From Pontiella agarivorans (GTDB lineage Bacteria; Verrucomicrobiota; Kiritimatiellia; Kiritimatiellales; Pontiellaceae), in assembly GCF_034531395.1 (NCBI RefSeq), contig NZ_JARVCO010000007.1:1-64000 (forward strand): 64,000 nucleotides of DNA, in the 5' to 3' direction. Shown here one piece after another: positions 1 through 64,000 of the stretch. Below the pieces are notes generated by a model. The model was not told the origin of the DNA and did no database searches. It was given only the letters and a program-made list of their open reading frames with translations. The position numbers were made by a program, and so were the translations under genes. Numbering within the stretch: the first letter of the stretch is position 1; each line of letters starts with the position of its first letter.

Positions 1-230
1 AGGCCGCCAAAAAGAAAGCGGTGAAGAAGGCCCCGGCGAAAAAGAAAGTCGCCAAGAAGAAGGCTGTTAAAAAAGCGCCTGCGAAAAAGAAGGCGACGAA
101 GAAAAAGGCCGCCAAAAAGAAAGCGGTGAAGAAGGCTCCGGCGAAGAAAAAAGCCGCCAAGAAAAAGGCCGTTAAGAAAGCGCCTGCGAAAAAGAAGTCT
201 GCAAAGAAAAAAGCAGGTGGCAAAAAATAA
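1..230 (+). CDS. Lysine/alanine-rich histone H1-like C-terminal tail (5' partial)
   Basis: The reading frame is open from the left edge, so only the C-terminal part is visible. It is almost entirely Lys, Ala, Pro and Val, in repeats of the type AAKKKAVKKAPAKKK, and ends in GGKK. At DNA level the unit repeats with a 105-bp period (compare positions 3 and 108). Such tails occur in bacterial H1-like proteins (Hc1, AlgP/AlgR3, HU with a Lys-rich extension) that bind DNA without sequence specificity, so a nucleoid role is likely. The GTG at 21 lies inside the repeat and is not a convincing start. What precedes the tail (for example a HU domain) cannot be seen. Confidence 0.75.
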   Translation, partial: AAKKKAVKKAPAKKKVAKKKAVKKAPAKKKATKKKAAKKKAVKKAPAKKKAAKKKAVKKAPAKKKSAKKKAGGKK

Positions 231-253
231 CGTCCGGCTTTAAGTAGAGATCG

Positions 254-283
254 AAAACGCCCTGCATTCGCGGGGCGTTTTTT
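254..283 (+). terminator. Intrinsic terminator after the lysine-rich gene
   Basis: AAAACGCCC (254-262) pairs with GGGCGTTTT (273-281) around a 10-base loop and runs into a T tract. It separates the lysine-rich gene from nrdR. Confidence 0.85.
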
Positions 284-343
284 ATTGTTCATATTCAGGC
301 TTTAGGTCTATCTTCTGGCCAAATTAGCGAAGGGGTATGCTCC

Positions 344-799
344 ATGAGATGTCCGAAATGTGAAGGCCGGGAAAACCGCGTGATTGACAGCCGCGAAGTG
401 CGTAATGGCGATGCGATTCGTCGGCGGCGGGTTTGTGTGGGGTGCGGTCATCGCTTCACAACCTATGAAGAGATTCAGCGCGCACAGCTTCAAGTGACCA
501 AGCGGGATGGACGTCGGGAGGAGCTCAGCCGGGATAAGCTGGTGAAGAGCCTGAACATTGCCTGTCGGAAACGGCACATCAGTGTGGAGCAGATTGAGCG
601 TGTAGCGGATTCCATTATCATGGAAGCTGAATCTGAATTTGAAAAAGAAATCCCTTCCATCATGCTGGGGAAAAAAGTGATGGCTGCGCTCGAGAAAATC
701 GATGAAGTGGCTTATATCCGGTATGCTTCGGTATACCGTCGCTTCCGCGATGCGGGGCAGTTTATGAACGAGGTTGAGCGCCTCATTGGACGCGAATGA
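344..799 (+). CDS. nrdR: NrdR, repressor of ribonucleotide reductase genes
   Basis: A 151-residue protein with the full NrdR layout. An N-terminal zinc ribbon has paired cysteines (MRCPKC at the start, VCVGCGHRF near residue 31), followed by an ATP-cone from about residue 47 (VTKRDGRREELSRDK). NrdR binds ATP or dATP and represses ribonucleotide reductase genes; none are in this window. Length matches the family. The stop overlaps the next start (ATGA at 796-799), so the downstream unknown gene is translationally coupled. I see no NrdR box upstream, although the gap is short. Confidence 0.97.
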   Translation: MRCPKCEGRENRVIDSREVRNGDAIRRRRVCVGCGHRFTTYEEIQRAQLQVTKRDGRREELSRDKLVKSLNIACRKRHISVEQIERVADSIIMEAESEFEKEIPSIMLGKKVMAALEKIDEVAYIRYASVYRRFRDAGQFMNEVERLIGRE

Positions 800-1473
800 G
801 ATCCTCCGCCTTCCAGACCTTGGATGTGCAGGATGCCTGGGCGGCGCATCTGCAGGAGGTTTTCCAGACCTTGGAAATTCCGAAGGACCCGCTGGCTGAT
901 CATGTGGCGGCGAGTGTTGCAGTGTATTGCCGCCAGTATCATCCGCAGGGGGTTCAGCGAGCCGATCTGGTGCTGCTGATTGCGCGTGCGTTTTCTGCGG
1001 TTAATCAGCGTGCTGTTGCGGAGCGGGCGATCGGGTCGCTGAATCCGCATCGCCGGCATGTGGACCGCTGGCTTGAAATTCTTTCCGAGCTTGATCACTT
1101 CCCGCAGCTGCTGCCTTATTTTTCTCTCGGGGTGATCCGTCCGGCGGACTGGGCGGGTGCACAGCTGGACCGGATGTGGACGCTGGATTTTTCCATACTG
1201 CATCTGAGCGAGGCCGAAAAGCATGAGATGATGTTGTACCGAACCATCCGCGCGATTGTGGACCATATGTATGTTTTCTGGGATGCCACATCCGGTGAAG
1301 GTGTGCTGGGGTTGAAGGGGCTGGATTCGTTTAATGTGGAAGAAGGTGTTCGGTCGAAACAAACGCTCACACAGCGCGCTGATCTGCTGGACTATATCGC
1401 GGATCTTTTCGGGCGGCAGAACGTTTCCCGGAAGTGGTCGGCGGTGCCTTCGCTGCTGAATCTCGATTTATAA
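796..1473 (+). CDS. Unknown protein coupled to nrdR
   Basis: I do not recognise this 225-residue protein. It is mostly helical in appearance, has no signal peptide or membrane segment, and carries no obvious catalytic motif. Residues about 40-75 (ASVAVYCRQYHPQGVQRADL and the following LLIARAF) and the C-terminal third (DLLDYIADLFGRQNVSRKW) look like conserved folded segments. The N-terminus contains FQTLD (811-825) and FQTLE (862-876), both encoded by copies of the dispersed TTCCA-N5-TGGAA palindrome. Its ATGA overlap with nrdR suggests a shared transcript, but nothing shows a link to nucleotide metabolism. Confidence 0.7.
   Translation: MRSSAFQTLDVQDAWAAHLQEVFQTLEIPKDPLADHVAASVAVYCRQYHPQGVQRADLVLLIARAFSAVNQRAVAERAIGSLNPHRRHVDRWLEILSELDHFPQLLPYFSLGVIRPADWAGAQLDRMWTLDFSILHLSEAEKHEMMLYRTIRAIVDHMYVFWDATSGEGVLGLKGLDSFNVEEGVRSKQTLTQRADLLDYIADLFGRQNVSRKWSAVPSLLNLDL
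811..876. repeat. Dispersed palindrome TTCCA-N5-TGGAA (type example, list of copies)
   Basis: A 15-bp inverted repeat recurs through the window. Exact copies start at 862, 1587, 1635, 3574, 5501, 11809, 14268, 14847, 15051, 15357, 21001, 29238, 37526, 37768, 44665, 56363 and 59126. One-mismatch copies start at 811, 3234, 17526, 22096, 28650, 34336, 37096, 39422, 40422, 41604, 44682, 49581 and 49640. The base after TTCCA is usually A or G and the base before TGGAA is usually T. Copies inside genes are read in different frames (FQALE, LPKVG, SKDWK), so protein sequence does not explain them. See the findings. Confidence 0.85.
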
Positions 1474-1486
1474 CCACAGGATTTCC

Positions 1487-3142
1487 ATGATTGGATCGTT
1501 TAAACAACTTGATGCAAAACGCCGTAAGCTTGAGGCCGGTAAGCCGGGGATAAATCTGGATCATCCGGTGTTGAAGTCGCCATTGCTTCCATATCTTGGA
1601 AGTCTTCTTTCGGGGGTCCTGCTGGCGTTGGGATTTCCAGGGTTTGGAAATGCGACGCTGATGTTTGTGGCGCTGGTTCCGCTGATGTTTGCGGTGCATT
1701 CGGCTTCGGTGAAACGCGCGGCGGGGCTGTCGCTCCTGTCGGGTTTTGTTTTTTTTATGATGTCGTTGTGGTGGCTGATCAACCTGACCGGCCGGGTCGA
1801 AGGAGCTGGGCTGAAGGTCAGTGCTGTTCTCGGTTTTGCGGTACTTGCGCTGTACTGTGCACTTTATTTTGTGCCGTTCGGTATTGCGGTTGCGCTGGGT
1901 TCGCGCAAGTGGGTGGGCAATGTGCTGTGGAAAAATATCCGGTTCATGTTTGCGGTTTCGCTGGTTTGGGTTGGTTCGGAATATCTGCGTGGTATTGCGT
2001 TTACCGGATTTCCGTGGAATCCGCTCGGCGTTTCGCAGTATGCGAATGCCACGCTGATTCAGGTGGCAGAGTGGGGCGGGGTTTCGATTGTTTCGGCATG
2101 CATTGTTTTCATGAATGCCGGTGCCTTTATCACCTTCCGTCAGTATACGCACGGCACCCGGGCAAAAATGTATAAACCGCATTTTGAACTGATGATCGGA
2201 ATTATGCCGGTTGCGCTGTCCGTCGCGCAGGGTATGAATGTTCTGATGAACCGTCAGCCGCGGCACGAAACGGTCACTGTGGCCCTGGTTCAGCCCAATA
2301 TCGAGCAGCAGGCCAAGTGGGATTCGGCGTTGGAGCCGGATATTAAAAAACGTTTGTCGGAACTTACCGCAACCGCCTCGCGACTGGGTGAGGTGGACTT
2401 GATTATCTGGCCGGAAACGGCGTTGCCCCAGACGGTGAACTTGAGTGCTGCAAATCAGGATCAGCTTTCATTTGCTGCGGGGGACGGCATTCCGCTTCTG
2501 ATCGGTGCCAATTCGTTTCGCGACGGCAGCTATTTCAACAGTTCGATCTTTTTTAACGGCAAGGGGCATTATGCGGGGCATTATGACAAACAGCATCTGG
2601 TGCCGTTTGGGGAATATGTTCCGTTTCCGGGGCTGATGCGGAAATTTACGCCGATTGAAATCGACTTCGGCCGCGGGGAGAGCAGCACGGTCATTCCGCT
2701 GAAAGGTAAGGCTTCGTTTTCTCCGCTTATCTGTTTTGAGGATACCGTTGCGCCGCTTTCGCGCCGGGCGGTACTGGCGGGGGCTCGGTGGCTGGTGAAT
2801 CAGACCAACGACGGCTGGTTCGATCCGTCGGCACAGTCGGAGCAGCATCTCGCCCATGCCGTTTTCCGCTGTGTGGAAAATCGTGTGCCGATGGCGCGCT
2901 GTACGAACACCGGTGTGAGCGGGATCATCGATGCTTTCGGCGTGGTGGGCCGCCAGCTTAAACCAATGAGTGAGGGGTTTACGGCGGGACTGCTCTATCC
3001 GAGACAGATTAATCAGGAAAAAACCTTCTACACCCGTAAGGGCAATGTGGTTGGCAAAGCGGGCCTGGTCGGGGGCATCGGTGTGCTCGTTATTCTGCGC
3101 GGCGGCATTCGCATAAAGCGGCGGAAAAAGACGGCGGAATAA
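1487..3142 (+). CDS. lnt: Apolipoprotein N-acyltransferase
   Basis: A 551-residue integral inner-membrane enzyme that adds the third acyl chain to the N-terminal cysteine of lipoproteins. The N-terminal half carries several hydrophobic segments (about residues 33-250). The C-terminal half is a nitrilase-type domain with the Glu-Lys-Cys triad in recognisable motifs: E310 in IIWPETALP, K368 in YDKQHLVPFGEY, and C416 in PLICFEDT. The spacings are close to those of the E. coli enzyme (E267, K335, C387). The N-terminal cytosolic extension of about 30 residues is somewhat longer than usual. The start follows the previous stop by 13 bases. Confidence 0.96.
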   Translation: MIGSFKQLDAKRRKLEAGKPGINLDHPVLKSPLLPYLGSLLSGVLLALGFPGFGNATLMFVALVPLMFAVHSASVKRAAGLSLLSGFVFFMMSLWWLINLTGRVEGAGLKVSAVLGFAVLALYCALYFVPFGIAVALGSRKWVGNVLWKNIRFMFAVSLVWVGSEYLRGIAFTGFPWNPLGVSQYANATLIQVAEWGGVSIVSACIVFMNAGAFITFRQYTHGTRAKMYKPHFELMIGIMPVALSVAQGMNVLMNRQPRHETVTVALVQPNIEQQAKWDSALEPDIKKRLSELTATASRLGEVDLIIWPETALPQTVNLSAANQDQLSFAAGDGIPLLIGANSFRDGSYFNSSIFFNGKGHYAGHYDKQHLVPFGEYVPFPGLMRKFTPIEIDFGRGESSTVIPLKGKASFSPLICFEDTVAPLSRRAVLAGARWLVNQTNDGWFDPSAQSEQHLAHAVFRCVENRVPMARCTNTGVSGIIDAFGVVGRQLKPMSEGFTAGLLYPRQINQEKTFYTRKGNVVGKAGLVGGIGVLVILRGGIRIKRRKKTAE

Positions 3143-3255
3143 GAGCCGGTTTATTTCGGCGGATCTGTTCGTTCCGGGAATTTTTCTGTACTGCGGGGTT
3201 TAGGCCGGAGAGCGGTTCGGCTATATTTCCGGGTTCCAACGATGGGAAGAATTTT

Positions 3256-4347
3256 ATGCAGGACGAACTCAAAATAAAAATTGCGGCGTTTCGGGAACAG
3301 CTGTCCGAGATGGAGGGCTATCTGGACATTGCCGCCAAACGCGAAGAGCTGGCCAGGCTTGAGGCGGTGGCCGCGGAACCGGATTTCTGGAATGACCAGC
3401 AGAAGGCCCAGAAAAATATTGCGGCGACCAAGTCGCTGAAAATGGTGCTCGATCCGTTTGAATCGATCAGTGCCGGGCTGGATGATTCCGAGATTATGCT
3501 GGAGCTGGCCGAGGCCGGCGAAGCAGAGGCCGTTGCAGAGGCGGCGGCGGAGCTGGAAAAGGTGGAGCACGGTTTCCAGGCCTTGGAAATGCAGTCGCTG
3601 CTGGGTGAAGAGTTTGACGGCAACGGCGCTTATCTGACGCTGCATGCCGGAGCCGGCGGAACCGAGAGCTGCGACTGGGCGGATATGCTGTATCGCATGT
3701 TCACGCGGTATGCGGACCGTAAAGCGTTCAAGGTTCAGATTCTCGACTATCAGGCCGGGGAAGAGGCTGGCATTAAAAGTGTGTCGCTGCTGATTCAGGG
3801 CGCGTATGCCTATGGTCTGCTGAAGTCGGAGCGCGGCGTGCACCGTCTGGTGCGCATCAGCCCGTTCGATTCGCAGTCGCGCCGGCATACCTCGTTTGTC
3901 GCGGCGGATGTTACGCCGGAGATTGATGACGATATTGATATTGAAATTGTGGAATCGGATCTGCGTATTGATACCTACCGGGCGCAGGGTGCCGGCGGGC
4001 AGCATGTGAACACAACGGATTCGGCGGTGCGGATTGTGCATTTGCCGACCGGCGTGGTGGTGCAGTGTCAGGCCGAGCGTTCTCAGCATAAAAATAAAGC
4101 CGCGGCGATGAAAATGCTGAAGGCGCGGTTGTATGAACGGGAGCAGGACCTGAAGCGTCAGGCCGTGGATCAGCTTTATGGCGATAAAGGTGAGATCGCC
4201 TGGGGATCGCAGATCCGGTCGTATGTGATGCAGCCGTACACGATGGTGAAAGATCACCGTACCGATGTGCAGGTCGGTAATGTGCAGGGCGTGCTCGACG
4301 GGAATCTGGACCCGTTTATCGAAGCCTATTTGAAGAAGAACCGGTAA
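3256..4347 (+). CDS. prfB: Peptide chain release factor 2
   Basis: A 363-residue class I release factor for UGA and UAA. The stop-codon reading motif SPF is at residues 202-204 and the GGQ motif that triggers peptide release is at 247-249, which makes this RF2 and not RF1. The frame is continuous from ATG 3256: the programmed +1 frameshift (in-frame UGA near codon 26) that autoregulates prfB in many bacteria is absent. A GGGAAGAA ribosome site precedes the start and overlaps a one-mismatch copy of the dispersed palindrome (3234-3248). The stop overlaps the trpC start by one base. Confidence 0.97.
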   Translation: MQDELKIKIAAFREQLSEMEGYLDIAAKREELARLEAVAAEPDFWNDQQKAQKNIAATKSLKMVLDPFESISAGLDDSEIMLELAEAGEAEAVAEAAAELEKVEHGFQALEMQSLLGEEFDGNGAYLTLHAGAGGTESCDWADMLYRMFTRYADRKAFKVQILDYQAGEEAGIKSVSLLIQGAYAYGLLKSERGVHRLVRISPFDSQSRRHTSFVAADVTPEIDDDIDIEIVESDLRIDTYRAQGAGGQHVNTTDSAVRIVHLPTGVVVQCQAERSQHKNKAAAMKMLKARLYEREQDLKRQAVDQLYGDKGEIAWGSQIRSYVMQPYTMVKDHRTDVQVGNVQGVLDGNLDPFIEAYLKKNR

Positions 4348-5129
4348 TGAATATTCTCGAACAGATTTGTGCGGACAAGCGTGCCGAGATTGCGGAGCGT
4401 AAAAAAAGTCAGACGCTGGAAGAATTGCAGAGCACGTTTACTGATCGTGGAAAGCGGCCGGACTTTGTTGATGCGTTGCGGGCAACGCCGATGGGATTGA
4501 TTGCGGAAGTGAAGCGTAAATCGCCTTCGGCGGGGCTGATTCGCGAACCGTTCAGTCCTTCTGAAATTGCGAAAGCTTACGAGGCGAACGGGGCGAGTGC
4601 GGTTTCGTGCCTGATGGATCATAAATATTTCGGCGGCGGGGCCGCTGATTTTTCCGAGGTTCGCCATGCGATTGAGCTGCCGATGCTCTACAAGGAGTTC
4701 GTCGTGGATTCCTGGCAGATTGCACATGCGAAAACAATGGGAGCTTCGGCGGTTCTGCTGATTGTCGGTGCGCTGATGGATGCGGAGCTTTCGGCTTTTA
4801 TTGAAGAAGTCCGGGCGTTGGAACTGCAGCCGCTGGTGGAAGTGCATGACCGCGTGGAGATGCAACGGGCCATCGATGCGGGGTCCGACTGCATCGGTAT
4901 TAATAATCGGAATCTTAAAACGTTTGTTACGACGCTGGATACGACGTTTGAGCTCGCGGCGATGGCTCCGATGGGCTGCACACTGGTCAGCGAGAGCGGA
5001 ATCAGAACGCCGGAGGATGTGGTTCAGCTGAAAGAGGCCGGGGCACATGCTATTCTCGTGGGAGAAAGTCTGCTGCGTGAAGATGATCCGGGTAAAGCGG
5101 CGGCGGATCTGCTGAGTCGGATTCACTGA
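4347..5129 (+). CDS. trpC: Indole-3-glycerol phosphate synthase
   Basis: A 260-residue TIM-barrel enzyme of tryptophan synthesis, converting CdRP to indole-3-glycerol phosphate. Family motifs are clear: IAEVKRKSPSAG with the catalytic lysine, DHKYFGGG, KEFVVDSWQ, IGINNRNL, and the C-terminal phosphate-binding SESGI and LVGESLLR. It stands alone, with no other trp gene in the window, and is coupled to prfB by a TAATG junction. That suggests the trp genes are scattered in this genome. Confidence 0.96.
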   Translation: MNILEQICADKRAEIAERKKSQTLEELQSTFTDRGKRPDFVDALRATPMGLIAEVKRKSPSAGLIREPFSPSEIAKAYEANGASAVSCLMDHKYFGGGAADFSEVRHAIELPMLYKEFVVDSWQIAHAKTMGASAVLLIVGALMDAELSAFIEEVRALELQPLVEVHDRVEMQRAIDAGSDCIGINNRNLKTFVTTLDTTFELAAMAPMGCTLVSESGIRTPEDVVQLKEAGAHAILVGESLLREDDPGKAAADLLSRIH

Positions 5130-5247
5130 TATTCTGATACGATTTAGGTTTTCTTTTCCGCGTCTTCGGCCTTTTACCTTCTTTTTGCTTTTTAAACCCG
5201 GCCATTGATTGCAGGATTTTCCATTCCTACAACAAAAGGACTGGAAT

Positions 5248-6570
5248 TTGAGGGCGGAGCAGATACTTACACTGGATATCGGGACGGACGGCATTCGTAT
5301 GGCTGTCGTTTCGGTTCCGTCGTCCGGACCGCCGCAGCTTATTGATTCCGGGTTTGCAGTGTACGACGCTGAGTCGGCGCTGTCGAAAGATGCGATCACA
5401 GCGATGACGCTCCGGAAGCTGCTGGAGGAAAAGAAGCCTGGCGTGAAACGCGCTGTGGTGTCCATTGAGGGCCCATCGGTTTTTTCCCGGCTGGTGAGGC
5501 TTCCAAAGGTTGGAAGGGAACGGGTGCCGCAGACGATCCGCCATGAAGCGGTGCAGAATATTCCGTTTCCGATTGATGACGTTGTGTGGGATGCTCATGT
5601 GGTTGATCCGGATTCGGATGGCCCGGAAGTGCTGTTGGTGGCCGCGAAAGCGGAGCTGATTGACGGCCTGGTGCATGCGGTAAAGGCGAATGGACTTGTT
5701 ATTGAACGGATCACAGCGGCACCGGTTGCGCTGGCGAATCTGGCGCATGCGTGTTGCGGGACATCCGGACCGATGCTGCTGGTTGATGGCGATACGGTAT
5801 CCACTAATCTGGTATTTATTGACGGCCGCCGTGCGTTTTTTCGATCGCTCCCGGTTTCGGGAGCGGATGCGTTGCGCAGACAGCAGGAGATCGAACGCTC
5901 CATCGCATTTTATACCGGCCAGCAGGGGGGACGGGCACCGGAAAAGATTGTTGAACAGGTTGGGGGCGTTGAGCAGGGTTTTGCGGTTTGTGTCGGGTTG
6001 GCCTGTTTGCCGGTGGTTGAGATTGATCTTGTGCCGGCCGCTTTGGCAGATGAGCGCAGAATGCAGCGGCGTCTTCCGCTATGGATGGCGTCGACTGTGG
6101 TGGTGATGCTGATTCTGGGGGTATGGATTTTTTCGCTTGGTCGGCGGACTGACGCGATCCGTTCCAATACAGGGCCGATTGAGGCCGAGGTTTTCCGGTT
6201 GCGGAATTTTGAGCAACAGCTTCTGCCTTTGGAGGCGGAGGTGGATGCGTTGTTGGAGCGTGGCCGTGAGTTCCGGCATGTGGCCCGTGCGCGTACGCAA
6301 TGGCTTGAGGCACTGACTGAAATGAGCCGACTGCTGCCTGAGGGGATGTTTCTGCTGGGGAGTGAACCGATTGAAAACGGTGTGCGGATTTCGGTGGTGA
6401 GTTATCTGGATAAAGAGATGCCCGGACAGGATTCAGTGAAGCTGTTGCGCGATGCGTTGCGGGCCAGCCCCCTGTTCAGTGATGAAACGAAGGTGGAGAG
6501 CCGTCCATCTAAAAAAGAGTTTGCGCGCCGGTTTGTGCTGGATGTCTATTTCGAGGGGGATGTGTCGTGA
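5248..6570 (+). CDS. PilM-PilN fusion of a pilus-like system (Amuc_1101-like)
   Basis: About 440 residues from TTG 5248, chosen because AAAGGA (5235-5240) sits at the right distance and the protein then opens directly on the actin-like ATPase motif ILTLDIGTDGIRMAVV. A TTG at 5209 is in frame but has no ribosome site. Residues 1 to about 265 are PilM-like and cytosolic. A single membrane segment follows (about 275-297), then a coiled stretch and a PilN/GspL-like periplasmic domain. PilM and PilN are normally separate and dock to each other; here they are one chain, as in GspL. It overlaps the next gene by GTGA. A copy of the dispersed palindrome lies at 5501-5515. Confidence 0.85.
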   Translation: MRAEQILTLDIGTDGIRMAVVSVPSSGPPQLIDSGFAVYDAESALSKDAITAMTLRKLLEEKKPGVKRAVVSIEGPSVFSRLVRLPKVGRERVPQTIRHEAVQNIPFPIDDVVWDAHVVDPDSDGPEVLLVAAKAELIDGLVHAVKANGLVIERITAAPVALANLAHACCGTSGPMLLVDGDTVSTNLVFIDGRRAFFRSLPVSGADALRRQQEIERSIAFYTGQQGGRAPEKIVEQVGGVEQGFAVCVGLACLPVVEIDLVPAALADERRMQRRLPLWMASTVVVMLILGVWIFSLGRRTDAIRSNTGPIEAEVFRLRNFEQQLLPLEAEVDALLERGREFRHVARARTQWLEALTEMSRLLPEGMFLLGSEPIENGVRISVVSYLDKEMPGQDSVKLLRDALRASPLFSDETKVESRPSKKEFARRFVLDVYFEGDVS

Positions 6571-7532
6571 ATCTCCGGGGCCGTAAACGACTGCTGACAG
6601 TTGGGGGAATCTGTACGGTAATTCTTGTGACGGAGCTTGTGCTGCTGCTGATACAGGGGATTCAGTTGTCCTTGGCACGCAATAAGTATGCGGAGCTTTA
6701 CAGAATCCGGGAACGCCTGGTGCAACGCGATCCTTTTCCTTCGGCCGGTAATGTGAAACGGATCGAAGAGCATTTAGACGAGCTGGCGTATCACGTCGGT
6801 GAGCTGGCCGGTGAGCTGAATCGCGACCCTTTTCCTGTGGAGGCGTTTGAGGCGGCAGAATTTTCAGCGCAGACGCAGGGAATGATTGAGCGTTTTCGCG
6901 AAAAAGCGGAGCGGGCAGGCGTAAAGCTTCCGGACGGGCTGGAAGCCGGATTCGGACGCTATGCGAGCGGGGGTGCAGTGGCTGATCCCGACCAGGTGCC
7001 GCGATTGACACGGCAGCTTTATTCGGTCGAGCGGGTGGCGAATGTGCTGGTGGAAGGCGGAGTGCATTCCATAACGGCCATGGCACGTGATGATTTTGAA
7101 TTTGCAAAACAGGAGGCTCCGCGCCGCCGCAGGCCTCGGAATTTTTCAGAGTCTGAAGGGTTGATGCGTGAGCATGAGGCTGCCCGGGTCGGGCCCGGCA
7201 GGCTTTACTCTGTGGAGCGGATTCGCGTCACTTTTACTGCAAAAGAGACGGCCGTATGGCGGGTGTTGCAGGGCTTTGCACAGGCGCCGCATTTTATGCA
7301 GGTTTCGGCGTTCGGTCATCGGACGCTCACGGAGATCATGCGCTACAGTCCGGCTGCTGTTAAAGGGGGGCGGGAAAGTGATGATGAAACGCTGAAATAT
7401 CTCGCGGAAGGAGTTCTTACCGGGGAAAAGGCGCTTTCGCGCCCGGAGCGAATCATTGCGGGGGATGATTTGGTGGAAGTCGCGCTGACGGTTGATGTTT
7501 ATAATTTCAATCTGGAGGGCATGGAGCAGTGA
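6567..7532 (+). CDS. PilO-like pilus protein (Amuc_1100-like)
   Basis: A 321-residue bitopic membrane protein: short basic N-terminus, one membrane helix at about residues 9-29, then a coiled coil (30-95) and a periplasmic domain. Position between the PilM/PilN fusion and an Amuc_1099-like gene, size and layout match Amuc_1100-type pilus-like proteins, which are PilO-like. In type IV pilus machines PilN and PilO form the alignment complex linking the cytosolic motor to the secretin. It starts at GTG and overlaps both neighbours by 4 bases, so the three genes are tightly coupled. Confidence 0.8.
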   Translation: MNLRGRKRLLTVGGICTVILVTELVLLLIQGIQLSLARNKYAELYRIRERLVQRDPFPSAGNVKRIEEHLDELAYHVGELAGELNRDPFPVEAFEAAEFSAQTQGMIERFREKAERAGVKLPDGLEAGFGRYASGGAVADPDQVPRLTRQLYSVERVANVLVEGGVHSITAMARDDFEFAKQEAPRRRRPRNFSESEGLMREHEAARVGPGRLYSVERIRVTFTAKETAVWRVLQGFAQAPHFMQVSAFGHRTLTEIMRYSPAAVKGGRESDDETLKYLAEGVLTGEKALSRPERIIAGDDLVEVALTVDVYNFNLEGMEQ

Positions 7533-8455
7533 GTGCGTTGCGACAGATGAAATTGAATTTTGATTGGCTGCTGTTTGGGGGCCTGCTGACTGTGCTGTTG
7601 CTGTCCTGTGGAATTGCTTTTACGAATGAGGCCGCCGAAGTGCCTGTGGCGGTTGAGCGGGAGGCGCCGCTGCCGAAGTTCCAGCCTCCGGAAGATGTAA
7701 AAATCGCAATGGATGGAGTAGGGAGGCTTTTCACGGGTTCGCTTCGGGTTGTGGCGGTAGGAAGCGCGTATCCTATTCCATACGAGGCGAAGGTCTGTCC
7801 CTTTTCCAATATTCCCCAGCCTGGACTTGATCAGCTGGACCACGATGGGGACGGCATGACCGATGACTGGGAGAAGAGATTTGGGTTGGATCGATATAAC
7901 AAAGCGGATGCTTTAAGCGATGCGGATGGAGATGGGTTCACAAATCTGGAGGAGTTTAAGGCATCCACCGACCCGCTTCTGGCCGCGATTCACCCTCCGT
8001 ATGCCGGAAAATTACGCTTTGTTGAAAGAAAAGATATTGATTTTCCACTGGTTTTTCAGGGGTTCATGGAGCAGTCGGACGGAACCATCATATTTCAGCT
8101 GAATAACCCTTCAACCGGTAAATCACATTTTGCCGCCATCGGGGATGCCGTGGAACATGTTGTTTTACAACGATTTAAAATGGATGAAAACGGACGTGAT
8201 CATAGGCTTTATGTGATGCGCGACGGGATTGAAATTGAACTGCTGCGCGGAAAAACCGCGTTGGACCCAGAAAGTACAGCAGAGTTGATTAATATACTTG
8301 ATCGCACCCCGATAATAGTTACTATGGGCGCGTTATTATCTTTGCATAATGATAAGTACACCGTTCTTGGTGTGTATGCCGACAGGGTACTCCTGAAGGA
8401 TACTGCATCCGGAGAAGTGTACGACATTGTCGGTTTTACCGGCGGAGACCGTTAG
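7529..8455 (+). CDS. Amuc_1099-like pilus-system protein with calcium-binding repeat
   Basis: A 308-residue envelope protein with a membrane anchor near residues 12-32. Residues about 105-150 hold two Asp-rich thrombospondin-type-3/EF-hand-like loops (DHDGDGMTDDWEKRFG and DADGDGFTNLEEF), which would bind calcium. The rest resembles PilP-like periplasmic linker proteins that touch the secretin (inference from position and size). It starts at GTG in a GTGA overlap. A perfect 13-bp inverted repeat, TTTCCTAAGGAAA, follows the stop (8459-8471). Confidence 0.75.
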   Translation: MSALRQMKLNFDWLLFGGLLTVLLLSCGIAFTNEAAEVPVAVEREAPLPKFQPPEDVKIAMDGVGRLFTGSLRVVAVGSAYPIPYEAKVCPFSNIPQPGLDQLDHDGDGMTDDWEKRFGLDRYNKADALSDADGDGFTNLEEFKASTDPLLAAIHPPYAGKLRFVERKDIDFPLVFQGFMEQSDGTIIFQLNNPSTGKSHFAAIGDAVEHVVLQRFKMDENGRDHRLYVMRDGIEIELLRGKTALDPESTAELINILDRTPIIVTMGALLSLHNDKYTVLGVYADRVLLKDTASGEVYDIVGFTGGDR

Positions 8456-8572
8456 TGGTTTCCTAAGGAAATGTTATAGGGTGACTGTTTGTTGGTAAAT
8501 GCTCTCCGTGGACCCTGGTGAACTTGCGGGTAAAGTGGCATTTGTAATATGAGAAGTAGAGGGGAAGGAAAA

Positions 8573-10723
8573 ATGACTAAAACCTATATCTCGTCTCTAT
8601 TGGTTGCGTTGGTAGCAACACAATCAATCCGAGCCCAGGAAAGTCTGGACGACGTATTCGCGCAGTTGGACGCGGCTCAGGGAGGGACTGAGCAGGCTGC
8701 ACCCGCAACAGGCGCTCCGGCACCTGCAGCAGTTAATACTGCACAGCCCGCAGCGGTAGAAACTGCACAGCCGAAAGCAGTCAATGCTGCACCGGCAATG
8801 GTTGAGGAAGACCTGTTTGCAAAAGGACTAAATGCTTATAACTCGGGCGATTTGGTTCTGGCGGAAGCAATCTTTGAACGTGTTCTGGACGAAGATCCTT
8901 ATAATCGTCGTGCCATGGAATATCTGAAACGTACGGCCCAGAAAATTGCAGCCAACGAACTTGCACTGCAACGTGCCAGTCGTGCGCAGGCATTAGCCGA
9001 AGTTGATGGTGCGTGGAATCCGGATGTCACCATTCCGAAAGTCGGTATTCCGGATGAAGAAGGACCGGAACTCGATCCGAAAGCTGTTGCGATTGCGGAA
9101 ATGACTGCGAAGCTGGAACAGATTTCCATCCCGAGTCTTGACTTCCGTGAAGCTAACATCAAAGACGTGGTTCTTTTCCTGACTGAAACTGCCCGCCGGC
9201 AGGATCCCGCAAAGCAGGGTGTGAACATTCTGCTGATGGGTATGGAAAACTCCATGGCGGCTGATGCAAACAACATCACCATTTCCATCCGCGATATGAG
9301 CCTGCTGGAATCCCTGCAGTACATCGTGGAAATGGCATCGCTTAAGTTTGATGTTCGTGAAAAAGCAGTGGCAATCATGCCGGTCAATTTTGTTCCGGCT
9401 GAAGACCTCAAGCTGATCACGTACGATGTGATCCCTGAAGTGGGTGCTGAACTTGAATCCATGGCTGGCGGTGGCGGTGGCGGTGTTGACGATCTGTTCG
9501 GCGACGCTTCCGCATCAGAATCCACCGGTCCGACCGATGTTGCTGAATTTTTCTCCATTGTTGACTGGCCGGAAGGATCTTCTGCTGTATATCAGCCGAA
9601 CTTCCACAAGCTGTTTGTCAAGAACACGCCGAAAAACCTGGATGCAGTTGAAGAAATTCTGAACGACCTGGAAGACGAAGCGATCAACAAACGTTCGCAG
9701 CAGGTGGCAATCGAAGCCAAATTCGTTGAATACAACGAAGGTGCTCTCGAAGAGCTCGGATTCAACTGGACGCTCTATGATGACGGAACATTTGGTGGTC
9801 TGAGTTTTGCTGATGAAAATACGAAAACTTTCTATCAGCCGGGTCAGGGACCGACTTCGTCTACTACGTTGCCGGGTGGCGGAACGCTTTACAGCAATCC
9901 GACAACTGGATACACGACCATTGACAGCTCCACCGGTACCGGTCAGAGTCTGTTCGGTTCGAATCAGCGCAACAACAGCACTGCTTTTGAAGCTATGCAG
10001 TCCGGCATTCTGTCCACGATGGGCGGCGCTCCGGCTGAGATGATTCTGAGTAATACTTCCAGTTTCCCGTTCGATCTGGCGATTTCCGCTATGGAACAGG
10101 AAGGTACTGCTGACGTATTGCACGCTCCGAAAGTCACCACCAAATCCGGTAGCCCGGCGGTTATCCGCGTGGTTGAAGTTCACCGTTATCCGCAGGATTA
10201 CGATGTGGAAACCGGTCAGCGTACTGCTCCGGTTGTTAAACCACAGGACTGGGAAGATTATGACCTCGGTGTTGTTCTGAACGTCACGCCGGTGGTTGAT
10301 GCGGAAGCGAGCACCATCGACCTTGATCTTCAGCCGGAAATTAAGAAATTTGTCGGATTCGACAACTACACCGCTGGTTATAACGCTTATGAGTCGGGCG
10401 ATAGCAACAACACGGAGATTTTTGGTAACAGTGCTCCGTTGCTGATTCAGATGCCGTATTTCGAAACCCGTGCGATTGAAACACAGGTTACAGTTGCCGA
10501 TGGTGAAACCATCGTTATGGGCGGTCTTGTCAGTGAAGAGACTGATACGTTCCGTGATCAGGTTCCGTTCCTGGGTGACATTCCTTACATCGGTCGTCTG
10601 TTCCGTTCAGAAGGTTCCCGTACAACCAAGAAAAATCTCGTAATCTCTGTGAAGGCTACGATGGTTGACGATAAAGGTCTGACCCGCGAACAGCGTGAGC
10701 TTCAGCGCCAGGCTGCTAACTAA
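8573..10723 (+). CDS. Secretin (PilQ/GspD family, Amuc_1098-like)
   Basis: About 716 residues from ATG 8573, which has a strong AGGGGAAGGA site and opens on a signal peptide (MTKTYISSLLVALVATQSIRA). An Ala/Pro-rich linker (about 45-75) and one or two TPR-like helical pairs (80-120) precede the N domains (about 180-390). A glycine run near residue 300 and an acidic loop interrupt these. The C-terminal secretin pore domain ends with the hallmark VPFLGDIPYIGRLF. It forms the outer-membrane channel of the pilus-like system. No PilB, PilT or pilin gene is in the window. It sits 117 bases after the preceding gene, so it may have its own promoter. Confidence 0.93.
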   Translation: MTKTYISSLLVALVATQSIRAQESLDDVFAQLDAAQGGTEQAAPATGAPAPAAVNTAQPAAVETAQPKAVNAAPAMVEEDLFAKGLNAYNSGDLVLAEAIFERVLDEDPYNRRAMEYLKRTAQKIAANELALQRASRAQALAEVDGAWNPDVTIPKVGIPDEEGPELDPKAVAIAEMTAKLEQISIPSLDFREANIKDVVLFLTETARRQDPAKQGVNILLMGMENSMAADANNITISIRDMSLLESLQYIVEMASLKFDVREKAVAIMPVNFVPAEDLKLITYDVIPEVGAELESMAGGGGGGVDDLFGDASASESTGPTDVAEFFSIVDWPEGSSAVYQPNFHKLFVKNTPKNLDAVEEILNDLEDEAINKRSQQVAIEAKFVEYNEGALEELGFNWTLYDDGTFGGLSFADENTKTFYQPGQGPTSSTTLPGGGTLYSNPTTGYTTIDSSTGTGQSLFGSNQRNNSTAFEAMQSGILSTMGGAPAEMILSNTSSFPFDLAISAMEQEGTADVLHAPKVTTKSGSPAVIRVVEVHRYPQDYDVETGQRTAPVVKPQDWEDYDLGVVLNVTPVVDAEASTIDLDLQPEIKKFVGFDNYTAGYNAYESGDSNNTEIFGNSAPLLIQMPYFETRAIETQVTVADGETIVMGGLVSEETDTFRDQVPFLGDIPYIGRLFRSEGSRTTKKNLVISVKATMVDDKGLTREQRELQRQAAN

Positions 10724-10751
10724 TCATTAGCGGTTTCTGATGAAGCGAAAG

Positions 10752-10781
10752 ACCCGTCCGGAAGTACCGGACGGGTTTTTT
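10752..10781 (+). terminator. Terminator after the secretin gene
   Basis: A perfect 10-bp stem (ACCCGTCCGG 10752-10761 with CCGGACGGGT 10767-10776), loop AAGTA, then a T run. It ends the pilus-like operon. Confidence 0.95.
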
Positions 10782-10831
10782 ATTGCCCTTTAAGGTCGAA
10801 AGTCTGAACACGATCCATTAAGGATATAGCT

Positions 10832-11443
10832 ATGAAATTTGTTGCATTTGATCTGGAAACAACGGGGACCAAACCTACGGAAGACATGATTGTCGAAGTC
10901 GGGGCGGTAATGTTCGATGGAAATCAGGCCGTGAAAGGATACGGGGCGCTTGTAAATCCGGGAATTTCTATTCCGGCGGAAGCTTCTGCTGTCAATGGCA
11001 TCACGGACGAAATGCTCAAAGGGAAACCGAAGATTGAAGAAATTCTTGAAGAATTTGCTGAGTTTTGTGGAGACCTCCCCCTTGTAGCGCATAATGCACC
11101 GTTCGACTATAAATTCCTTCTTGAAGATGTAAAACTGCATAAGTCCGTGGCTCCGGGAGGAGTGGTGCTGGACACGCTGCCGTTGGCTCGAAAAGTTTTT
11201 CCGGGTCTGCCGAATTACAAACTCTGGACGCTGACCCGTCACTTCAACTTTCCCAGCGGTACATTCCACCGTGCAGAAGAAGACAGTTCCTATTGTGGTC
11301 TCCTTTTTGCCAAGATTGTGGAAACGCTGGAGATGCGTGGCGAGCCGTGTTCTGAGAAGGATCTGGTGAAGCTGATGGGAAACAAAGAAGAGATGCGTTT
11401 CCCCGAGTTTAAGGCCGAGGTGGATCAGCTGGATCTATTTTAG
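10832..11443 (+). CDS. DnaQ-type 3'-5' exonuclease
   Basis: A 203-residue DEDDh exonuclease. Exo I is FDLETTG (D7, E9), Exo II is HNAPFDYKF (H87 onward), and Exo III is HRAEED (H146, D151). This is the fold of the DNA polymerase III epsilon proofreading subunit. Without a clamp-binding motif that I can identify it could be the epsilon subunit or a stand-alone exonuclease. It is convergent with the HNH gene, overlapping by 4 bases at the stops. Confidence 0.9.
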   Translation: MKFVAFDLETTGTKPTEDMIVEVGAVMFDGNQAVKGYGALVNPGISIPAEASAVNGITDEMLKGKPKIEEILEEFAEFCGDLPLVAHNAPFDYKFLLEDVKLHKSVAPGGVVLDTLPLARKVFPGLPNYKLWTLTRHFNFPSGTFHRAEEDSSYCGLLFAKIVETLEMRGEPCSEKDLVKLMGNKEEMRFPEFKAEVDQLDLF

Positions 11444-11751
11444 CCGTTTCCCGGGTTTTCCTGTTCAAGTTCGCGCATGATGAGCTCGGCCGGGGTCAGA
11501 TATTTTTTGTCATTATTGCATTCCTTGCAACACGCCACACAGTTGCTCTTCGTGCTTTTTCCACCGCGTACTACCGGGAGAACATGATCCATAGTGAGAT
11601 CTTCGGGGGCGAAGGTTTCACCGCAATAATGGCACTCTCCTTTGGCCAACTGCTGCTTCCACCAGGCGCTCTTGCGCAGTTCTTTGGCTTTTGCGCGTTC
11701 CCGTTTTACGTGAGCGGGGTCTTTTTTAATATCTATCCAGTCGTCGTTCAT
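11440..11751 (-). CDS. HNH endonuclease-fold protein
   Basis: A short HNH protein (103 residues from ATG at 11751; a TTG at 11763 is a weaker alternative). The CHYCGE and CCKEC cysteine pairs form the zinc knuckle around MDHVLPVVRGGKST, the beta-beta-alpha metal catalytic core, with a final N-D-K. Such small solo HNH proteins are common and their role is unknown; many are nickases or part of defence or repair modules. The overlap with the convergent exonuclease stop leaves no room for a terminator. Confidence 0.88.
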   Translation of the reverse strand: MNDDWIDIKKDPAHVKRERAKAKELRKSAWWKQQLAKGECHYCGETFAPEDLTMDHVLPVVRGGKSTKSNCVACCKECNNDKKYLTPAELIMRELEQENPGNG

Positions 11752-11808
11752 GTTCTGTTCCAATAACCGGGAAACTAGATCGGTCCTGCATGGGTTTCAA
11801 TACAAAGC

Positions 11809-11823
11809 TTCCAGGGATTGGAA
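11809..11823. repeat. Dispersed palindrome copy in the HNH-msrB gap
   Basis: An exact TTCCA-N5-TGGAA copy between divergent genes, about 65 bases upstream of the msrB start. It may lie in promoter DNA. Confidence 0.8.
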
Positions 11824-11888
11824 AAACAGGTTACCGGGTATTTGAACGGAATGTAGACTCTTTCGGTCTTTGATAGCGGAGGCGCATC

Positions 11889-12383
11889 ATGAAAATTCAG
11901 ATCATAACGCTTTTTGCAGCAGGGCTTGCATGGACCGGCTGTGCTGAAAAGGAGGCAAAGAACATGAAAACAGATCCTGATAAAGTGGTAAAAAGTGAAG
12001 ACGAGTGGAAAGATCAGCTTGATGAAATGCAGTATTATGTAACCCGTCAGAAGGGTACCGAGCGTGCATTTTCCGGGAAATACTGGGATCATAAAGAACT
12101 GGGAGTGTATTCCTGCGTCTGTTGCGGAACGGACCTTTTCTTGTCGGACACCAAATTTGATTCCGGTTGCGGTTGGCCCAGCTACTTTAAACCCGTTGCC
12201 GATGATGTAATCACCGAACACCGCGATACTTCGCACGGTATGGTCCGGACCGAGGTGGTCTGTTCAACATGTGATGCGCATCTGGGCCATGTTTTTCCCG
12301 ACGGTCCGCCGCCGACCGGTCTTCGGTATTGCATCAATTCGGCATCCATCCGTTTCCGTCCGGCGGAATCTTCCGGGGAATAG
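11889..12383 (+). CDS. msrB: Exported peptide-methionine (R)-S-oxide reductase
   Basis: A 164-residue protein. An N-terminal export signal ends in WTGC, an imperfect lipobox, so it is probably a lipoprotein or periplasmic. The MsrB domain follows: zinc cysteines C76/C79 and C125/C128, the SGCGWPSY motif, and catalytic C148 in RYCINSAS. It reduces R-methionine sulfoxide in oxidised envelope proteins. No MsrA is adjacent. Translation starts after GGAGGCGC. Only the tryptophan at position -3 argues against a classical lipobox. Confidence 0.93.
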
Positions 12384-12490
12384 CCTGAATTTTAAAACGG
12401 ATATTTCCCTTTCGGTTTACTAAGGAACACGGCGCGAGCGGCGCATCTGCCCGTTTTCTATTGAAGCTGTAAAAGGAATATCCGGCGGTT

Positions 12491-13591
12491 TTACCGATTG
12501 TCCAGCGCCGACTGCCATTTCATCCAGAGGGCCTGCAGTTCCTCCGGATTTTCAAGTCCCATGTTATCCACTGCGGATTTAAACAGCCCTTTATCTGAAT
12601 CGCTGAACGAGGGGTCCCTTTCGGATATTTTTGAAGAAAGTTCCGCATTTTCGGACGCTATCTTGTTTCCGGACATCAGATTTTTTTCTTCGATATGCAC
12701 CCTTGGCGTGCGGCCTTTTTCGGAAGAGAAACCAACAATACCTCTTTCATTATCCACGATAATGTTGTCTTCGATTTCCAGTTGTGCGGTGTCGGCGATG
12801 GCGAGTCCGGCATAGCTGGAACGGACGATGACATTATGATCAATTTCGAGCTTCGAACGGGCAAAAACATTGATGCCGGTGGCGTTATCGATAATTAAAT
12901 TGTTGCTGATTTCGCCGATGGCCGAGCGGTTTCCGATGTAAAATCCACGGTTTTTATTTCGGATCACGAGATTGGAATCAGCCTCAATTTCGCCGCCGGT
13001 GCAACGGATTCCGTGATACCGTGAACCTGTTACAATATTTCGCGTCAGTTCTGCGCTTGAGCCGGAGCCAATGGTGATGCCGCAATGGCCCGGATTCATG
13101 ATGAGGCAGTCTTCGATATCTCCTTCCGCTCCATTCCAGATCTGAATGGTGTATTCAAAACCGTTGAACGAGCAGTTGCTGATATCCACCTCGGATTTGT
13201 CCTGGGCAGAAATTGCTCCGGGAGATTCGGGGCCGTTACCCAGAGCTGTGAAGGTGGAGTCTATAATTTCAATGTCTCCATTTCGGATAAATACAGCATA
13301 AGGGGTGTCGTCCTTTTTCGGTTTTCTTTCCGTTCTATACTTGATGGTCAGCCCTTTGATCAGCACCGGTTTGCGGGCATCAATCAGAATCGCCGGTTGG
13401 TTGGATTCCACCTCGAGCACCACATTTTCTCCTGAGAGGGTCAGGCCCTGTTTGATCTGAATCGGAGTTCGATAGGTTCCTGTCGGAATAGAAATAGCGG
13501 TTCCGGGTTTTGCGGCGTCGATGGCTTTCTGAATATCGAAGTCAGCATAGGCTGTGGTTGCGCCGAGCAGTGCAAGGTATAAGTATTTCAT
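12491..13591 (-). CDS. Secreted right-handed parallel beta-helix protein (NosD/pectate-lyase-like)
   Basis: A 366-residue protein with a signal peptide (cleavage about after MKYLYLALLGATTAYA). It then consists of about ten beta-helix coils with the repeating pattern N-x-I-x-G/S-N (for example NLIIDNATGINVF and NIIVDNERGIVGF). This is the fold of NosD and carbohydrate-binding or polysaccharide-lyase proteins. No catalytic signature is evident, so substrate and role are open. It is convergent with msrB and divergent from the TPR operon. Confidence 0.85.
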   Translation of the reverse strand: MKYLYLALLGATTAYADFDIQKAIDAAKPGTAISIPTGTYRTPIQIKQGLTLSGENVVLEVESNQPAILIDARKPVLIKGLTIKYRTERKPKKDDTPYAVFIRNGDIEIIDSTFTALGNGPESPGAISAQDKSEVDISNCSFNGFEYTIQIWNGAEGDIEDCLIMNPGHCGITIGSGSSAELTRNIVTGSRYHGIRCTGGEIEADSNLVIRNKNRGFYIGNRSAIGEISNNLIIDNATGINVFARSKLEIDHNVIVRSSYAGLAIADTAQLEIEDNIIVDNERGIVGFSSEKGRTPRVHIEEKNLMSGNKIASENAELSSKISERDPSFSDSDKGLFKSAVDNMGLENPEELQALWMKWQSALDNR

Positions 13592-13774
13592 AATCAGGGT
13601 CCTTGTGTTGTCTTGCTGCAGGTATGGGTATCATGAAGGTGGAAGTCGAGCCTGCAGTTTGAGCTCCCTCCAATTATTTCATTCAGCCATTCGTTTAACA
13701 GTTTCGTATAGAATATAAATTTAAAATAAAATACAGAATGTACTTCGAATGTGCAACTCGCCCGGAAACGATAA
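13592..13774. other. Intergenic region between divergent envelope genes
   Basis: AT-rich and without a credible gene. It contains a 20-base stretch at 13672-13691 that recurs exactly at 42962-42981 upstream of the TM2 gene, and the promoter of the downstream operon at its right end. Confidence 0.6.
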
Positions 13775-13802
13775 TTGACTATCTTTGTAAGATAGATATT
13801 AT
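13775..13802 (+). promoter_or_regulatory. Sigma-70 type promoter, probably leaderless
   Basis: TTGACT (13775-13780), 16-base spacer, TATTAT (13797-13802). Transcription would begin about 7 bases on, at or next to the ATG at 13809, and no ribosome site precedes that ATG. Confidence 0.75.
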
Positions 13803-13808
13803 AACTCA

Positions 13809-15776
13809 ATGAGTATGCGGTTGTTTTTTGGAATATTGCTGTTCGGGATGCTGTGCCGGGGCGAGACCTATGAGCAGTTGAACGCGCAGCTCAAAAATGC
13901 CGCTGAAAAACAAGTGATTCACCGGCTGAAATCACAGATCGCCGGTGCCGCTTTACAACGGTTGGAAACCGAAACCCTCTCGAAAAAGGATCAGCAGGCT
14001 TTGCGAACACAGGTTCGGGCTTATTGCGCTGATGTGCAACTGGGTGCGATGGATGTCTGGTACGGTGAGAGTGTTGTAGCCTGGGGACGTTTACTGCTGT
14101 TCGATGGAAAATGGGAGGAGGCTCGGGTGCAGTTGCTGGATCAGGCTGAAGTGCTGCAGAATATAGAGCGGAATCTGAGGGCCAATGCTATTCCGGTTTC
14201 ATCGGTCAGTCCCGTGGCGGGATGCCGCTATGTGCTGGGCGAAACGTATCGCGTGGAATATGAAACGTTCCAGACTTTGGAACCGGCCGTTGAAGCGCTT
14301 CGCCATTTCTACAATGTCTACATCAAATACAGTGACAGCCCCTGGGGAGAGAAGGCCCGGGTTAAAGCCGAATCGATGCAGGCGGAACTTGAACGGCATG
14401 GTAAACAGGTGCGGATCGATCTCGGCCCGCATAAAGATTCATTTATCGCTGCCAAATTCAGGCTGGGATCTAAATACATGGCCGAGGGACGGTATGCCGA
14501 TGCGGTCGAACCGATTGAAACGGCCATCAACTATTTTCCGGAAACCGTAAAATCTGTTCAGGCACTGCGCAATCTGGCGGTCTGCAAACAGGAACTCGGG
14601 GAGGCCGATGAGGCCTACATGATTGCTGAATACTGCTGCGAGCGTTTTGCGGCCGACACTAACGCCCCGCTGGCGGTGCTGAGTCTGGGCCGTCGCGCAG
14701 TGGATGCCGGAAATGAAGAGCAGGGCGAACAGCTGTTCAATCTCTATCTGGCCTCTTTTCCGGAGCATGAAAAACGGGCGGAGATTTTTTCGTGGTTTGC
14801 ATGGCGTGCCTTTAAATCGGATGAAATGAAAAAGGCTATGCCCTTTTTCCAATCGCTGGAAACGGAACTTCGGCGTATCGGCGAGACTGGAGAGCGGTTG
14901 GAAAAAGCGGTTTATCTGCAGGCGGTCACTCCGCCCGATCCAGAAAAGCTTGATGCATTTATTGCGGAATTTTCCTGTTCAGAACGGGTGGCTTCGGCGT
15001 TGAGCGAAAAATCACAGGCGCTTTTGGTCGCGGGTGATTTCGAGGGTGCGTTCCAGACGCTGGAAAAACTGAAGTCTGAATTTCCGGAGGCCCCGGCTTC
15101 CAGAAGAGCGCTGGCCGGACTCATTGTTGCGGCAGTTGAGGCCGGGCGGTTCGATGTTGCCGAACGGGTGCTTGGCCGTATGCTCGAAGATCAGGATGAA
15201 TATGGTCCTGACGTTTATCTGGCAACGGGGGAAGGCCTGTTGTCGGCTGAACAGTTTGCGCTGGCGGAAAAAGCGTTTGCAGCGGTGCCCGATGATGAGC
15301 GTGCTGTGTTTGGAACGGCAGCCTGCAAATTCGGCGGCGCAGATTTTGAAGGAAGTTTCCAGGCCTTGGAAAACCTGCTCGCGGACTTTCCGGGCACTGG
15401 AAGCTTTCATGATGCGCGGCTGATGCAGGCGCGCTGTCTGGTTGAACTGGGCCGGACCAATGAAGCGGTGGCGGCGTATGCGGATGCGGGGCGTGATTAT
15501 GCGGTGACGCTGGAGATGGCGGGAGTGCTTTCGGATCCGGAAGAACGGCTGGCTGCCTATCAGCGTGTGGCGTTGCTGGCTGATCCGAAAGCGGAGGGGC
15601 ATCGGCCGTTGATTGCTGAAAGCATTCTGCAGAGTCTGCCGCTTTGTCTGGAACTTCGTAAATATGATCTGGCACTGGCGGCCTGTGATCAGTTTGAGAC
15701 GCTGTTCCCGGAGCACGGTCAGCTTCCGGCCATTGAAAATTTCAGGAAGGAGGCGGAACGTGCGTCGGCTGATTAG
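13809..15776 (+). CDS. Periplasmic TPR-repeat protein of the ExbB/ExbD operon
   Basis: 655 residues: a short signal peptide, then helical repeats throughout. TPR-like pairs such as FRLGSKYMAEGRYADAVEPIE, GDFEGAFQTLEKLKSEFPEAP and DFEGSFQALENLLADFP point to a long solenoid scaffold in the periplasm. It opens an operon with a smaller TPR-like protein, ExbB, two ExbD and a toroid protein, so it is likely a partner of the energised complex. Four exact copies of the dispersed palindrome (14268, 14847, 15051, 15357) each encode an FQ(T/S/A)LE helix segment. ATG 13815 is an alternative start. Confidence 0.8.
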   Translation: MSMRLFFGILLFGMLCRGETYEQLNAQLKNAAEKQVIHRLKSQIAGAALQRLETETLSKKDQQALRTQVRAYCADVQLGAMDVWYGESVVAWGRLLLFDGKWEEARVQLLDQAEVLQNIERNLRANAIPVSSVSPVAGCRYVLGETYRVEYETFQTLEPAVEALRHFYNVYIKYSDSPWGEKARVKAESMQAELERHGKQVRIDLGPHKDSFIAAKFRLGSKYMAEGRYADAVEPIETAINYFPETVKSVQALRNLAVCKQELGEADEAYMIAEYCCERFAADTNAPLAVLSLGRRAVDAGNEEQGEQLFNLYLASFPEHEKRAEIFSWFAWRAFKSDEMKKAMPFFQSLETELRRIGETGERLEKAVYLQAVTPPDPEKLDAFIAEFSCSERVASALSEKSQALLVAGDFEGAFQTLEKLKSEFPEAPASRRALAGLIVAAVEAGRFDVAERVLGRMLEDQDEYGPDVYLATGEGLLSAEQFALAEKAFAAVPDDERAVFGTAACKFGGADFEGSFQALENLLADFPGTGSFHDARLMQARCLVELGRTNEAVAAYADAGRDYAVTLEMAGVLSDPEERLAAYQRVALLADPKAEGHRPLIAESILQSLPLCLELRKYDLALAACDQFETLFPEHGQLPAIENFRKEAERASAD

Positions 15777-16419
15777 CGTTGTTTTATGGCTGTCCTGTTC
15801 GGTGCATGCCGCTTATGTGGTGAATAACGCCGGGCGGAAGATTCCGGGCTCGGAAGTTTCGGCAACGGCTGACGGACGGGTGACGCTGAAGACGCCGGAT
15901 GGTCAGATGATGGTGTTTCAGAAAGGCCAGTACAAACGTGCGGTGGCGGACCGGCCGAAGGAGCTGGATATTGCGGAACAGCTGATCAAAACAGGACAGG
16001 GAGAAAAAGCGGTTCCTTTTCTGCAGCAGGCGAAAAAGAAGTGCCGTTTTCTGCAGTGGGATCAGACTGCAATTCAGATGCTGGCTGACTATTACTTTAT
16101 GACGGAGCAGTACGGGTTGGCGGCTGCAGCGTTTCAGGCATTGGACGATCAGTCGATTCCGCAGAACCGCCGGCGTTTGCGTGAGGCGATGGTGAAAAGC
16201 GGAGAGATGGAAACCGTGTTGCAGGTTTTTAATGAGGATATCCGCAATGGATCTCGGGAAGCGGCGGCGCAGGCTTATCTGATGCGCGGGAAGCTGAAGG
16301 CGGAACGGGGGGACCCGGAAGGTGCGCGGCGGGATTGGCTGAAGGTGAGTTTGTTTTTCAGAACGCAGGAGGCGGCGGCTGAAGAGGCGGAGCAATTATT
16401 GAAGGAGAATGAAGGATGA
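15760..16419 (+). CDS. Small exported helical-repeat protein
   Basis: 219 residues from GTG 15760, chosen because AGGAAGGAGG (15744-15753) precedes it and the product begins with a signal peptide (MRRLISVVLWLSCSVHA). Residues about 20-60 look like a small beta domain (GSEVSATADGRVTLKTPDGQ) and the rest like TPR-type helices. It overlaps the end of the large TPR gene by 17 bases and the exbB start by 4, so it is embedded in the operon. No named family is evident to me. Confidence 0.75.
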   Translation: MRRLISVVLWLSCSVHAAYVVNNAGRKIPGSEVSATADGRVTLKTPDGQMMVFQKGQYKRAVADRPKELDIAEQLIKTGQGEKAVPFLQQAKKKCRFLQWDQTAIQMLADYYFMTEQYGLAAAAFQALDDQSIPQNRRRLREAMVKSGEMETVLQVFNEDIRNGSREAAAQAYLMRGKLKAERGDPEGARRDWLKVSLFFRTQEAAAEEAEQLLKENEG

Positions 16420-17156
16420 AACGGGTGATTGCGGTTTTACTGATTGCCGGAAGTGCGGTTTTTGCGCAGGAGGCGGAGATCGTGAAAAGTGAAGCGGTGC
16501 AGGCGGCCGAGGCTGCGCCGGAAGAGGTTTCGGGATTTCTGGATGTGGTGAAGGGCGGGGGAGCATTCGGCATGGTGCTGTGGCTCGGTCTGGCCGGGCT
16601 GTCGTTGGCGGCCGGTACGCTGATTGTTGATTCGCTGCTCAATATTCAGGAAAAAAAGATTATTCCGAAGACGCTGGTTTCTCTGGTGCGGGAAGCGATT
16701 GAAGAGGGCAGTCTGAAAAAGGCCGCGCAGCGCTGCCGGGATGTGCCGGGGCCGTATTCCAATATTCTGCTGGCCGGTTTTGAAAACCTGGACGACGGGT
16801 TTGATCAGGCTCAGGAAGCCATCGGTATTGCGGCCGACATGGAGAGTGAAAAAATGCTGCAGCGGGTGAATTACCTGAATGTGGTGGGGAATCTCGCGCC
16901 GATGCTCGGGCTGCTCGGTACGGTGCAGGGAATGATTCTGGCATTCGCCACATTGGGGACGACGTCCGGAGCGGCAAAGAATGCATTGCTGGCGATCAAT
17001 ATTTCCCAGGCGCTTTATACAACGGCTGCCGGGCTCGTTATTGCCGTTCCGGCAATCGGGGCCTATTTCTTTTTCCGTAATCGCGCGGCCAAGGTGATTC
17101 TGACGATGGAAAGCCTGACCATGGAGGTGATGAAAGGACTGAAAAAGAAAAGGTGA
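16416..17156 (+). CDS. ExbB/TolQ/MotA-family proton channel
   Basis: 246 residues with an N-terminal signal-like segment and an Ala/Glu-rich stretch, as in many PVC and Bacteroidota ExbB proteins. Three membrane helices follow (about 45-72, 150-180, 195-220). The family signature GNLAPMLGLLGTVQGMILAF sits in the second helix and TTAAGLVIAVPA in the third. It forms the pentameric stator that uses the proton motive force with ExbD. The two ExbD genes and a TonB-like gene follow directly. Confidence 0.93.
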   Translation: MKRVIAVLLIAGSAVFAQEAEIVKSEAVQAAEAAPEEVSGFLDVVKGGGAFGMVLWLGLAGLSLAAGTLIVDSLLNIQEKKIIPKTLVSLVREAIEEGSLKKAAQRCRDVPGPYSNILLAGFENLDDGFDQAQEAIGIAADMESEKMLQRVNYLNVVGNLAPMLGLLGTVQGMILAFATLGTTSGAAKNALLAINISQALYTTAAGLVIAVPAIGAYFFFRNRAAKVILTMESLTMEVMKGLKKKR

Positions 17157-17178
17157 AACCCGGCACCTGATACGTGAA

Positions 17179-17619
17179 ATGAAAAAGCGATTCCAGAATA
17201 AGGGAAACGGCGGAATCAACATGACGCCGATGATTGATGTGGTTTTCCAGATGATCATTTTTTTCGTCTGTACTGCGCAGCTTGAACGGGAACAGTTTTC
17301 GGAATGGATCAATCTGCCCGATTCGCCGAATGCACCGGAAATCGCACAGGAGAAGGATCCGCGCACGATCACGATTGAGGTGGATGAAAAGGGTAAAATT
17401 ATGATCGGCCGAACAGCACTGTCGCTTTCCAGGCTTCGGATGATTCTGAAAAAGACGGTTTCCGACTATGGCGTGTACGGACCTTCAATTCCGATCCGGA
17501 TTCGGGCGGATGCAATGTCGCAGCATTCCAATGTTCGGAATGTCATGGATGCTTGTACTGAATCGGGGCTCTATAAAATTGCGTTCATTGCGGTGAAGGA
17601 TTCAGCTGATAAAAAATGA
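17179..17619 (+). CDS. ExbD/TolR-family protein (first)
   Basis: 146 residues with one membrane helix at about 14-34 containing the signature MTPMIDVVFQMIIFF and the proton-carrying aspartate, followed by a periplasmic domain. It differs from the second ExbD in the periplasmic part, so the channel may hold a heterodimer inside the ExbB ring. It starts 22 bases after exbB and overlaps the second exbD by 4 bases (ATGA). Confidence 0.93.
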   Translation: MKKRFQNKGNGGINMTPMIDVVFQMIIFFVCTAQLEREQFSEWINLPDSPNAPEIAQEKDPRTITIEVDEKGKIMIGRTALSLSRLRMILKKTVSDYGVYGPSIPIRIRADAMSQHSNVRNVMDACTESGLYKIAFIAVKDSADKK

Positions 17620-18035
17620 TGAGAGGGAAAAAACAGAGGCGGTTTGTGGGGACCGATGCTGAAATCGAAGTGTCAATGACGCCGATGATTGATGTGGTGT
17701 TTCAATTGCTGATCTATTTTCTGGTGACGTTCAGTACGGCGGAGGTGTTGTCGTTTCTGGATATTTCAAGGCCGGCACCGGATGCTGCGCAATCGCAGCA
17801 GCCCCCTGCAGATATGATCAGAATCGGAGTGTTCGGCAAGGGAGTTGCGATTAACGGCCGCGAGGTGAGCGACGAAGAGTTAAGCCGTTTGGTGGCGCGG
17901 TTGGCTGCGGTGAGCAAAAAACAGACGGTACTGGTGAATTGTGCCGATGAATCGCTGCATGGCCGGCTGATTAATGTGCTGGATCTCTGTGCGGAAAACG
18001 GGCTGACGCAGATTGCAGTGATGAGCGGGAAATAA
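17616..18035 (+). CDS. ExbD/TolR-family protein (second)
   Basis: 139 residues with the same architecture: MTPMIDVVFQLLIYFLVTF membrane helix with the key aspartate, then a periplasmic domain (ADMIRIGVFGKGVAINGREVS). Paired ExbD genes occur in other systems with separate loading and driving roles. It is followed immediately by the toroid gene, its stop codon abutting the next ATG. Confidence 0.93.
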   Translation: MMRGKKQRRFVGTDAEIEVSMTPMIDVVFQLLIYFLVTFSTAEVLSFLDISRPAPDAAQSQQPPADMIRIGVFGKGVAINGREVSDEELSRLVARLAAVSKKQTVLVNCADESLHGRLINVLDLCAENGLTQIAVMSGK

Positions 18036-19532
18036 ATGAGCGCTAGGCGGAACAGAAAGCGGGGCCGGGTGCGGATCAGTGGAGCGCTGATTTCGTTCGT
18101 ACTGCATGCGGGGATCATTCTGCTGCTCGTGAAGGTGCTGGTTTTCCGGGCACCGAAGGAGGAGCGGGCGATCGATGTCCGGGTGGTTGAGCATCACATT
18201 CAGGAGCAGGAGCATGTTGAAAAAGAGAAGCCGGTTGAAGAGCAACCGGCGGGCGAAGAATCTATGGAGGCACCGGCGGAGGTACTGCCTGAGGAGACAT
18301 GGACACAAGACTCCATGCTGGAGTCGGAACTGGACCTGAGCGGTCTGGATGCTGTGGCGAATCTGGAAAGCCCGCTGGTGCTGAAAGGGTTAATGGTGGG
18401 GCGTTCGGAAACAGCCCGCCGGAAAATGCTTCGTGAATTCGGGGGAAGATATGGAAGTCAGGCCGAGAAGGCCGTACTCAAAGGTCTGGATTGGCTGCAG
18501 AAAAATCAGCGGGAGGACGGGGCCTGGGGCGTGGGGAACAGTCGGAGTATGACGGCGAAACAGGAGCGGGCGCGCCTGACCGGTCTGGCGTTACTGTGTT
18601 ATCTGGCGCATGGAGAAACGGCGCAGTCGGAAAAGTACGGGGAAACGGTGCGGCGCGGGATTCAGTATCTGCTGAATGAACAGAATCAGAAGAGCGGCAG
18701 TTTTGTTCCTTTCTCAAAAACGGTGGGCTCGCATGATGATATTGGCGTTTACGGGCATGCGATTTCTACGTATGCCCTTTGTGAAGCATATGCGATGACC
18801 CGCATGCCGATGTTGAAAGAACCGGTGGAAAAGGCGGTGAAGCTGATTGTAGACGGGCAGCAGAAAAAGGGCGGATGGGATCATCGTTATCAACATGAAA
18901 AGTGGAGCGATCTGTCGGTCGGCGGCTGGCAGGTACAGGCCTTGCGGGCAGCACAGGCCGCGGCTGTTTCAACTCCGGGAATTCGCGCGGCGTTGAAAAA
19001 ATCGGTTCCGTTTGTTCAGGGGATGCATGCCGGTGAGGGGAAATTTTATTATCGGTTGGGCAACAAAACTCCGAACGGCGATCTGGATTATATGACCGGC
19101 GTAGCGGTACTCTGCATGCAGTTGGCGGGCAGCAACGAGGTGGCAGAGGTGAAAGCCGGGCTGGAATATCTTCGTGATGCAGAGTGCACCGACTGGGATG
19201 AGGGCTGGGAAAAGACCGGCAGAAACAAGAGTTTCAATATTGCGTATGAGTGGTATTACAACACGCAGGCGATTTTCCAGAAGGGGGGCTCCAAGTGGCA
19301 GAGCTGGAACAACAAGTTTGCGCCGATGCTGATTAAAGCACAGGACGATTCCGGAGCCTGGAAGCCGCCGTCGGAAACGGATGGAGCACTGACCAAGGAC
19401 ATCATCTACACAACCGAATTCTGCTGTCTTTCGCTGCAGGTGTATTACCGCATACTGCCTTCATTCAAAAAGGCCGTCCTGAAAGAACGGCCCTTTGAAT
19501 TTGAAAACGATGTGAAGATTACGGTGCGCTGA
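18036..19532 (+). CDS. TonB-like anchor fused to a terpene-cyclase-like alpha/alpha-toroid domain
   Basis: 498 residues. Residues 15-40 are a TonB-type uncleaved membrane helix (ISFVLHAGIILLLVKVLVF with its histidine), followed by a Glu/Pro-rich stretch (about 45-95) like the TonB linker. There is no TonB C-terminal domain. Instead residues about 140-485 carry QW-type repeats of the squalene cyclase/prenyltransferase toroid (GLDWLQKNQREDGAWG, VDGQQKKGGWDHR, IKAQDDSGAWK). The DxDD motif of squalene-hopene cyclases is not evident, so it is more likely a binding module than a cyclase. Position after exbB-exbD-exbD implies the membrane helix is driven by that channel. Confidence 0.82.
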   Translation: MSARRNRKRGRVRISGALISFVLHAGIILLLVKVLVFRAPKEERAIDVRVVEHHIQEQEHVEKEKPVEEQPAGEESMEAPAEVLPEETWTQDSMLESELDLSGLDAVANLESPLVLKGLMVGRSETARRKMLREFGGRYGSQAEKAVLKGLDWLQKNQREDGAWGVGNSRSMTAKQERARLTGLALLCYLAHGETAQSEKYGETVRRGIQYLLNEQNQKSGSFVPFSKTVGSHDDIGVYGHAISTYALCEAYAMTRMPMLKEPVEKAVKLIVDGQQKKGGWDHRYQHEKWSDLSVGGWQVQALRAAQAAAVSTPGIRAALKKSVPFVQGMHAGEGKFYYRLGNKTPNGDLDYMTGVAVLCMQLAGSNEVAEVKAGLEYLRDAECTDWDEGWEKTGRNKSFNIAYEWYYNTQAIFQKGGSKWQSWNNKFAPMLIKAQDDSGAWKPPSETDGALTKDIIYTTEFCCLSLQVYYRILPSFKKAVLKERPFEFENDVKITVR

Positions 19533-19686
19533 AGATCAGTTGTATTCGTCACGATGAAAGCGGACAGAATCCCTGTCAGGAACGATAAATACACTTGAAT
19601 ATCCCTGAATTTGTTTGCTGAATCCGCGCATCCGTTTGTTCTCTCAGGCTGGTCTTGATCGAGGAGGCGCGTACTCTGACCTGTAA

Positions 19687-20946
19687 TTAAAACAGCGGGT
19701 GTTTGCTGATGCTGTCTTTCAGTTTAACGGACTGGGCAAAGGTCCAATGCTCGTCGATTTTTCCGGCTTCATTGAAGCGGAACAGATGTGTGACCACCCG
19801 ACGGGCGGGCGACCCGTCGTCGTGCGCCTTGATGGTTTTGTGCGTCTGGAGATAAACGAGGTCGCCGTCGGCCGCGACGTTTTTGAAATCGATTTTCCGC
19901 TTCGGCCGGTTTTTCCAGAGCGGATTGGTTTCGAGCGCTTCAACCAGCGTGTCGTAGCCGTCGCCGATCCGCGGATCGTGCTGGATGTATTCTCCGGCAT
20001 ATTTCCGCGCTTCCTCATAATTCCGGTCGCCCATAATCAGCTGGATAAAATCCATGGCGGCGGCTTTGTTGGCTGCGCTGCGGTCGCTGGAGGCTGCCGA
20101 ATAGAGCTTGGCGGCGATGGCTTCAAGATCCGCTTCGCCCTGACAATCCGGATAGGCCACGTTCATCTGGCCGATGAAGTCGTCAGCGGTTTGGGCCGAA
20201 GAGGCGATCTCTTTCATGGTTTTCAGGTAGCGGATCTGCCAGTCCAGATCTTCGGGGCCGGCACGTCCGGTTCCGTGGGCGCCGAGCAGCAGAGAATAAC
20301 CGCCGGCTTTGGCGGTCAGGGTGTCGATCAGCGCGCCGTCGATGGCGGCTTTGCTGGTGATCCAGTTTTTGGAGGCATGGCGGCCTTTGGCCGGCGTAAA
20401 ATGCTGGAAATAGACTTTGCCGCCAATGGCGATATTAACGCCCGGCATGCCGGGAACGGCCGTCGGTTCCAGCCGGTATTCGACGCCGTCAACGGTGAAA
20501 TTCGCGGCGGCATCAATTTGTTCATCAAACTCAACGATTTCTGTATCCATATTTCCGCCGAATGCTTTATCGAAAAAAGTGAGCATGCCTTTGGCGCGGT
20601 CGGACGTCATGAATTCGGCCATCGGTTTGGTGATCACTTTGTGCTCGTCTTCATACACCTTCAGCCCGGCGGCGTGAAAGGAGACCAGCACTTTTTCAAT
20701 CGGTTTGCCGAGCTGTTCAGTATAGGTTGTGAATTCCTCCACTTTTCCTTTAAAGGCCTGCGGTTCGATCACCACCAGTTTATTTTCACTTTCGACAATG
20801 AAGGATACATCCGCCATCGGGTCGAACGAGGCATAGGTATGCAGGGTGAAGTTTTCAAACTGATCGGTTGAAAACGATGATTTCGGCGTTGCGAAAGTTG
20901 CTGCCGCCAGAAGACTGCAGACGATGGTCGGGATTGTTTTTTTCAT
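19687..20946 (-). CDS. Exported MBL-like and SnoaL-like two-domain protein
   Basis: About 419 residues from ATG 20946 (an ATG at 20958 is also possible), beginning with a signal peptide (MKKTIPTIVCSLLAAATFA). Residues about 30-240 resemble a metallo-beta-lactamase fold, but the HxHxDH metal motif is missing (VLVSFHAAG in its place). Residues about 280-415 are SnoaL/NTF2-like (AMDFIQLIMGDRNYEEARKY, VVTHLFRFNEAGKIDEHWT). It lies downstream of the NmrA-type gene and is probably co-transcribed under the MarR operator. The reaction is unknown. Confidence 0.75.
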   Translation of the reverse strand: MKKTIPTIVCSLLAAATFATPKSSFSTDQFENFTLHTYASFDPMADVSFIVESENKLVVIEPQAFKGKVEEFTTYTEQLGKPIEKVLVSFHAAGLKVYEDEHKVITKPMAEFMTSDRAKGMLTFFDKAFGGNMDTEIVEFDEQIDAAANFTVDGVEYRLEPTAVPGMPGVNIAIGGKVYFQHFTPAKGRHASKNWITSKAAIDGALIDTLTAKAGGYSLLLGAHGTGRAGPEDLDWQIRYLKTMKEIASSAQTADDFIGQMNVAYPDCQGEADLEAIAAKLYSAASSDRSAANKAAAMDFIQLIMGDRNYEEARKYAGEYIQHDPRIGDGYDTLVEALETNPLWKNRPKRKIDFKNVAADGDLVYLQTHKTIKAHDDGSPARRVVTHLFRFNEAGKIDEHWTFAQSVKLKDSISKHPLF

Positions 20947-20967
20947 TTTATATCTCATTTATTCAGC

Positions 20968-20985
20968 GGAGGGGCACGCCCCTCC
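20968..20985 (-). other. Hairpin between nmrA-like and MBL/SnoaL-like genes
   Basis: GGAGGGG (20968-20974) pairs with CCCCTCC (20979-20985) around a 4-base loop, with no T tract. It could stabilise or attenuate the message between the two genes. Confidence 0.6.
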
Positions 20986-20996
20986 AGCGGGTTTAA

Positions 20997-21836
20997 TTAT
21001 TTCCAGGCATTGGAATTTTTCAGGGCGAATTCCTCGAAGCTGACCGGGGGCCGGCCGAGGACCTGTTCCACATCGGGTGTGGTCGGTTCGGTCCAGCCGT
21101 TGCGGACCGCCTGATAGAGCGCGGCAAGAAACTGTACATGCCCCTCCGGCATACCGTTGTCGCGCGCGCCCTGCAGCATGGCGTCTTCCGGAATGGCATT
21201 ATAGGTAATGGTTTTTCCGGCAGCTTCGCTGATGAGCGCCGCCGCTTCAGTGCGGTTAAGCGCGCGGGGACCGGTCAGATTGAAGGCTTTTCCGGTCAGT
21301 CCTTCCGCAAAAGCGGCGGCAACGACGGCGGCGATATCCTCCACGGAAATAAAGCTGGTTTTTGCATCGTCCGCCGCCAGGAAAAAGGCACTGGCTTGTG
21401 CGATCATCGGCGCAATAAATCCGGCGGAAAAGTTTTCCATGAAAAAGTTGGGACGGGTGATCGTGTAGGGGACGCCGGAATCCATCAGGGTCCGCTCAAT
21501 GATGCGCAGCGGCGATTTCTCGTTGGCATCCGCGCCGAGAGCGGAGTTGAAGACGATGTGTTTGATCCCCCGTTCAGCAGCCAGAGCAATGAACGGTTTC
21601 AGCAGGGCCGGTGAGTTTGGATCCATCGGCGGAGCCTGAAGAAAAACGGCATCAACACCGTCGAGCGCCGGAGCGAAGGTTTCCGCATCGTTAAAATCGA
21701 AGCGGACGGTTTCGGTTCCGGGGCTCAGTTTTTCGGGATTGCGTGCACCGGCTTTGAGGGTGATGTTTTCGGATTTCAGCGCTTCCACAACGGCGCTGCC
21801 GAGGTTTCCGGTTGCTCCTGTAACGAGTATCTTCAT
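20997..21836 (-). CDS. NmrA-type NAD(P)-binding oxidoreductase/redox sensor
   Basis: A 279-residue atypical short-chain dehydrogenase-fold protein. The Rossmann motif GATGNLG is at residues 7-13, with typical NmrA/QorB-like features (VDAVFLQAPP, YTITRPNFFMENF, AFNLTGP). Members of this family sense or reduce with NAD(P)H, for example quinone reductase QorB. A MarR-type palindrome lies 32-45 bases upstream of its ATG, matching one in front of the marR gene next door, so it is probably the regulated target. Confidence 0.88.
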   Translation of the reverse strand: MKILVTGATGNLGSAVVEALKSENITLKAGARNPEKLSPGTETVRFDFNDAETFAPALDGVDAVFLQAPPMDPNSPALLKPFIALAAERGIKHIVFNSALGADANEKSPLRIIERTLMDSGVPYTITRPNFFMENFSAGFIAPMIAQASAFFLAADDAKTSFISVEDIAAVVAAAFAEGLTGKAFNLTGPRALNRTEAAALISEAAGKTITYNAIPEDAMLQGARDNGMPEGHVQFLAALYQAVRNGWTEPTTPDVEQVLGRPPVSFEEFALKNSNAWK

Positions 21837-21867
21837 GTTTTGACTCCTGTTCTGTTTGTTTAAAAAA

Positions 21868-21881
21868 GTTCGTGGCCGAAC
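21868..21881. promoter_or_regulatory. MarR operator upstream of the nmrA-like gene
   Basis: GTTCGTGGCCGAAC: the half-sites GTTCG and CGAAC are identical to those at 22383-22396. Confidence 0.7.
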
Positions 21882-21921
21882 AATTAGTATTGTTTTATCT
21901 ATGGAGAATGTGACGTATTTT

Positions 21922-22368
21922 TTACGCGCCTTTCAGATTGCCCAGTACCTGGCTGAGCAGTTCGATGAGTTTTTCGCGGTCGGTCTGCGGCATATCGCCG
22001 TAGAGTTTTTCCAGCATGCGGGCAGATATATTTTCAAAGGCGGGTCGGATTGCGCGGCCTTTTTCGGTGAGCTGCACCAGCATGACGCGGCCGTCTTCCG
22101 GAGATTGGAACTTTTCCACATAGCCGTGGTGTTCGAGGGTATTGACCATGCCGGTAACGGTGGATTTTACGCGGCCCGCTTTTTCCACGATTTCTTTCAT
22201 GGCGACGGGATGGTTCTGCTGAAACAGGAAAAAGAGGACGATGCCGTGCGCAGGCAGGATGCCGTGTATGGCCTCCTTTTTCAGTTCCTGTTCAATGAAC
22301 AGTGCGGCGTGCTCCCGAATGCGCCCGATCTGGGCCATAATTCCATTTATGTTCGGCTTTGTTGTCAT
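21922..22368 (-). CDS. MarR-family transcriptional regulator
   Basis: 148 residues from ATG 22368 (MTTKPNIN). An in-frame ATG at 22398 would place its codon beside the operator and is less likely. The winged helix is clear: MKEIVEKAGRVKSTVTGMVNTLEHHGYVEK recognition region with wing SPEDGRVMLVQLTEKG, flanked by dimerisation helices. MarR proteins repress by binding palindromes and release with phenolic or oxidised ligands. The palindromes at 22383 and 21868 suggest it controls itself and the nmrA-like operon. Confidence 0.92.
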   Translation of the reverse strand: MTTKPNINGIMAQIGRIREHAALFIEQELKKEAIHGILPAHGIVLFFLFQQNHPVAMKEIVEKAGRVKSTVTGMVNTLEHHGYVEKFQSPEDGRVMLVQLTEKGRAIRPAFENISARMLEKLYGDMPQTDREKLIELLSQVLGNLKGA

Positions 22369-22382
22369 GGGATATATAAATA

Positions 22383-22396
22383 GTTCGGTACCGAAC
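22383..22396. promoter_or_regulatory. MarR operator upstream of marR
   Basis: The perfect palindrome GTTCGGTACCGAAC lies 15 bases upstream of the chosen marR start. Confidence 0.72.
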
Positions 22397-22490
22397 AAAT
22401 GTCAACGGTGTTTTGAGTAAAGAATGCATAAAGTACGTTAAGTAGCTGTATTTAAGCGTATTATATTTATTTCGAATGCTGCGCAGTGAG

Positions 22491-22551
22491 TATCCGGTTC
22501 TGTTTGAAACAAAACCGGATATTGCGCAACTTGACCTTTCCGGTTTTGTTT
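22491..22551. repeat. Three CCGGTT(T/C)TGTTT boxes upstream of the ATPase gene
   Basis: An inverted pair at 22491-22521 (TATCCGGTT..TGTTT facing AAACA.AACCGGATA) and a third direct copy at 22540-22551. TTGACC at 22531 and TATACA at 22552 could be a promoter with a short 15-base spacer. This looks like an operator array for the ATPase gene. Confidence 0.6.
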
Positions 22552-22566
22552 TATACAAAAGCGGTC

Positions 22567-23622
22567 ATGAATCCTTTTAAGATCGATGGCATTGTAGGCG
22601 GGGTGGATTATATGCCCCGGAAAGAGAGTGATGCGCTGCTGAACTATCACGGGGCGGGGCGCAATGTGCTGATTCGCGGGCCGCGGCGCACGGGCAAGTC
22701 GTCATTGGTGATCAATACGTTCGAGAAGGTGAGGTGTCATCTGATTCGGGTGGATTTCTGGGGGGTGAAAACGGAGGCGAAAGCAGTGGAAAAAATTGCG
22801 CGCGCGTTTGAGCCATTCTGTAAAAAAATGCCGATGCTGAGCGGGTTTAATATCGGCGGCATCGGTCTGCAATGGAAGAGTCCGGAAACGCTTTCCAGTG
22901 TTGAGGATCTGTTGCGGCTGGCGGTGGATCTGCAGAAAAAAAAGCCGGTGGTGGTCTTTTTCGATGAATTCCAGGCGCTGCTCGATCTGCCGGATTCCAA
23001 CCAGTTTCTGGGGGCGCTTCGTTCGGAAATTCAGGCGCAGCCGGAGGTGCAGTATGTTTTTGCGGGGAGTCATCAGAACCGCCTGATGGAAATTTTCTAT
23101 TCGCAGCAGAGCCCGTTTTTCAAGTCTGCGGCGCTGATGGAAATCGGCAGCCTGGACCGGACGGATTTTATTCAATGGCTGGAAAAAAAGTTCAGCGACA
23201 CGGGCCGTAAAATTGACGCGCGGCTGTGGGATCCGGTGTTTGAGCTTTCGCATTCGATTCCCGGCGATGTGCAGGATGTCTGCTATCACCTGTGGAATGA
23301 TGCGGAGGAGGGGAGCGAAATCGGGCCGGAGGATTTCGGCGCCACGCTGCAGCGGGTGCTGCACGAGCGGGCGTCCGGCTATGAGGGCATGTGGAATATG
23401 CTGACCGATAATCAGCAGAAAATCGCCATCGGGCTGGCGCGGTATCGGGACGATAAATATACTTCGCAGGAATTTATGCAGCTCAGCGGCGCCACCTCGT
23501 CCGCATCTGTCAAACGCGGAATTGAGGCGCTCGACTCGAAAGGGCTGATCTGGATGAGTTCCGGCCATTGGATCTTTTCCGATCCGTTTTTTGCGCTGTG
23601 GATTGCCAATTCGGTCGACTGA
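22567..23622 (+). CDS. AAA-type ATPase of the archaeal ATPase_2-like family
   Basis: 351 residues from ATG 22567, where homologous sequence begins (MNPFKIDGIVGG); the frame is open further upstream through the operator array. Walker A is GPRRTGKS (38-45) and Walker B is VVVFFDEF (D133, E134), with a sensor-like VFAGSHQNRLM. A winged-helix C-terminus ends in the family pattern FSDPFFALW. These P-loop proteins are common in archaea and anaerobes, often as solitary genes near toxin-like or defence genes; function unknown. No partner gene is adjacent. Confidence 0.85.
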   Translation: MNPFKIDGIVGGVDYMPRKESDALLNYHGAGRNVLIRGPRRTGKSSLVINTFEKVRCHLIRVDFWGVKTEAKAVEKIARAFEPFCKKMPMLSGFNIGGIGLQWKSPETLSSVEDLLRLAVDLQKKKPVVVFFDEFQALLDLPDSNQFLGALRSEIQAQPEVQYVFAGSHQNRLMEIFYSQQSPFFKSAALMEIGSLDRTDFIQWLEKKFSDTGRKIDARLWDPVFELSHSIPGDVQDVCYHLWNDAEEGSEIGPEDFGATLQRVLHERASGYEGMWNMLTDNQQKIAIGLARYRDDKYTSQEFMQLSGATSSASVKRGIEALDSKGLIWMSSGHWIFSDPFFALWIANSVD

Positions 23623-23916
23623 ACTGTGCCGTAAAACAGGCTGCGGGGGTGTGGCAAATCCAGTCAGAGTGCAAAATGGGATAATCCTTCGGTCCGGGAA
23701 CGCGGTGAATAGCTGAGGCCACATCATCTTCAATCCGAACGGATAACCGATTTCGGCTAAGCCGACCCCCTTTGGAAAACGCTAAAAGCTGACAAAAACC
23801 ATCAAATATTCAATAATAGGCATGACATTGCCTGTAAATAAGACTATTTCGGTACGTAATCAGGGTGCGCACGGTGAATGTCGTTGCGGAAAATTCAGGT
23901 CAGAAAGGGAGAGGTC
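23623..23916. other. Gap with several small hairpins, possible structured leader
   Basis: No gene is visible. A closing pair TGTGGC (23650-23655) with GCCACA, an ATCC-GGAT pair near 23733-23744 and TCGGC-TAA-GCCGA (23753-23765) suggest local RNA structure. AGGCA/TGCCT near 23818-23832 forms another hairpin. I could not match this to a known riboswitch class. Confidence 0.35.
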
Positions 23917-26900
23917 ATGAAAGCTTCAGGATATGTTGCCGGGATATTGTTTGTCTGTGCATTGCAGTTCAGCGGGCGGGTCGCCGCCGCCGATCTTTAT
24001 GTTGCCGGTTACGGCGGGGATATTCAGGCGGCGGTGAATGCCGCGGCACCGGGCGATACGGTCTGGGTTGAGGACGGCACGTATGACCTTTCCTCCGAAA
24101 TCCAGATTACCAATGCCATCACGGTACGCGGCATCAACGGACCTTCGGCAGTCATTATCGACGGAGCGAATTCCAACCGGTGCTTCAGGTTGAGCGATGT
24201 GGCGTGCACGATTCAGGATCTTACCGTCACGCATGGTTTTGTCCCCGGCTGGCCGAATTATAGTGGAGCTGGCATCTATTGTGAGGACAGCAACCTGCCT
24301 GTTATTTCCAATTGCGTCATCGAGGCCAATTCGGCCAACCCTGATGACTATTGCTCCGGCGGCGGACTCGCTGGCGGCACTGCGGTAGACTGCATTATTC
24401 GGAGCAATGTCGCCTGGGGCGGCGGAGGTGCGCAGGGTGCAATCCTGATTCGCTGTTTAGTTGAAGATAATCATGCTCAGGAATACGGCGGAGGGATCAG
24501 TGGCGGATCGGCAACCAACTGTATAATCATCAACAACACCGCCATTCCCGACACACCCATTGTAGAAGGATCCCCTGGCGGAGCAGGAGCGAGCGGAGCC
24601 GATACGGTCGGTTGCGCGATCAGCGGCAACACGACCACCGGCGAAGGCGGCGGCGTGAGGTATGGAAACCACCGCAACAGTACCATCACGGCAAACACCG
24701 CCAATTTCGGCGGTGGCACCTACGATGTGAACGAACTCTACAACTGCATTATCTGGCACAACATGATTACCGGCTCAGGAGATGGCGGAGGGCTGGGAGA
24801 GTTTTCAGAACCGATTGCCATGGCGGATGCAGCGTATGTCAGCGGCTCCGATGTGGCCTTCGGCTGGGATATCCAATATTCCTGCACGCCGGAAGCCGAT
24901 CAGTTTTTCGGGGAGGGCAACATTACCAACGATCCGGTTCTGGTCTCCTTCTCCCACATCGCCACAAACTCCCCTTGTATCGGAGCCGGAACAAATGCCT
25001 ACGCCATCGGCGTTGATATCGATGCGGAGTTGTGGCTCGACCCACCCTCGATGGGTTGCGACGAAAATCATGGCCCCGGTTCGCTCACAGGACCGCTGGA
25101 CCTTTCCATTTCCGGCCCCGACACGGTGGCCACCGGCTTCTCAGCCGAGTTTCTTTTCGTCGTGAAAGGCATCCCGACGCTGGTGATTGCATCGATTGAA
25201 AGTAATGGAACGACCACCAATCCGATGAGTTCTGTCGAGGCATTCTGGAGCACGCCCGGCACAAACGATCTGATTCTGACCGCATTCAACGATACCTATC
25301 CCGGAGGGGTTTCCCTCACCCAGGAAGTCGTAGTGGTTTCAGCGGAGGCGACCGCCATTCATGTGTCGGATGCCGGAGGCAGCGATACCAATGACGGATC
25401 CAGTTGGTTGATGGCCAAACAAACCCTTCAGGCCGGAATCGACGCGCAGGATGTTGTGGGCGGATGGGTGCTGGTGGCCGATGGCACTTACACCAATGAA
25501 CTCTTTCCCGTGTACATTGACCGTCCGGTTTCCGTACAGTCCACCAACGGCGCCCCCTCCACCGTTGTTGATGCCGGCGGCATGGACCGGTGCTTCGACA
25601 TAACTGCACCCGGTGCCGTCCTGACAGGCTTCACCGTTCAAAACGGATTTACCTATGATTCCGGCGCGGGCATCTTCTGTTCCTCCTTAAATGCAACCGT
25701 ACACAACTGCATTATTCGCGACAACTATTCCAATTATGCCGGCGGAGGCATGGCCGGCGGTACCGCCGTGAACTGCCACTTCCTGGCGAATAAGAGCGAC
25801 TCCGATGGGGCCGCCCTCCGCGCTGCAACCGCCATCGGCTGCGTATTGGCCGGCAACGAGGCGATCGACGGCTATGCGGCGGCCTATCTCTGCGAACTGC
25901 GTAACTGCACAGTGGTTGGCAACCACGCCGCATATGGCACCGGTGGCGCATTTGATTGCGACCTGTTCAACAGCATTGTCTGGTACAACACCTGCAGCAA
26001 CCCGGACGAGGGCGAGAACATCACCTACGGCACCTGGACCAATGTCTGCTCACCCGACGTAGTCCATGGCCTCGATGGCAGCATTACCAACGAGCCGATG
26101 CTGGCCAGTATTTCACACCTGCAGCCCGGTTCTCCATGCATTGGTGCAGGCGATGCGGCCGAAGCGCTCGAAACGGATATCGATGGTGAAGCATGGCTTT
26201 CGCCGCCCGCCATCGGATGCGATGAATACCCCGGTTCCGGCAACGTTACCGGCATGCTCAGTATGGCAGTCAGCGGCCTCATCGATTGTGCTGTCGGCAC
26301 CACGGCAGACTATTCCTTCCTCGCCATCGGTTCCGCAACACAGACGGTGGCCGACTTCGGCGGCGGCACGGTGGTTACCAATCCCGTTGCGGCAATTTCC
26401 AAGACCTGGAATATTGCAGGAATGCACGACGTCGTATTCACCGCATGGAACGATACCTATCCCGGCGGAACCAGCGTAACTCAAACCGTGAACGTGCTTA
26501 CGCTGGAAGCCTCCACCATCTATGTGGCGCTTGGCGGCAGCGACGCCAACGACGGATCGAGCTGGGCGCTAGCGAAGGAAACCATCCAGGGCGGCGTCGA
26601 TGCGCAGATGGTCTATGGCGGGCGCGTACTCGTCTCCAACGGCACCTATATGGTAACGAGCCCCGTCATGGTGGCCACACCCGTTCAGCTGGTGGGCTAT
26701 GGCGGATGGGAGGAAACCTGCATCGATGGCGGCAACAACAGCCAATGCCTGTATCTTCAGCATTCGGAAGCCTTGGTCGATGGTTTCTGCATCACCAATG
26801 CAGGAGGTTCCTACTATGGCGGAGGAGTCCGTTGCGACACCACGGATCCGGTCATTACCAACTGCCTGATTGTAGATTGCCAATCGTCGCTCTACGGCGG

Positions 26901-27840
26901 GGGTGGATACTATGGCACCTACATCGACTGCGTTATCATGAGCAACTATGCCGGATACGGCGCCGGTCTTTATCAGGCAGAGGCCATCCGGTGTACGATC
27001 TCCGGCAATCAGGGAACCGGCAGCAGCAGAGGCGGCGGGGCCTATGACTGCGACCTTTACCACTGTATTATTGAGGGGAATTCTTCCAGCCGATATGGGG
27101 GCGGGGTCTATATTTGTGATGCGTACTCATGTCTTATTCAAAACAATACATCGACACGAAATGGCGCCGGCGGCTATCAAGGCACATACTACAACTGTAC
27201 CATTGTTTCCAATATGACCTCCCAGTCCTACTACCCCGGCGGCGGGGTGTACGATGGAAACCTGTGGAACTGCATTGTTGCAGGTAACTTCAGCGAAACG
27301 ACGCCAAACAACCTGTACTCGGGCACCGCGGACAACACCTGCTCGCCGGATGTCACGCATGGCTCCGACGGCAACATCACCAACGCTCCGGCGTTCGTGA
27401 ATGCGGCCAATGGCAACTACCGGTTATCCGTCGGGTCACTCTGTATCGATGCCGGAAGCAACGCCGTTGTCATGGTGGCCGTCGACCTCGATGGTAATGC
27501 GCGCATCGTGGGCGGAACGGTGGATATGGGGGCCTATGAATATGCGTCTGACGCCGGGGGTGACCGTGACGGCGACGGTATGTCGGATGCCGACGAGCTG
27601 ATTGCGGGAACGGATATCAATAATCCCGATGATTATTTCCGGATTACCGGCGTATCGGGTGCGGCGCTGAGCTGGAATGCCGTCAGCAACCGGCTCTATT
27701 CGGTCTACTGGACAGAGGACCTGGTGGACGAACCGTTTGTTCTGCTGACCAACGGCCTGACTTCCGGCAGTTTTGAGGATGCGGCGGCGGCCGGCTACAC
27801 CAACGGGTTCTATCTGATCAAAGTCGAGTTGGTTCCGTAG
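23917..27840 (+). CDS. Large secreted triple beta-helix protein with choice-of-anchor-Q-like modules
   Basis: 1307 residues from ATG 23917, which has AGGGAGAGG upstream and a signal peptide ending near GRVAAA. Three similar modules of about 400 residues follow. Each opens like IHVSDAGGSDTNDGSSW or IYVALGGSDANDGSSW, continues as a Gly/Cys-rich parallel beta-helix and ends in a segment such as SPCIGAG..DIDGE. Two Ig/PKD-like domains ending ILTAFNDTYPGG and VFTAWNDTYPGG link them. The C-terminus has a calcium loop (DRDGDGMSDADEL) and a small beta domain. Likely a cell-surface or secreted adhesin or glycan-binding protein; no catalytic motif seen. Codon use is more C-rich than in the neighbours. 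Confidence 0.88.
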   Translation: MKASGYVAGILFVCALQFSGRVAAADLYVAGYGGDIQAAVNAAAPGDTVWVEDGTYDLSSEIQITNAITVRGINGPSAVIIDGANSNRCFRLSDVACTIQDLTVTHGFVPGWPNYSGAGIYCEDSNLPVISNCVIEANSANPDDYCSGGGLAGGTAVDCIIRSNVAWGGGGAQGAILIRCLVEDNHAQEYGGGISGGSATNCIIINNTAIPDTPIVEGSPGGAGASGADTVGCAISGNTTTGEGGGVRYGNHRNSTITANTANFGGGTYDVNELYNCIIWHNMITGSGDGGGLGEFSEPIAMADAAYVSGSDVAFGWDIQYSCTPEADQFFGEGNITNDPVLVSFSHIATNSPCIGAGTNAYAIGVDIDAELWLDPPSMGCDENHGPGSLTGPLDLSISGPDTVATGFSAEFLFVVKGIPTLVIASIESNGTTTNPMSSVEAFWSTPGTNDLILTAFNDTYPGGVSLTQEVVVVSAEATAIHVSDAGGSDTNDGSSWLMAKQTLQAGIDAQDVVGGWVLVADGTYTNELFPVYIDRPVSVQSTNGAPSTVVDAGGMDRCFDITAPGAVLTGFTVQNGFTYDSGAGIFCSSLNATVHNCIIRDNYSNYAGGGMAGGTAVNCHFLANKSDSDGAALRAATAIGCVLAGNEAIDGYAAAYLCELRNCTVVGNHAAYGTGGAFDCDLFNSIVWYNTCSNPDEGENITYGTWTNVCSPDVVHGLDGSITNEPMLASISHLQPGSPCIGAGDAAEALETDIDGEAWLSPPAIGCDEYPGSGNVTGMLSMAVSGLIDCAVGTTADYSFLAIGSATQTVADFGGGTVVTNPVAAISKTWNIAGMHDVVFTAWNDTYPGGTSVTQTVNVLTLEASTIYVALGGSDANDGSSWALAKETIQGGVDAQMVYGGRVLVSNGTYMVTSPVMVATPVQLVGYGGWEETCIDGGNNSQCLYLQHSEALVDGFCITNAGGSYYGGGVRCDTTDPVITNCLIVDCQSSLYGGGGYYGTYIDCVIMSNYAGYGAGLYQAEAIRCTISGNQGTGSSRGGGAYDCDLYHCIIEGNSSSRYGGGVYICDAYSCLIQNNTSTRNGAGGYQGTYYNCTIVSNMTSQSYYPGGGVYDGNLWNCIVAGNFSETTPNNLYSGTADNTCSPDVTHGSDGNITNAPAFVNAANGNYRLSVGSLCIDAGSNAVVMVAVDLDGNARIVGGTVDMGAYEYASDAGGDRDGDGMSDADELIAGTDINNPDDYFRITGVSGAALSWNAVSNRLYSVYWTEDLVDEPFVLLTNGLTSGSFEDAAAAGYTNGFYLIKVELVP

Positions 27841-27866
27841 CCAAGCAATATGCAGTGAAAGATTGA

Positions 27867-27899
27867 AACCATGCGTCGCTTCGGCGCATGGTTCTTTTT
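27867..27899 (+). terminator. Terminator abutting the Nudix start
   Basis: AACCATGCG (27867-27875) pairs with CGCATGGTT (27885-27893) around a 9-base loop, followed by CTTTTT. It ends immediately before the ATG at 27900. Confidence 0.9.
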
Positions 27900-28523
27900 A
27901 TGAAAACGTCAAAACATGTTGTCTGGGCGCGCAAGATCAAGGCCGTTGCACAGATCGGGCTGGAGTATGCACAGGATCCCTACGACCGCGGACGCTATGA
28001 AGAGCTGCAGGCTCTCGCTGCGGAAATGATGGCAGAGGCCTCGGATGTACCCTTCCACCGCTGGATGGATCTCTTTGAAAAGGAGTCCGGGTATCTCACG
28101 CCGCGCGTTGATGTGCGCGGGGCGGTTTTCCGCGACGGCCGGGTACTGCTGTCGCGTGAAATGGACGATGGCTGCTGGAGCCTGCCGGGCGGTTGGGCGG
28201 ATGTGAATGATCCGCCATCCGTCGCGGTTGAGCGTGAGGTGCTGGAGGAGACCGGCTATGCCGTGCGCTGCACCAAACTTGCCGCCGTGCTCGACCGCGA
28301 CCTGCATTACAACGAGGACAAACGCCCCGTCCATACCTACAAGCTGATGTTTCTCTGCGAGATTGTCGGCGAGGGCGGTGAGCTGGATCACGATATTTCC
28401 GAGGCCCGCTTCTTTCCAATCGAAGAACTCCCGCCGCTCTCGCTGCACCGCACGTTGCCGAAACAGATTCGGACGATGTTCAGTCATCATCAAAATCCGG
28501 AGCTGCCGGCTGAGTTTGATTAG
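27900..28523 (+). CDS. NUDIX hydrolase (ADP-ribose pyrophosphatase-like)
   Basis: 207 residues. The N-terminal helical domain (WARKIKAVAQIGLEYAQDPYDRGRYEEL) matches the Nudix_N_2 type. The Nudix box ends with the canonical REVLEETGY, but Asp replaces the first Glu of the consensus (G-x5-D-x7-REVLEETG). Members with this layout hydrolyse ADP-ribose or similar nucleotides. Oddly, a strong terminator ends directly before the ATG and no ribosome site is visible. The stop overlaps the convergent NFACT-R gene by 4 bases. Confidence 0.9.
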   Translation: MKTSKHVVWARKIKAVAQIGLEYAQDPYDRGRYEELQALAAEMMAEASDVPFHRWMDLFEKESGYLTPRVDVRGAVFRDGRVLLSREMDDGCWSLPGGWADVNDPPSVAVEREVLEETGYAVRCTKLAAVLDRDLHYNEDKRPVHTYKLMFLCEIVGEGGELDHDISEARFFPIEELPPLSLHRTLPKQIRTMFSHHQNPELPAEFD

Positions 28524-28903
28524 GATTCCGGGAGGGCGGGGCGTACCTTGACGGTCTTTTCGCGCTTGATGGTTACGCTGCCGGGTTTGGCACCGCGGGG
28601 TTTGCCGACGTGTTTGGCTTCGGTATATTTGACCGGGACGTTGCCGGCGTTCCGGGCCTTGGAATGCCAGGCCGCGATGGCGGCGGTTTGGCGGATGAGC
28701 GCGTTGTCGGGCTTTTCCCCTTCCGGGCATCGGAGAATGACATGGCTGCCGGGCAGACCGTGAACGTGGAACCAGTATTCTTCGGGCCGCGCGGTTTTCA
28801 GACTCAGCAGGTCGTTGTCGTGGTCGGTTTTGCCGGCCCAGGCCTCGAAGCCGCCGGGCAGTTCATATTTCCAGCAATCGGGTTGAATGTTGCGCTGTTT
28901 CAT
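28520..28903 (-). CDS. Stand-alone NFACT-R (DUF814) RNA-binding protein
   Basis: 127 residues covering only the NFACT-R domain found at the C-terminus of RqcH/FbpA/NEMF: WAGKTDHDNDLLSLKTARPEEYWFHVHGLPGSHVIL, then KPDNALIRQTAAIAAWHSKAR and YTEAKHVGKPRGAKPG. In full-length proteins this domain binds tRNA and ribosomes stalled in translation. The NFACT-N and coiled-coil parts are absent here. Function of the solo form is not settled; a tRNA- or ribosome-related role is an inference. Confidence 0.88.
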   Translation of the reverse strand: MKQRNIQPDCWKYELPGGFEAWAGKTDHDNDLLSLKTARPEEYWFHVHGLPGSHVILRCPEGEKPDNALIRQTAAIAAWHSKARNAGNVPVKYTEAKHVGKPRGAKPGSVTIKREKTVKVRPALPES

Positions 28904-28914
28904 GGAAAGGATTG

Positions 28915-28947
28915 TTAACCACGGAATACACGGAATACACGGAAAAA
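28915..28947. repeat. ACGGAATACACGGAATACACGGAA direct repeats (three units)
   Basis: Three tandem units of the type ACGGAATAC follow TTAACC between divergent genes. Similar short repeats occur in many environmental bacterial genomes and are often mistranslated as NHGIHGIHGK or TEYTEYTEK peptides; no gene is supported here. Confidence 0.7.
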
Positions 28948-28953
28948 CCCCGA

Positions 28954-29355
28954 ATGAACTTATTTACATATGGAACGCTGATGTGGCCGGAGGTGCTGGA
29001 GTCGGTCATCGGGCGGCGGTTGACGGGAACCCGGGCGGTGCTGGAGGGCTACATCCGGCTGCGCGTCAAGGGACAGCACTATCCGGTGGCGGTCCGGTCG
29101 CCGGAGGATGCGGTAGAGGGCACGCTCTGCACCGGCCTCTTCCCGGAGGAGCTCCAATGCCTGGATCGCTTTGAAGGTGTGGAGTATGACCGCGTCGAAA
29201 CGGACTTTGATGGAACGGCGGCGTGGGTCTACGTTCTTTCCAAGGATTGGAAATCGATAGCCGCGCCCACCCTTTGGAAACCGGCGGACCTGCGGCCGGA
29301 ACATCTGGCGGCCTTTTGTGCGGAATATAGAGGCTGGGGCGAACGATCGAATTAA
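28954..29355 (+). CDS. Gamma-glutamylcyclotransferase-fold (AIG2-like) protein
   Basis: 133 residues from ATG 28954, where the family motif starts: NLFTYGTLMWPEV (the YGTL glycine-loop). LDRFEGVEYDRV, containing the expected acidic residue, and WVYVLS follow. Members are GGCT/GACT-type cyclotransferases acting on gamma-glutamyl amines or related compounds; the substrate here is unknown. An exact dispersed palindrome (29238-29252) encodes SKDWK near the C-terminus. Confidence 0.88.
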   Translation: MNLFTYGTLMWPEVLESVIGRRLTGTRAVLEGYIRLRVKGQHYPVAVRSPEDAVEGTLCTGLFPEELQCLDRFEGVEYDRVETDFDGTAAWVYVLSKDWKSIAAPTLWKPADLRPEHLAAFCAEYRGWGERSN

Positions 29356-29419
29356 AAGACGTATGAGGTTTAATCTATTTCTTCATTGTGAAGAAGAGTT
29401 TTTTATTTAATGTGCGTAC

Positions 29420-31375
29420 ATGTCCGGCCATGAACAATTAAAAGAGCGGTTCCGTTTCTTTCAATCGCTTGCGTTCAAGCTGAGCCTGGTCATTTTTCTT
29501 GTGGCCTCAACCCTGCTTTCCGGGCTGGGTATTTACTATATTCAGAAATTTTCTCACATCATTGAAACTGAGCTGCTTAGCAGTGCCTGTGTTCCGGCCA
29601 GACTGGTGAGCAACGGCAATCTGTCAATGGAGGTGGCGCGGGACAGGACGGCGCTTTCCGAGATGATACGGGCCCGAGTGCTGCATTCCATGATTACGAC
29701 ACCAGCTGGCGATGTGCTTTACAGCGATGATGGAGCATTGGAAGGGTCGGTTACGAATGCCGGGGGAATATATACCAATCATGCGGACCTGGTGCGCTGG
29801 AAGAACCATTCAACGCTGGGCATTGCCGGTCTTGAGGGGCGGCAGCATATTTACATCACCGTTCCGCTTCAACGGCCGGACGGTCAGCAGCTGGTTTGGC
29901 TGATGGAACTCGACGGCGAACGCAACCGCAGACGTAAAGCGTGGGCGGCGAAGCTGTTCCTCCGGGGATTTCTGGGGTCTATTTTTTCAGTGTCCGTGAT
30001 CGGGGCTGGGCTTGCACACTGGATGCTGCGTCCCCGGCTTCGACGGATTACGGAATGTCTGGAAGCGGTGGAGCAGGGGGATCTCAGTCCGCGGGTCAAA
30101 CAGATCCGCAGCACTGATGAGTTGGGGATTCTCGGCCGTGGAATGAATGACATGCTTACAAAACTATCCGGGCAGCGGATGGGGCAGAAGCAACTGCTCG
30201 AAGAACTTGAGGCGGCCAAGGTGAGCGCAGAGCATGCCAACCGTACCAAGAGTGAGTTTCTGGCCAACATGAGCCATGAAATCCGAACGCCGATGAACGG
30301 TGTGCTCGGTATGGCTCAACTGATCAAGGATACGGAACTCTCCTCCGAGCAGAAGGAATATGTGGAAACTATCGCTTCCTCGGCTGATAACCTGTTGCGC
30401 ATCATCAATTCGATACTTGATCTCTCACGTGTCGAGATGGGCAAGCTTGATCTCACTATCGATACAGTTGATATCTGCCGAATTATCGCTGAGCTGGAGA
30501 TTCTGTTTACCCCGGCGGCAGACGAAAAAGGGCTTCAGCTGATTGTAACCTGCCCGGAATCCCTTCGCCATGTTCGCACCGACGAGGGCATGATTCGTCA
30601 GGTGCTGATCAATCTGATGGGAAACGCCATCAAATTTACCCCGGCGGGTCATGTGGAGCTTACAGTGGAACCGCTTGAATACCACGGGAATGAATGTACC
30701 ATACGGTTTTCGGTTGCGGATACGGGGATTGGAATCTCGGAAGAGGCGCAGCAGCTGATTTTCAAGAAATTCACGCAGGTGGACGGATCGCAAACGCGCG
30801 CCTATGGCGGTACAGGGCTGGGACTCGCAATTTCCCGGAAAATGGTGGAGCAGCTCGGCGGGCGACTGACGGTGAAAAGTTCAGAAGGTGCCGGCACGGA
30901 GTTCAGCTTCACAATAACCATGCATGTTGAATCGTTTTCGTCAGGAGCATCCGGCCTGGCTCATGACGGGGCAGAACCGATTGAGCCGCTGAATCTCGAT
31001 GTGCTCGTGGTGGAAGACAATAAACTGAACCAGCGGGTTCTCATGAAGATGCTGGAAAAGCTCGGCTGCCGGATCGTGCTGGCCGAAAACGGAAAAGAGG
31101 CCCTTCACGTTCTCAGACTTGTCATGCCCGTTGAAGAGCGTCCCCGTTTTGATCTGATCCTGATGGATATACAGATGCCGGTGCTCGACGGGCTTAAGGC
31201 CACCGGGATGATCCGCGCTCAGGAAGGTGAAGAGCGCAGAACCCCGATTATTGCCATTACCGCCCACGCGATGAAAGGCGACCGTGAAAAATTCATGGAG
31301 CAGGGAATGGATGGATATCTCTCAAAGCCCGTTCGGAAGCAGGATTTGCTGAATGTAATCCGGCATTTTGCCTGA
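29420..31375 (+). CDS. Hybrid sensor histidine kinase/response regulator
   Basis: 651 residues in the inner membrane. Two membrane helices (about 16-38 and 178-203) flank a periplasmic sensing domain of about 140 residues, followed by HAMP (about 205-255). HisKA has H286 in NMSHEIRTPMNG. The HATPase domain (about 395-510) shows NLMGNAIKFT, ADTGIGIS and GGTGLGLAIS, and a receiver domain (about 530-650) has D583 in LILMDIQMPVLDG. There is no output domain and no adjacent response regulator or HPt gene, so the final partner is elsewhere. A terminator ends the gene. Confidence 0.95.
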   Translation: MSGHEQLKERFRFFQSLAFKLSLVIFLVASTLLSGLGIYYIQKFSHIIETELLSSACVPARLVSNGNLSMEVARDRTALSEMIRARVLHSMITTPAGDVLYSDDGALEGSVTNAGGIYTNHADLVRWKNHSTLGIAGLEGRQHIYITVPLQRPDGQQLVWLMELDGERNRRRKAWAAKLFLRGFLGSIFSVSVIGAGLAHWMLRPRLRRITECLEAVEQGDLSPRVKQIRSTDELGILGRGMNDMLTKLSGQRMGQKQLLEELEAAKVSAEHANRTKSEFLANMSHEIRTPMNGVLGMAQLIKDTELSSEQKEYVETIASSADNLLRIINSILDLSRVEMGKLDLTIDTVDICRIIAELEILFTPAADEKGLQLIVTCPESLRHVRTDEGMIRQVLINLMGNAIKFTPAGHVELTVEPLEYHGNECTIRFSVADTGIGISEEAQQLIFKKFTQVDGSQTRAYGGTGLGLAISRKMVEQLGGRLTVKSSEGAGTEFSFTITMHVESFSSGASGLAHDGAEPIEPLNLDVLVVEDNKLNQRVLMKMLEKLGCRIVLAENGKEALHVLRLVMPVEERPRFDLILMDIQMPVLDGLKATGMIRAQEGEERRTPIIAITAHAMKGDREKFMEQGMDGYLSKPVRKQDLLNVIRHFA

Positions 31376-31407
31376 TAGCCGGAACATCGGTGTGCCGGCT
31401 ATTTTTT
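31375..31407 (+). terminator. Terminator after the hybrid kinase gene
   Basis: ATAGCCGG (31375-31382) pairs with CCGGCTAT (31395-31402), then a T run. The stem begins within the stop codon region of the kinase gene. Confidence 0.9.
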
Positions 31408-31474
31408 CGTATTTAATCTGCCTGTTTTTTCTAGGTTCATGTATCTTTGTCCTTTTATTAAAGGAAAGAGTCCT

Positions 31475-31747
31475 ATGATACCAAGCCGTGGAAAAGTACC
31501 CATGTTCAAAATGAAGCCCGAACCCGTTCCGATGATCGGGTCTATCGTGGTTTTTATTCTGGGGCTTCTGTTCTGGCTGGAGGGCCACCGCGATCCCGGA
31601 AACCTGCCTGCGCACAGCCGGGCCAACCTGATTTTTGCGATATCCATCATCATATCCGGTCTGTTTTTAATCGTGGCCACCGGCCGCATGTGGTTCAAAC
31701 ATCTCTGGCATGACCGCTACGGTAAACAGAAAAAGAGACGCCGCTGA
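31475..31747 (+). CDS. Small membrane protein of unknown function
   Basis: 90 residues from ATG 31475, which follows AAAGGAAAGAG. Two membrane helices (about 18-38 and 53-75) are separated by a short polar loop, and the C-terminus is strongly basic (GKQKKRRR). I recognise no family. It stands alone between a terminator and an unrelated gene. Confidence 0.7.
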   Translation: MIPSRGKVPMFKMKPEPVPMIGSIVVFILGLLFWLEGHRDPGNLPAHSRANLIFAISIIISGLFLIVATGRMWFKHLWHDRYGKQKKRRR

Positions 31748-31870
31748 TTTTACTCCGCAGACCAGAGGGGCCGCTCCTGCCGGTGGACCGGTGACGCGAT
31801 ACGGACGCCGCCATGCTATAAAGCCGCAATCTAGTCTCGAATTACCGCCGGTTTCTGGTATTTTTCTGTC

Positions 31871-32458
31871 GTGAAATCAATCGACCATTTTCAGCAGAAC
31901 CGGCCCGTACACCTGGCACGGCGCGATGTTTACTTTGAACATGCAGTAAAATTGCTGCGTGCTCAGGAGTCGACCGGACAGGACATCCGAATGGAAGAAT
32001 ATGAGGAGATTCTTTTCCTTTTGCGTGTTGCCCGCCAGCATGCGAAATATTCGAGTCGCCAAAATTCCGCCGGACATGCAACGGACGAACAGTTCGAGCG
32101 GTTTTTGAATATTCTGGCGGGCAACGTGAAAGCCGTTCTCTCTATGCTGAATCTGCGGACCATGACCGAGAGTTCCTCCGGATCATTTTTCAGTTTTCTC
32201 GGGGCCAACCAGGCCTCACTCGCCTTACAGGCCGAAGAGTACCAGCGCCGCGCCAACGATATTATCCGTTCGCTGCATAATACGCTTCTCATGGCGGAAG
32301 ATCCTTTCGAGCTGTTGAAAGTTGAGAATGCCGGTGTCTGTACGCCCGAAGAGCGGGAACGCTATGCCAAAGCCCGTGAGCACTTCACCCGCCTGATTGA
32401 AGAGGGGCGGCACCGCTATAAAATCGCAAAAAACTTCCGACGGCTTGGCAAACACTAA
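31871..32458 (+). CDS. Unknown helical protein convergent with mutL
   Basis: 195 residues from GTG 31871, without a clear ribosome site. Predicted largely helical and charged, with no signal peptide or membrane helix; the C-terminal part (ERERYAKAREHFTRLIEEGRHRY) looks like a coiled coil. I recognise no family. It meets mutL tail to tail with a 4-base overlap of stop codons. Confidence 0.65.
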   Translation: MKSIDHFQQNRPVHLARRDVYFEHAVKLLRAQESTGQDIRMEEYEEILFLLRVARQHAKYSSRQNSAGHATDEQFERFLNILAGNVKAVLSMLNLRTMTESSSGSFFSFLGANQASLALQAEEYQRRANDIIRSLHNTLLMAEDPFELLKVENAGVCTPEERERYAKAREHFTRLIEEGRHRYKIAKNFRRLGKH

Positions 32459-34314
32459 TCTCGGCTGAATTTCCGGTTCAGCTCCGAGAAACTGGTGAAA
32501 ATCAGAGTGGGTCGGCCGCGCGGCGATGTATAGGGCATTTCGGTTCCGGCCAGATCGGAAACGAGCTTCTCAATGGCAGCCTCAGAAAGCTGATCCGAGG
32601 TCCGTACGGCCATCTGGCAGGCCGTCTGTGCAATCTGTTCCTGCACCAGTTCCCGGGCACCGCGTTTTTTGCCGGCTTTTTCCAGTTCCCGTGCGATCTC
32701 AATGAGCATCGATTCCACCGGATTATCCTGAACATATACCGGCAGCGCATCCACCATGAAGGTATCACCGCCGAAATCGGAGACCCCGAATCCCAGCTCA
32801 TTCAGCATACCGAGATGACTGCGGACCACCTGTGCATCTGAGGGCAGCAGCTCCACGGTTTCCGGAGCAAGCAGGCCCTGTTTCTTTACCGCGTGAGCGC
32901 GGACGGCCCGGATAAACTTTTCGAAAAGTACGCGTTCGTGTGCGGCCCGCGGTTCCATCAGCACATAGCCTTCTTCTGTTTCCAGCACGACATAATTTCC
33001 GCCGATCTGTCCGACGATCCGGCACCAGCCCCACGGCGATTCGGGTTTTGCTTCAGAACGGGGAGAGTCGGGAGGATTTTGTTGCTGTTCCGGTGACGTT
33101 CGACGTTCAACCTGCTGACGGTTTACCTTCTCCGGTTTACGGTCGAGTAACGGTTCCGGCTTTCTGAGAATATCCTCCATCTGCTTCTGCGTTTCGATCT
33201 TTGGGCGAACCGCAGCGGGCGGGGATGTGGGGGGGTGGGGGCGCGGGGGAGGGAGGTCGACCCTTTCATCGTCCGGTGGAATAAGGGATCCCGTATTTTG
33301 GATTCCGAACCCTTCATTCTGAAAACTCAGTGCCTTGGAAAGCGCCTCAGCAATTGCATCGCGCAACTGGTTCGGTTTTCGGAAGCGCACCTCTTTTTTG
33401 GTTGGGTGCACATTCACATCGACCAGCGACGGTTCCATTTCAATAAAAAGAAACACGGCGGGATAGCGGCCTTTGGATACGACCGCATGATAGGCCTCAT
33501 TCAGGGCATGAAATACCACAGGAGCCGAAGCCGGGCGGCCGTTTACAAAAATATATTGATCCTGCCGGTCCTTACGGCCGGTCTGCGGCAGGCCGGCGTA
33601 GCCCGTAATTCTGTAGTCTGAATCGGAATAGCTGATTTCGAGCAGCTGTTCAAAAAAACTGTGGTTATAAAGTTCCGAAATCCGGTCTTCCATATTTCCG
33701 GACATCGGAAGGCTGTAGACCATCCGTTCATCCACTTTCAGCGACATCCCGATATCCGGATGCGCCAGCGCCATCACCAGAAAGAGCTGGCGGATATGAG
33801 AAAGCTCGGTCTGTTCCGCCCGCAGAAATTTACGACGCGCGGGTACGTTAAAGAAAAGGTTACGGATTTCCATACGCGTCCCGACCGGGCAGCCGATATC
33901 TTCGCAACTGAGGAATTTTCCGCCGGCAATCTGTATTTCCGTGCCGGCCAGATTTTCTTCGGGACGGGTGATAAGCGTAAAACGCGAAACCGAAGAAATC
34001 GCAGCGAGTGCTTCGCCGCGGAAACCCATCGTGTGGATATTTTCAATATCCGCTTCTGAACGGATTTTACTGGTGGCGTGCCGTTCGATGGAAAGCAGCG
34101 CCTGATCGCGATTCATGCCGCAGCCGTTGTCCGTGATGGAGATCAGCTGCCGCCCTCCGCGAATCACTTCGACATCAATCTGGGTTGCCCCGGCATCGAG
34201 CGAATTTTCAAATAATTCCTTCATGACCGAGGCCGGCCGTTCGACCACTTCGCCCGCCGCGATCTTGTTGATTACCTGATCCGGGAGCATTTGAATGACG
34301 GGTTTTGACTGCAT
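32455..34314 (-). CDS. mutL: DNA mismatch repair protein MutL, endonuclease motif degenerate
   Basis: About 619 residues from ATG 34314. The N-terminal GHKL ATPase is complete: VINKIAAGEVVERPASVMKEL, DNGCGM, HATSKI and TMGFRGEAL. A Pro/Gln-rich linker spans about 345-430. The C-terminal dimerisation domain is present, but the endonuclease signature DQHA-x2-E-x4-E reads EPRAAHERVLFE, and the usual CPHGRP reads TSPRGRP, so metal-binding residues are lost. It would act as a matchmaker without its own nicking activity, like E. coli MutL, which uses MutH. No mutS or mutH is in the window. Confidence 0.94.
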   Translation of the reverse strand: MQSKPVIQMLPDQVINKIAAGEVVERPASVMKELFENSLDAGATQIDVEVIRGGRQLISITDNGCGMNRDQALLSIERHATSKIRSEADIENIHTMGFRGEALAAISSVSRFTLITRPEENLAGTEIQIAGGKFLSCEDIGCPVGTRMEIRNLFFNVPARRKFLRAEQTELSHIRQLFLVMALAHPDIGMSLKVDERMVYSLPMSGNMEDRISELYNHSFFEQLLEISYSDSDYRITGYAGLPQTGRKDRQDQYIFVNGRPASAPVVFHALNEAYHAVVSKGRYPAVFLFIEMEPSLVDVNVHPTKKEVRFRKPNQLRDAIAEALSKALSFQNEGFGIQNTGSLIPPDDERVDLPPPRPHPPTSPPAAVRPKIETQKQMEDILRKPEPLLDRKPEKVNRQQVERRTSPEQQQNPPDSPRSEAKPESPWGWCRIVGQIGGNYVVLETEEGYVLMEPRAAHERVLFEKFIRAVRAHAVKKQGLLAPETVELLPSDAQVVRSHLGMLNELGFGVSDFGGDTFMVDALPVYVQDNPVESMLIEIARELEKAGKKRGARELVQEQIAQTACQMAVRTSDQLSEAAIEKLVSDLAGTEMPYTSPRGRPTLIFTSFSELNRKFSRD

Positions 34315-34369
34315 CGGCGCAACATAGCAGAACGGTTCCAAAGATGGGAAGTTCTGCGGCGCGATTTTG

Positions 34370-34972
34370 TCAGAACCTGTCCGTCATGACGACCTTGGTG
34401 AGCGGCAGCCGGTCTTTCGGGGCGGGAGTTTCTTTCAGGGCTTTGCCGATGGCGACGAACATACAGATGGCATGGTCGTCGGGCAGGTTGATGAGTTCCG
34501 CGACTTCTTCAAAATCGAAACCGTCCATGGGACAGGAATCATAGCCCAACGATTTTGCGGCGAGCATGAGGGTCTGTGCGGCGATGCCGCAGGAACGCAT
34601 GGCTTCATCGCGCTGGACCTGATCAAGCCCCTGATAATATTGCTGGATTGCGGGCACCATGTATTCCTGTACCGGTTCGGGGGCGGAATTCCAGTAGCGA
34701 ATCGGCTCCTTTTCCCAGGCTTTGAGGTCGGCGCAGAGAATGATCAGGAGTGAAGCATCGGTGATCTGCTGCTGATCCCAGGAAGCCTTTCGCAGCTTTC
34801 TGCGCAGAGGGGCATTTTGTACGACTACGAAACGCCAGTTCTGTATGTTGAAGGCGGTGGGAGAATGCAGCGCAAGCGACAGGAGTTTTTCGGTATCCCG
34901 GTCATTCATGACATGATCCGGATCGAAATGCCGCACCGAGCGGCGGGTCTGTATGGCGGAATGTACGTTCAT
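34370..34972 (-). CDS. Nitroreductase-family FMN enzyme
   Basis: 200 residues with the NTR fold: TRRSVRHFDPD at the N-terminus (FMN phosphate binding), SPTAFNIQNWRFVVV, and the C-terminal YDSCPMDGFDFEEV. Such enzymes use NAD(P)H to reduce nitro compounds, quinones or flavins. Gene context (mutL upstream, a STAS-like gene on the other side) does not point to a substrate. Confidence 0.93.
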   Translation of the reverse strand: MNVHSAIQTRRSVRHFDPDHVMNDRDTEKLLSLALHSPTAFNIQNWRFVVVQNAPLRRKLRKASWDQQQITDASLLIILCADLKAWEKEPIRYWNSAPEPVQEYMVPAIQQYYQGLDQVQRDEAMRSCGIAAQTLMLAAKSLGYDSCPMDGFDFEEVAELINLPDDHAICMFVAIGKALKETPAPKDRLPLTKVVMTDRF

Positions 34973-35044
34973 GGTCAGCTCTCCCTTATAATCGCCGCGG
35001 ACCTTAAGTCATTGATATAACGAATGAAAGGAGAACTTGAAAAG

Positions 35045-35089
35045 AATAAAAAGAAGGGCTTCGCCGCTGTTTGGGCTGTCGGCGGCGAA
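35045..35089 (-). terminator. Terminator of the STAS-like gene
   Basis: TTCGCCGC (35060-35067) pairs with GCGGCGAA (35082-35089). On the minus strand the stem is followed by a CCCTTCTTTTT tract (down to 35045). Confidence 0.85.
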
Positions 35090-35108
35090 ATTCAGGCCGG
35101 GGATCTGT

Positions 35109-35471
35109 TTATTCCAGATGCTTCCGGGCGCGGGAGAGCGAATCGGTGCTTATAATTTCCACATTATCGTTATAGTGGAAGGTTGACATGATATTCATGC
35201 CGAATGTCTGACGAGGATCGGAAAAAAGGCGGATGATTTTTTTTGCACCGGTTTCATTGAAGAGATCCATGATGCTTCGGTAAATCATTTTTGCCGGGTG
35301 CTCAAAGGTTTTCAGCGCGGTAAGGTCGCACAGGATTTTGTACTCGGGATTCACCTCTTTAATGCGGGATGTGCATTTTTCCAGCAGTTCACGGGCTTCC
35401 TGCTCGGTGAAGTGATCGGCCAGCATGATGTGCATACGATTATTCGGTGTATCGATTTCAAAAAGGTACAT
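35109..35471 (-). CDS. STAS/SpoIIAA-like protein
   Basis: 120 residues with the alternating strand-helix pattern of SpoIIAA-like STAS proteins (MHIMLADHFTEQEARELLEKC, YKILCDLTALKTFEH). These bind partner proteins or lipids; no kinase or anti-sigma gene is adjacent. The terminator above shows it is a single-gene unit. The family is assigned from overall pattern, so confidence is moderate. Confidence 0.65.
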   Translation of the reverse strand: MYLFEIDTPNNRMHIMLADHFTEQEARELLEKCTSRIKEVNPEYKILCDLTALKTFEHPAKMIYRSIMDLFNETGAKKIIRLFSDPRQTFGMNIMSTFHYNDNVEIISTDSLSRARKHLE

Positions 35472-35677
35472 GGTATTTCCCCCGCAAGCCCATAGTAAAC
35501 TTAGACCGGATTTAAAGCATTGCGTTCATTGCGATTGCAGCATGATAGAAGGCATGCCTTAGTTCGGCGAATCATCCGTTTCAGGCGTTAATAATGAAGG
35601 GCAGGGAAGCTGCAAACAATCTTTTTCAGAAGCGATATTCTATCGCCAATCCATCGGATTTTGTGTTTAACGAAACC

Positions 35678-36202
35678 ATGCGTATATACAAAGAACCTTT
35701 ACTTCATTTTTTGCTGTTTGGGGCCCTTTTATTCGGGGTCTATTTTCTGATGAACCGTTCCGGGCCGGCCGAGGGCCTGGTGATTACGGCTGAAACCATG
35801 AAAAATCTGGAGGCCCGGTTTGTCCGCGACTGGAACCGGACGCCCGATGAAGAAGAACGGCAGGAGCTTGTTGATGACTATATTCGCGAAGAGCTGGCGG
35901 TTCGGGAAGGGCGGGAGCTTGGACTGGATCGAAACGATCCGGTGGTGCGGCAGCGGTTGCGGCAGAAACTCGAGCTGATGGTGGAAGAGGAAGCCGATGT
36001 GCAGGAACCGACGGATCAGGAGCTGGCAGCCTATCTTCGTGAACATGCCGATCTGTTCTGCGATGAAAACGGGAAGTTGCCTGAGCTCGGTGAAATCCGG
36101 AATCTGGTTATTTTTGAATGGGAAAACCAGCTGCGTCTGAAACAACTGGATCAGTTTTATCAGGAGCTCGAATCCAGATACCATGTGCAGGTGGAGTTTT
36201 AG
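35678..36202 (+). CDS. SurA/PpiD N-domain-like membrane-anchored protein
   Basis: 174 residues from ATG 35678, the start typical for this family (MRIYKEPLLHFLLFGALLFGVYF), giving an N-terminal membrane anchor. The rest is a helical chaperone-like region (DDYIREELAVREGRELGLD) as in peptidyl-prolyl isomerases of the SurA/PpiC type. The parvulin catalytic domain is missing, so isomerase activity is unlikely. Such genes commonly precede HupE/UreJ genes, as here (1 base between stop and next start). Confidence 0.78.
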   Translation: MRIYKEPLLHFLLFGALLFGVYFLMNRSGPAEGLVITAETMKNLEARFVRDWNRTPDEEERQELVDDYIREELAVREGRELGLDRNDPVVRQRLRQKLELMVEEEADVQEPTDQELAAYLREHADLFCDENGKLPELGEIRNLVIFEWENQLRLKQLDQFYQELESRYHVQVEF

Positions 36203-36203
36203 T

Positions 36204-37187
36204 ATGGGTGCAAAAAAGAAGTATATTGCGAGGTGTGCATTCTTCTGTTTTGCGTGGTTCATGGCTTGGCCTTCATTTGCCCATGAAATGAATACGGCCT
36301 ATCTGGAATTACGTGAGCGCGAACACGATGTCGGCGTTCTCGTCCGCATTCCGGAGTTTGGAAAATCCTTTTCGATTGTATTTCCCGAGGGATCCGTTGA
36401 GCAGTCCGAACCCATTACCCGGATCATTGAAGGCGGCACGGTGAAGACCTGGCGTATGGCTGTTCCCGAGGGATTGGAAAATGAACAGATTGGGATTCCG
36501 GATCTGGAAATTAACGATCTGCTGATTCGCGTACAACTGCATGGCGGTTCCGTACAGACGTTGCGGCTGACGCCGGAAGATAAAGAATTTACCATTACCG
36601 GAGCCCCGTCGCAGGCCGCCGTGGCCGGTACCTATTTTGTGCTCGGGCTTGAACACATTCTTGAAGGCATCGATCATCTGCTTTTTGTGCAGGCGCTGCT
36701 GATTTTGGTGAAAGGCTGGAAAAAACTCACCGGAGCCATCACCACGTTTACTGTGGCGCACAGCATTACGCTGGCGTTGGCTTCATTGGGATTCGTGCAT
36801 GTGCCCGCTCCGCCGGTGGAAGCGATTATTGCGCTGAGTATTGTTTTTGTGGCCTGCGAAATCATCCATGGCCGGCAGGGGCGCCCCGGCATAACCGAGA
36901 AATCGCCGTGGCTCGTCACGCTCTCGTTCGGTCTGCTGCACGGACTCGGCTTTGCCGGAGCTCTTTCCGAGATCGGCCTGCCGCAGCACGCCATTCCCAT
37001 GGCGCTGCTCTTTTTCAATGTCGGCGTCGAGGCCGGTCAGCTGCTGTTTGTTTTTGCGGTCCTTTTCATCCTTGGAATTTTGCGATTTACGAAACTTCCA
37101 ATGCCTGGATATATCCGCTGGATCCCGCCTTATGCCATTGGCACCGTAGCGATGTTCTGGGTCATCGAGCGCGTGGCCGGATTTTAA
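36204..37187 (+). CDS. HupE/UreJ-family membrane protein
   Basis: 327 residues with a signal peptide (cleavage after MAWPSFA), an N-terminal periplasmic beta domain (about 25-135) and then six or seven membrane helices. Family motifs include GLEHILEGIDHLLFV, TVAHSITLALA and HGLGFAGALSE, with several membrane histidines. HupE/UreJ proteins are thought to move nickel or other divalent metals. No hydrogenase or urease genes are nearby, so the cargo is not known. Confidence 0.9.
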   Translation: MGAKKKYIARCAFFCFAWFMAWPSFAHEMNTAYLELREREHDVGVLVRIPEFGKSFSIVFPEGSVEQSEPITRIIEGGTVKTWRMAVPEGLENEQIGIPDLEINDLLIRVQLHGGSVQTLRLTPEDKEFTITGAPSQAAVAGTYFVLGLEHILEGIDHLLFVQALLILVKGWKKLTGAITTFTVAHSITLALASLGFVHVPAPPVEAIIALSIVFVACEIIHGRQGRPGITEKSPWLVTLSFGLLHGLGFAGALSEIGLPQHAIPMALLFFNVGVEAGQLLFVFAVLFILGILRFTKLPMPGYIRWIPPYAIGTVAMFWVIERVAGF

Positions 37188-37268
37188 GCATTAAACAAAT
37201 GGCAATTTATCTTTTGGGCTTTCCGTGTACTGGCTAATCTTCGTTCTTATTTTATCAATGGAGAGACC

Positions 37269-40200
37269 ATGGGGGAACACGTAAACGCATTCATCGAACG
37301 GTGGACCAACTCCGGCGCGGCTGAACGCGCCAACGGCCAGATTTTTCTATCCGAACTCTGCACCCTGCTCGGAGTTGAGCCGCCCGAACCCGCCACGCCG
37401 GACATCAACCTCAATGCCTATGTGTTCGAGCGCGACGTCACCTTTCACCACGGCGACGGCACCACCTCCACCGGGCGGATCGATCTCTACAAGCGTGGCG
37501 CTTTTGTGCTCGAAGCCAAGCAGGGTTCCAATGATTGGAAACATGACGATCCGCTGGAACCCGCCAAAAAGCTGAAAAAGGGCACGGCCAAACGCGGCAC
37601 TATCGCCTGGGACGATGCCATGCTGCGCGCCCGCGGCCAGGGCGAACGCTACATTCGCGCCCTGCCCGCCGAAGAGGGGCGTCCGCCATTTCTGCTCGTG
37701 GTCGACGTTGGCCACTCCATCGAGCTATATTCTGAGTTTTCCTGCACCGGCGGGGCCTACATCCCGTTTCCAGCCCCTGGAAGCCACCGCATTTTTCTAA
37801 AAGACCTGGAGCGTTCCGATATCCGGGAACGCCTGCGGCAGGTTTGGGAGGAACCGCTGGAGCTCGATCCCTCCAAACGCAGTGCCCGCGTCACCCGCGA
37901 AATTGCCGACCATCTCGCCGCGCTCGCCAAAACGCTCGAAGCCGACGGACAGCCCGCCGAAAAAACCGCCGCGTTTTTGATGCGCTGCCTCTTCACCATG
38001 TTTGCCGAAGACGTCGGGCTGCTCGAACGCAACAGCTTTACCCACCTCCTCGAAAGCCTGTCCGACACCCCCGAACATTTTGTGCCGATGGTCGAAGAAC
38101 TCTGGGCCAAAATGGATACCGGCGGATTTTCCACCACCCTGCGGAAAAACATCCGGCGGTTTAACGGCGGGCTCTTTGCCGAAAAAACCGCGCTGCCGCT
38201 CACCAAAAATCAATTGAACCTTTTGATCGAAGCCGCCCGCGCCGACTGGCGCGATGTTGAGCCCGCCATTTTCGGCACGCTGCTTGAACGCGCACTCGAC
38301 CCTGTCGAGCGCCACAAACTCGGTGCGCACTACACGCCCCGCGCCTATGTTGAGCGGCTCGTCCTCCAGACCGTCATCAACCCCGTCCGCTCCGAATGGG
38401 AGGCCGTGGAGATTGCCGCCGCCAACCTGGCCGGGCAGGGAAAAATCAAAGAAGCGGTTTCCGAACTTCGGAAATATCACCGCGCCCTCTGCCACATCCG
38501 CGTGCTCGACCCCGCCTGCGGCAGCGGCAACTTTCTCTATGTCGTGCTCGAACACCTCAAACGCATCGAAGGCGAAATTTTTGACACCCTCTTTGAGTTC
38601 GGCGAAGGACAGGCCTCGCTCGATATTGCTGGCGAAACCGTCGATCCGCATCAGCTGCTCGGCCTCGAAATCAACCCCCGCGCCGCCGCCATTGCCGAGC
38701 TCGTCCTCTGGATCGGCACCCTGCAGTGGCACTTCCGCAACCGCGGCAGCGTCTATCCCCCCGAACCCATCATCCGCGATTTCAAAAACATCGAATGCCG
38801 CGACGCCCTCATTGAATACGATGCCAAAACCGAGGTGCTCGACGACGACGGAAATCCCGTCACCCACTGGGACGGCCGCACCACCAAACCCCATCCCGTC
38901 ACCGGAAAAGAAGTGCCCGACGAATCCGCCCGCATTCCCGTTTATGCCTATTCCAATCCCCGCAAAGCCGTCTGGCCCGAAGCCGAATATATTATCGGCA
39001 ACCCGCCCTTCATCGGTGCCGCCCGCATGCGCGACGCCCTCGGCGACGGCTATACCGACACGGTGCGGAAGGTGCATGCCGACGTCGGCGAATCGTCCGA
39101 TTTTGTCATGTATTGGTGGAACCACGCCGCCGAGCTGCTCGGGGCGAGGTCTCGGACCTCACCTACAAAACGTTTCGGCTTTGTGACCACAAACTCGTTG
39201 CGCCAAACCTTCAATCGCCGCGTGCTCGAAAAACACATGGGCACCAAAAAGCCCATCTCCCTCATCTACGCCATTCCCGACCACCCGTGGGTCGATGCCG
39301 CCGATGGCGCCGCCGTCCGCATTGCCATGACCACCGCCGAAGCCGGCGAATCCACCGGCCTGCTGCAAACTGTCGCCGAAGAAAAAGAAGCCGACGGCGA
39401 AGGCTATGCAGTTAAGCTGACTTCCAAGCATGGGAAACTCCATCCCGATCTCACCATCGGTGCAAATATTGCCGGTGCTGTTCCGCTGCAAGCGAATGGT
39501 GGTATTAGTTCACGCGGAATGACTCTTTCCGGAAAAGGTTTTTTTCTAGCAGATTCAGATATAGCAACAATGAGGGGCAACAATCCAAAGACAGCTGACC
39601 TAATTAAAAAATTTGTTGGAAGCCGGGATCTCGCTCAGTTGCCTAAAGAGCGTTATGTAATCGATGCGTTTGGTGTTAGTGAAAATGAGCTGCGAGCAAG
39701 ATATCCAGAGGCTTACCAGTGGTTGTATGAGAGGGTTTTTCCTGAACGGTCACAAAATAAGAGAGATTCTTATCGGGAAAGGTGGTGGATATTTGCAGAG
39801 CCCAGAACTGAGCTAAGGAAGTTTGTTCAAAGTTTAGATCGTTGTATTGTCACTTCGCGTACCGCGAAACACAGAATCTTCATGTTCGCCGACCCAAGCA
39901 TTATGTTTGAAAGTGAAGTTGTGGTGATTGGGTTGGAAGCTGGATCTCCCCTCGGGATTCTGTCCAGCCGACCGCATACGCTTTGGGCGCTTGCGCTCGG
40001 TGGACGCATGGGCGTGGGGAACGACCCTCGCTATAATAACTCCCGCTGTTTCGAAACCTTCCCCTTCCCGGAAGCGACGGAGGAACAGAAGGCAGCGATC
40101 CGCGCGCTGGGCGAACAGCTGGATGCGCACCGGAAGCGGCAGCAGGCCGCGCATCCGGGGCTGACGATGACGGGGATGTATAACGTGCTCGCGAAGCTGC

Positions 40201-40739
40201 GCGCCGGGGAAGCCCTGACCGCCAAGGAAAAAACCATCCATGAACAGGGGCTGGTTTCGGTTTTGATGCAGATTCACGATGAGCTCGATGCTGCCGTGGC
40301 TGCGGCCTATGGCTGGCCCGCGGATTTGACCGACGAGCAAATCCTTGAACATCTTGTGGCGCTCAATGCCGCCCGCGCCGCCGAAGAGGCGGGTGGAAAA
40401 ATCCGCTGGCTCCGCCCCGATTTCCAATGTCCGGAAAGCGTTGCCGTACAATCCGAATTCCCATCCGCCGAAACGAGGTCTGGGAGCTCGGCCACACCTG
40501 TAGCCCCGGGCCGAGACCGGGGATCCGCCGTAAAGAAACAGCCGTGGCCGAAAGCCCTGCCGGATCAGATTCAGGTATTGCGCGCGGCCCTTGCTGCCGC
40601 ATCGGCACCGGCGACCGCCGAACAGCTGGCGCGGCAGTTCAGCCGCGCCCAGACCAAACGCGTGGCGGAGCTGCTGGAAACGCTGGCCGCGCTCGGCCAG
40701 GCCCGGAAAATCGATGGCGGGTGTTTTTCAGAGGACTGA
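37269..40739 (+). CDS. Single-chain Type IIG (MmeI-like) restriction-modification enzyme
   Basis: 1156 residues combining cutting and methylation. A PD-(D/E)xK nuclease has D72 and E82/K84 ([15 protein letters not shown]). A helical spacer and an N6-adenine methyltransferase follow: motif I DPACGSGN from residue 414 and motif IV NPPF at 578-581. The target-recognition region lies at about 690-900 and a helical C-terminus follows. DNA at about 39450-39960 is markedly less GC-rich than the rest, consistent with an exchanged specificity domain. No separate R, M or S genes are adjacent. Related proteins also occur in phage-defence islands. Confidence 0.85.
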
Positions 40740-40753
40740 CCGAGGCCGGTGCT

Positions 40754-41392
40754 ATGGACGCGTTCAAGGCAGAGCAGGATTTTGCGGCCGGAGAATACCG
40801 GATTTACTGCGGGGGAAAAGCGACGGCCGGAATTGCGGCATATGTTCAGTATTTACGGGATCATTATAATATTATCTTCTGTCTGCTTTCCGACAGTACG
40901 CCGGCTTATGATGCATATACGGCCCGTATGTTTGAGCTGCTGCGTGATCAATTCGGATGCGATGTGTTTTACACCGCATTGGAGACGGTCGGCATTCTGC
41001 CCGGCTGCTATCCGGTATGGCCGCCGGCATTGGAGTATACGCTGATTCGTATGTTTGCCGATTTCGGCAGCTGCCTGTGGGACCGTAACGGCACCGCCGT
41101 TTCGCTCGAAGCGATTACAGGAATGGAGCAGGAGCTGGATGACCGGCTGTATGCCTGGGTTGAGCGTTACTCGACTGTGGCTGATGTTGATGACGGCGGA
41201 AAATGGTTTATTACCTGTTCGCCGGATGCGCTGCATGCATTTAATGAAGTGGGCCGGGTGCTGGCTTTTGAAGTCCGCAGGCGATTGCCGGACACCACCA
41301 TTTTGACCTATGCGAGTGTGCTCGAAGATGCCTGCTGGGGTGAAGAGATCCGCATTGAGCCGTTGCTCGGAGGGGCTTCGGGTTCGGTTTAA
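40754..41392 (+). CDS. Unknown protein after the restriction-modification gene
   Basis: 212 residues from ATG 40754. No signal peptide or membrane helix. The N-terminal segment (AEQDFAAGEYRIYCGGKATAGIAAYVQYL) and a central Trp/Asp-rich part look globular. I recognise no family. It is 14 bases downstream of the enzyme gene and ends with its own terminator, so it may belong to the same transcript. Confidence 0.65.
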   Translation: MDAFKAEQDFAAGEYRIYCGGKATAGIAAYVQYLRDHYNIIFCLLSDSTPAYDAYTARMFELLRDQFGCDVFYTALETVGILPGCYPVWPPALEYTLIRMFADFGSCLWDRNGTAVSLEAITGMEQELDDRLYAWVERYSTVADVDDGGKWFITCSPDALHAFNEVGRVLAFEVRRRLPDTTILTYASVLEDACWGEEIRIEPLLGGASGSV

Positions 41393-41479
41393 AACGGCTT
41401 GCGGGGGAAGAAAGGATCGCGTTATCGTTTTTGAACGACGTGGCGATTTAGCTGAAACCGGAGCTCCGCATTACGGTAG

Positions 41480-41503
41480 CTCGCATATCCGATGCGAGTT
41501 TTT
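41480..41503 (+). terminator. Terminator after the unknown gene
   Basis: CTCGCAT (41480-41486) pairs with ATGCGAG (41492-41498) around ATCCG, followed by TTTTT. Confidence 0.88.
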
Positions 41504-41534
41504 GCTGAATAATGCCGCGGATCGGATATCCGCG

Positions 41535-41975
41535 TTACGTTCTTTTATACGACACAATCGCGTAGTCGTCGGTTTCTTCGAGGGTTTTCGACGGGGTGAA
41601 ATTTTCCAGCCATTGGATATTGAAAAAGGTATCGCCTTCGACGTCCTGTTTGACGGTGGTGACGAGGATTTCGTCGCAAAGTTCCAGTGTTAAATCATAG
41701 ATGGCCGCGCCGCCGCAGATGATGGCGTCATCGGGAATTTCATCGGCGGAATGAATGGCGGCGGCATTTTTAAATGCGGCGTCGGGGTTGCGGGTGAGGA
41801 CATAGATTTCCCGTCCTTTAAGCGGCGGGAGACCTTCGAAGGTGGTGCGGCCGACGACGATTTTACGGTCCATGGTCGTGCGCTTGAAAAACTGCAGGTC
41901 GCCTTTGCAGTGCCAGGGCAGGCCGCCGTCTTTTCCGATTACGCCGTTTTGGGAGCGGGCTACGAGTGCTTTCAT
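41535..41975 (-). CDS. folA: Dihydrofolate reductase
   Basis: 146 residues from ATG 41975 (MKALVARSQNGVIGKDGGLPW). DHFR motifs: GLPWHCKGDLQFFKRTT with the catalytic acid position, IVVGRTTFEGLP, and IICGGAAIY. It is coupled to thyA by a TAATG overlap. This is the classical thyA-folA pair that regenerates tetrahydrofolate after thymidylate synthesis. Confidence 0.96.
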   Translation of the reverse strand: MKALVARSQNGVIGKDGGLPWHCKGDLQFFKRTTMDRKIVVGRTTFEGLPPLKGREIYVLTRNPDAAFKNAAAIHSADEIPDDAIICGGAAIYDLTLELCDEILVTTVKQDVEGDTFFNIQWLENFTPSKTLEETDDYAIVSYKRT

Positions 41976-42847
41976 TAAACCGCCACCTCGCCTTTGATGG
42001 AGGGATGGCATTCATAGTTTTCGAGCGTGGCGTGCTGCCATTCCCAGTCGAAAATGGAATCATATCCCTTGAGTTTCAGCGTCGGCGGGGCAAAGGGGTC
42101 ACGTTTCATCTGTTCGTCGAGCTGGTCGAGATGGTTGACATAAATATGGGCGTCGCCGAGAAATCCGATGAGTTTGCCGGCTTTCAGGCCGCATTCTCTG
42201 GCGATGAGTTCGAGCAGTAAACCGTATGAGGCGATGTTAAAGGGGATGCCGAGAAAGATATCGCAGGAGCGCTGGTTCCAGAGCAGGTCGAGCTCGCCGT
42301 CGTTACAGAGCAGCTGATAGGAATAGTGGCAGGGCACGAGCGCCATTTCATCGAGCTGCTGCGGATTCCAGGCATTCACCAGGATGCGCCGGCTGTCGGG
42401 ATTGGTTTTGAGGGTTTCAATGGCGTTGGCCAGCTGGTCGATGCCGCCGGTGAAATCTTCGGATCCGAATTCATAGTCTCCGTTAAAGTTGCGCCATTGG
42501 AAGCCGTAGATCGGGCCGAGGTCTTTTTCGGCGGCCATCGCCTTCAGTGTTGCTGCATCGTGGCCGTAGGGCACTTTGGCGGGAGAGCACCACTCGTTCC
42601 AGATTTTGCAGCCGCGTTCCTGGAACCACGATTTATCCGTGACGCCTTTGATGAAGCCTTCGAGTTCAACGCGCAGCGTTTTCCAGGCCATTTTTTTGGT
42701 GGTGAGCAGAGGAAAACCGTTGGCCATGTCGTAATCAATCATACAGCCGCTGACCGAAATCGTATCGGTGGCGGTCCGGTTGGTTTTCCGTTTTCCTTCG
42801 CGCAGGACTTTCTCCACCACCTGCTTGTAGACCTGGTCAATATTCAT
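41975..42847 (-). CDS. thyA: Thymidylate synthase
   Basis: 290 residues, ThyA type (5,10-methylene-THF dependent). Catalytic C173 lies in VPCHYSYQ, followed by WNQRSCDIFLGIPFNIASY with the dUMP-binding serine/arginine set and GDAHIYVNHLDQ. The substrate loop PDSRRI is at about 150-155. It is translated from ATG 42847 after GGAAG. It overlaps folA. Confidence 0.97.
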   Translation of the reverse strand: MNIDQVYKQVVEKVLREGKRKTNRTATDTISVSGCMIDYDMANGFPLLTTKKMAWKTLRVELEGFIKGVTDKSWFQERGCKIWNEWCSPAKVPYGHDAATLKAMAAEKDLGPIYGFQWRNFNGDYEFGSEDFTGGIDQLANAIETLKTNPDSRRILVNAWNPQQLDEMALVPCHYSYQLLCNDGELDLLWNQRSCDIFLGIPFNIASYGLLLELIARECGLKAGKLIGFLGDAHIYVNHLDQLDEQMKRDPFAPPTLKLKGYDSIFDWEWQHATLENYECHPSIKGEVAV

Positions 42848-42942
42848 GCTGAACTTCCGTTTTTTTAATAAAGGCCGAAGCTAGCACGGCCGACCGGATT
42901 TTCAAATTTCGAAATCCCGGAAAGCGGGAGATGAATCGAATC

Positions 42943-42970
42943 TTGACATTCTTTAAAATAAAATTATTTC
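42943..42970 (+). promoter_or_regulatory. Promoter of the TM2 gene
   Basis: TTGACA (42943-42948), then TATTTC after a 16-base spacer (42965-42970). The transcript leader carries a GCTGAG/CTCAGC hairpin (42982-43001) and a clear AAGGAG site. Confidence 0.6.
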
Positions 42971-43023
42971 ATTCAGCCATTGCTGAGGGAGAATTCTCAG
43001 CGCAAAAAATATAAGGAGTTCAC

Positions 43024-43275
43024 ATGAGCGCAGACGCCAGTAAAAAAATTCCGGCCGGAATCCTGGGTATCCTGTTAGGGAGCCTCGGCATTCATAAATT
43101 TATTCTGGGGTACACCAAAGAAGGAATCATTATGCTCCTCGTCACGTTGCTGACTTTCGGAATCGGTGCCGCGATCATGAGCATCATCGGTCTGATTGAA
43201 GGGATCCTGTATCTCACGAAAAGTGATGATGAATTTGTCAGCACTTATGTGACCGGCAAAAAAGGATGGTTCTGA
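43024..43275 (+). CDS. TM2-domain protein
   Basis: 83 residues: a short polar N-terminus, the TM2 signature (ILLGSLGIHKFILGYTKEGI) and two membrane helices at about 11-30 and 37-66. TM2 proteins are small membrane proteins of unclear function. It is bounded by its own promoter and terminator, so it is a single-gene unit. Confidence 0.9.
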   Translation: MSADASKKIPAGILGILLGSLGIHKFILGYTKEGIIMLLVTLLTFGIGAAIMSIIGLIEGILYLTKSDDEFVSTYVTGKKGWF

Positions 43276-43301
43276 TTCCTGAGCCGGAGAGACGATGTGC
43301 G

Positions 43302-43327
43302 AGGCGGGGAAATTTCCCCGCCTTTTT
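43302..43327 (+). terminator. Terminator after the TM2 gene
   Basis: AGGCGGGGAAA (43302-43312) is directly followed by its complement TTTCCCCGCCT and a T run. Confidence 0.95.
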
Positions 43328-43391
43328 CATTCCAAACCCACGGGGATTAAGCGAATAATACGGCTCTTTTCAACCAAACCGGGGATGTAAA

Positions 43392-44660
43392 ATGCTGGAT
43401 ATTCGATTTATTCGTGAAAATGCCGATGCCGTGAAGGCCGCCATGAAAAACCGCAAGGCCGATGTGGATGTCGATGCCGTGCTGACGCTGGATGCCCGCC
43501 GCCGGGAAATTGTGGGCGAGGTTGAAACGCTGAAAGCCGAACGCAACAAAATTTCCAAAAGCATCGGGCTGATGATTAAAGAAGGAAAAGATCCCGAAGC
43601 GGTCAAAACCCAGGTCCGTGAAATGGGCGATAAAATTTCCGCTTTTGACGAAGAGCTGCGCGACGTTGAAGCGAAGCTGAAAGAGGGCCTGCTCTACATT
43701 CCCAATATGCCGTCCGACACCACGCCGATCGGCGAATCCGAAGATGACAATCCGGTGATCCGCACGTGGGGCGAAAAGGTGGAGCTGGGCTTTGAGCCGA
43801 AAGCGCACTGGGATCTTGGCGCTGAGCTGGGGCTTTTTGATCTGGAACGCGGGGCCAAACTTTCCGGTTCCGGTTTCCCGCTGTTCACCGGAAAAGGCGC
43901 GAAACTCGAACGCGCACTGATTCAGTTCATGCTGGATCTGCATACTGAAGAACACGGTTATACCGAAGTGGCTCCGCCGTTCATGTGCAATGCGGAGACC
44001 ATGACCGGTACCGGCCAGTTGCCGAAATTTGCAGAAGATATGTATTCGGTGCCGCTGGACGGGCTCTATCCGATCCCGACCGCCGAAGTTCCGGTAACCA
44101 ACATGTACGCCCAGGAAATTCTCGACCGGGAACTGCCGATCTGCCACACCGCCTACACCCCGTGCTTCCGCCGCGAAGCCGGTTCCGCCGGTAAAGACAC
44201 CCGCGGCCTGCTGCGGGTGCATCAGTTCGATAAAGTGGAAATGGTCAAATTTACCACGCCGGAAACGTCAGAAGAAGAACATGAAAAACTGACGGCCGAT
44301 GCCGAACGCGTGCTGCAGAAACTCGGCCTGCATTACCGGGTGATTGAGCTCTGCACGGCCGATATCGGGTTCAGCGCCGCAAAATGTTACGACATCGAGC
44401 TCTGGGCACCGGCACAGGATAAGTGGCTGGAAGTTTCCTCCTGCTCCAACTTTAAGGATTATCAGGCGCGCCGCGCCAATATCCGTTTCCGCGATGAAAA
44501 CGGAAAGCCGCAGTTTGTGCACACACTCAACGGTTCCGGTGTTGCTCTGCCGCGTCTCGTGATTGCCATCATGGAAAACTATCAGAACGAAGATGGCTCC
44601 ATTGATCTGCCGGAAGCGATTCAGCCCTACATGGGCGGACTGAAAAAACTGGAAAAATAG
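43392..44660 (+). CDS. serS: Seryl-tRNA synthetase
   Basis: 422 residues, class II. The N-terminal tRNA-binding coiled coil spans about 30-100. Motif 2 is FRREAGSAGKDTRGLLRVHQFDKVE and motif 3 is LNGSGVALPRLVIAIMENYQ, with TAEVPVTNMY at the active site. It charges tRNA-Ser (and tRNA-Sec). Length is normal. Confidence 0.98.
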   Translation: MLDIRFIRENADAVKAAMKNRKADVDVDAVLTLDARRREIVGEVETLKAERNKISKSIGLMIKEGKDPEAVKTQVREMGDKISAFDEELRDVEAKLKEGLLYIPNMPSDTTPIGESEDDNPVIRTWGEKVELGFEPKAHWDLGAELGLFDLERGAKLSGSGFPLFTGKGAKLERALIQFMLDLHTEEHGYTEVAPPFMCNAETMTGTGQLPKFAEDMYSVPLDGLYPIPTAEVPVTNMYAQEILDRELPICHTAYTPCFRREAGSAGKDTRGLLRVHQFDKVEMVKFTTPETSEEEHEKLTADAERVLQKLGLHYRVIELCTADIGFSAAKCYDIELWAPAQDKWLEVSSCSNFKDYQARRANIRFRDENGKPQFVHTLNGSGVALPRLVIAIMENYQNEDGSIDLPEAIQPYMGGLKKLEK

Positions 44661-44664
44661 TCGT

Positions 44665-44696
44665 TTCCAAAGGGTGGAAAAATCCAGGCGTTGGAA
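44665..44696. repeat. Two dispersed palindrome copies after serS
   Basis: An exact copy (44665-44679) and a one-mismatch copy (44682-44696) only two bases apart. The second lies inside the terminator loop. Confidence 0.8.
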
Positions 44697-44717
44697 TCTT
44701 CCGATGGCTGGATTTTT
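44678..44717. terminator. Bidirectional terminator between serS and the DUF1189-like gene
   Basis: AAAAATCCAG (44678-44687) pairs with CTGGATTTTT (44708-44717), giving A and T tracts that serve both converging genes. Confidence 0.85.
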
Positions 44718-45560
44718 TTATGCTGCTTTGTCGCAGGGCATCAGCAGGTCCGGTTTGAGTGCGGCCTTGAGATCGATGCAGTTTTCCCCGCCATTTGATT
44801 TGCGGGGAGAACAGGCGCTGAGCCCGAACAGCAGATAACCGAGCGCGACGGCGGGGTGGACATAGCACGGCACCGGAAGGTTCAGTGCCGAACTGACGGT
44901 AAAACCGAGAACAGCCGGAGTCAATGCCACCGCCGCAACACGCCCGATATCTTTAACGTTCAACATGCTGTGCGTGAACTTTGAACCAACCCGGTCGCTC
45001 AGGATGCCAATAAGCATATATACGATTCCGAGGGTCCAGGTGAAAACAAGGCTGATGCCAAACGTGAACAGGGCGGGGGCGGCATGAAAGGCATCCATCC
45101 ATCGTTTGATTTTGTGCTGATTGACGTTAAGCCCGTCCACGAGGTTGAGGTCGATTTTCAGGCCGCCGCGTAAAATAAGCCTGGTTTCAGTGAGCATCAG
45201 CTGAACGGTGGGGCTGTCGATATAATTCATGCTGCCTGTCGTATCAATGATCGCCACGGTCTGGCCGGCGGCATTGTTGATATAACAGGGCATTTCCGCG
45301 TTAACAGTCGCGGTGCCGTTGCGGATTTCGATCGGGGGAAGCTGATTGAGGACGACGGCTTCATCGGTTCCCAGGGTTTGGGAAAGATGCTCGCGGAAAT
45401 GGATGGACAGCGGAACGGCGCAGACGGCCAGCAGCACGAAGAGGTAAAGCAAATAGGTTCCTTTCCGGTTCATGCCGATATCGCGATAAAGACGTTTTGA
45501 AAAAAACGCCAGAACCGGCATCTGCAGCATGCTGTACTTCGCACCTTTCATGTGCATCAT
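44718..45560 (-). CDS. DUF1189-like membrane protein
   Basis: 280 residues. Four or five membrane helices (about 33-55, 160-190, 205-228, 240-262) with a periplasmic loop between the first and second (PPIEIRNGTATVNAEMPCYI, IDTTGSM), the DUF1189 pattern. Function unknown. Several in-frame ATGs at the N-terminus leave the exact start uncertain. It is 41 bases downstream of the ABM gene on the same strand. Confidence 0.72.
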   Translation of the reverse strand: MMHMKGAKYSMLQMPVLAFFSKRLYRDIGMNRKGTYLLYLFVLLAVCAVPLSIHFREHLSQTLGTDEAVVLNQLPPIEIRNGTATVNAEMPCYINNAAGQTVAIIDTTGSMNYIDSPTVQLMLTETRLILRGGLKIDLNLVDGLNVNQHKIKRWMDAFHAAPALFTFGISLVFTWTLGIVYMLIGILSDRVGSKFTHSMLNVKDIGRVAAVALTPAVLGFTVSSALNLPVPCYVHPAVALGYLLFGLSACSPRKSNGGENCIDLKAALKPDLLMPCDKAA

Positions 45561-45601
45561 TTACAGCAAAATGGATGCCAGAGTTTCGCCGTATCGGTCA
45601 G

Positions 45602-45919
45602 CTACAGCCGTTCGGCATCCCAGCCCTCTTCACCCGGAGCGATGTTGGTGTATTTTACACTGGAGCGCGGTTTCGCCATCATGTCGGCCACAGTGTCGCG
45701 CCAGCGTGCATAGTGGGCGGTTTCCTTGTGTCGGCCGGCGTCTTCCGGCGTACGGTAAACCTCCACCAGGACGAAACGGTTGGGGTCGGCATCCTGCAGG
45801 AAGTCAAACCGGGCAATCCCCGGCTCATGAATGGAGTTCCTTACATTTTCCAGCGTGGCCGTTTTGAAAGCGTCCACACAGTCGGGTTTTACGTGGATGA
45901 AGACATGAACGATGAACAT
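45602..45919 (-). CDS. Antibiotic biosynthesis monooxygenase (ABM/LsrG-like) protein
   Basis: 105 residues from ATG 45919, which has AAGGAGAG upstream. The ferredoxin-like ABM fold is plain: [56 protein letters not shown]. Relatives include quinol monooxygenases and the autoinducer-2 isomerase LsrG; which applies is unknown. Confidence 0.9.
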
Positions 45920-46024
45920 GTTGCTCTCCTTTTTCCGGGACAGGGATTCGGTCAATAGGCACTGGGCATAAGTGAAGTGTCAGCGGTTCACAATTGCCTA
46001 CCGGCCTTGTTCCTGCTCCTCCGG

Positions 46025-49000
46025 TTAAGTTTTTTTCCGCTCCCATTTCCGGGGTTTCGGCGGGTTTTTCAATGCGTCTGATTTAGCTGCAACAAAGACC
46101 GTTCCTTCCCCGATGACCTGCTCGATTCCATGCACCAGTTTATCGCAGGGCCGCACCTTGTAGTCGTGATCGGTGTTGAGGAAAATCTTCTGTCCTTCGG
46201 CAAATTCAATACAGATGTGAAGAGGGATGGGGCCGCGGAACTGCTGAATGGTGCTTTTCAGCTCACCAATCACCTGCTCATTCACGCCGATTTCCGGCAG
46301 GTGGATGCTCACCCGGTCGCAGAAGGTCGATGCCGCGGAATCGAGCGGAAAGATTTCCATAATCTGCAGTTTCGGGTCACCGCCTTCTTCGTCCAGCATG
46401 GTTCCGCCGAACATCAGGGTGGCGTCTTCCGTAAGCAGGTGTCCATATTGCTCGTACGGTCCCGGAAAAATGATCGCATTGATTGAGCCTTCGAGCCCTT
46501 CAATTCTGAAAACCGCCATGGGCTTTTGGTCTTTTTTGGTGAAGAGCTTGCGCATTTCCGTCACCATTCCGCCGCAGCGCGTCCGTGTTCCGGGAAGCAG
46601 TTTGCCGACTTCCGCCACCTTTTTCAGGGCAAATTTATTGATCACCCATTCAAAGCGGGCCAGCGGGTGGCCGGAAATAAAGAAGCCGATCAGCTCTTTT
46701 TCGGCGGCGAGCATATCGGATTCGCTCCAGGGTTTGACTTCCGGCAATTCGTCGTCGGAACCCGCGCTGCTCTCTTCGGCTTCGCTGCCGGCCATCATAT
46801 CAAACATCGATACCTGCCCGGACGCTTTATCCTTCAGTGCTTCGGCGGCGCGGCCGATGGCGATATCGATGCCGTTGAACAGTTGAGCGCGGTGCGCACT
46901 GCTGAAGTCGAATGCACCGGAGCGGATCAGACTTTCGATCACCTTTTTGTTGGCGCTGGTGATGCGGGCGCAGAAATCCATCAGGCCGAGAAACGGGCCG
47001 TTTTGATCGCGCTCTTTCACGATTTCTTCCACAACGCCTTCGCCGACGCCTTTGATCGCGGCGAGGCCGAAACGGATCCCCCCGCCGTCCTGTACCGCAT
47101 TAAAATGCCCGATACTTTCGTTCACGCTCGGTGGCAGGACATCGATGCCCATTTCCTTGGCTTCGCCGATAAACTGGGTCAGTTTATCGGAGTTGCCCAT
47201 TTCACCGGAAAGCAGCGCCGCCATGAATTCCGCCGGATAATGGGCCTTCAGCCAGGCAGTCTGATAGGTCACAAAACCATAGGCGGTGGAGTGCGATTTG
47301 TTGAAACCGTATTTCGCGAATTCCGTGATGTTGTCAAAAATCTTATTCGCGAGTTTTTCGTCGATACCGTTGGTTTCTTTGCAGCCCTCAACAAATTTTC
47401 CGCGCTGCTCGGCCATCACCTCCGGCTTTTTCTTTCCCATGGCGCGGCGCAGAATATCCCCCTGACCCAGCGAGAATCCGGCCAGCTTCTGGGCGGCCTG
47501 CTGAATCTGTTCCTGATAGACGATGATGCCGTTGGTTTCTTCGAGAATCGGTTCAAGAATCGGGTGGTCGTATTCGACGGTTTCCTGGCCGTGTTTCCGC
47601 TTGATATAGGTCGGGATAAACTGCATCGGCCCCGGACGGTAAAGGGCCAGAATGGCGATGATGTCCTCAATGCAGTCCGGCGCCACCTGCCGCAGCGTGT
47701 CGCGCATACCGCCCGATTCCAGCTGGAATACACCGACGGTGTCGCCCCGCGCCAGCAGCTCAAAGGCTTTGGCATCTTTGATGTCGAGTTTTTCGGGGTC
47801 GATTTCGACGCCGTGGTTGCGTTTGATCAGGTCGCAGGCTTCATAAATAATCGTCAGGTTTTTCAGCCCGAGGAAGTCCATTTTCAACAGGCCGATTTCT
47901 TCGGTGGGCCCTTTTTCGAACTGCACCACGGTGAGGCCTTCCTTCGCCTCTTTCGTGAGCGGAATAATTTCAATCAGCGGTTTTTCGCCGATCACCACGC
48001 CGGCGGCGTGCATGCCCGTGTGACGCGGGAGCCCTTCGAGCAGTTTGGCATATTTCATGATGCGCAGGGCATCGGGTTCCGTGCTGGTGGCCTGCTTGAA
48101 TTCCGGACTTTCCGCCAGCGCCTTTTCCATGGTGGTGCCCGGCGTATCCGGGATCATTTTGGCCAGGCGGTCGCAGTAGGGCAGGGGAATTTCCAGCACG
48201 CGGCCGAGGTCGCGCATCAGCGTTTTTGCGCCGAGCGTTCCGAAGGTGATGATCTGGCCGCAGCACTCTTCGCCATATTTTTCGCGCACATACTGAATGA
48301 CGTCCTGCCGTTTCGTCGGGCAGAAATCGATATCGAAGTCAGGCGGGGATACCCGGTCCGGATTCAGGAACCGTTCAAAAATCAGGTTATACTTCAACGG
48401 CTCGATCGTGGTAATTGCCAGCGAATAGGCCAGCAGCGATCCCGCACCCGATCCACGGCCCGGCCCGACCGGAATACCCTGGGCCCGCGCCCACTGAATG
48501 AAGTCCGCCACCACGAGGAAGTAGTTGATGTAGTTGGTCTTTTTGATCACGCTCACTTCGTAATAGAAGCGCTCATTAATCGTCTTTTCGTAGTCGTTCT
48601 TCGGATGGTCCAGATCCTCGATCCCGTACAGTTTGCGCAATCCTTCCTTGCCCAAATGCACCAGATAATCGTAGTCGGATGTAAACCCTTCGGGCAGGGG
48701 AAAGAACGGGAAGTGAAGATCTTCCGCCTTTTCGGGGAAGAAAAACTCCACATTGCAGCGCTGTGCGATTTCGATGCTATTGGAAATCGCTTCCGGATGA
48801 TCGTTGAAAAGTTCGGCCATCTCTTCGCCGCTTTTCATATAATATTGATCACCGTGATACCGGTAACGGTTCGGGTCGGCCACCAGATAGCCGCGCTGCA
48901 GGCAGGTCAAAACGTCGTGCGCGTCGGCATGCTCCTGCCGAATATAATGGACATCGTTGGTTGCCACAATCGGCAGACCGGTCGCCTCGGCCACCCGCAG

Positions 49001-49570
49001 CAGGTTTTCGCGGATGGTTTTCTCCTCATCCAGCCCATGATCAAAGAGTTCCAGGAAAAAATTGCCTTTGCCCATGATGTCGGAATATTCCAGCGCCAGC
49101 TCAATCGCCGCCTTCACATCATCATTCCGGCAGGCCTCCGCCACCTCGCCGCGCATATCGCCCGACAAAGCAATCAGCCCCTTGCTGTATTTTTTCAGCA
49201 GCTCTTTGTCGATACGCGGTTTGTAATACATGCCCTCAAGGTGGGCGATCGAAACCAGCTTCACCAGGTTGGCATAGCCCTCCTGCGTCTCCGCCAGCAG
49301 CACCAGGCTCATATTGTCGCGCATCGTTTCACGGTGGCCGATCCCGTGGCGCGCCACATACATGTCGCAGCCGATAATCGGTTTAATGCCCGCGCCGTAA
49401 CACGCCTTATAGAATTCCACCGCCCCGTAAAGCACCGCATGGTCTGTCATCGCCAGATACTGCATCCCCATATCCGCCGCCGCCTGAACCGACGGTTTTA
49501 CCTTCGCCGTGCTGTCGAGCAGACTGTAGCAGGTGTGAAAATGAAGATGGGCAAACGGTACACTACTCAC
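46025..49570 (-). CDS. dnaE: DNA polymerase III alpha subunit
   Basis: 1181 residues, the DnaE1 length. The N-terminal PHP domain starts at HLHFHTCYSLLDS. The polymerase core has GPGRGSGAGSLLAYSL and the catalytic PDFDIDF, then the fingers (GLPRHTGMHAAGVVI), the HhH region and a C-terminal OB-fold (TRCGGMVTEMRKLFTKKDQKPMAVF) that binds single-stranded DNA. This is the replicative polymerase. A very long opposite-strand open frame across it is a codon-bias shadow. Confidence 0.98.
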   Translation of the reverse strand: MSSVPFAHLHFHTCYSLLDSTAKVKPSVQAAADMGMQYLAMTDHAVLYGAVEFYKACYGAGIKPIIGCDMYVARHGIGHRETMRDNMSLVLLAETQEGYANLVKLVSIAHLEGMYYKPRIDKELLKKYSKGLIALSGDMRGEVAEACRNDDVKAAIELALEYSDIMGKGNFFLELFDHGLDEEKTIRENLLRVAEATGLPIVATNDVHYIRQEHADAHDVLTCLQRGYLVADPNRYRYHGDQYYMKSGEEMAELFNDHPEAISNSIEIAQRCNVEFFFPEKAEDLHFPFFPLPEGFTSDYDYLVHLGKEGLRKLYGIEDLDHPKNDYEKTINERFYYEVSVIKKTNYINYFLVVADFIQWARAQGIPVGPGRGSGAGSLLAYSLAITTIEPLKYNLIFERFLNPDRVSPPDFDIDFCPTKRQDVIQYVREKYGEECCGQIITFGTLGAKTLMRDLGRVLEIPLPYCDRLAKMIPDTPGTTMEKALAESPEFKQATSTEPDALRIMKYAKLLEGLPRHTGMHAAGVVIGEKPLIEIIPLTKEAKEGLTVVQFEKGPTEEIGLLKMDFLGLKNLTIIYEACDLIKRNHGVEIDPEKLDIKDAKAFELLARGDTVGVFQLESGGMRDTLRQVAPDCIEDIIAILALYRPGPMQFIPTYIKRKHGQETVEYDHPILEPILEETNGIIVYQEQIQQAAQKLAGFSLGQGDILRRAMGKKKPEVMAEQRGKFVEGCKETNGIDEKLANKIFDNITEFAKYGFNKSHSTAYGFVTYQTAWLKAHYPAEFMAALLSGEMGNSDKLTQFIGEAKEMGIDVLPPSVNESIGHFNAVQDGGGIRFGLAAIKGVGEGVVEEIVKERDQNGPFLGLMDFCARITSANKKVIESLIRSGAFDFSSAHRAQLFNGIDIAIGRAAEALKDKASGQVSMFDMMAGSEAEESSAGSDDELPEVKPWSESDMLAAEKELIGFFISGHPLARFEWVINKFALKKVAEVGKLLPGTRTRCGGMVTEMRKLFTKKDQKPMAVFRIEGLEGSINAIIFPGPYEQYGHLLTEDATLMFGGTMLDEEGGDPKLQIMEIFPLDSAASTFCDRVSIHLPEIGVNEQVIGELKSTIQQFRGPIPLHICIEFAEGQKIFLNTDHDYKVRPCDKLVHGIEQVIGEGTVFVAAKSDALKNPPKPRKWERKKT

Positions 49571-49580
49571 GGAAATTGGC

Positions 49581-49654
49581 CTCCAACGGTTGGAAAACGA
49601 ATAAGATAAAATCCGGCCTTCGCAATGCCCAGAACATTCTTTCAGCCATTGGAA
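49581..49654. repeat. Two near-copies of the dispersed palindrome in the dnaE-bioB gap
   Basis: One-mismatch copies at 49581-49595 and 49640-49654, centre to centre 59 bases, between the divergent dnaE and bioB starts. Confidence 0.7.
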
Positions 49655-49732
49655 CTTTCCTAATTCGGACGCAATCTCCCTTCGTTCTGTAAGGGTTTCA
49701 TGCTTAAGTCTGCGGCTTTATTCGGAGTAAGG

Positions 49733-50695
49733 ATGATCAACGAACTTAAAGAAACGTGCATGACCGGAACGGGCTGTTCGGCCGAAGAGGCGTTGCGGCT
49801 TGTTGATTGGGATGAGGCGGAGCTGCTGGCGGCGGCCACGGAAATTCGTGAGGCGTTTTTCGGGAATAAAATTGAGCTTTGTTCGATTATCAATGCCAAG
49901 AGCGGCAAGTGTGATATGGACTGCCGGTTTTGTTCCCAGAGTGCGCATAACTCGACCGAGATTGATGTTTATCCGTTTATGGATTCCCAGACCCTGGAGG
50001 CCGGGATACGTGAGGATCTTAAGGACGGAAATCGGAAATGCGGTGTGGTGACCAGCGGCGGAAAGTTGTCGACGGGGGAGTTGCGTGCGTTTTCGGACGT
50101 GGTGAAAAAGATCGGCGGCGGGGCCGAGGCCCCGGTTTGCGGATCGCTGGGCCGTCTGACGCCGGAAGATTTGGCGATGCTTAAAGCGTCGGGCGTGACG
50201 CGGTTTCATCATAATCTGGAAACGTCTGAAAATTATTATTCCGAAATCTGCACGACGCAGGACTGGAAGCAGCGTTTGGAAACCGTCAAAGCGGCTCAGG
50301 CCGCCGGACTGAAGGTCTGCAGCGGGGGACTGTTCGGCATGGGCGAAAGCTGGGAAGACCGGATTGATCTGGCCCTTGCTTTGCGTGAACTTGGCGTCGA
50401 TTCTGTTCCGATCAATTTTCTCTATGCTCATCCCGGAACGCCGATGAAAGACCGGGAACCGATGTCCGCGGAGGAGGCATTGAAAATCATCGCCATTTAC
50501 CGTTTTCTGCTGCCGAATGTCACGCTGCGGATCTGCGGGGGACGGGCGCATATTCTCGGAGGCCGCCAGTCGGACCTCTTCGCTGCCGGTGCAAACGGTT
50601 TGATGACGGGAAATTATCTGACTGTTGCCGGTGCTCAGTACGAGGCTGACCGGATTATGATTGAATCGCTGGGGCTGGAAATTGCTCCGGCTTAA
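49733..50695 (+). CDS. bioB: Biotin synthase-type radical SAM enzyme
   Basis: 320 residues from ATG 49733 (GGAGTAAGG upstream). The radical-SAM cluster motif C60-x3-C64-x2-C67 lies in KCDMDCRFCSQS, followed by VTSGGKLS, GLFGMGESWEDR and YAHPGTPM. BioB inserts sulfur into dethiobiotin. No other bio gene is present. The close position to an IscU-like scaffold gene fits its need for Fe-S clusters (inference). HydE-like paralogs resemble BioB, but the NFLYAHPGTP and GGRQSDL context favours BioB. Confidence 0.88.
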   Translation: MINELKETCMTGTGCSAEEALRLVDWDEAELLAAATEIREAFFGNKIELCSIINAKSGKCDMDCRFCSQSAHNSTEIDVYPFMDSQTLEAGIREDLKDGNRKCGVVTSGGKLSTGELRAFSDVVKKIGGGAEAPVCGSLGRLTPEDLAMLKASGVTRFHHNLETSENYYSEICTTQDWKQRLETVKAAQAAGLKVCSGGLFGMGESWEDRIDLALALRELGVDSVPINFLYAHPGTPMKDREPMSAEEALKIIAIYRFLLPNVTLRICGGRAHILGGRQSDLFAAGANGLMTGNYLTVAGAQYEADRIMIESLGLEIAPA

Positions 50696-50727
50696 TTGCC
50701 GTGGTCCAGTAGTACTGTGGGGCTGTA

Positions 50728-50753
50728 ATTTCATACATTGCAATGTATGAAAT
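50728..50753. promoter_or_regulatory. Palindromic operator, copy 1
   Basis: A perfect 26-bp palindrome: the half ATTTCATACATTG is followed by its exact complement. The core 22 bp (50730-50751) recurs at 50790. Confidence 0.8.
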
Positions 50754-50789
50754 ATTTATGATGCCGATGATTAGTTGATCAGTAAGCAC

Positions 50790-50811
50790 TTCATACATTG
50801 CAATGTATGAA
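50790..50811. promoter_or_regulatory. Palindromic operator, copy 2
   Basis: The same 22-bp perfect palindrome (half TTCATACATTG), exactly 60 bases from copy 1 and flanked on both sides by TAAGCACT (50783-50790 and 50813-50820). The regulator is not identified. Confidence 0.8.
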
Positions 50812-50857
50812 ATAAGCACTGTTTTTTCATTAGGAATTTTTAATACCCGCTCAAAAT

Positions 50858-50898
50858 AACCCGTATTTATATTGACCTGTTCATGTGTACGGGTTTTT
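50858..50898 (+). other. Leader hairpin or attenuator before the IscU-like gene
   Basis: AACCCGTA (50858-50865) pairs with TACGGGTT (50888-50895) before TTTAG. A TTGACC box (50873) lies in the loop. It could be the bioB-side terminator or an attenuator of the ORP locus. Confidence 0.5.
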
Positions 50899-50930
50899 AG
50901 TTCAGCACTTCAGTTTCTTAGGAGTGTCGT

Positions 50931-51326
50931 ATGTACGATGATATCATTAAGCAGCTCGAGGAGCGTGCAAAGCGTTTCGGACCGATGCGGGATGCAAACG
51001 GTCATGCTAAAGTTCACGGAGAGTGCGGCGATACGGTGGAGGTGTGGCTGCGGATTGACGGTGGAAAAATTCGTAAAAGCTCTTTTCTTACAGATGGATG
51101 CGGTTATTCGAAGCATTGCTGTTCTACGGCAATCTGTATGTCGGAGGGGATGACGGTCGGAGAGGCGGAATCGCTGAGCGGTGCGGATGTGTTGAAAAAA
51201 TGCGACCCGATTCCGCCGGATCATTTTCACTGTGCGGATCTGGCTGCGGAGACGATTCATGAAGCGGTGGAAAGTTTCAAATCCGGTCCCGTCAAGGGAT
51301 GGAAACCGAAACTCTTCAGACGGTAA
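50931..51326 (+). CDS. IscU/NifU-N-like Fe-S scaffold protein
   Basis: 131 residues, first gene of the ORP-type locus. Cysteines C57, C63, C64, C69, C91 and C101 are arranged around TDGCGYSKHCCSTAICMSEGMTVGEAESLSG, resembling but not identical to the IscU/NifU-N triad. It starts after TTAGGAGTGTC. Scaffold variants of this type are found next to Mrp, DUF134 and NifX-like genes in anaerobes. It probably supplies clusters to the ferredoxin-bearing ATPases downstream (inference). Confidence 0.82.
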   Translation: MYDDIIKQLEERAKRFGPMRDANGHAKVHGECGDTVEVWLRIDGGKIRKSSFLTDGCGYSKHCCSTAICMSEGMTVGEAESLSGADVLKKCDPIPPDHFHCADLAAETIHEAVESFKSGPVKGWKPKLFRR

Positions 51327-51396
51327 ATGCCGGGGGCAGGCACCTGATTTTCAGGATCTTTGTTTAAAACCCGTGAGGAATTGCCCGTATTTTTAT

Positions 51397-51425
51397 TTGA
51401 CCTAATAATGAGCATATGCTCATAT
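51397..51425 (+). promoter_or_regulatory. DUF134 promoter with embedded palindrome
   Basis: TTGACC (51397-51402), 17-base spacer, TCATAT (51420-51425). The perfect palindrome ATGAGCATATGCTCAT (51408-51423) covers the spacer and -10, which suggests autorepression. The CCCGTATTT..TTGACCT context is shared with the region before the IscU-like gene (50860-50879). Confidence 0.72.
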
Positions 51426-51445
51426 CATGGCCAAGGAGATCTTAT

Positions 51446-51826
51446 ATGCCGAGACCTGAAAACATCCGTGAAATCAAGCACATGCCCGATCTGACCTGGT
51501 TCAAGCCGACGGGGGTGCCGATGCACAGCATTGAGGAAGTCGTTCTTTCGTTCGACGAAATTGAGGCGGTGCGTTTGGCGGATCACGAAGGGTTGTATCA
51601 GGAGCAGGTGGCGGAGCAGATGAAGGTTTCCCGACAGACGGTCGGTCGGATTCTGACTTCGGCGCGGGGGAAAATTGCCGATGCTCTGGTGAACGGGAAG
51701 GCGATCCGGATGGAAGGCGGGGCGGTTGTGGTTCGGGAAAAAACCTGCTGCGGAAAACGGCAGCGACGCCGGCAGCGGGGTGCATGTAAACAACCAAACG
51801 CAAAGGAGGCACAAGATGCCGAATAG
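51446..51826 (+). CDS. DUF134-family DNA-binding protein
   Basis: 126 residues from ATG 51446 (AAGGAG upstream). Family signature: RPENIREIKHMPDLTWFKP, then EEVVLSFDEIEAVRLADHEGL and a sigma-70-region-4-like helix-turn-helix (YQEQVAEQMKVSRQTVGRILTSARGK). The C-terminus has a CC pair and a basic tail. DUF134 genes travel with NifX-like and Mrp genes in anaerobes, and this one is the likely regulator of the locus, perhaps binding the palindrome in its own promoter. Confidence 0.9.
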   Translation: MPRPENIREIKHMPDLTWFKPTGVPMHSIEEVVLSFDEIEAVRLADHEGLYQEQVAEQMKVSRQTVGRILTSARGKIADALVNGKAIRMEGGAVVVREKTCCGKRQRRRQRGACKQPNAKEAQDAE

Positions 51827-52016
51827 AAATGGAACAGGTCCTCAGGGTGAGGGCCCAATGACTGGCCGGGGCGCAGGAAACTGTGCCGGTAACGGCAGCG
51901 CAAACCGTGGACAGGGCGGAGCAGGTCTTGGTCGCGGTATGCGCCGTGGAAACCGCTGTGGCGGAGGCCGCGGAATGGGGATGAAAGGCAATGGCCGGAA
52001 TGGTGCCGGTCAATGA
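51816..52016 (+). CDS. DUF5320-type Gly/Arg-rich small protein
   Basis: 66 residues from ATG 51816 (AAAGGAGG upstream), overlapping the DUF134 gene by 11 bases. The typical opening NGTGPQGEGPMTGRGAGNC is followed by Gly-Arg-Asn-rich sequence and two cysteines. Proteins of this kind regularly accompany NifX/NafY-like proteins in anaerobes; their function is unknown. Confidence 0.88.
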   Translation: MPNRNGTGPQGEGPMTGRGAGNCAGNGSANRGQGGAGLGRGMRRGNRCGGGRGMGMKGNGRNGAGQ

Positions 52017-52375
52017 AAATCGCCATAAGCACATCCGGCGAAGACCTCAGCGCGCCCGTGGACACCCGTTTCGGGCGCGCGCCGCGGTTCCTGATATATC
52101 ATATGGAAACAGGAACGTTTTCGCTGAAGGAAAATAAACAGAACCTCAATGCGGCACAGGGGGCGGGCATTCAGTCTGCCGCCTGTGTCTGTGAGGAGCA
52201 GGTGGATGCGGTGATCACGGGAAACTGCGGTCCCAAAGCGTTTGCGGTACTGGATGCCGCCGGGATCAAGGTTTACACCTGTGGAAGCACGGCTATATCG
52301 GAAGCCATTGATCAGTTGCGTCAAGGCCAACTGCATCCGGCTGATGAGGCAAACGTGGAAGGTCACTGGGTGTAA
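52013..52375 (+). CDS. NifX/NafY-like (orange-protein family) protein
   Basis: 120 residues of the dinitrogenase iron-molybdenum cofactor family (KIAISTSGEDLSAPVDTRFGRAPRFLIY; ITGNCGPKAFAVLDAAGIKVYT). Desulfovibrio ORP, in the same family, binds a Cu-Mo-S cluster. No nitrogenase genes are in the window. It overlaps the preceding gene by ATGA and the next by TAATG. Confidence 0.9.
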   Translation: MKIAISTSGEDLSAPVDTRFGRAPRFLIYHMETGTFSLKENKQNLNAAQGAGIQSAACVCEEQVDAVITGNCGPKAFAVLDAAGIKVYTCGSTAISEAIDQLRQGQLHPADEANVEGHWV

Positions 52376-53208
52376 TGAAAATTGCCGTGGCATCTGGAAA
52401 AGGCGGAACAGGTAAAACGACCCTCTCCTGCGCTATGGCATTTGCCGCGCAGGAGAAGGTGACGTTGCTCGACTGCGATGTGGAAGAGCCTAACAGTCAT
52501 TTTTTTATCCGTCCGGAAATAGAACATCAGGAACAGGTTTTTAGACCTGTACCTGCTGTTGATGAAACAAAATGTACCGGTTGCGGCGAATGCGCACGGG
52601 TGTGTCAGTTCAATGCCATCGTGACTGTGAACGGAAAGACCTTAGTATTTAACGAGCTCTGCCACAGCTGCGGGGCCTGCGTGAGAATCTGCCCCACTGG
52701 GGCGCTTCATGAAGTCGATCAGCCGATCGGGCAGATTGAAACGGGCCGTCGGGATCATGTCAGGTTTGTTTCCGGTCGTTTGGATGTGGGACAGGCGATG
52801 TCGCCGCCGCTGATCCGCCGGACGCTGGAGCAGGCGGATGCAGAATCGCTGACGATTGTGGATTGCCCGCCGGGGACATCCTGTCCGTACGTTACAGCGG
52901 TAAAAGCGTGTGATGCAGCGTTACTGGTTACGGAACCGACGCCGTTCGGATTGCACGATCTGAAGCTGGCGGTGGAAACGATCCGGGATCTCGGGGTTCC
53001 TTTCGGTGTGGCTGTCAACCGGATGACGGAGGAAAAAAATCCGATCCAGGCCTATTGTGAAGCCGAAGGGATTCCGCTGCTGATCCAGATTCCGGAGGAT
53101 CGGCGAGCTGCCGAGGCCTATTCCCGCGGTGAACCGATCAATACCGTGATGCCGGAGCTCAATGAGCGGCTGGCGCAAATTCCCGAACAACTGAAGGCGA
53201 TGATATGA
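52375..53208 (+). CDS. MinD-type ATPase with ferredoxin insert (first, ORP complex-like)
   Basis: 277 residues. The deviant Walker A GKGGTGKTT spans residues 8-16 and the Walker B-like IVDCPPGTSCP lies near 160. A two-[4Fe-4S] ferredoxin insert sits between strands, with C67/C70/C73/C77 and C96/C99/C102/C106. This architecture matches the paired MinD-like Orp proteins of Desulfovibrio. It overlaps the second ATPase gene by 4 bases, so the two probably form a heterodimer. Confidence 0.92.
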   Translation: MKIAVASGKGGTGKTTLSCAMAFAAQEKVTLLDCDVEEPNSHFFIRPEIEHQEQVFRPVPAVDETKCTGCGECARVCQFNAIVTVNGKTLVFNELCHSCGACVRICPTGALHEVDQPIGQIETGRRDHVRFVSGRLDVGQAMSPPLIRRTLEQADAESLTIVDCPPGTSCPYVTAVKACDAALLVTEPTPFGLHDLKLAVETIRDLGVPFGVAVNRMTEEKNPIQAYCEAEGIPLLIQIPEDRRAAEAYSRGEPINTVMPELNERLAQIPEQLKAMI

Positions 53209-54089
53209 AAGAACTGGTGATCATCAGTGGGAAAGGGGGAACGGGGAAAACCAGCATTACGGCCTCGTTTGCGGCTCTGGCCGACCATCCGGTGCTGGTG
53301 GACTGCGATGTCGATGCGGCCGACCTGCACTTGGTACTGCAGCCGGAGATCCAGACCTCGGAAACTTTTGTGAGTGGACATGTGGCCGAAATCCGGACCG
53401 GGGACTGTACTCAGTGCGGTCTGTGCATGGCGGTTTGCCGTTTTGATGCGATTACCGATTTCAGGGTGGATGCCATGGCGTGCGAAGGCTGCGGGGCCTG
53501 CGTTGAATTCTGTCCGGAAAAAGCGATCGATTTTCCGGAACAGGAATGCGGGATCTGGCATCGTTCGAAAACGCGTCACGGTTCGATGGTGCACGCACGG
53601 ATGCATCCCGGTGCGGAAAATTCGGGGAAGCTGGTGAGTCTGCTGCGGACCGAAGCCGGAAAGCTGGCGGAACGGGAGAATGCCGGTCTGATTCTGGTGG
53701 ACGGTTCTCCGGGGATTGGCTGTCCGGTGATTGCGTCGATAACCGGTGCCGATGCGGTGCTGGTGGTTACCGAGCCGACGCTTTCGGGCGAGCACGATCT
53801 TAAGCGGGTACTTCAGCTGGTTTCCCATTTCCGGATTCCGGCCATGGTTTGTGTGAACAAGTGGGATATTAACAAAGAAATGACTTCACAGATTGAGGCA
53901 CTGGCGGAATCAATGAACGCGGTGCCGGTCGGCCGGGTTCCCTATGATGCTGCTGTGACGGCTGCCCAGGTTAATGCCCGGGCGCTGGTCGAGAGTTCCG
54001 ATGGCGCTGCCGCCCGGGCGGTGCGTGGAATCTGGGGAGCCATTCAAAAACAGCTTTTCGCTGAGGAGTGTTGCCATGTCGCTTCGTAA
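53205..54089 (+). CDS. MinD-type ATPase with ferredoxin insert (second, ORP complex-like)
   Basis: 294 residues with the same plan: Walker A GKGGTGKTS (9-17) and ferredoxin cysteines C68/C71/C74/C78 and C93/C96/C99/C103. It is longer than its partner at the C-terminus, which ends in EECCHVAS, a possible extra metal site. It overlaps the next gene by 14 bases. Confidence 0.92.
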   Translation: MKELVIISGKGGTGKTSITASFAALADHPVLVDCDVDAADLHLVLQPEIQTSETFVSGHVAEIRTGDCTQCGLCMAVCRFDAITDFRVDAMACEGCGACVEFCPEKAIDFPEQECGIWHRSKTRHGSMVHARMHPGAENSGKLVSLLRTEAGKLAERENAGLILVDGSPGIGCPVIASITGADAVLVVTEPTLSGEHDLKRVLQLVSHFRIPAMVCVNKWDINKEMTSQIEALAESMNAVPVGRVPYDAAVTAAQVNARALVESSDGAAARAVRGIWGAIQKQLFAEECCHVAS

Positions 54090-54993
54090 ACCTCCAACGG
54101 GTACGCTCCAAGGCGAATCTTTTTCCTGGAACGGGAAATCAGGCGGTGCATTCCGGGGACTGCAGATTCTGGTCGATAATATCGCGGCAGAGGGGCTGGT
54201 TGCTGAGCATGGCTTTTCGGTGCTGATTGACGCGGGCGGCAGAAAAATTCTGATGGATACAGGGCAGGGTCACGCACTGGAGCAGAATGCGGCGGCATGC
54301 GGGTTCGAGCTGGCGGATGCGGATATTTTTGTGCTGAGTCATGGTCATTATGACCATACAGGCGCGGTTGATGTGGTGCTTGGCGAAAATCCTGAGATTC
54401 AGGTGTATGGCCATCCGAAAATTTTCAGTGAGCGTTTCAGCATTTATCCGGACCGGGATCCGAAAGAAATTTCCATGCCTTCGGAACAGCGGCTGTTGGT
54501 GGCAAATCTACCCGATTCGCACCTGCACTGGGTTCGGGAGCCGATGGAGATTGCGGCGGGTGTCGGATTGACCGGACCAATTCCGCGTTCTCATGCACTG
54601 GAGGATACGGGCGGGCCTTTTTTCTGTGATCGGGAAGGGCAGCGGCCGGATCCGATCAGGGATGATATGGCGATGTGGATTGAGACTCCCGATGGATTGC
54701 TGGTGGTGTGCGGATGTTGCCATTCCGGTTTGATTAACACGCTCGACCACATAAGAAATACGACCGGTGGAAAACGGATTCTCGGTGTGATTGGCGGGCT
54801 TCACCTTAAAAGTGCGTCGGAAGAGCGGCTGGCCGCGACAGTAGAGGCTCTGCAGAAATTTGCGCCGGCCTTTATGGTTCCGTGTCACTGTACCGGAGCA
54901 ACGGCGGTGAACTATTTCCGGGATCATCTCGATGCGGAAATTATATCCGGTTTCGCCGGTTTTAACATGAGGTGGAGAACGAACGATGAGTGA
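54076..54993 (+). CDS. Metallo-beta-lactamase-fold protein
   Basis: 305 residues from ATG 54076 (GAGGAGTG upstream). The metal motif HxHxDH is H89, H91, D93, H94 in LSHGHYDHTGA, with a further CGCCHSGLINT segment and a late histidine in CHCTG. It resembles the archaeal and bacterial dihydropterin-type MBL family (ribofuranosylaminobenzene phosphate synthase-like), of uncertain activity. Such proteins occur in ORP/Mrp loci. Stop and next start overlap by 8 bases. Confidence 0.88.
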   Translation: MSLRKPPTGTLQGESFSWNGKSGGAFRGLQILVDNIAAEGLVAEHGFSVLIDAGGRKILMDTGQGHALEQNAAACGFELADADIFVLSHGHYDHTGAVDVVLGENPEIQVYGHPKIFSERFSIYPDRDPKEISMPSEQRLLVANLPDSHLHWVREPMEIAAGVGLTGPIPRSHALEDTGGPFFCDREGQRPDPIRDDMAMWIETPDGLLVVCGCCHSGLINTLDHIRNTTGGKRILGVIGGLHLKSASEERLAATVEALQKFAPAFMVPCHCTGATAVNYFRDHLDAEIISGFAGFNMRWRTNDE

Positions 54994-55876
54994 ATGCGCT
55001 GCGAAACCTCCGCATAATCCGGAAGAGGAACGCCGGAAAATCAATGACCGTATGGCGCAGGTGAAGCATAAAATCTGCGTGTTGTCCGGCAAAGGCGGTG
55101 TCGGGAAAAGTACCGTGGCGGTAAATCTGGCGGTTGCGCTGGCGGAAGCCGGTCGGCGTGTCGGTTTGCTGGATGTTGATATTCACGGTCCCAGTGTTCC
55201 GACGATGCTCGGGATCGGCCCGGTTCTGCTGACGGGGACCAATGAATCGATTCAACCGGTTTGTGTCGGAAGCTTGAACGTGATGTCGGTGGGTTTTCTG
55301 TGCGAAGATGCCGATAATCCGTTTATTTGGCGCGGCCCTATGAAAATGGGGGTTATCCGGCAGTTTCTCGGCGATGTTGAATGGGGTGAACTGGATTATC
55401 TGATTGTCGACTGTCCGCCGGGAACCGGGGATGAGCCGTTATCGATCTGTCAACTGATTGAGGAGCCGTCCGGTGCGGTGATTGTGACGACGCCCCAGCA
55501 GGTGGCTGCAGTGGATGTGAGGAAATCGCTGCGGTTCTGTGAAAAACTGTCTATGCCGGTGCTGGGTATTGTAGAGAATATGAGCGGTTTCACCTGCCCG
55601 AAATGCGGTGAAGTGCTGGATATTTTTCTTTCCGGCGGCGGCGAATCTATGGCGGCGGATTTCGGGGTGCCGTTTCTTGGAAAACTTCCGATTGATCCGG
55701 CGGTTGGCAGGGCGTGCGATTCGGGCCGGCCTTTTATTCAGAGTCATGCCGCTTCCGAAACCGCGCGGCTGCTTAATGATATCATCGAACCTCTTTTGAA
55801 GCTCGGGCAGCACTGTACCGAGGACAAGGTGGAAAGCGGCCGGGTTAAGGAGCTTTCGGGAAAAAATGAATTATAA
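54986..55876 (+). CDS. Mrp/ApbC/NBP35-type Fe-S carrier ATPase
   Basis: 296 residues. Walker A GKGGVGKS (35-42), switch DVDIHGPSVPTML and CPPGTGDEP, and the cluster-binding CxxC (C204, C207 in FTCPKCGE). It binds and transfers Fe-S clusters. This is the third deviant-Walker-A ATPase of the locus, matching the Mrp-like Orp protein in Desulfovibrio. Confidence 0.94.
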   Translation: MSECAAKPPHNPEEERRKINDRMAQVKHKICVLSGKGGVGKSTVAVNLAVALAEAGRRVGLLDVDIHGPSVPTMLGIGPVLLTGTNESIQPVCVGSLNVMSVGFLCEDADNPFIWRGPMKMGVIRQFLGDVEWGELDYLIVDCPPGTGDEPLSICQLIEEPSGAVIVTTPQQVAAVDVRKSLRFCEKLSMPVLGIVENMSGFTCPKCGEVLDIFLSGGGESMAADFGVPFLGKLPIDPAVGRACDSGRPFIQSHAASETARLLNDIIEPLLKLGQHCTEDKVESGRVKELSGKNEL

Positions 55877-55894
55877 CTATAAAGGGACATTATT

Positions 55895-56233
55895 ATGAAA
55901 ATTGCGATACCTACTGCAGAAGGAAAACTGTGTATGCACTTCGGCCACTGCGAAGTGTTCACCCTGCTGGATGTTGATCCGGAGAAAAAGACGATTACGG
56001 CCAGCTCTGAATTGGTTCCGCCGCCGCATGAGCCCGGGGTTTTGCCGGCCTGGCTGGCCGAGCAGGGGGCTACGGCGATTATCGCCGGGGGCATGGGCTC
56101 GCGTGCGCAGCAGCTTTTTGCCCAGAATAATATTGAAACCATCGTGGGGGCGCCATCCGGAGAGCCCCGGGCGGTTGCGGAAGCCTGGCTGGGGGGCGAA
56201 CTGGTGCCCGGAAGCAATGCGTGTGATCACTGA
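55895..56233 (+). CDS. NifX/NafY-like protein (second)
   Basis: 112 residues of the same family as the gene at 52013 (MKIAIPTAEGKLCMHFGHCEVFTLLD, IIAGGMGSRAQQLF), with a CxxHFGHC metal-binding-like start. The two copies are clearly diverged. It is 18 bases after the Mrp gene, in the same operon. Confidence 0.9.
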   Translation: MKIAIPTAEGKLCMHFGHCEVFTLLDVDPEKKTITASSELVPPPHEPGVLPAWLAEQGATAIIAGGMGSRAQQLFAQNNIETIVGAPSGEPRAVAEAWLGGELVPGSNACDH

Positions 56234-56274
56234 TTCACAGATTTAACATCCAGGAATATTTCAGAAGGAAAGAT

Positions 56275-56334
56275 ATGGGTTGCCGTGCCTGTCGGTTAGG
56301 TGCGGATACTTCTGGGTTGCCGTCTCTGCCTTAA
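56275..56334 (+). CDS. Possible 19-residue CxxC micro-protein
   Basis: MGCRACRLGADTSGLPSLP follows a good ribosome site (AGAAGGAAAGAT) 41 bases after the last ORP-locus gene. It has a CRAC cysteine pair. Its end falls inside the terminator stem. It may be a real small peptide, or chance in a leader-like stretch. Confidence 0.4.
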   Translation: MGCRACRLGADTSGLPSLP

Positions 56335-56356
56335 ATGGGTAGGGGCGGCTTTTTTT
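56319..56356 (+). terminator. Terminator of the ORP-type operon
   Basis: GCCGTCTCTGCC (56319-56330) pairs with GGTAGGGGCGGC (56338-56349), with some G-U pairs, and is followed by seven T. Confidence 0.85.
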
Positions 56357-56362
56357 GGGTTT

Positions 56363-56396
56363 TTCCAATTCCTGGAAATTATGGCTTGCGTATAAT
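56363..56396 (+). promoter_or_regulatory. Promoter of the ion-transport operon with dispersed palindrome
   Basis: TATAAT at 56391-56396; the -35 position falls in an exact copy of TTCCA-N5-TGGAA (56363-56377). No good -35 hexamer is seen, so an activator may be needed. Confidence 0.5.
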
Positions 56397-56442
56397 GCGG
56401 TTTGTTGTAGTTTTTCGCATATTCAACCGAAGGATGTCGAAT

Positions 56443-57084
56443 ATGCACGAAATTATGACAATTGAGGAAGTCGCTGAATATCTGCGCGTTTCTGAGCGAA
56501 CGGTCTATGACTGGGCGCAGAAAGGGGATCTGCCCGGCGGTAAGCTGGGAACCACCTGGCGCTTTAAGCGCAGTGACGTGGAAAACTGGGTGAATTCCCG
56601 GATTTCGCAGCAGACGCCATCGAAGAAAAAAGGGATGACCAGCAGTGCGACGCTGACGGCAGAACGGATTCTGATTCTCGATGAGTGCGATAAGGACACC
56701 GTCCTGCGGAATCTGGTTGATCTATTGGCGGAAACGCCGTTTGTACATAATCGCGATGAACTGCTGAAAGGGATTTTTGCCCGCGAGGAGTTGATGAGCA
56801 CGGGCATCGGTTTCGGGGTCGGGGTGCCGCATGTGCGTATTGATTCGGTCTCCGATCTGGTGATGGCAGTGGCGGTTTCCAAAAAACCGATCAGCGGGTA
56901 TTCCTCGCTCGATAACCAGCCGGTACAGATTGTCTGCATGCTTGCGGCTCGTTCCGACCAGCATGCAAAATATATCCGGACGCTTTCGGGGGTCAGCAAC
57001 CGGTTGAAAGATGCCGCCGTTCGCAAGGCGATCATTGAAGCCGACGATCCCGCATTTATTCACTCTCAGCTGTTCGGCGAGTAA
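56443..57084 (+). CDS. HTH-PTS EIIA fusion regulator
   Basis: 213 residues from ATG 56443 (GAAGGA 8 bases upstream). Residues 5-52 are an excisionase/MerR-type helix-turn-helix (MTIEEVAEYLRVSERTVYDWAQKGDLPGGKLG). After a basic linker, residues about 70-210 are a PTS EIIA (fructose/nitrogen type) domain with phospho-acceptor H130 in GVGVPHVRID. A DNA-binding protein with an EIIA domain can read PTS phosphorylation. It heads an operon of ion carriers without EIIB or EIIC. Confidence 0.9.
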   Translation: MHEIMTIEEVAEYLRVSERTVYDWAQKGDLPGGKLGTTWRFKRSDVENWVNSRISQQTPSKKKGMTSSATLTAERILILDECDKDTVLRNLVDLLAETPFVHNRDELLKGIFAREELMSTGIGFGVGVPHVRIDSVSDLVMAVAVSKKPISGYSSLDNQPVQIVCMLAARSDQHAKYIRTLSGVSNRLKDAAVRKAIIEADDPAFIHSQLFGE

Positions 57085-57088
57085 CCGT

Positions 57089-58762
57089 ATGCCCGATATC
57101 GAATTAGGTGTTCTTGCGATTCTCGGGATCTGTGTGGCCGGGGGAGTGATCGGTGCGTTCATTTTTCAGAAACTGAAAGTACCGCAGGTGGTCGGCTATA
57201 TTGTGGTCGGCGTGCTCATTGGCGACACGGGATTCGGATTGCTGCATCCAAGCGATATACAGGCACTTTCTCCGTTTAATAATTTTGCGCTCGGGCTGAT
57301 CGGTTTTCTGGTCGGCGGGGAGTTGAGCGCCGGAATTTTCAAAAAATACGGGAAACAGTTTACGGCGATTCTGATCGGGGAGGGCGTTGCGGCCTTTTTA
57401 CTGGTGGGCATTGTTTCCACGTTGATTCTTTATTTTGTCTGTCACAACTGGGTGACGGCGCTGGCTGCCGGGATTGTTTTCGGGGCGATCGCTTCAGCCA
57501 CCGATCCGGCTTCGACCATTGACGTGCTCTGGGAATACCGTTCGGCAGGGGTATTGACGACGGCGATTATTGCGATTGTTGCGCTTGATGATGCGCTGGC
57601 GATGACGCTTTACGGGCTCGGCACCTCGATTGCGACCATTCTGGTGCAGGGCAGCGGCCATTCGATCTGGGCCACGCTGCTGCACACATTTGTTGAACTG
57701 GGCGGCGCAATTCTGCTGGGGGTTATCTGCGGGTTTGTGCTCGATTATGTGTTGAGTTATCTGCCGCAGAGCGAAAAACGGCTCGGGATTTCCATCGGGC
57801 TGCTGCTGGTCTGCATCGGTTTGGCCGTGGCTTTCCACATGGACCTGATTCTGGCCACCATGGCGGTCGGCATTGTTCTGATCAACAAAGCGCCGAACCG
57901 TTCCAAAAAACTGTTTGAAACCGTACGCTCCTTCTCGACACCGATTTATATCATCTTCTTTGTGCTCGTCGGAGCACGTCTTTCGCTGGACAACATGCCG
58001 GTCTGGGTATGGGGACTGGTGGCGGCCTATGTGGCGATGCGCAGCCTCGGGAAATGGATCGGGGCTTTTTGGGGCGGTCGTATTTCGAAGGCCGAAAAGC
58101 CGGTTCAGAATTATCTCGGGATGGCCATTTTTGCGCAGGGCGGGGTGGCCGTCGGGCTTTCGATTGTCGCCAGCAACAATCTGCAGCACATTGAAATTCT
58201 GGAAGGGCTGAATCTGGGGGATATGATCATTTTCACCGTAACGGCCACGACGCTGTGTGTGCAGCTGATCGGACCGGTGTTTGCCCGGATGGCGGTCAAA
58301 AAAGCCGGTGAAATCGGCTGTAATGTCACAGAAGAAGATGTGATGGCAGAGATGATTGTGGACGATGTGGTTGATAAGAATATCGTTCCCCTGTACGAGG
58401 GTACCCCGCTTGAAACCGTGGTTCAGCATTTTGCCGATCAGGATACTTTTGTCTATCCGGTGGTTTCCAATGACGGGAAAATTATCGGAGTGCTGACATT
58501 TGAAAATCTCAAAGAACTGTTGAATGAACGCGATACCTGGCAGTGGCTGCTGGTGGGCGATGTGATGCAGCCGGCGCGGCATAAACTGCTCTCGACCATG
58601 AACCTGGCTGAAGCGCTGAAAGAGATGGGCAATAATCAGGTGGAGTCGCTTCCGGTTATTGAAAGCCAGGCCTCGGGGAAACTTCTCGGGGTCCTCGATA
58701 TCCGTGCCGCGCGCCGCAGTGTGAATGCCGAACTGGTCAAACGCCGGACGGTCACGGGATAA
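57089..58762 (+). CDS. CPA2 cation/proton antiporter with C-terminal CBS pair
   Basis: 557 residues from ATG 57089. About 12 membrane helices (1-390) of the CPA2 KefB/NapA type, with the ion-site motifs ATDPAS and ALDDALA. The C-terminus (about 435-550) has two CBS domains (VVDKNIVPLYEGTPLETVVQHFADQD; VGDVMQPARHKLLSTMNLAEALKEMG) that usually bind adenine nucleotides. It would exchange Na+ or K+ for H+, gated by energy state (inference). No TrkA/RCK domain. Confidence 0.88.
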   Translation: MPDIELGVLAILGICVAGGVIGAFIFQKLKVPQVVGYIVVGVLIGDTGFGLLHPSDIQALSPFNNFALGLIGFLVGGELSAGIFKKYGKQFTAILIGEGVAAFLLVGIVSTLILYFVCHNWVTALAAGIVFGAIASATDPASTIDVLWEYRSAGVLTTAIIAIVALDDALAMTLYGLGTSIATILVQGSGHSIWATLLHTFVELGGAILLGVICGFVLDYVLSYLPQSEKRLGISIGLLLVCIGLAVAFHMDLILATMAVGIVLINKAPNRSKKLFETVRSFSTPIYIIFFVLVGARLSLDNMPVWVWGLVAAYVAMRSLGKWIGAFWGGRISKAEKPVQNYLGMAIFAQGGVAVGLSIVASNNLQHIEILEGLNLGDMIIFTVTATTLCVQLIGPVFARMAVKKAGEIGCNVTEEDVMAEMIVDDVVDKNIVPLYEGTPLETVVQHFADQDTFVYPVVSNDGKIIGVLTFENLKELLNERDTWQWLLVGDVMQPARHKLLSTMNLAEALKEMGNNQVESLPVIESQASGKLLGVLDIRAARRSVNAELVKRRTVTG

Positions 58763-58770
58763 AACACATT

Positions 58771-59091
58771 ATGTTCAGAAACCGCACCATACTCTTTGCG
58801 CTGCTGATTCCGCTGATGCTGAATCTGCTGGCCGCCTTTGTGGCAGAGCCGTTGCGGGAACAGGACCGTCAAACCTGTATCGAATTGAAGGGAGAGCTGT
58901 GTCCGACGGACGGCATGGCGCTGGTCAAGGAGCATCCGAGCGACGAGGCCCATGTGTTCTTCTACAGTGTTTCGCGTAAAAGGCTTATTCCCGAATGCGA
59001 TAGTTCGGGCTCCGGAACCCGTCTCTTTTTCATGCCCTCTTTCGCCGGGTCTCCGCTGGCCGATGGCTGGCGCATGCCCCTGCGGATCTGA
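58771..59091 (+). CDS. Small exported or membrane-anchored unknown protein
   Basis: 106 residues; an N-terminal hydrophobic segment (about 7-26) serves as anchor or signal, followed by a short polar domain with two cysteines in TCIELKGELC. I recognise no family. It lies 8 bases after the antiporter gene. Confidence 0.6.
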   Translation: MFRNRTILFALLIPLMLNLLAAFVAEPLREQDRQTCIELKGELCPTDGMALVKEHPSDEAHVFFYSVSRKRLIPECDSSGSGTRLFFMPSFAGSPLADGWRMPLRI

Positions 59092-59201
59092 TTTTTTGCT
59101 GCGAGATGCCCGGGAACCCGGCGGGTTCCAAGGGCTGGAAAACCATCTTTGCGATGGGAACCCGCTCTCCATGCCGCACGAATTAAATCTAAAGGAATCT
59201 C
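59092..59201. other. Gap with hairpin and palindrome
   Basis: GGAACCC/GGGTTCC (59113-59129) overlaps an exact dispersed palindrome (59126-59140). There is no T tract, so read-through into the CBS gene is likely. Confidence 0.55.
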
Positions 59202-59669
59202 ATGAATACCGATCTTGAAAACACCACCGTCAGGGATATCGCTTACCTGATCAACAGCACCTGCCTGCGGGCAGACAGCGACGTTTCGCTTGAAGAACTG
59301 GCTTCGGCACTCTGCACTTCCGACCGCAGTAAGGTTTATCTTGAAAATGCTTCCGGCCGGCTGGTCGGCGTCATACAGGCCAAACAGATTGCTGTAAAAA
59401 TGCTGGAACTTTCGCGCAGTAAAAGCGAAGCCGCCGATCTGCTGCCAGCCGTCAGTTATGTGCTGAACTTTTTTCACGGCCATGATCTCGCGGAACATCC
59501 GGTTTCCGTTAAAACCTCCTCTCCCCTGAAAGAGGTGCTCGATCTGATGCAGCTTAACCATATCCGGGAAATTGCCGTGGTGGATGATGAACGTCGTCTG
59601 GTGGGAACCCTTGAGGCAAAGAATATCCTTTCGCATTATCTTCAGGCCAAAGCCGAAGCGACACTTTAG
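59202..59669 (+). CDS. CBS-domain pair protein
   Basis: 155 residues, essentially two CBS motifs (SLEELASALCTSDRSKVYLENASGRLVGVIQ and PLKEVLDLMQLNHIREIAVVDDERRLVGTLEAKNIL) with no other domain. CBS pairs bind ATP, AMP or c-di-AMP and regulate partners. AAAGGA precedes the ATG. It sits among transporter genes, so it may be a soluble nucleotide sensor for them. Confidence 0.88.
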   Translation: MNTDLENTTVRDIAYLINSTCLRADSDVSLEELASALCTSDRSKVYLENASGRLVGVIQAKQIAVKMLELSRSKSEAADLLPAVSYVLNFFHGHDLAEHPVSVKTSSPLKEVLDLMQLNHIREIAVVDDERRLVGTLEAKNILSHYLQAKAEATL

Positions 59670-59681
59670 AAGAGGTACTCT

Positions 59682-60599
59682 ATGAATATAATGAACTATA
59701 CCCGCATCGAGGAATCGTGGCTGCCGGCGCTTGAACCCGCCTCGCGCGACGATGTATTTGAACGCATACTCAGCCGTCTATGCAGTAACGGATTCTACGA
59801 GGTCAACGACGGCCTCACTCCCGAGTCTGTTCTGAAGGCGGTTCTCGCCCGCGAAAACCGTCAGACCACTGCGCTCGGCGAAGGCATTGCCTTTCCGCAT
59901 GCCCGGCTGGAAAACCTGAAGAAGCCGCTTTTTGCTGTGGCCACCTTTCGGGAACCCGTCCTGTTTGAAAATGCACCGGTTCATATCATCTGTCTGATTC
60001 TTGTGCCGCTTGCCGAGCCGTCGATTTCGCTCAAAATCATGGCCCAGTTATCCCGACTGCTGACGGATCCGTCGATCCGGCAGAGTGTGCTGGATGCAAC
60101 CGACCCCGCTGCATTGCGCGCCATTTTCAATACACATAATCTGCGGATCGACAAACCCATTCTGGCCCGGGACATCATGCGGCCGCCGCAGTTCTGTGTG
60201 AAGGAGTCCGATCCGGTATCCATCTGTTCCCATTTCATGAGCATCAACAATCTGCATGCGGTTGCCGTGGTGGATCAGCGCCGTAAAATTCAGGGTGAGA
60301 TTACGGTGGAACGTCTCTTTAAATACGGACTGCCCGAGTTTTTCGGCCAGCTCAAGAGTGTCTCTTTCATTGCCGAGTTTGATCCATTCGAAAAATATTT
60401 TGAAGATGAAGAAGGGGTGCTCGCCGCAGATGTCATGGAGCCCACGGCACGAATTGTTCCGATGGACTACACCATCATGGAAATTGTTTTCGACCTCGCC
60501 ATTAAATCCTATCCCAAACTCTATGTAGTGGATGAAGAAAACCGCTGGGTGGGTACGATCGATAAAGGCCTCGTACTCGACAACGTGATTAACCACTAA
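59682..60599 (+). CDS. PTS EIIA domain fused to CBS pair
   Basis: 305 residues. The N-terminal EIIA domain (about 1-155) has the phospho-histidine H73 in AFPHARLENL. The C-terminal part (about 160-305) has two CBS motifs (ARDIMRPPQFCVKESDPVSIC; AADVMEPTARIVPMDYTIMEIVF). It can in principle integrate PTS phosphorylation and nucleotide level. It precedes the NhaD-type carrier gene by 10 bases. Confidence 0.9.
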   Translation: MNIMNYTRIEESWLPALEPASRDDVFERILSRLCSNGFYEVNDGLTPESVLKAVLARENRQTTALGEGIAFPHARLENLKKPLFAVATFREPVLFENAPVHIICLILVPLAEPSISLKIMAQLSRLLTDPSIRQSVLDATDPAALRAIFNTHNLRIDKPILARDIMRPPQFCVKESDPVSICSHFMSINNLHAVAVVDQRRKIQGEITVERLFKYGLPEFFGQLKSVSFIAEFDPFEKYFEDEEGVLAADVMEPTARIVPMDYTIMEIVFDLAIKSYPKLYVVDEENRWVGTIDKGLVLDNVINH

Positions 60600-60609
60600 G
60601 GAGAAACTT

Positions 60610-61914
60610 ATGCTCATTCCAATCCTTGTATTCCTGGTGGTCTACTTTTTCATTGCCACCGAACTGATCGATAAAACCATTGCCGCCCTGATCGGGGCGG
60701 GCATCATGATCGGCTTTCATCTGGTCGGTTATGAAGAAGCCCTGCATGCGATCGACCTGAATGTACTGTTTCTGCTGATCGGCATGATGGTCGTCGTCAA
60801 CACACTCACCGATACCGGTGTGTTTGAATGGCTGGCCATCCAGCTGGCCCGGGCCGCCAAGGGGAACGGTCTGGTGATTGTCATCTTTTTCATGGTGCTG
60901 ACGGCCGTACTTTCCGCATTTCTGGATAATGTGACGACGGTCATTCTAATGGCGCCGATCACCATTCTGCTCTGTCAGTTGCTGGAAATTCCCGCCGCAC
61001 CGATTCTGATCATGGAGGCTGTGTTTTCCAATATCGGCGGAACGGCCACTCTGGTCGGTGATCCGCCCAATATTCTGATCGGGTCGCAAACGCATCTGTC
61101 GTTCAACGATTTTCTCATCAACCTCAGTCCGCCGGTTATCATCAGTATGATTCTGCTGCTCGGTCTGCTGGCACTGCTGTTCCGTAAAAATACCCGCACC
61201 ACGGAGCAGACCCGTAAACGGATTGAACAGTCCCGCCCGGAAAAGGCGATTCTGCAACCGGTGGTATTGAAAAAATCGCTTCTGATTTTCGGGTTGATCC
61301 TCGCAGGATTTTTCGGCGGGCGCGCCCTCGATATTGAACCGGGAATCATCGCGCTGGCCGGGGCCATGCTGATGGTGCTGGTCTGCGGAAAAGATATTCA
61401 CCATTCGCTGGTGCACGTGGAGTGGAACACCATTCTCTTCTTTTCCGGTCTCTTTATGATGATTGCCGCCCTGGAGCATGCTCATGTATTCGAAGCGATG
61501 GGTGAATTTATTCTGCATATCTGTAATGGCAATCTGATGGCCACTGCGCTCACCATTCTCTGGTTCAGCGCCATTGCATCGGCCATCGTCGATAACATTC
61601 CGCTGGTGATGGCCATGATTCCGTTGGTGAAAGGCATCATCCCCGTTTTTGCGCAGCAGATGGGAATCAGCGATGAGGCACTCATTCATGCCCAGATTGC
61701 CGAGCCGCTGCTCTGGTCGCTTGCACTCGGTGCCTGTTTCGGCGGGAACGGCACGCTGGTAGGGGCTTCGGCCAATGTTGTGATTGCCCAGGTGGCCAAC
61801 CGGAACGGCTGCAAAGTCACTTTCGGTTCCTTCACGAAATATGGCTTCCCCTTCATGCTGATCAGTCTTCTCGTTGGCAGTGCATATATTTATCTCCGTT
61901 ACTTCATGAATTAA
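60610..61914 (+). CDS. NhaD/ArsB-type (ion transporter superfamily) carrier
   Basis: 434 residues, 10-12 membrane helices in two inverted halves. Each half has the hairpin signature: FLDNVTTVILMAP and GGTATLVGDPPNILIGS in the first, IVDNIPLVMAMIP and GGNGTLVGASANVV in the second. Members include NhaD Na+/H+ antiporters and ArsB. With a CPA2 antiporter and SulP in the operon, a Na+ function is more likely than arsenite; no ars genes are present. Confidence 0.88.
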   Translation: MLIPILVFLVVYFFIATELIDKTIAALIGAGIMIGFHLVGYEEALHAIDLNVLFLLIGMMVVVNTLTDTGVFEWLAIQLARAAKGNGLVIVIFFMVLTAVLSAFLDNVTTVILMAPITILLCQLLEIPAAPILIMEAVFSNIGGTATLVGDPPNILIGSQTHLSFNDFLINLSPPVIISMILLLGLLALLFRKNTRTTEQTRKRIEQSRPEKAILQPVVLKKSLLIFGLILAGFFGGRALDIEPGIIALAGAMLMVLVCGKDIHHSLVHVEWNTILFFSGLFMMIAALEHAHVFEAMGEFILHICNGNLMATALTILWFSAIASAIVDNIPLVMAMIPLVKGIIPVFAQQMGISDEALIHAQIAEPLLWSLALGACFGGNGTLVGASANVVIAQVANRNGCKVTFGSFTKYGFPFMLISLLVGSAYIYLRYFMN

Positions 61915-61929
61915 AAAAAGGATTGTCCC

Positions 61930-63603
61930 ATGTTTCGCCCCAAGTTTTTTACCCTCCTTAAACGCAGTACCCGGTCTTCGGTCGCTGCGGATATTACAGC
62001 CGGAATTACGGTCGGGGTGATTGCTCTCCCGCTGGCGATGGCGTTTGCCATTGCCAGCGGTCTGCCGCCGGAGCGCGGCCTTTTCACCGCCATTGTTGCC
62101 GGTTTTCTGATTTCTCTGTTTGGTGGAAGCCGGGTTCAGATCGGCGGGCCGACGGGCGCATTCGTGGTGATTGTTGCGGGGATTGTTGCCGAATTCGGTT
62201 ACAGCGGGCTCGTCTGGTGCATGCTGCTCGCCGGTCTGCTTCTGATCCTCTTCGGTCTGTTCCGTCTCGGCGGTCTGATTCGTTTTATTCCGTTTCCCGT
62301 CACGACCGGATTTACCAGCGGGATTGCACTGGTCATTTTTTCCACACAGATCAAAGATCTGTTCGGTCTGCACATCGAGACCGTTCCCGCGGAATTTATT
62401 CCGAAATGGACGGTTTATTTTCAGGCTATGCATACCTGCACGCCGGCGGCTGCGGTGCTGGGTATAGGCACGATTTTAATCATTTATGCGTCGCGGCGGT
62501 GGGCCCCCCGAACCCCTGCCATGCTGATCGCCATGCTGGCAACGACCGCCGCTGCGGCGCTACTGCACCTTGATGTTGAAACCATCGGCAGCCGTTTCGG
62601 CGAACTGCCGCGCATGCTGCCCATGCCGGGCAATATTCCCCGGCTGGAACTGGCTCAGCTCAAAGACCTGATTGCCCCGGCCTTCACCGTGGCGATGCTC
62701 GGTGCCATTGAATCGCTGCTGTCCGCCACCGTGGCTGACGGTATGATCGGCGGGAAGCACCGCCCGAATACGGAGCTGATTGCGCAGGGACTGGCCAATC
62801 TCGGCTCGGCGTTTTTCGGCGGAATTCCTGCAACCGGCGCCATTGCGCGTACTGCGGCCAACGTGAAAAGCGGTGCCCAGAGCCCATTGGCCGGTATTAT
62901 TCATGCGGTGGTGCTCGCGCTGATTCTGCTGCTGTTTGCCCCGTTTGCCAAAATGGTTCCGCTGTCAACGCTGGCGGGTATTCTTGTTGTGGTGGCATGG
63001 AATATGAGCGAAAAGCAGAATTTTATTGCCATTCTGAAAGGTCCGCGGAGTGATCGGCTGGTCCTGCTGCTCACCTTCCTGCTCACGGTGCTGATCGATC
63101 TGACGGTTGCGGTTGAAGTCGGTATTGTGCTTTCGGCACTGCTCTTCATCCGACGGATGTCCGAAATTGCCAACGTGAGTGTCATCACCGACGCCGTCAG
63201 CGGCGATGTGGATGCCGCCGAAGATCCGAAGGCCTTTGCGCTGCGGGAAGTGCCTGCCGGGGTGGAGGTATACGAAGTGGAAGGTCCGTTTTTCTTCGGG
63301 ATGGCCGACACCTTCTGGAATGTACTGGGCAAACGGCGTAAAGACACGCCGGTGCTGGTGCTTCGCATTCGCCACGTTCCGGCCATTGATGCCACCGGTC
63401 TGCATAATCTGCGGCAGCTGCATGCGCAATGCCGCAAAAAGAAAACCGCGCTGGTCTTTTCCGGTGTTGCCGCCCAGCCGTACAGAACCTTTAAGCAGTC
63501 CGGTTTTCTCGACGAACTCGGTCCGGAAAATTTCTGCTCCTCCATTGATGCCGCTCTTGAGCGTGCACGGGAGCTAAATCAGAAAGGAAAGAAACATGTC
63601 TAA
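61930..63603 (+). CDS. SulP anion transporter with STAS domain
   Basis: 557 residues. The SulP core of about 12-14 helices starts at DITAGITVGVIALPLAMAFAIASGLPPERGLFTAIV. The C-terminal STAS domain (about 435-555) has VLVLRIRHVPAIDATGLHNL. SulP proteins move bicarbonate, sulfate or dicarboxylates, often with Na+; bicarbonate by Na+ symport is plausible beside two Na+ antiporters. Its stop overlaps the next gene by 8 bases. Confidence 0.92.
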   Translation: MFRPKFFTLLKRSTRSSVAADITAGITVGVIALPLAMAFAIASGLPPERGLFTAIVAGFLISLFGGSRVQIGGPTGAFVVIVAGIVAEFGYSGLVWCMLLAGLLLILFGLFRLGGLIRFIPFPVTTGFTSGIALVIFSTQIKDLFGLHIETVPAEFIPKWTVYFQAMHTCTPAAAVLGIGTILIIYASRRWAPRTPAMLIAMLATTAAAALLHLDVETIGSRFGELPRMLPMPGNIPRLELAQLKDLIAPAFTVAMLGAIESLLSATVADGMIGGKHRPNTELIAQGLANLGSAFFGGIPATGAIARTAANVKSGAQSPLAGIIHAVVLALILLLFAPFAKMVPLSTLAGILVVVAWNMSEKQNFIAILKGPRSDRLVLLLTFLLTVLIDLTVAVEVGIVLSALLFIRRMSEIANVSVITDAVSGDVDAAEDPKAFALREVPAGVEVYEVEGPFFFGMADTFWNVLGKRRKDTPVLVLRIRHVPAIDATGLHNLRQLHAQCRKKKTALVFSGVAAQPYRTFKQSGFLDELGPENFCSSIDAALERARELNQKGKKHV

Positions 63604-64000
63604 TCGTAAACTCATTAATCAGCTGATTCAGTTGCAGGAACTTGTTGTTGCCCGCATCCAGAAAAAAGTTGCGATGCCCAAAGCACCGCTCGACGTACTT
63701 GACCAGAATATTGCATTGCTCAGCGAAAACATTCCGCAACGCACAAAGAGCCATATCAACGATCTGCTCAAAAAGCATCCGGAAGCAGTGGTGCCGCTGA
63801 TTGACGGGCACTGTACGGGGTGCGGTATGAAGCTCAGCATCAGCCAGGCCAATGAGGTCCATCATGCCGAAGAAATTCACCGCTGTCCGAACTGCACCCG
63901 CTATCTTTACGTGCCGTCCGAAGTGGTGGCCCGGGAACACGCCAGCCGGGTCTATGGTGAAAAACGAAAAATCGGTATTGCCCGGTTTTCTACACAGCCG
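63596..64000 (+). CDS. C4 zinc-ribbon protein (3' partial)
   Basis: 135 residues visible from ATG 63596 (AAAGGAAAG upstream), truncated by the right edge. The N-terminus is helical (RKLINQLIQLQELVVARIQKKV), followed by a C4 zinc ribbon (CTGCGMKLS, CPNCTRYLY). After it KIGIARFSTQP may begin another domain, perhaps a further EIIA, but too little is visible. Last visible gene of the transporter operon. Confidence 0.75.
   Translation, partial: MSNRKLINQLIQLQELVVARIQKKVAMPKAPLDVLDQNIALLSENIPQRTKSHINDLLKKHPEAVVPLIDGHCTGCGMKLSISQANEVHHAEEIHRCPNCTRYLYVPSEVVAREHASRVYGEKRKIGIARFSTQP

Follow-up and report, generated by a model that had tools for sequence, protein, structure and literature searches.

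The six genes at 13809–19532 of the window (the whole 64,000-nucleotide stretch analysed) probably encode a proton-driven motor of the Ton/Tol type, built around a hetero-ExbD pair and fitted with an arm that ends in an alpha/alpha toroid. All six lie on the + strand and overlap, abut or nearly do so; in order they specify a long TPR protein, a short TPR-like protein, ExbB, two ExbDs and the toroid protein P0006 (Table 1). From N- to C-terminus P0006 comprises a basic N-terminus, a TM helix, a D-box-like strand, a Glu/Pro linker and the toroid. By its anatomy and its conservation the motor-plus-arm reading is well supported; our literature search for toroids together with ExbD or ExbB found no description of a toroid arm.

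In the machine that we propose, ExbB would form the channel ring, with ExbD1 and ExbD2 as its two-subunit axle or stator. P0006 would be the transducer: its S-x3-H helix would pack on ExbB, its D-box-like strand would be gripped by the ExbD1/ExbD2 pair, and its linker would carry the toroid across the periplasm, there to engage a target as the TonB C-terminal domain otherwise does. The two secreted TPR proteins are likely periplasmic or outer-membrane partners of the force-transferring complex that these subunits would make up. Because P0006 was searched for the TonB_C domain and gave no Pfam match to it, we class the system as a variant of the Ton/Tol kind and not as TonB.

Table 1. Features of the cassette in the window and of related loci elsewhere (L numbers denote fetched loci, each with its own coordinates).
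Feature	Coordinates	Strand	Details
tprA	13809..15776	+	655 aa; Pfam TPR families; conserved cassette gene 1
tprB	15760..16419	+	219 aa, secreted; weak TPR-like repeats after a short N-terminal segment
exbB	16416..17156	+	246 aa; PF01618 (MotA_ExbB), E 3e-26
exbD1	17179..17619	+	146 aa; PF02472 (ExbD), E 2.4e-24; membrane Asp20
exbD2	17616..18035	+	139 aa; PF02472 (ExbD), E 9.9e-20; membrane Asp26
Toroid arm P0006	18036..19532	+	498 aa; SQHop_cyclase_C, E 4.1e-14 (Pfam)
P0006 TM helix, residues 16-36	18081..18143	+	S20-x3-H24, the TonB S-x3-H spacing
P0006 D-box-like strand IDVRVVE, residues 46-52	18171..18191	+	fits the published TonB D-box pattern
P0006 Glu/Pro-rich linker, residues 53-110	18192..18365	+	putatively periplasmic, from sequence
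P0006 conserved SPLVLKGLMVGR segment, residues 112-123	18369..18404	+	precedes the toroid; 30 homologs
P0006 predicted single alpha/alpha toroid, residues 137-475	18444..19460	+	six hairpins by helix order
Paralogous cassettes, same genome	L209 2059-8866; L208 1018-6356; L210 2680-8700		
Stand-alone anchored toroids on viral contigs	L175 7917-9506; L176 7818-9557; L180 7983-9515; L182 8001-9431; L185 7467-8984		

A first-pass annotation had described an ExbB and two distinct ExbDs preceded by two periplasmic TPR-type genes. The motor part of this description holds, with Pfam returning MotA_ExbB once and ExbD twice and the two ExbDs falling into separate clades (see below). Of the TPR pair, tprA, whose product has a signal peptide by eye and would be a secreted TPR protein, matches TPR families outright; for tprB the Pfam TPR matches are sub-threshold only. 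The best start of tprB is a GTG at 15760, which overlaps the tprA stop, and its N-terminal pattern is seen again across loci. Upstream of the cassette, at 5209–10723 of the window, a PilM-like protein, two more proteins and a secretin stand in one run, resembling the layout described for MUL2. These pilus/secretin genes were considered as part of the system and are placed outside it, since only the closest relative, of those whose stretches were read, retains the linkage.

The residues expected of a proton-driven motor are in place. In an alignment to TolQ, T169 and T203 of ExbB – a protein with a signal-like N-terminus – match the conserved proton-path threonines, and both are invariant in 29 of 29 cassettes; the position equivalent to E. 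coli E176 is Q here and varies between cassettes. The membrane aspartate of ExbD is invariant in all 57 sequences (29/29 ExbD1 and 28/28 ExbD2). A quick tree resolves an ExbD1 clade (26 rows, SH-aLRT 97) and an ExbD2 clade (25 rows, SH-aLRT 89), from which the ExbD pairs of families f40 and f48 fall apart. The cassette ExbBs likewise form one clade (34 rows, support 99/96), with the f40/f48 cassettes outside. In most cassettes ExbD1 and ExbD2 are thus inherited as separate lineages.

One ExbB-type with two ExbD-type subunits is also the layout of AglR, AglQ and AglS, a modular motor that moves complexes interacting with surface polysaccharide (PMC3858216, PMC9389320), and TPR proteins are natural scaffolds. 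The cassette might be read in the same manner, as an Agl-Glt/Nfs-like surface transport system that drags an envelope complex for gliding, adhesion or polymer movement; we nonetheless think this unlikely, as Glt/Nfs partner genes are missing from the operon and the conserved cassette is self-contained. Small, too, is the probability that we give to an envelope-integrity device of the Tol-Pal kind, whose toroid arm would, as the cell grows or divides, pull on partners in the outer membrane or the peptidoglycan. The best solved-structure match of ExbB is TolQ, the SHLS helix motif is common to TonB and TolA, TolA also has a D-box-like sequence (PMC10907165), and tprA includes a YbgF-like TPR stretch that scores under the cut-off of that model. 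However, the operon has neither Pal nor TolB, elsewhere in the genome a further ExbB-type gene stands beside one that is, by eye, Pro-rich and TolA/TonB-like, and some genomes of the genus gave no toroid match.

In TonB the D-box is the strand just past the anchor, of alternating hydrophobic and polar residues, that is recruited by the ExbD dimer (PMC10907165). The TonB-type helix and Glu/Pro linker that the first reading had recognized in the last gene are joined by the S-x3-H spacing and by a strand that fits the D-box pattern, and the anchor of P0006 appears on these grounds to be of TonB type. S-x3-H occurs in 36 of the 45 ExbBD-linked toroid proteins as against 8 of 191 control ORFs (other ORFs with an N-terminal helix) and 6% of shuffles; for the strict D-box pattern the corresponding figures are 25/45, 25/191 and 7%. 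On these counts the enrichment in linked arms is strong for S-x3-H and moderate for the D-box pattern. Among 41 unlinked cellular anchored toroids, S-x3-H occurs in 22 and the strict D-box in nine; some lineages that still have the cassette have lost S-x3-H. Residues 40–110 of P0006 are poorly conserved (1.27 bits/column), and in the SPLVLKGLMVGR segment S112, P113, G118 and R123 are each conserved at 93–100% across the 30 homologs.

The C-terminus of P0006 is predicted to be a single alpha/alpha toroid occupying the place of the TonB domain, as had been proposed from the sequence. An AF2 model of residues 100–498, computed from 19 sequences in a toroid-only alignment to which viral-contig homologs were added, gives a toroid and not a standard TonB C-terminal domain (pLDDT 79.7, pTM 0.84); a first model from eight close sequences was dropped (pLDDT 44.7). 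The best PDB structure match is squalene-hopene cyclase 2sqc (VIA-align Z 25.9, rmsd 3.0 over 287 residues), and the toroid family profile also matches squalene-hopene cyclases in the PDB. Many other alpha/alpha barrels, sugar enzymes included, score 22–24 in VIA-align, and GH76 and sugar epimerases are among the structural neighbours. With the six hairpins and the inner and outer helices assigned from helix order, the inner helices are the more conserved (2.56 vs 2.01 bits/column).

The SQHop_cyclase_C domain, these neighbours and the conserved inner-helix residues are what would be expected if the toroid were an enzyme – a cyclase, a lyase or a glycosidase – that is simply anchored close to the motor. 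We consider this very unlikely: the catalytic DxDD, a search for which had been suggested at the outset, is absent from P0006 by reading and occurs in only 9 of 95 anchored toroids, there is no CGEQ, and the anchor motifs would require a different reason. Given that DxDD is not conserved and that there is no thioester motif, a cyclase activity has no specific support, nor has the lipid or hopanoid role that had been floated for the toroid.

Cassettes of six genes were seen first in relatives within the class and afterwards phylum-wide. The exact order TPR-TPR-ExbB-ExbD-ExbD-toroid recurs at 39 loci in 23 families of the phylum, a number of occurrences and not a rate, the loci having been fetched as toroid-query matches; the gene order survey that had been called for thus bears the arrangement out. 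So many loci of identical order, together with the excess of S-x3-H in linked arms, place the co-inheritance of the cassette beyond chance. A toroid profile search gave a match at E ≤ 1e-40 in 146 of 289 genomes. In the Planctomycetes there was a single match, on a plasmid, at 28.7% identity. At two loci (L066 7798-15579 and L067 2563-8998) several genes of the cassette are split between frames, through sequencing error or decay. Other TPR-ExbB-ExbD-toroid arrangements, featuring a 1280-aa toroid protein or additional TPR genes, are found at L074 1453-9559, L077 3-14143 and L080 8428-17999.

The orphan and viral-contig toroids without nearby exbB or exbD could be taken to mean that the cassette order is a relic of history and that its arm is uncoupled from the motor; this is highly improbable in the face of the same order in 23 families and of the enrichment of TonB-type anchor motifs among linked copies. 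About half of the sampled cellular anchored toroids are not beside exbD, and homologs away from any ExbB/ExbD context – named by the first-pass annotation as a point against its reading – do exist, as paralogs and on viral contigs. Many of them retain the anchor and might be driven by a motor in trans, and they therefore leave the cassette standing.

The genome is that of a marine bacterium, with Pontiella and other Kiritimatiellales as closest named relatives, and at the search threshold it has P0006 in a single copy. Other loci of this genome encode three TonB_C proteins (PF03544) and four TBDT plugs, so that P0006 is not its only transducer of TonB type. There are also three more TPR-ExbB-ExbD-ExbD cassettes, each with a second TPR-like gene; one has an adjacent S-x3-H arm of 427 aa with a non-toroid C-terminus (P0007), the other two no adjacent arm. 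A search for P0007-like proteins gave 16 matches here and as many as 29 in relatives, most of which cover just the N-terminal part. Twelve loci of orphan P0007-like arms were fetched and four arms compared at full length: those of L212, L215 and L217 include a stretch that is VWA-like by eye, and that of L214 (620 aa) does not. The label is tentative, since Pfam returned VWA_3 below its cut-off for L212 (E 0.00022) and nothing for L217. At the six of the twelve loci whose neighbour genes were scanned with Pfam (L212, L216, L217, L219, L220 and L222), these include a sulfatase, alpha-L-fucosidase or GH2. For nine of the 15 orphan arms of this genome a sulfatase lies no more than 10 kb away (p 0.013 for random positions, 0.12 when contig-matched); as the proximity is not significant in the contig-matched comparison, a link to polysaccharide loci is no more than suggested. 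For the six-gene cassette itself, the distance to the nearest listed sulfatase is ~480 kb.

IMG/VR scans revealed toroid proteins on viral contigs; none was found in an annotated phage collection. The flanks of nine such loci (L175, L176, L177, L179-L183 and L185) gave no match to exbB or exbD. PHROGs, which covered five of the nine, identified flank genes for a major head protein (L175), a baseplate wedge subunit (L185), NrdD (L176) and dCMP deaminase (L182), and at L180 nothing beyond a family of unknown function; the phage nature of the other four rests on IMG/VR. Together the paralogous cassettes, the non-toroid arms and the stand-alone viral toroid arms suggest a modular class of motors.

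Family f40, genus g62, looks Akkermansia-like. One of its genomes (G084) has three tandem toroid genes (L135 10675-15609) in a fetched stretch with no exbB match. An exbB-exbD-exbD-TPR locus, with a TPR protein of 1108 aa and no adjacent toroid, is found elsewhere in this Akkermansia-like genome (L160 2566-9284); its ExbB groups, weakly, with the cassette clade. This locus may be MUL1 of A. muciniphila. MUL1 has been described as Sus-like (PMC13174399), and mul genes are required for glycan accumulation (PMC13174399, PMC12928651).

As to what the toroid-armed motor does, our leading guess, a weak one that has indirect support only and that we hold to be less likely than not, is that it imports or handles large glycans. 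A broader picture, and a rather doubtful one, is that PMF motors consisting of ExbB, a fixed ExbD1/ExbD2 pair and TPR scaffolds serve the Verrucomicrobiota, with swappable arms, for polymer import beside or instead of SusCD/TBDTs, and that some phages of the phylum bring arms of their own with which to use or block them. Uptake of large glycans by this phylum is poorly understood, and the toroid-arm motor is a concrete phylum-wide candidate. The cassette also bears on a stated question, namely whether two ExbD/MotB-type subunits act as a heterodimer in such motors (PMC9389320). If the reading is true, the head of TonB is exchangeable for an unrelated fold.

Four known systems invite comparison. 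P0006 shares its predicted alpha/alpha toroid fold with the C-terminal domain of squalene-hopene cyclase, from which it differs in being a single toroid, in having no DxDD and in sitting on what would be a membrane-anchored transducer. Tol-Pal (TolQ-TolR-TolA), which includes a TPR partner, CpoB/YbgF, is like the cassette a PMF motor with a transducer helix of SHLS type; in contrast, neither Pal and TolB nor the C-terminal domain of TolA was seen in the operon, and its arm is toroid-headed. To our knowledge no toroid is known from the Myxococcus AglRQS motor with Glt/Nfs, and the Glt/Nfs proteins are not in the six-gene operon. AglRQS does, like the cassette, combine one ExbB/MotA-type with two ExbD/TolR-type subunits, and its outputs are modular (PMC3858216, PMC9389320). 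TonB-ExbB-ExbD is set apart by the toroid that ends the arm in place of TonB_C, and by the two ExbD lineages and two TPR genes that the cassette adds in an operon without a TBDT; the two systems nevertheless have in common ExbB, ExbD, an S-x3-H anchor helix, a D-box-like strand and a periplasmic linker.
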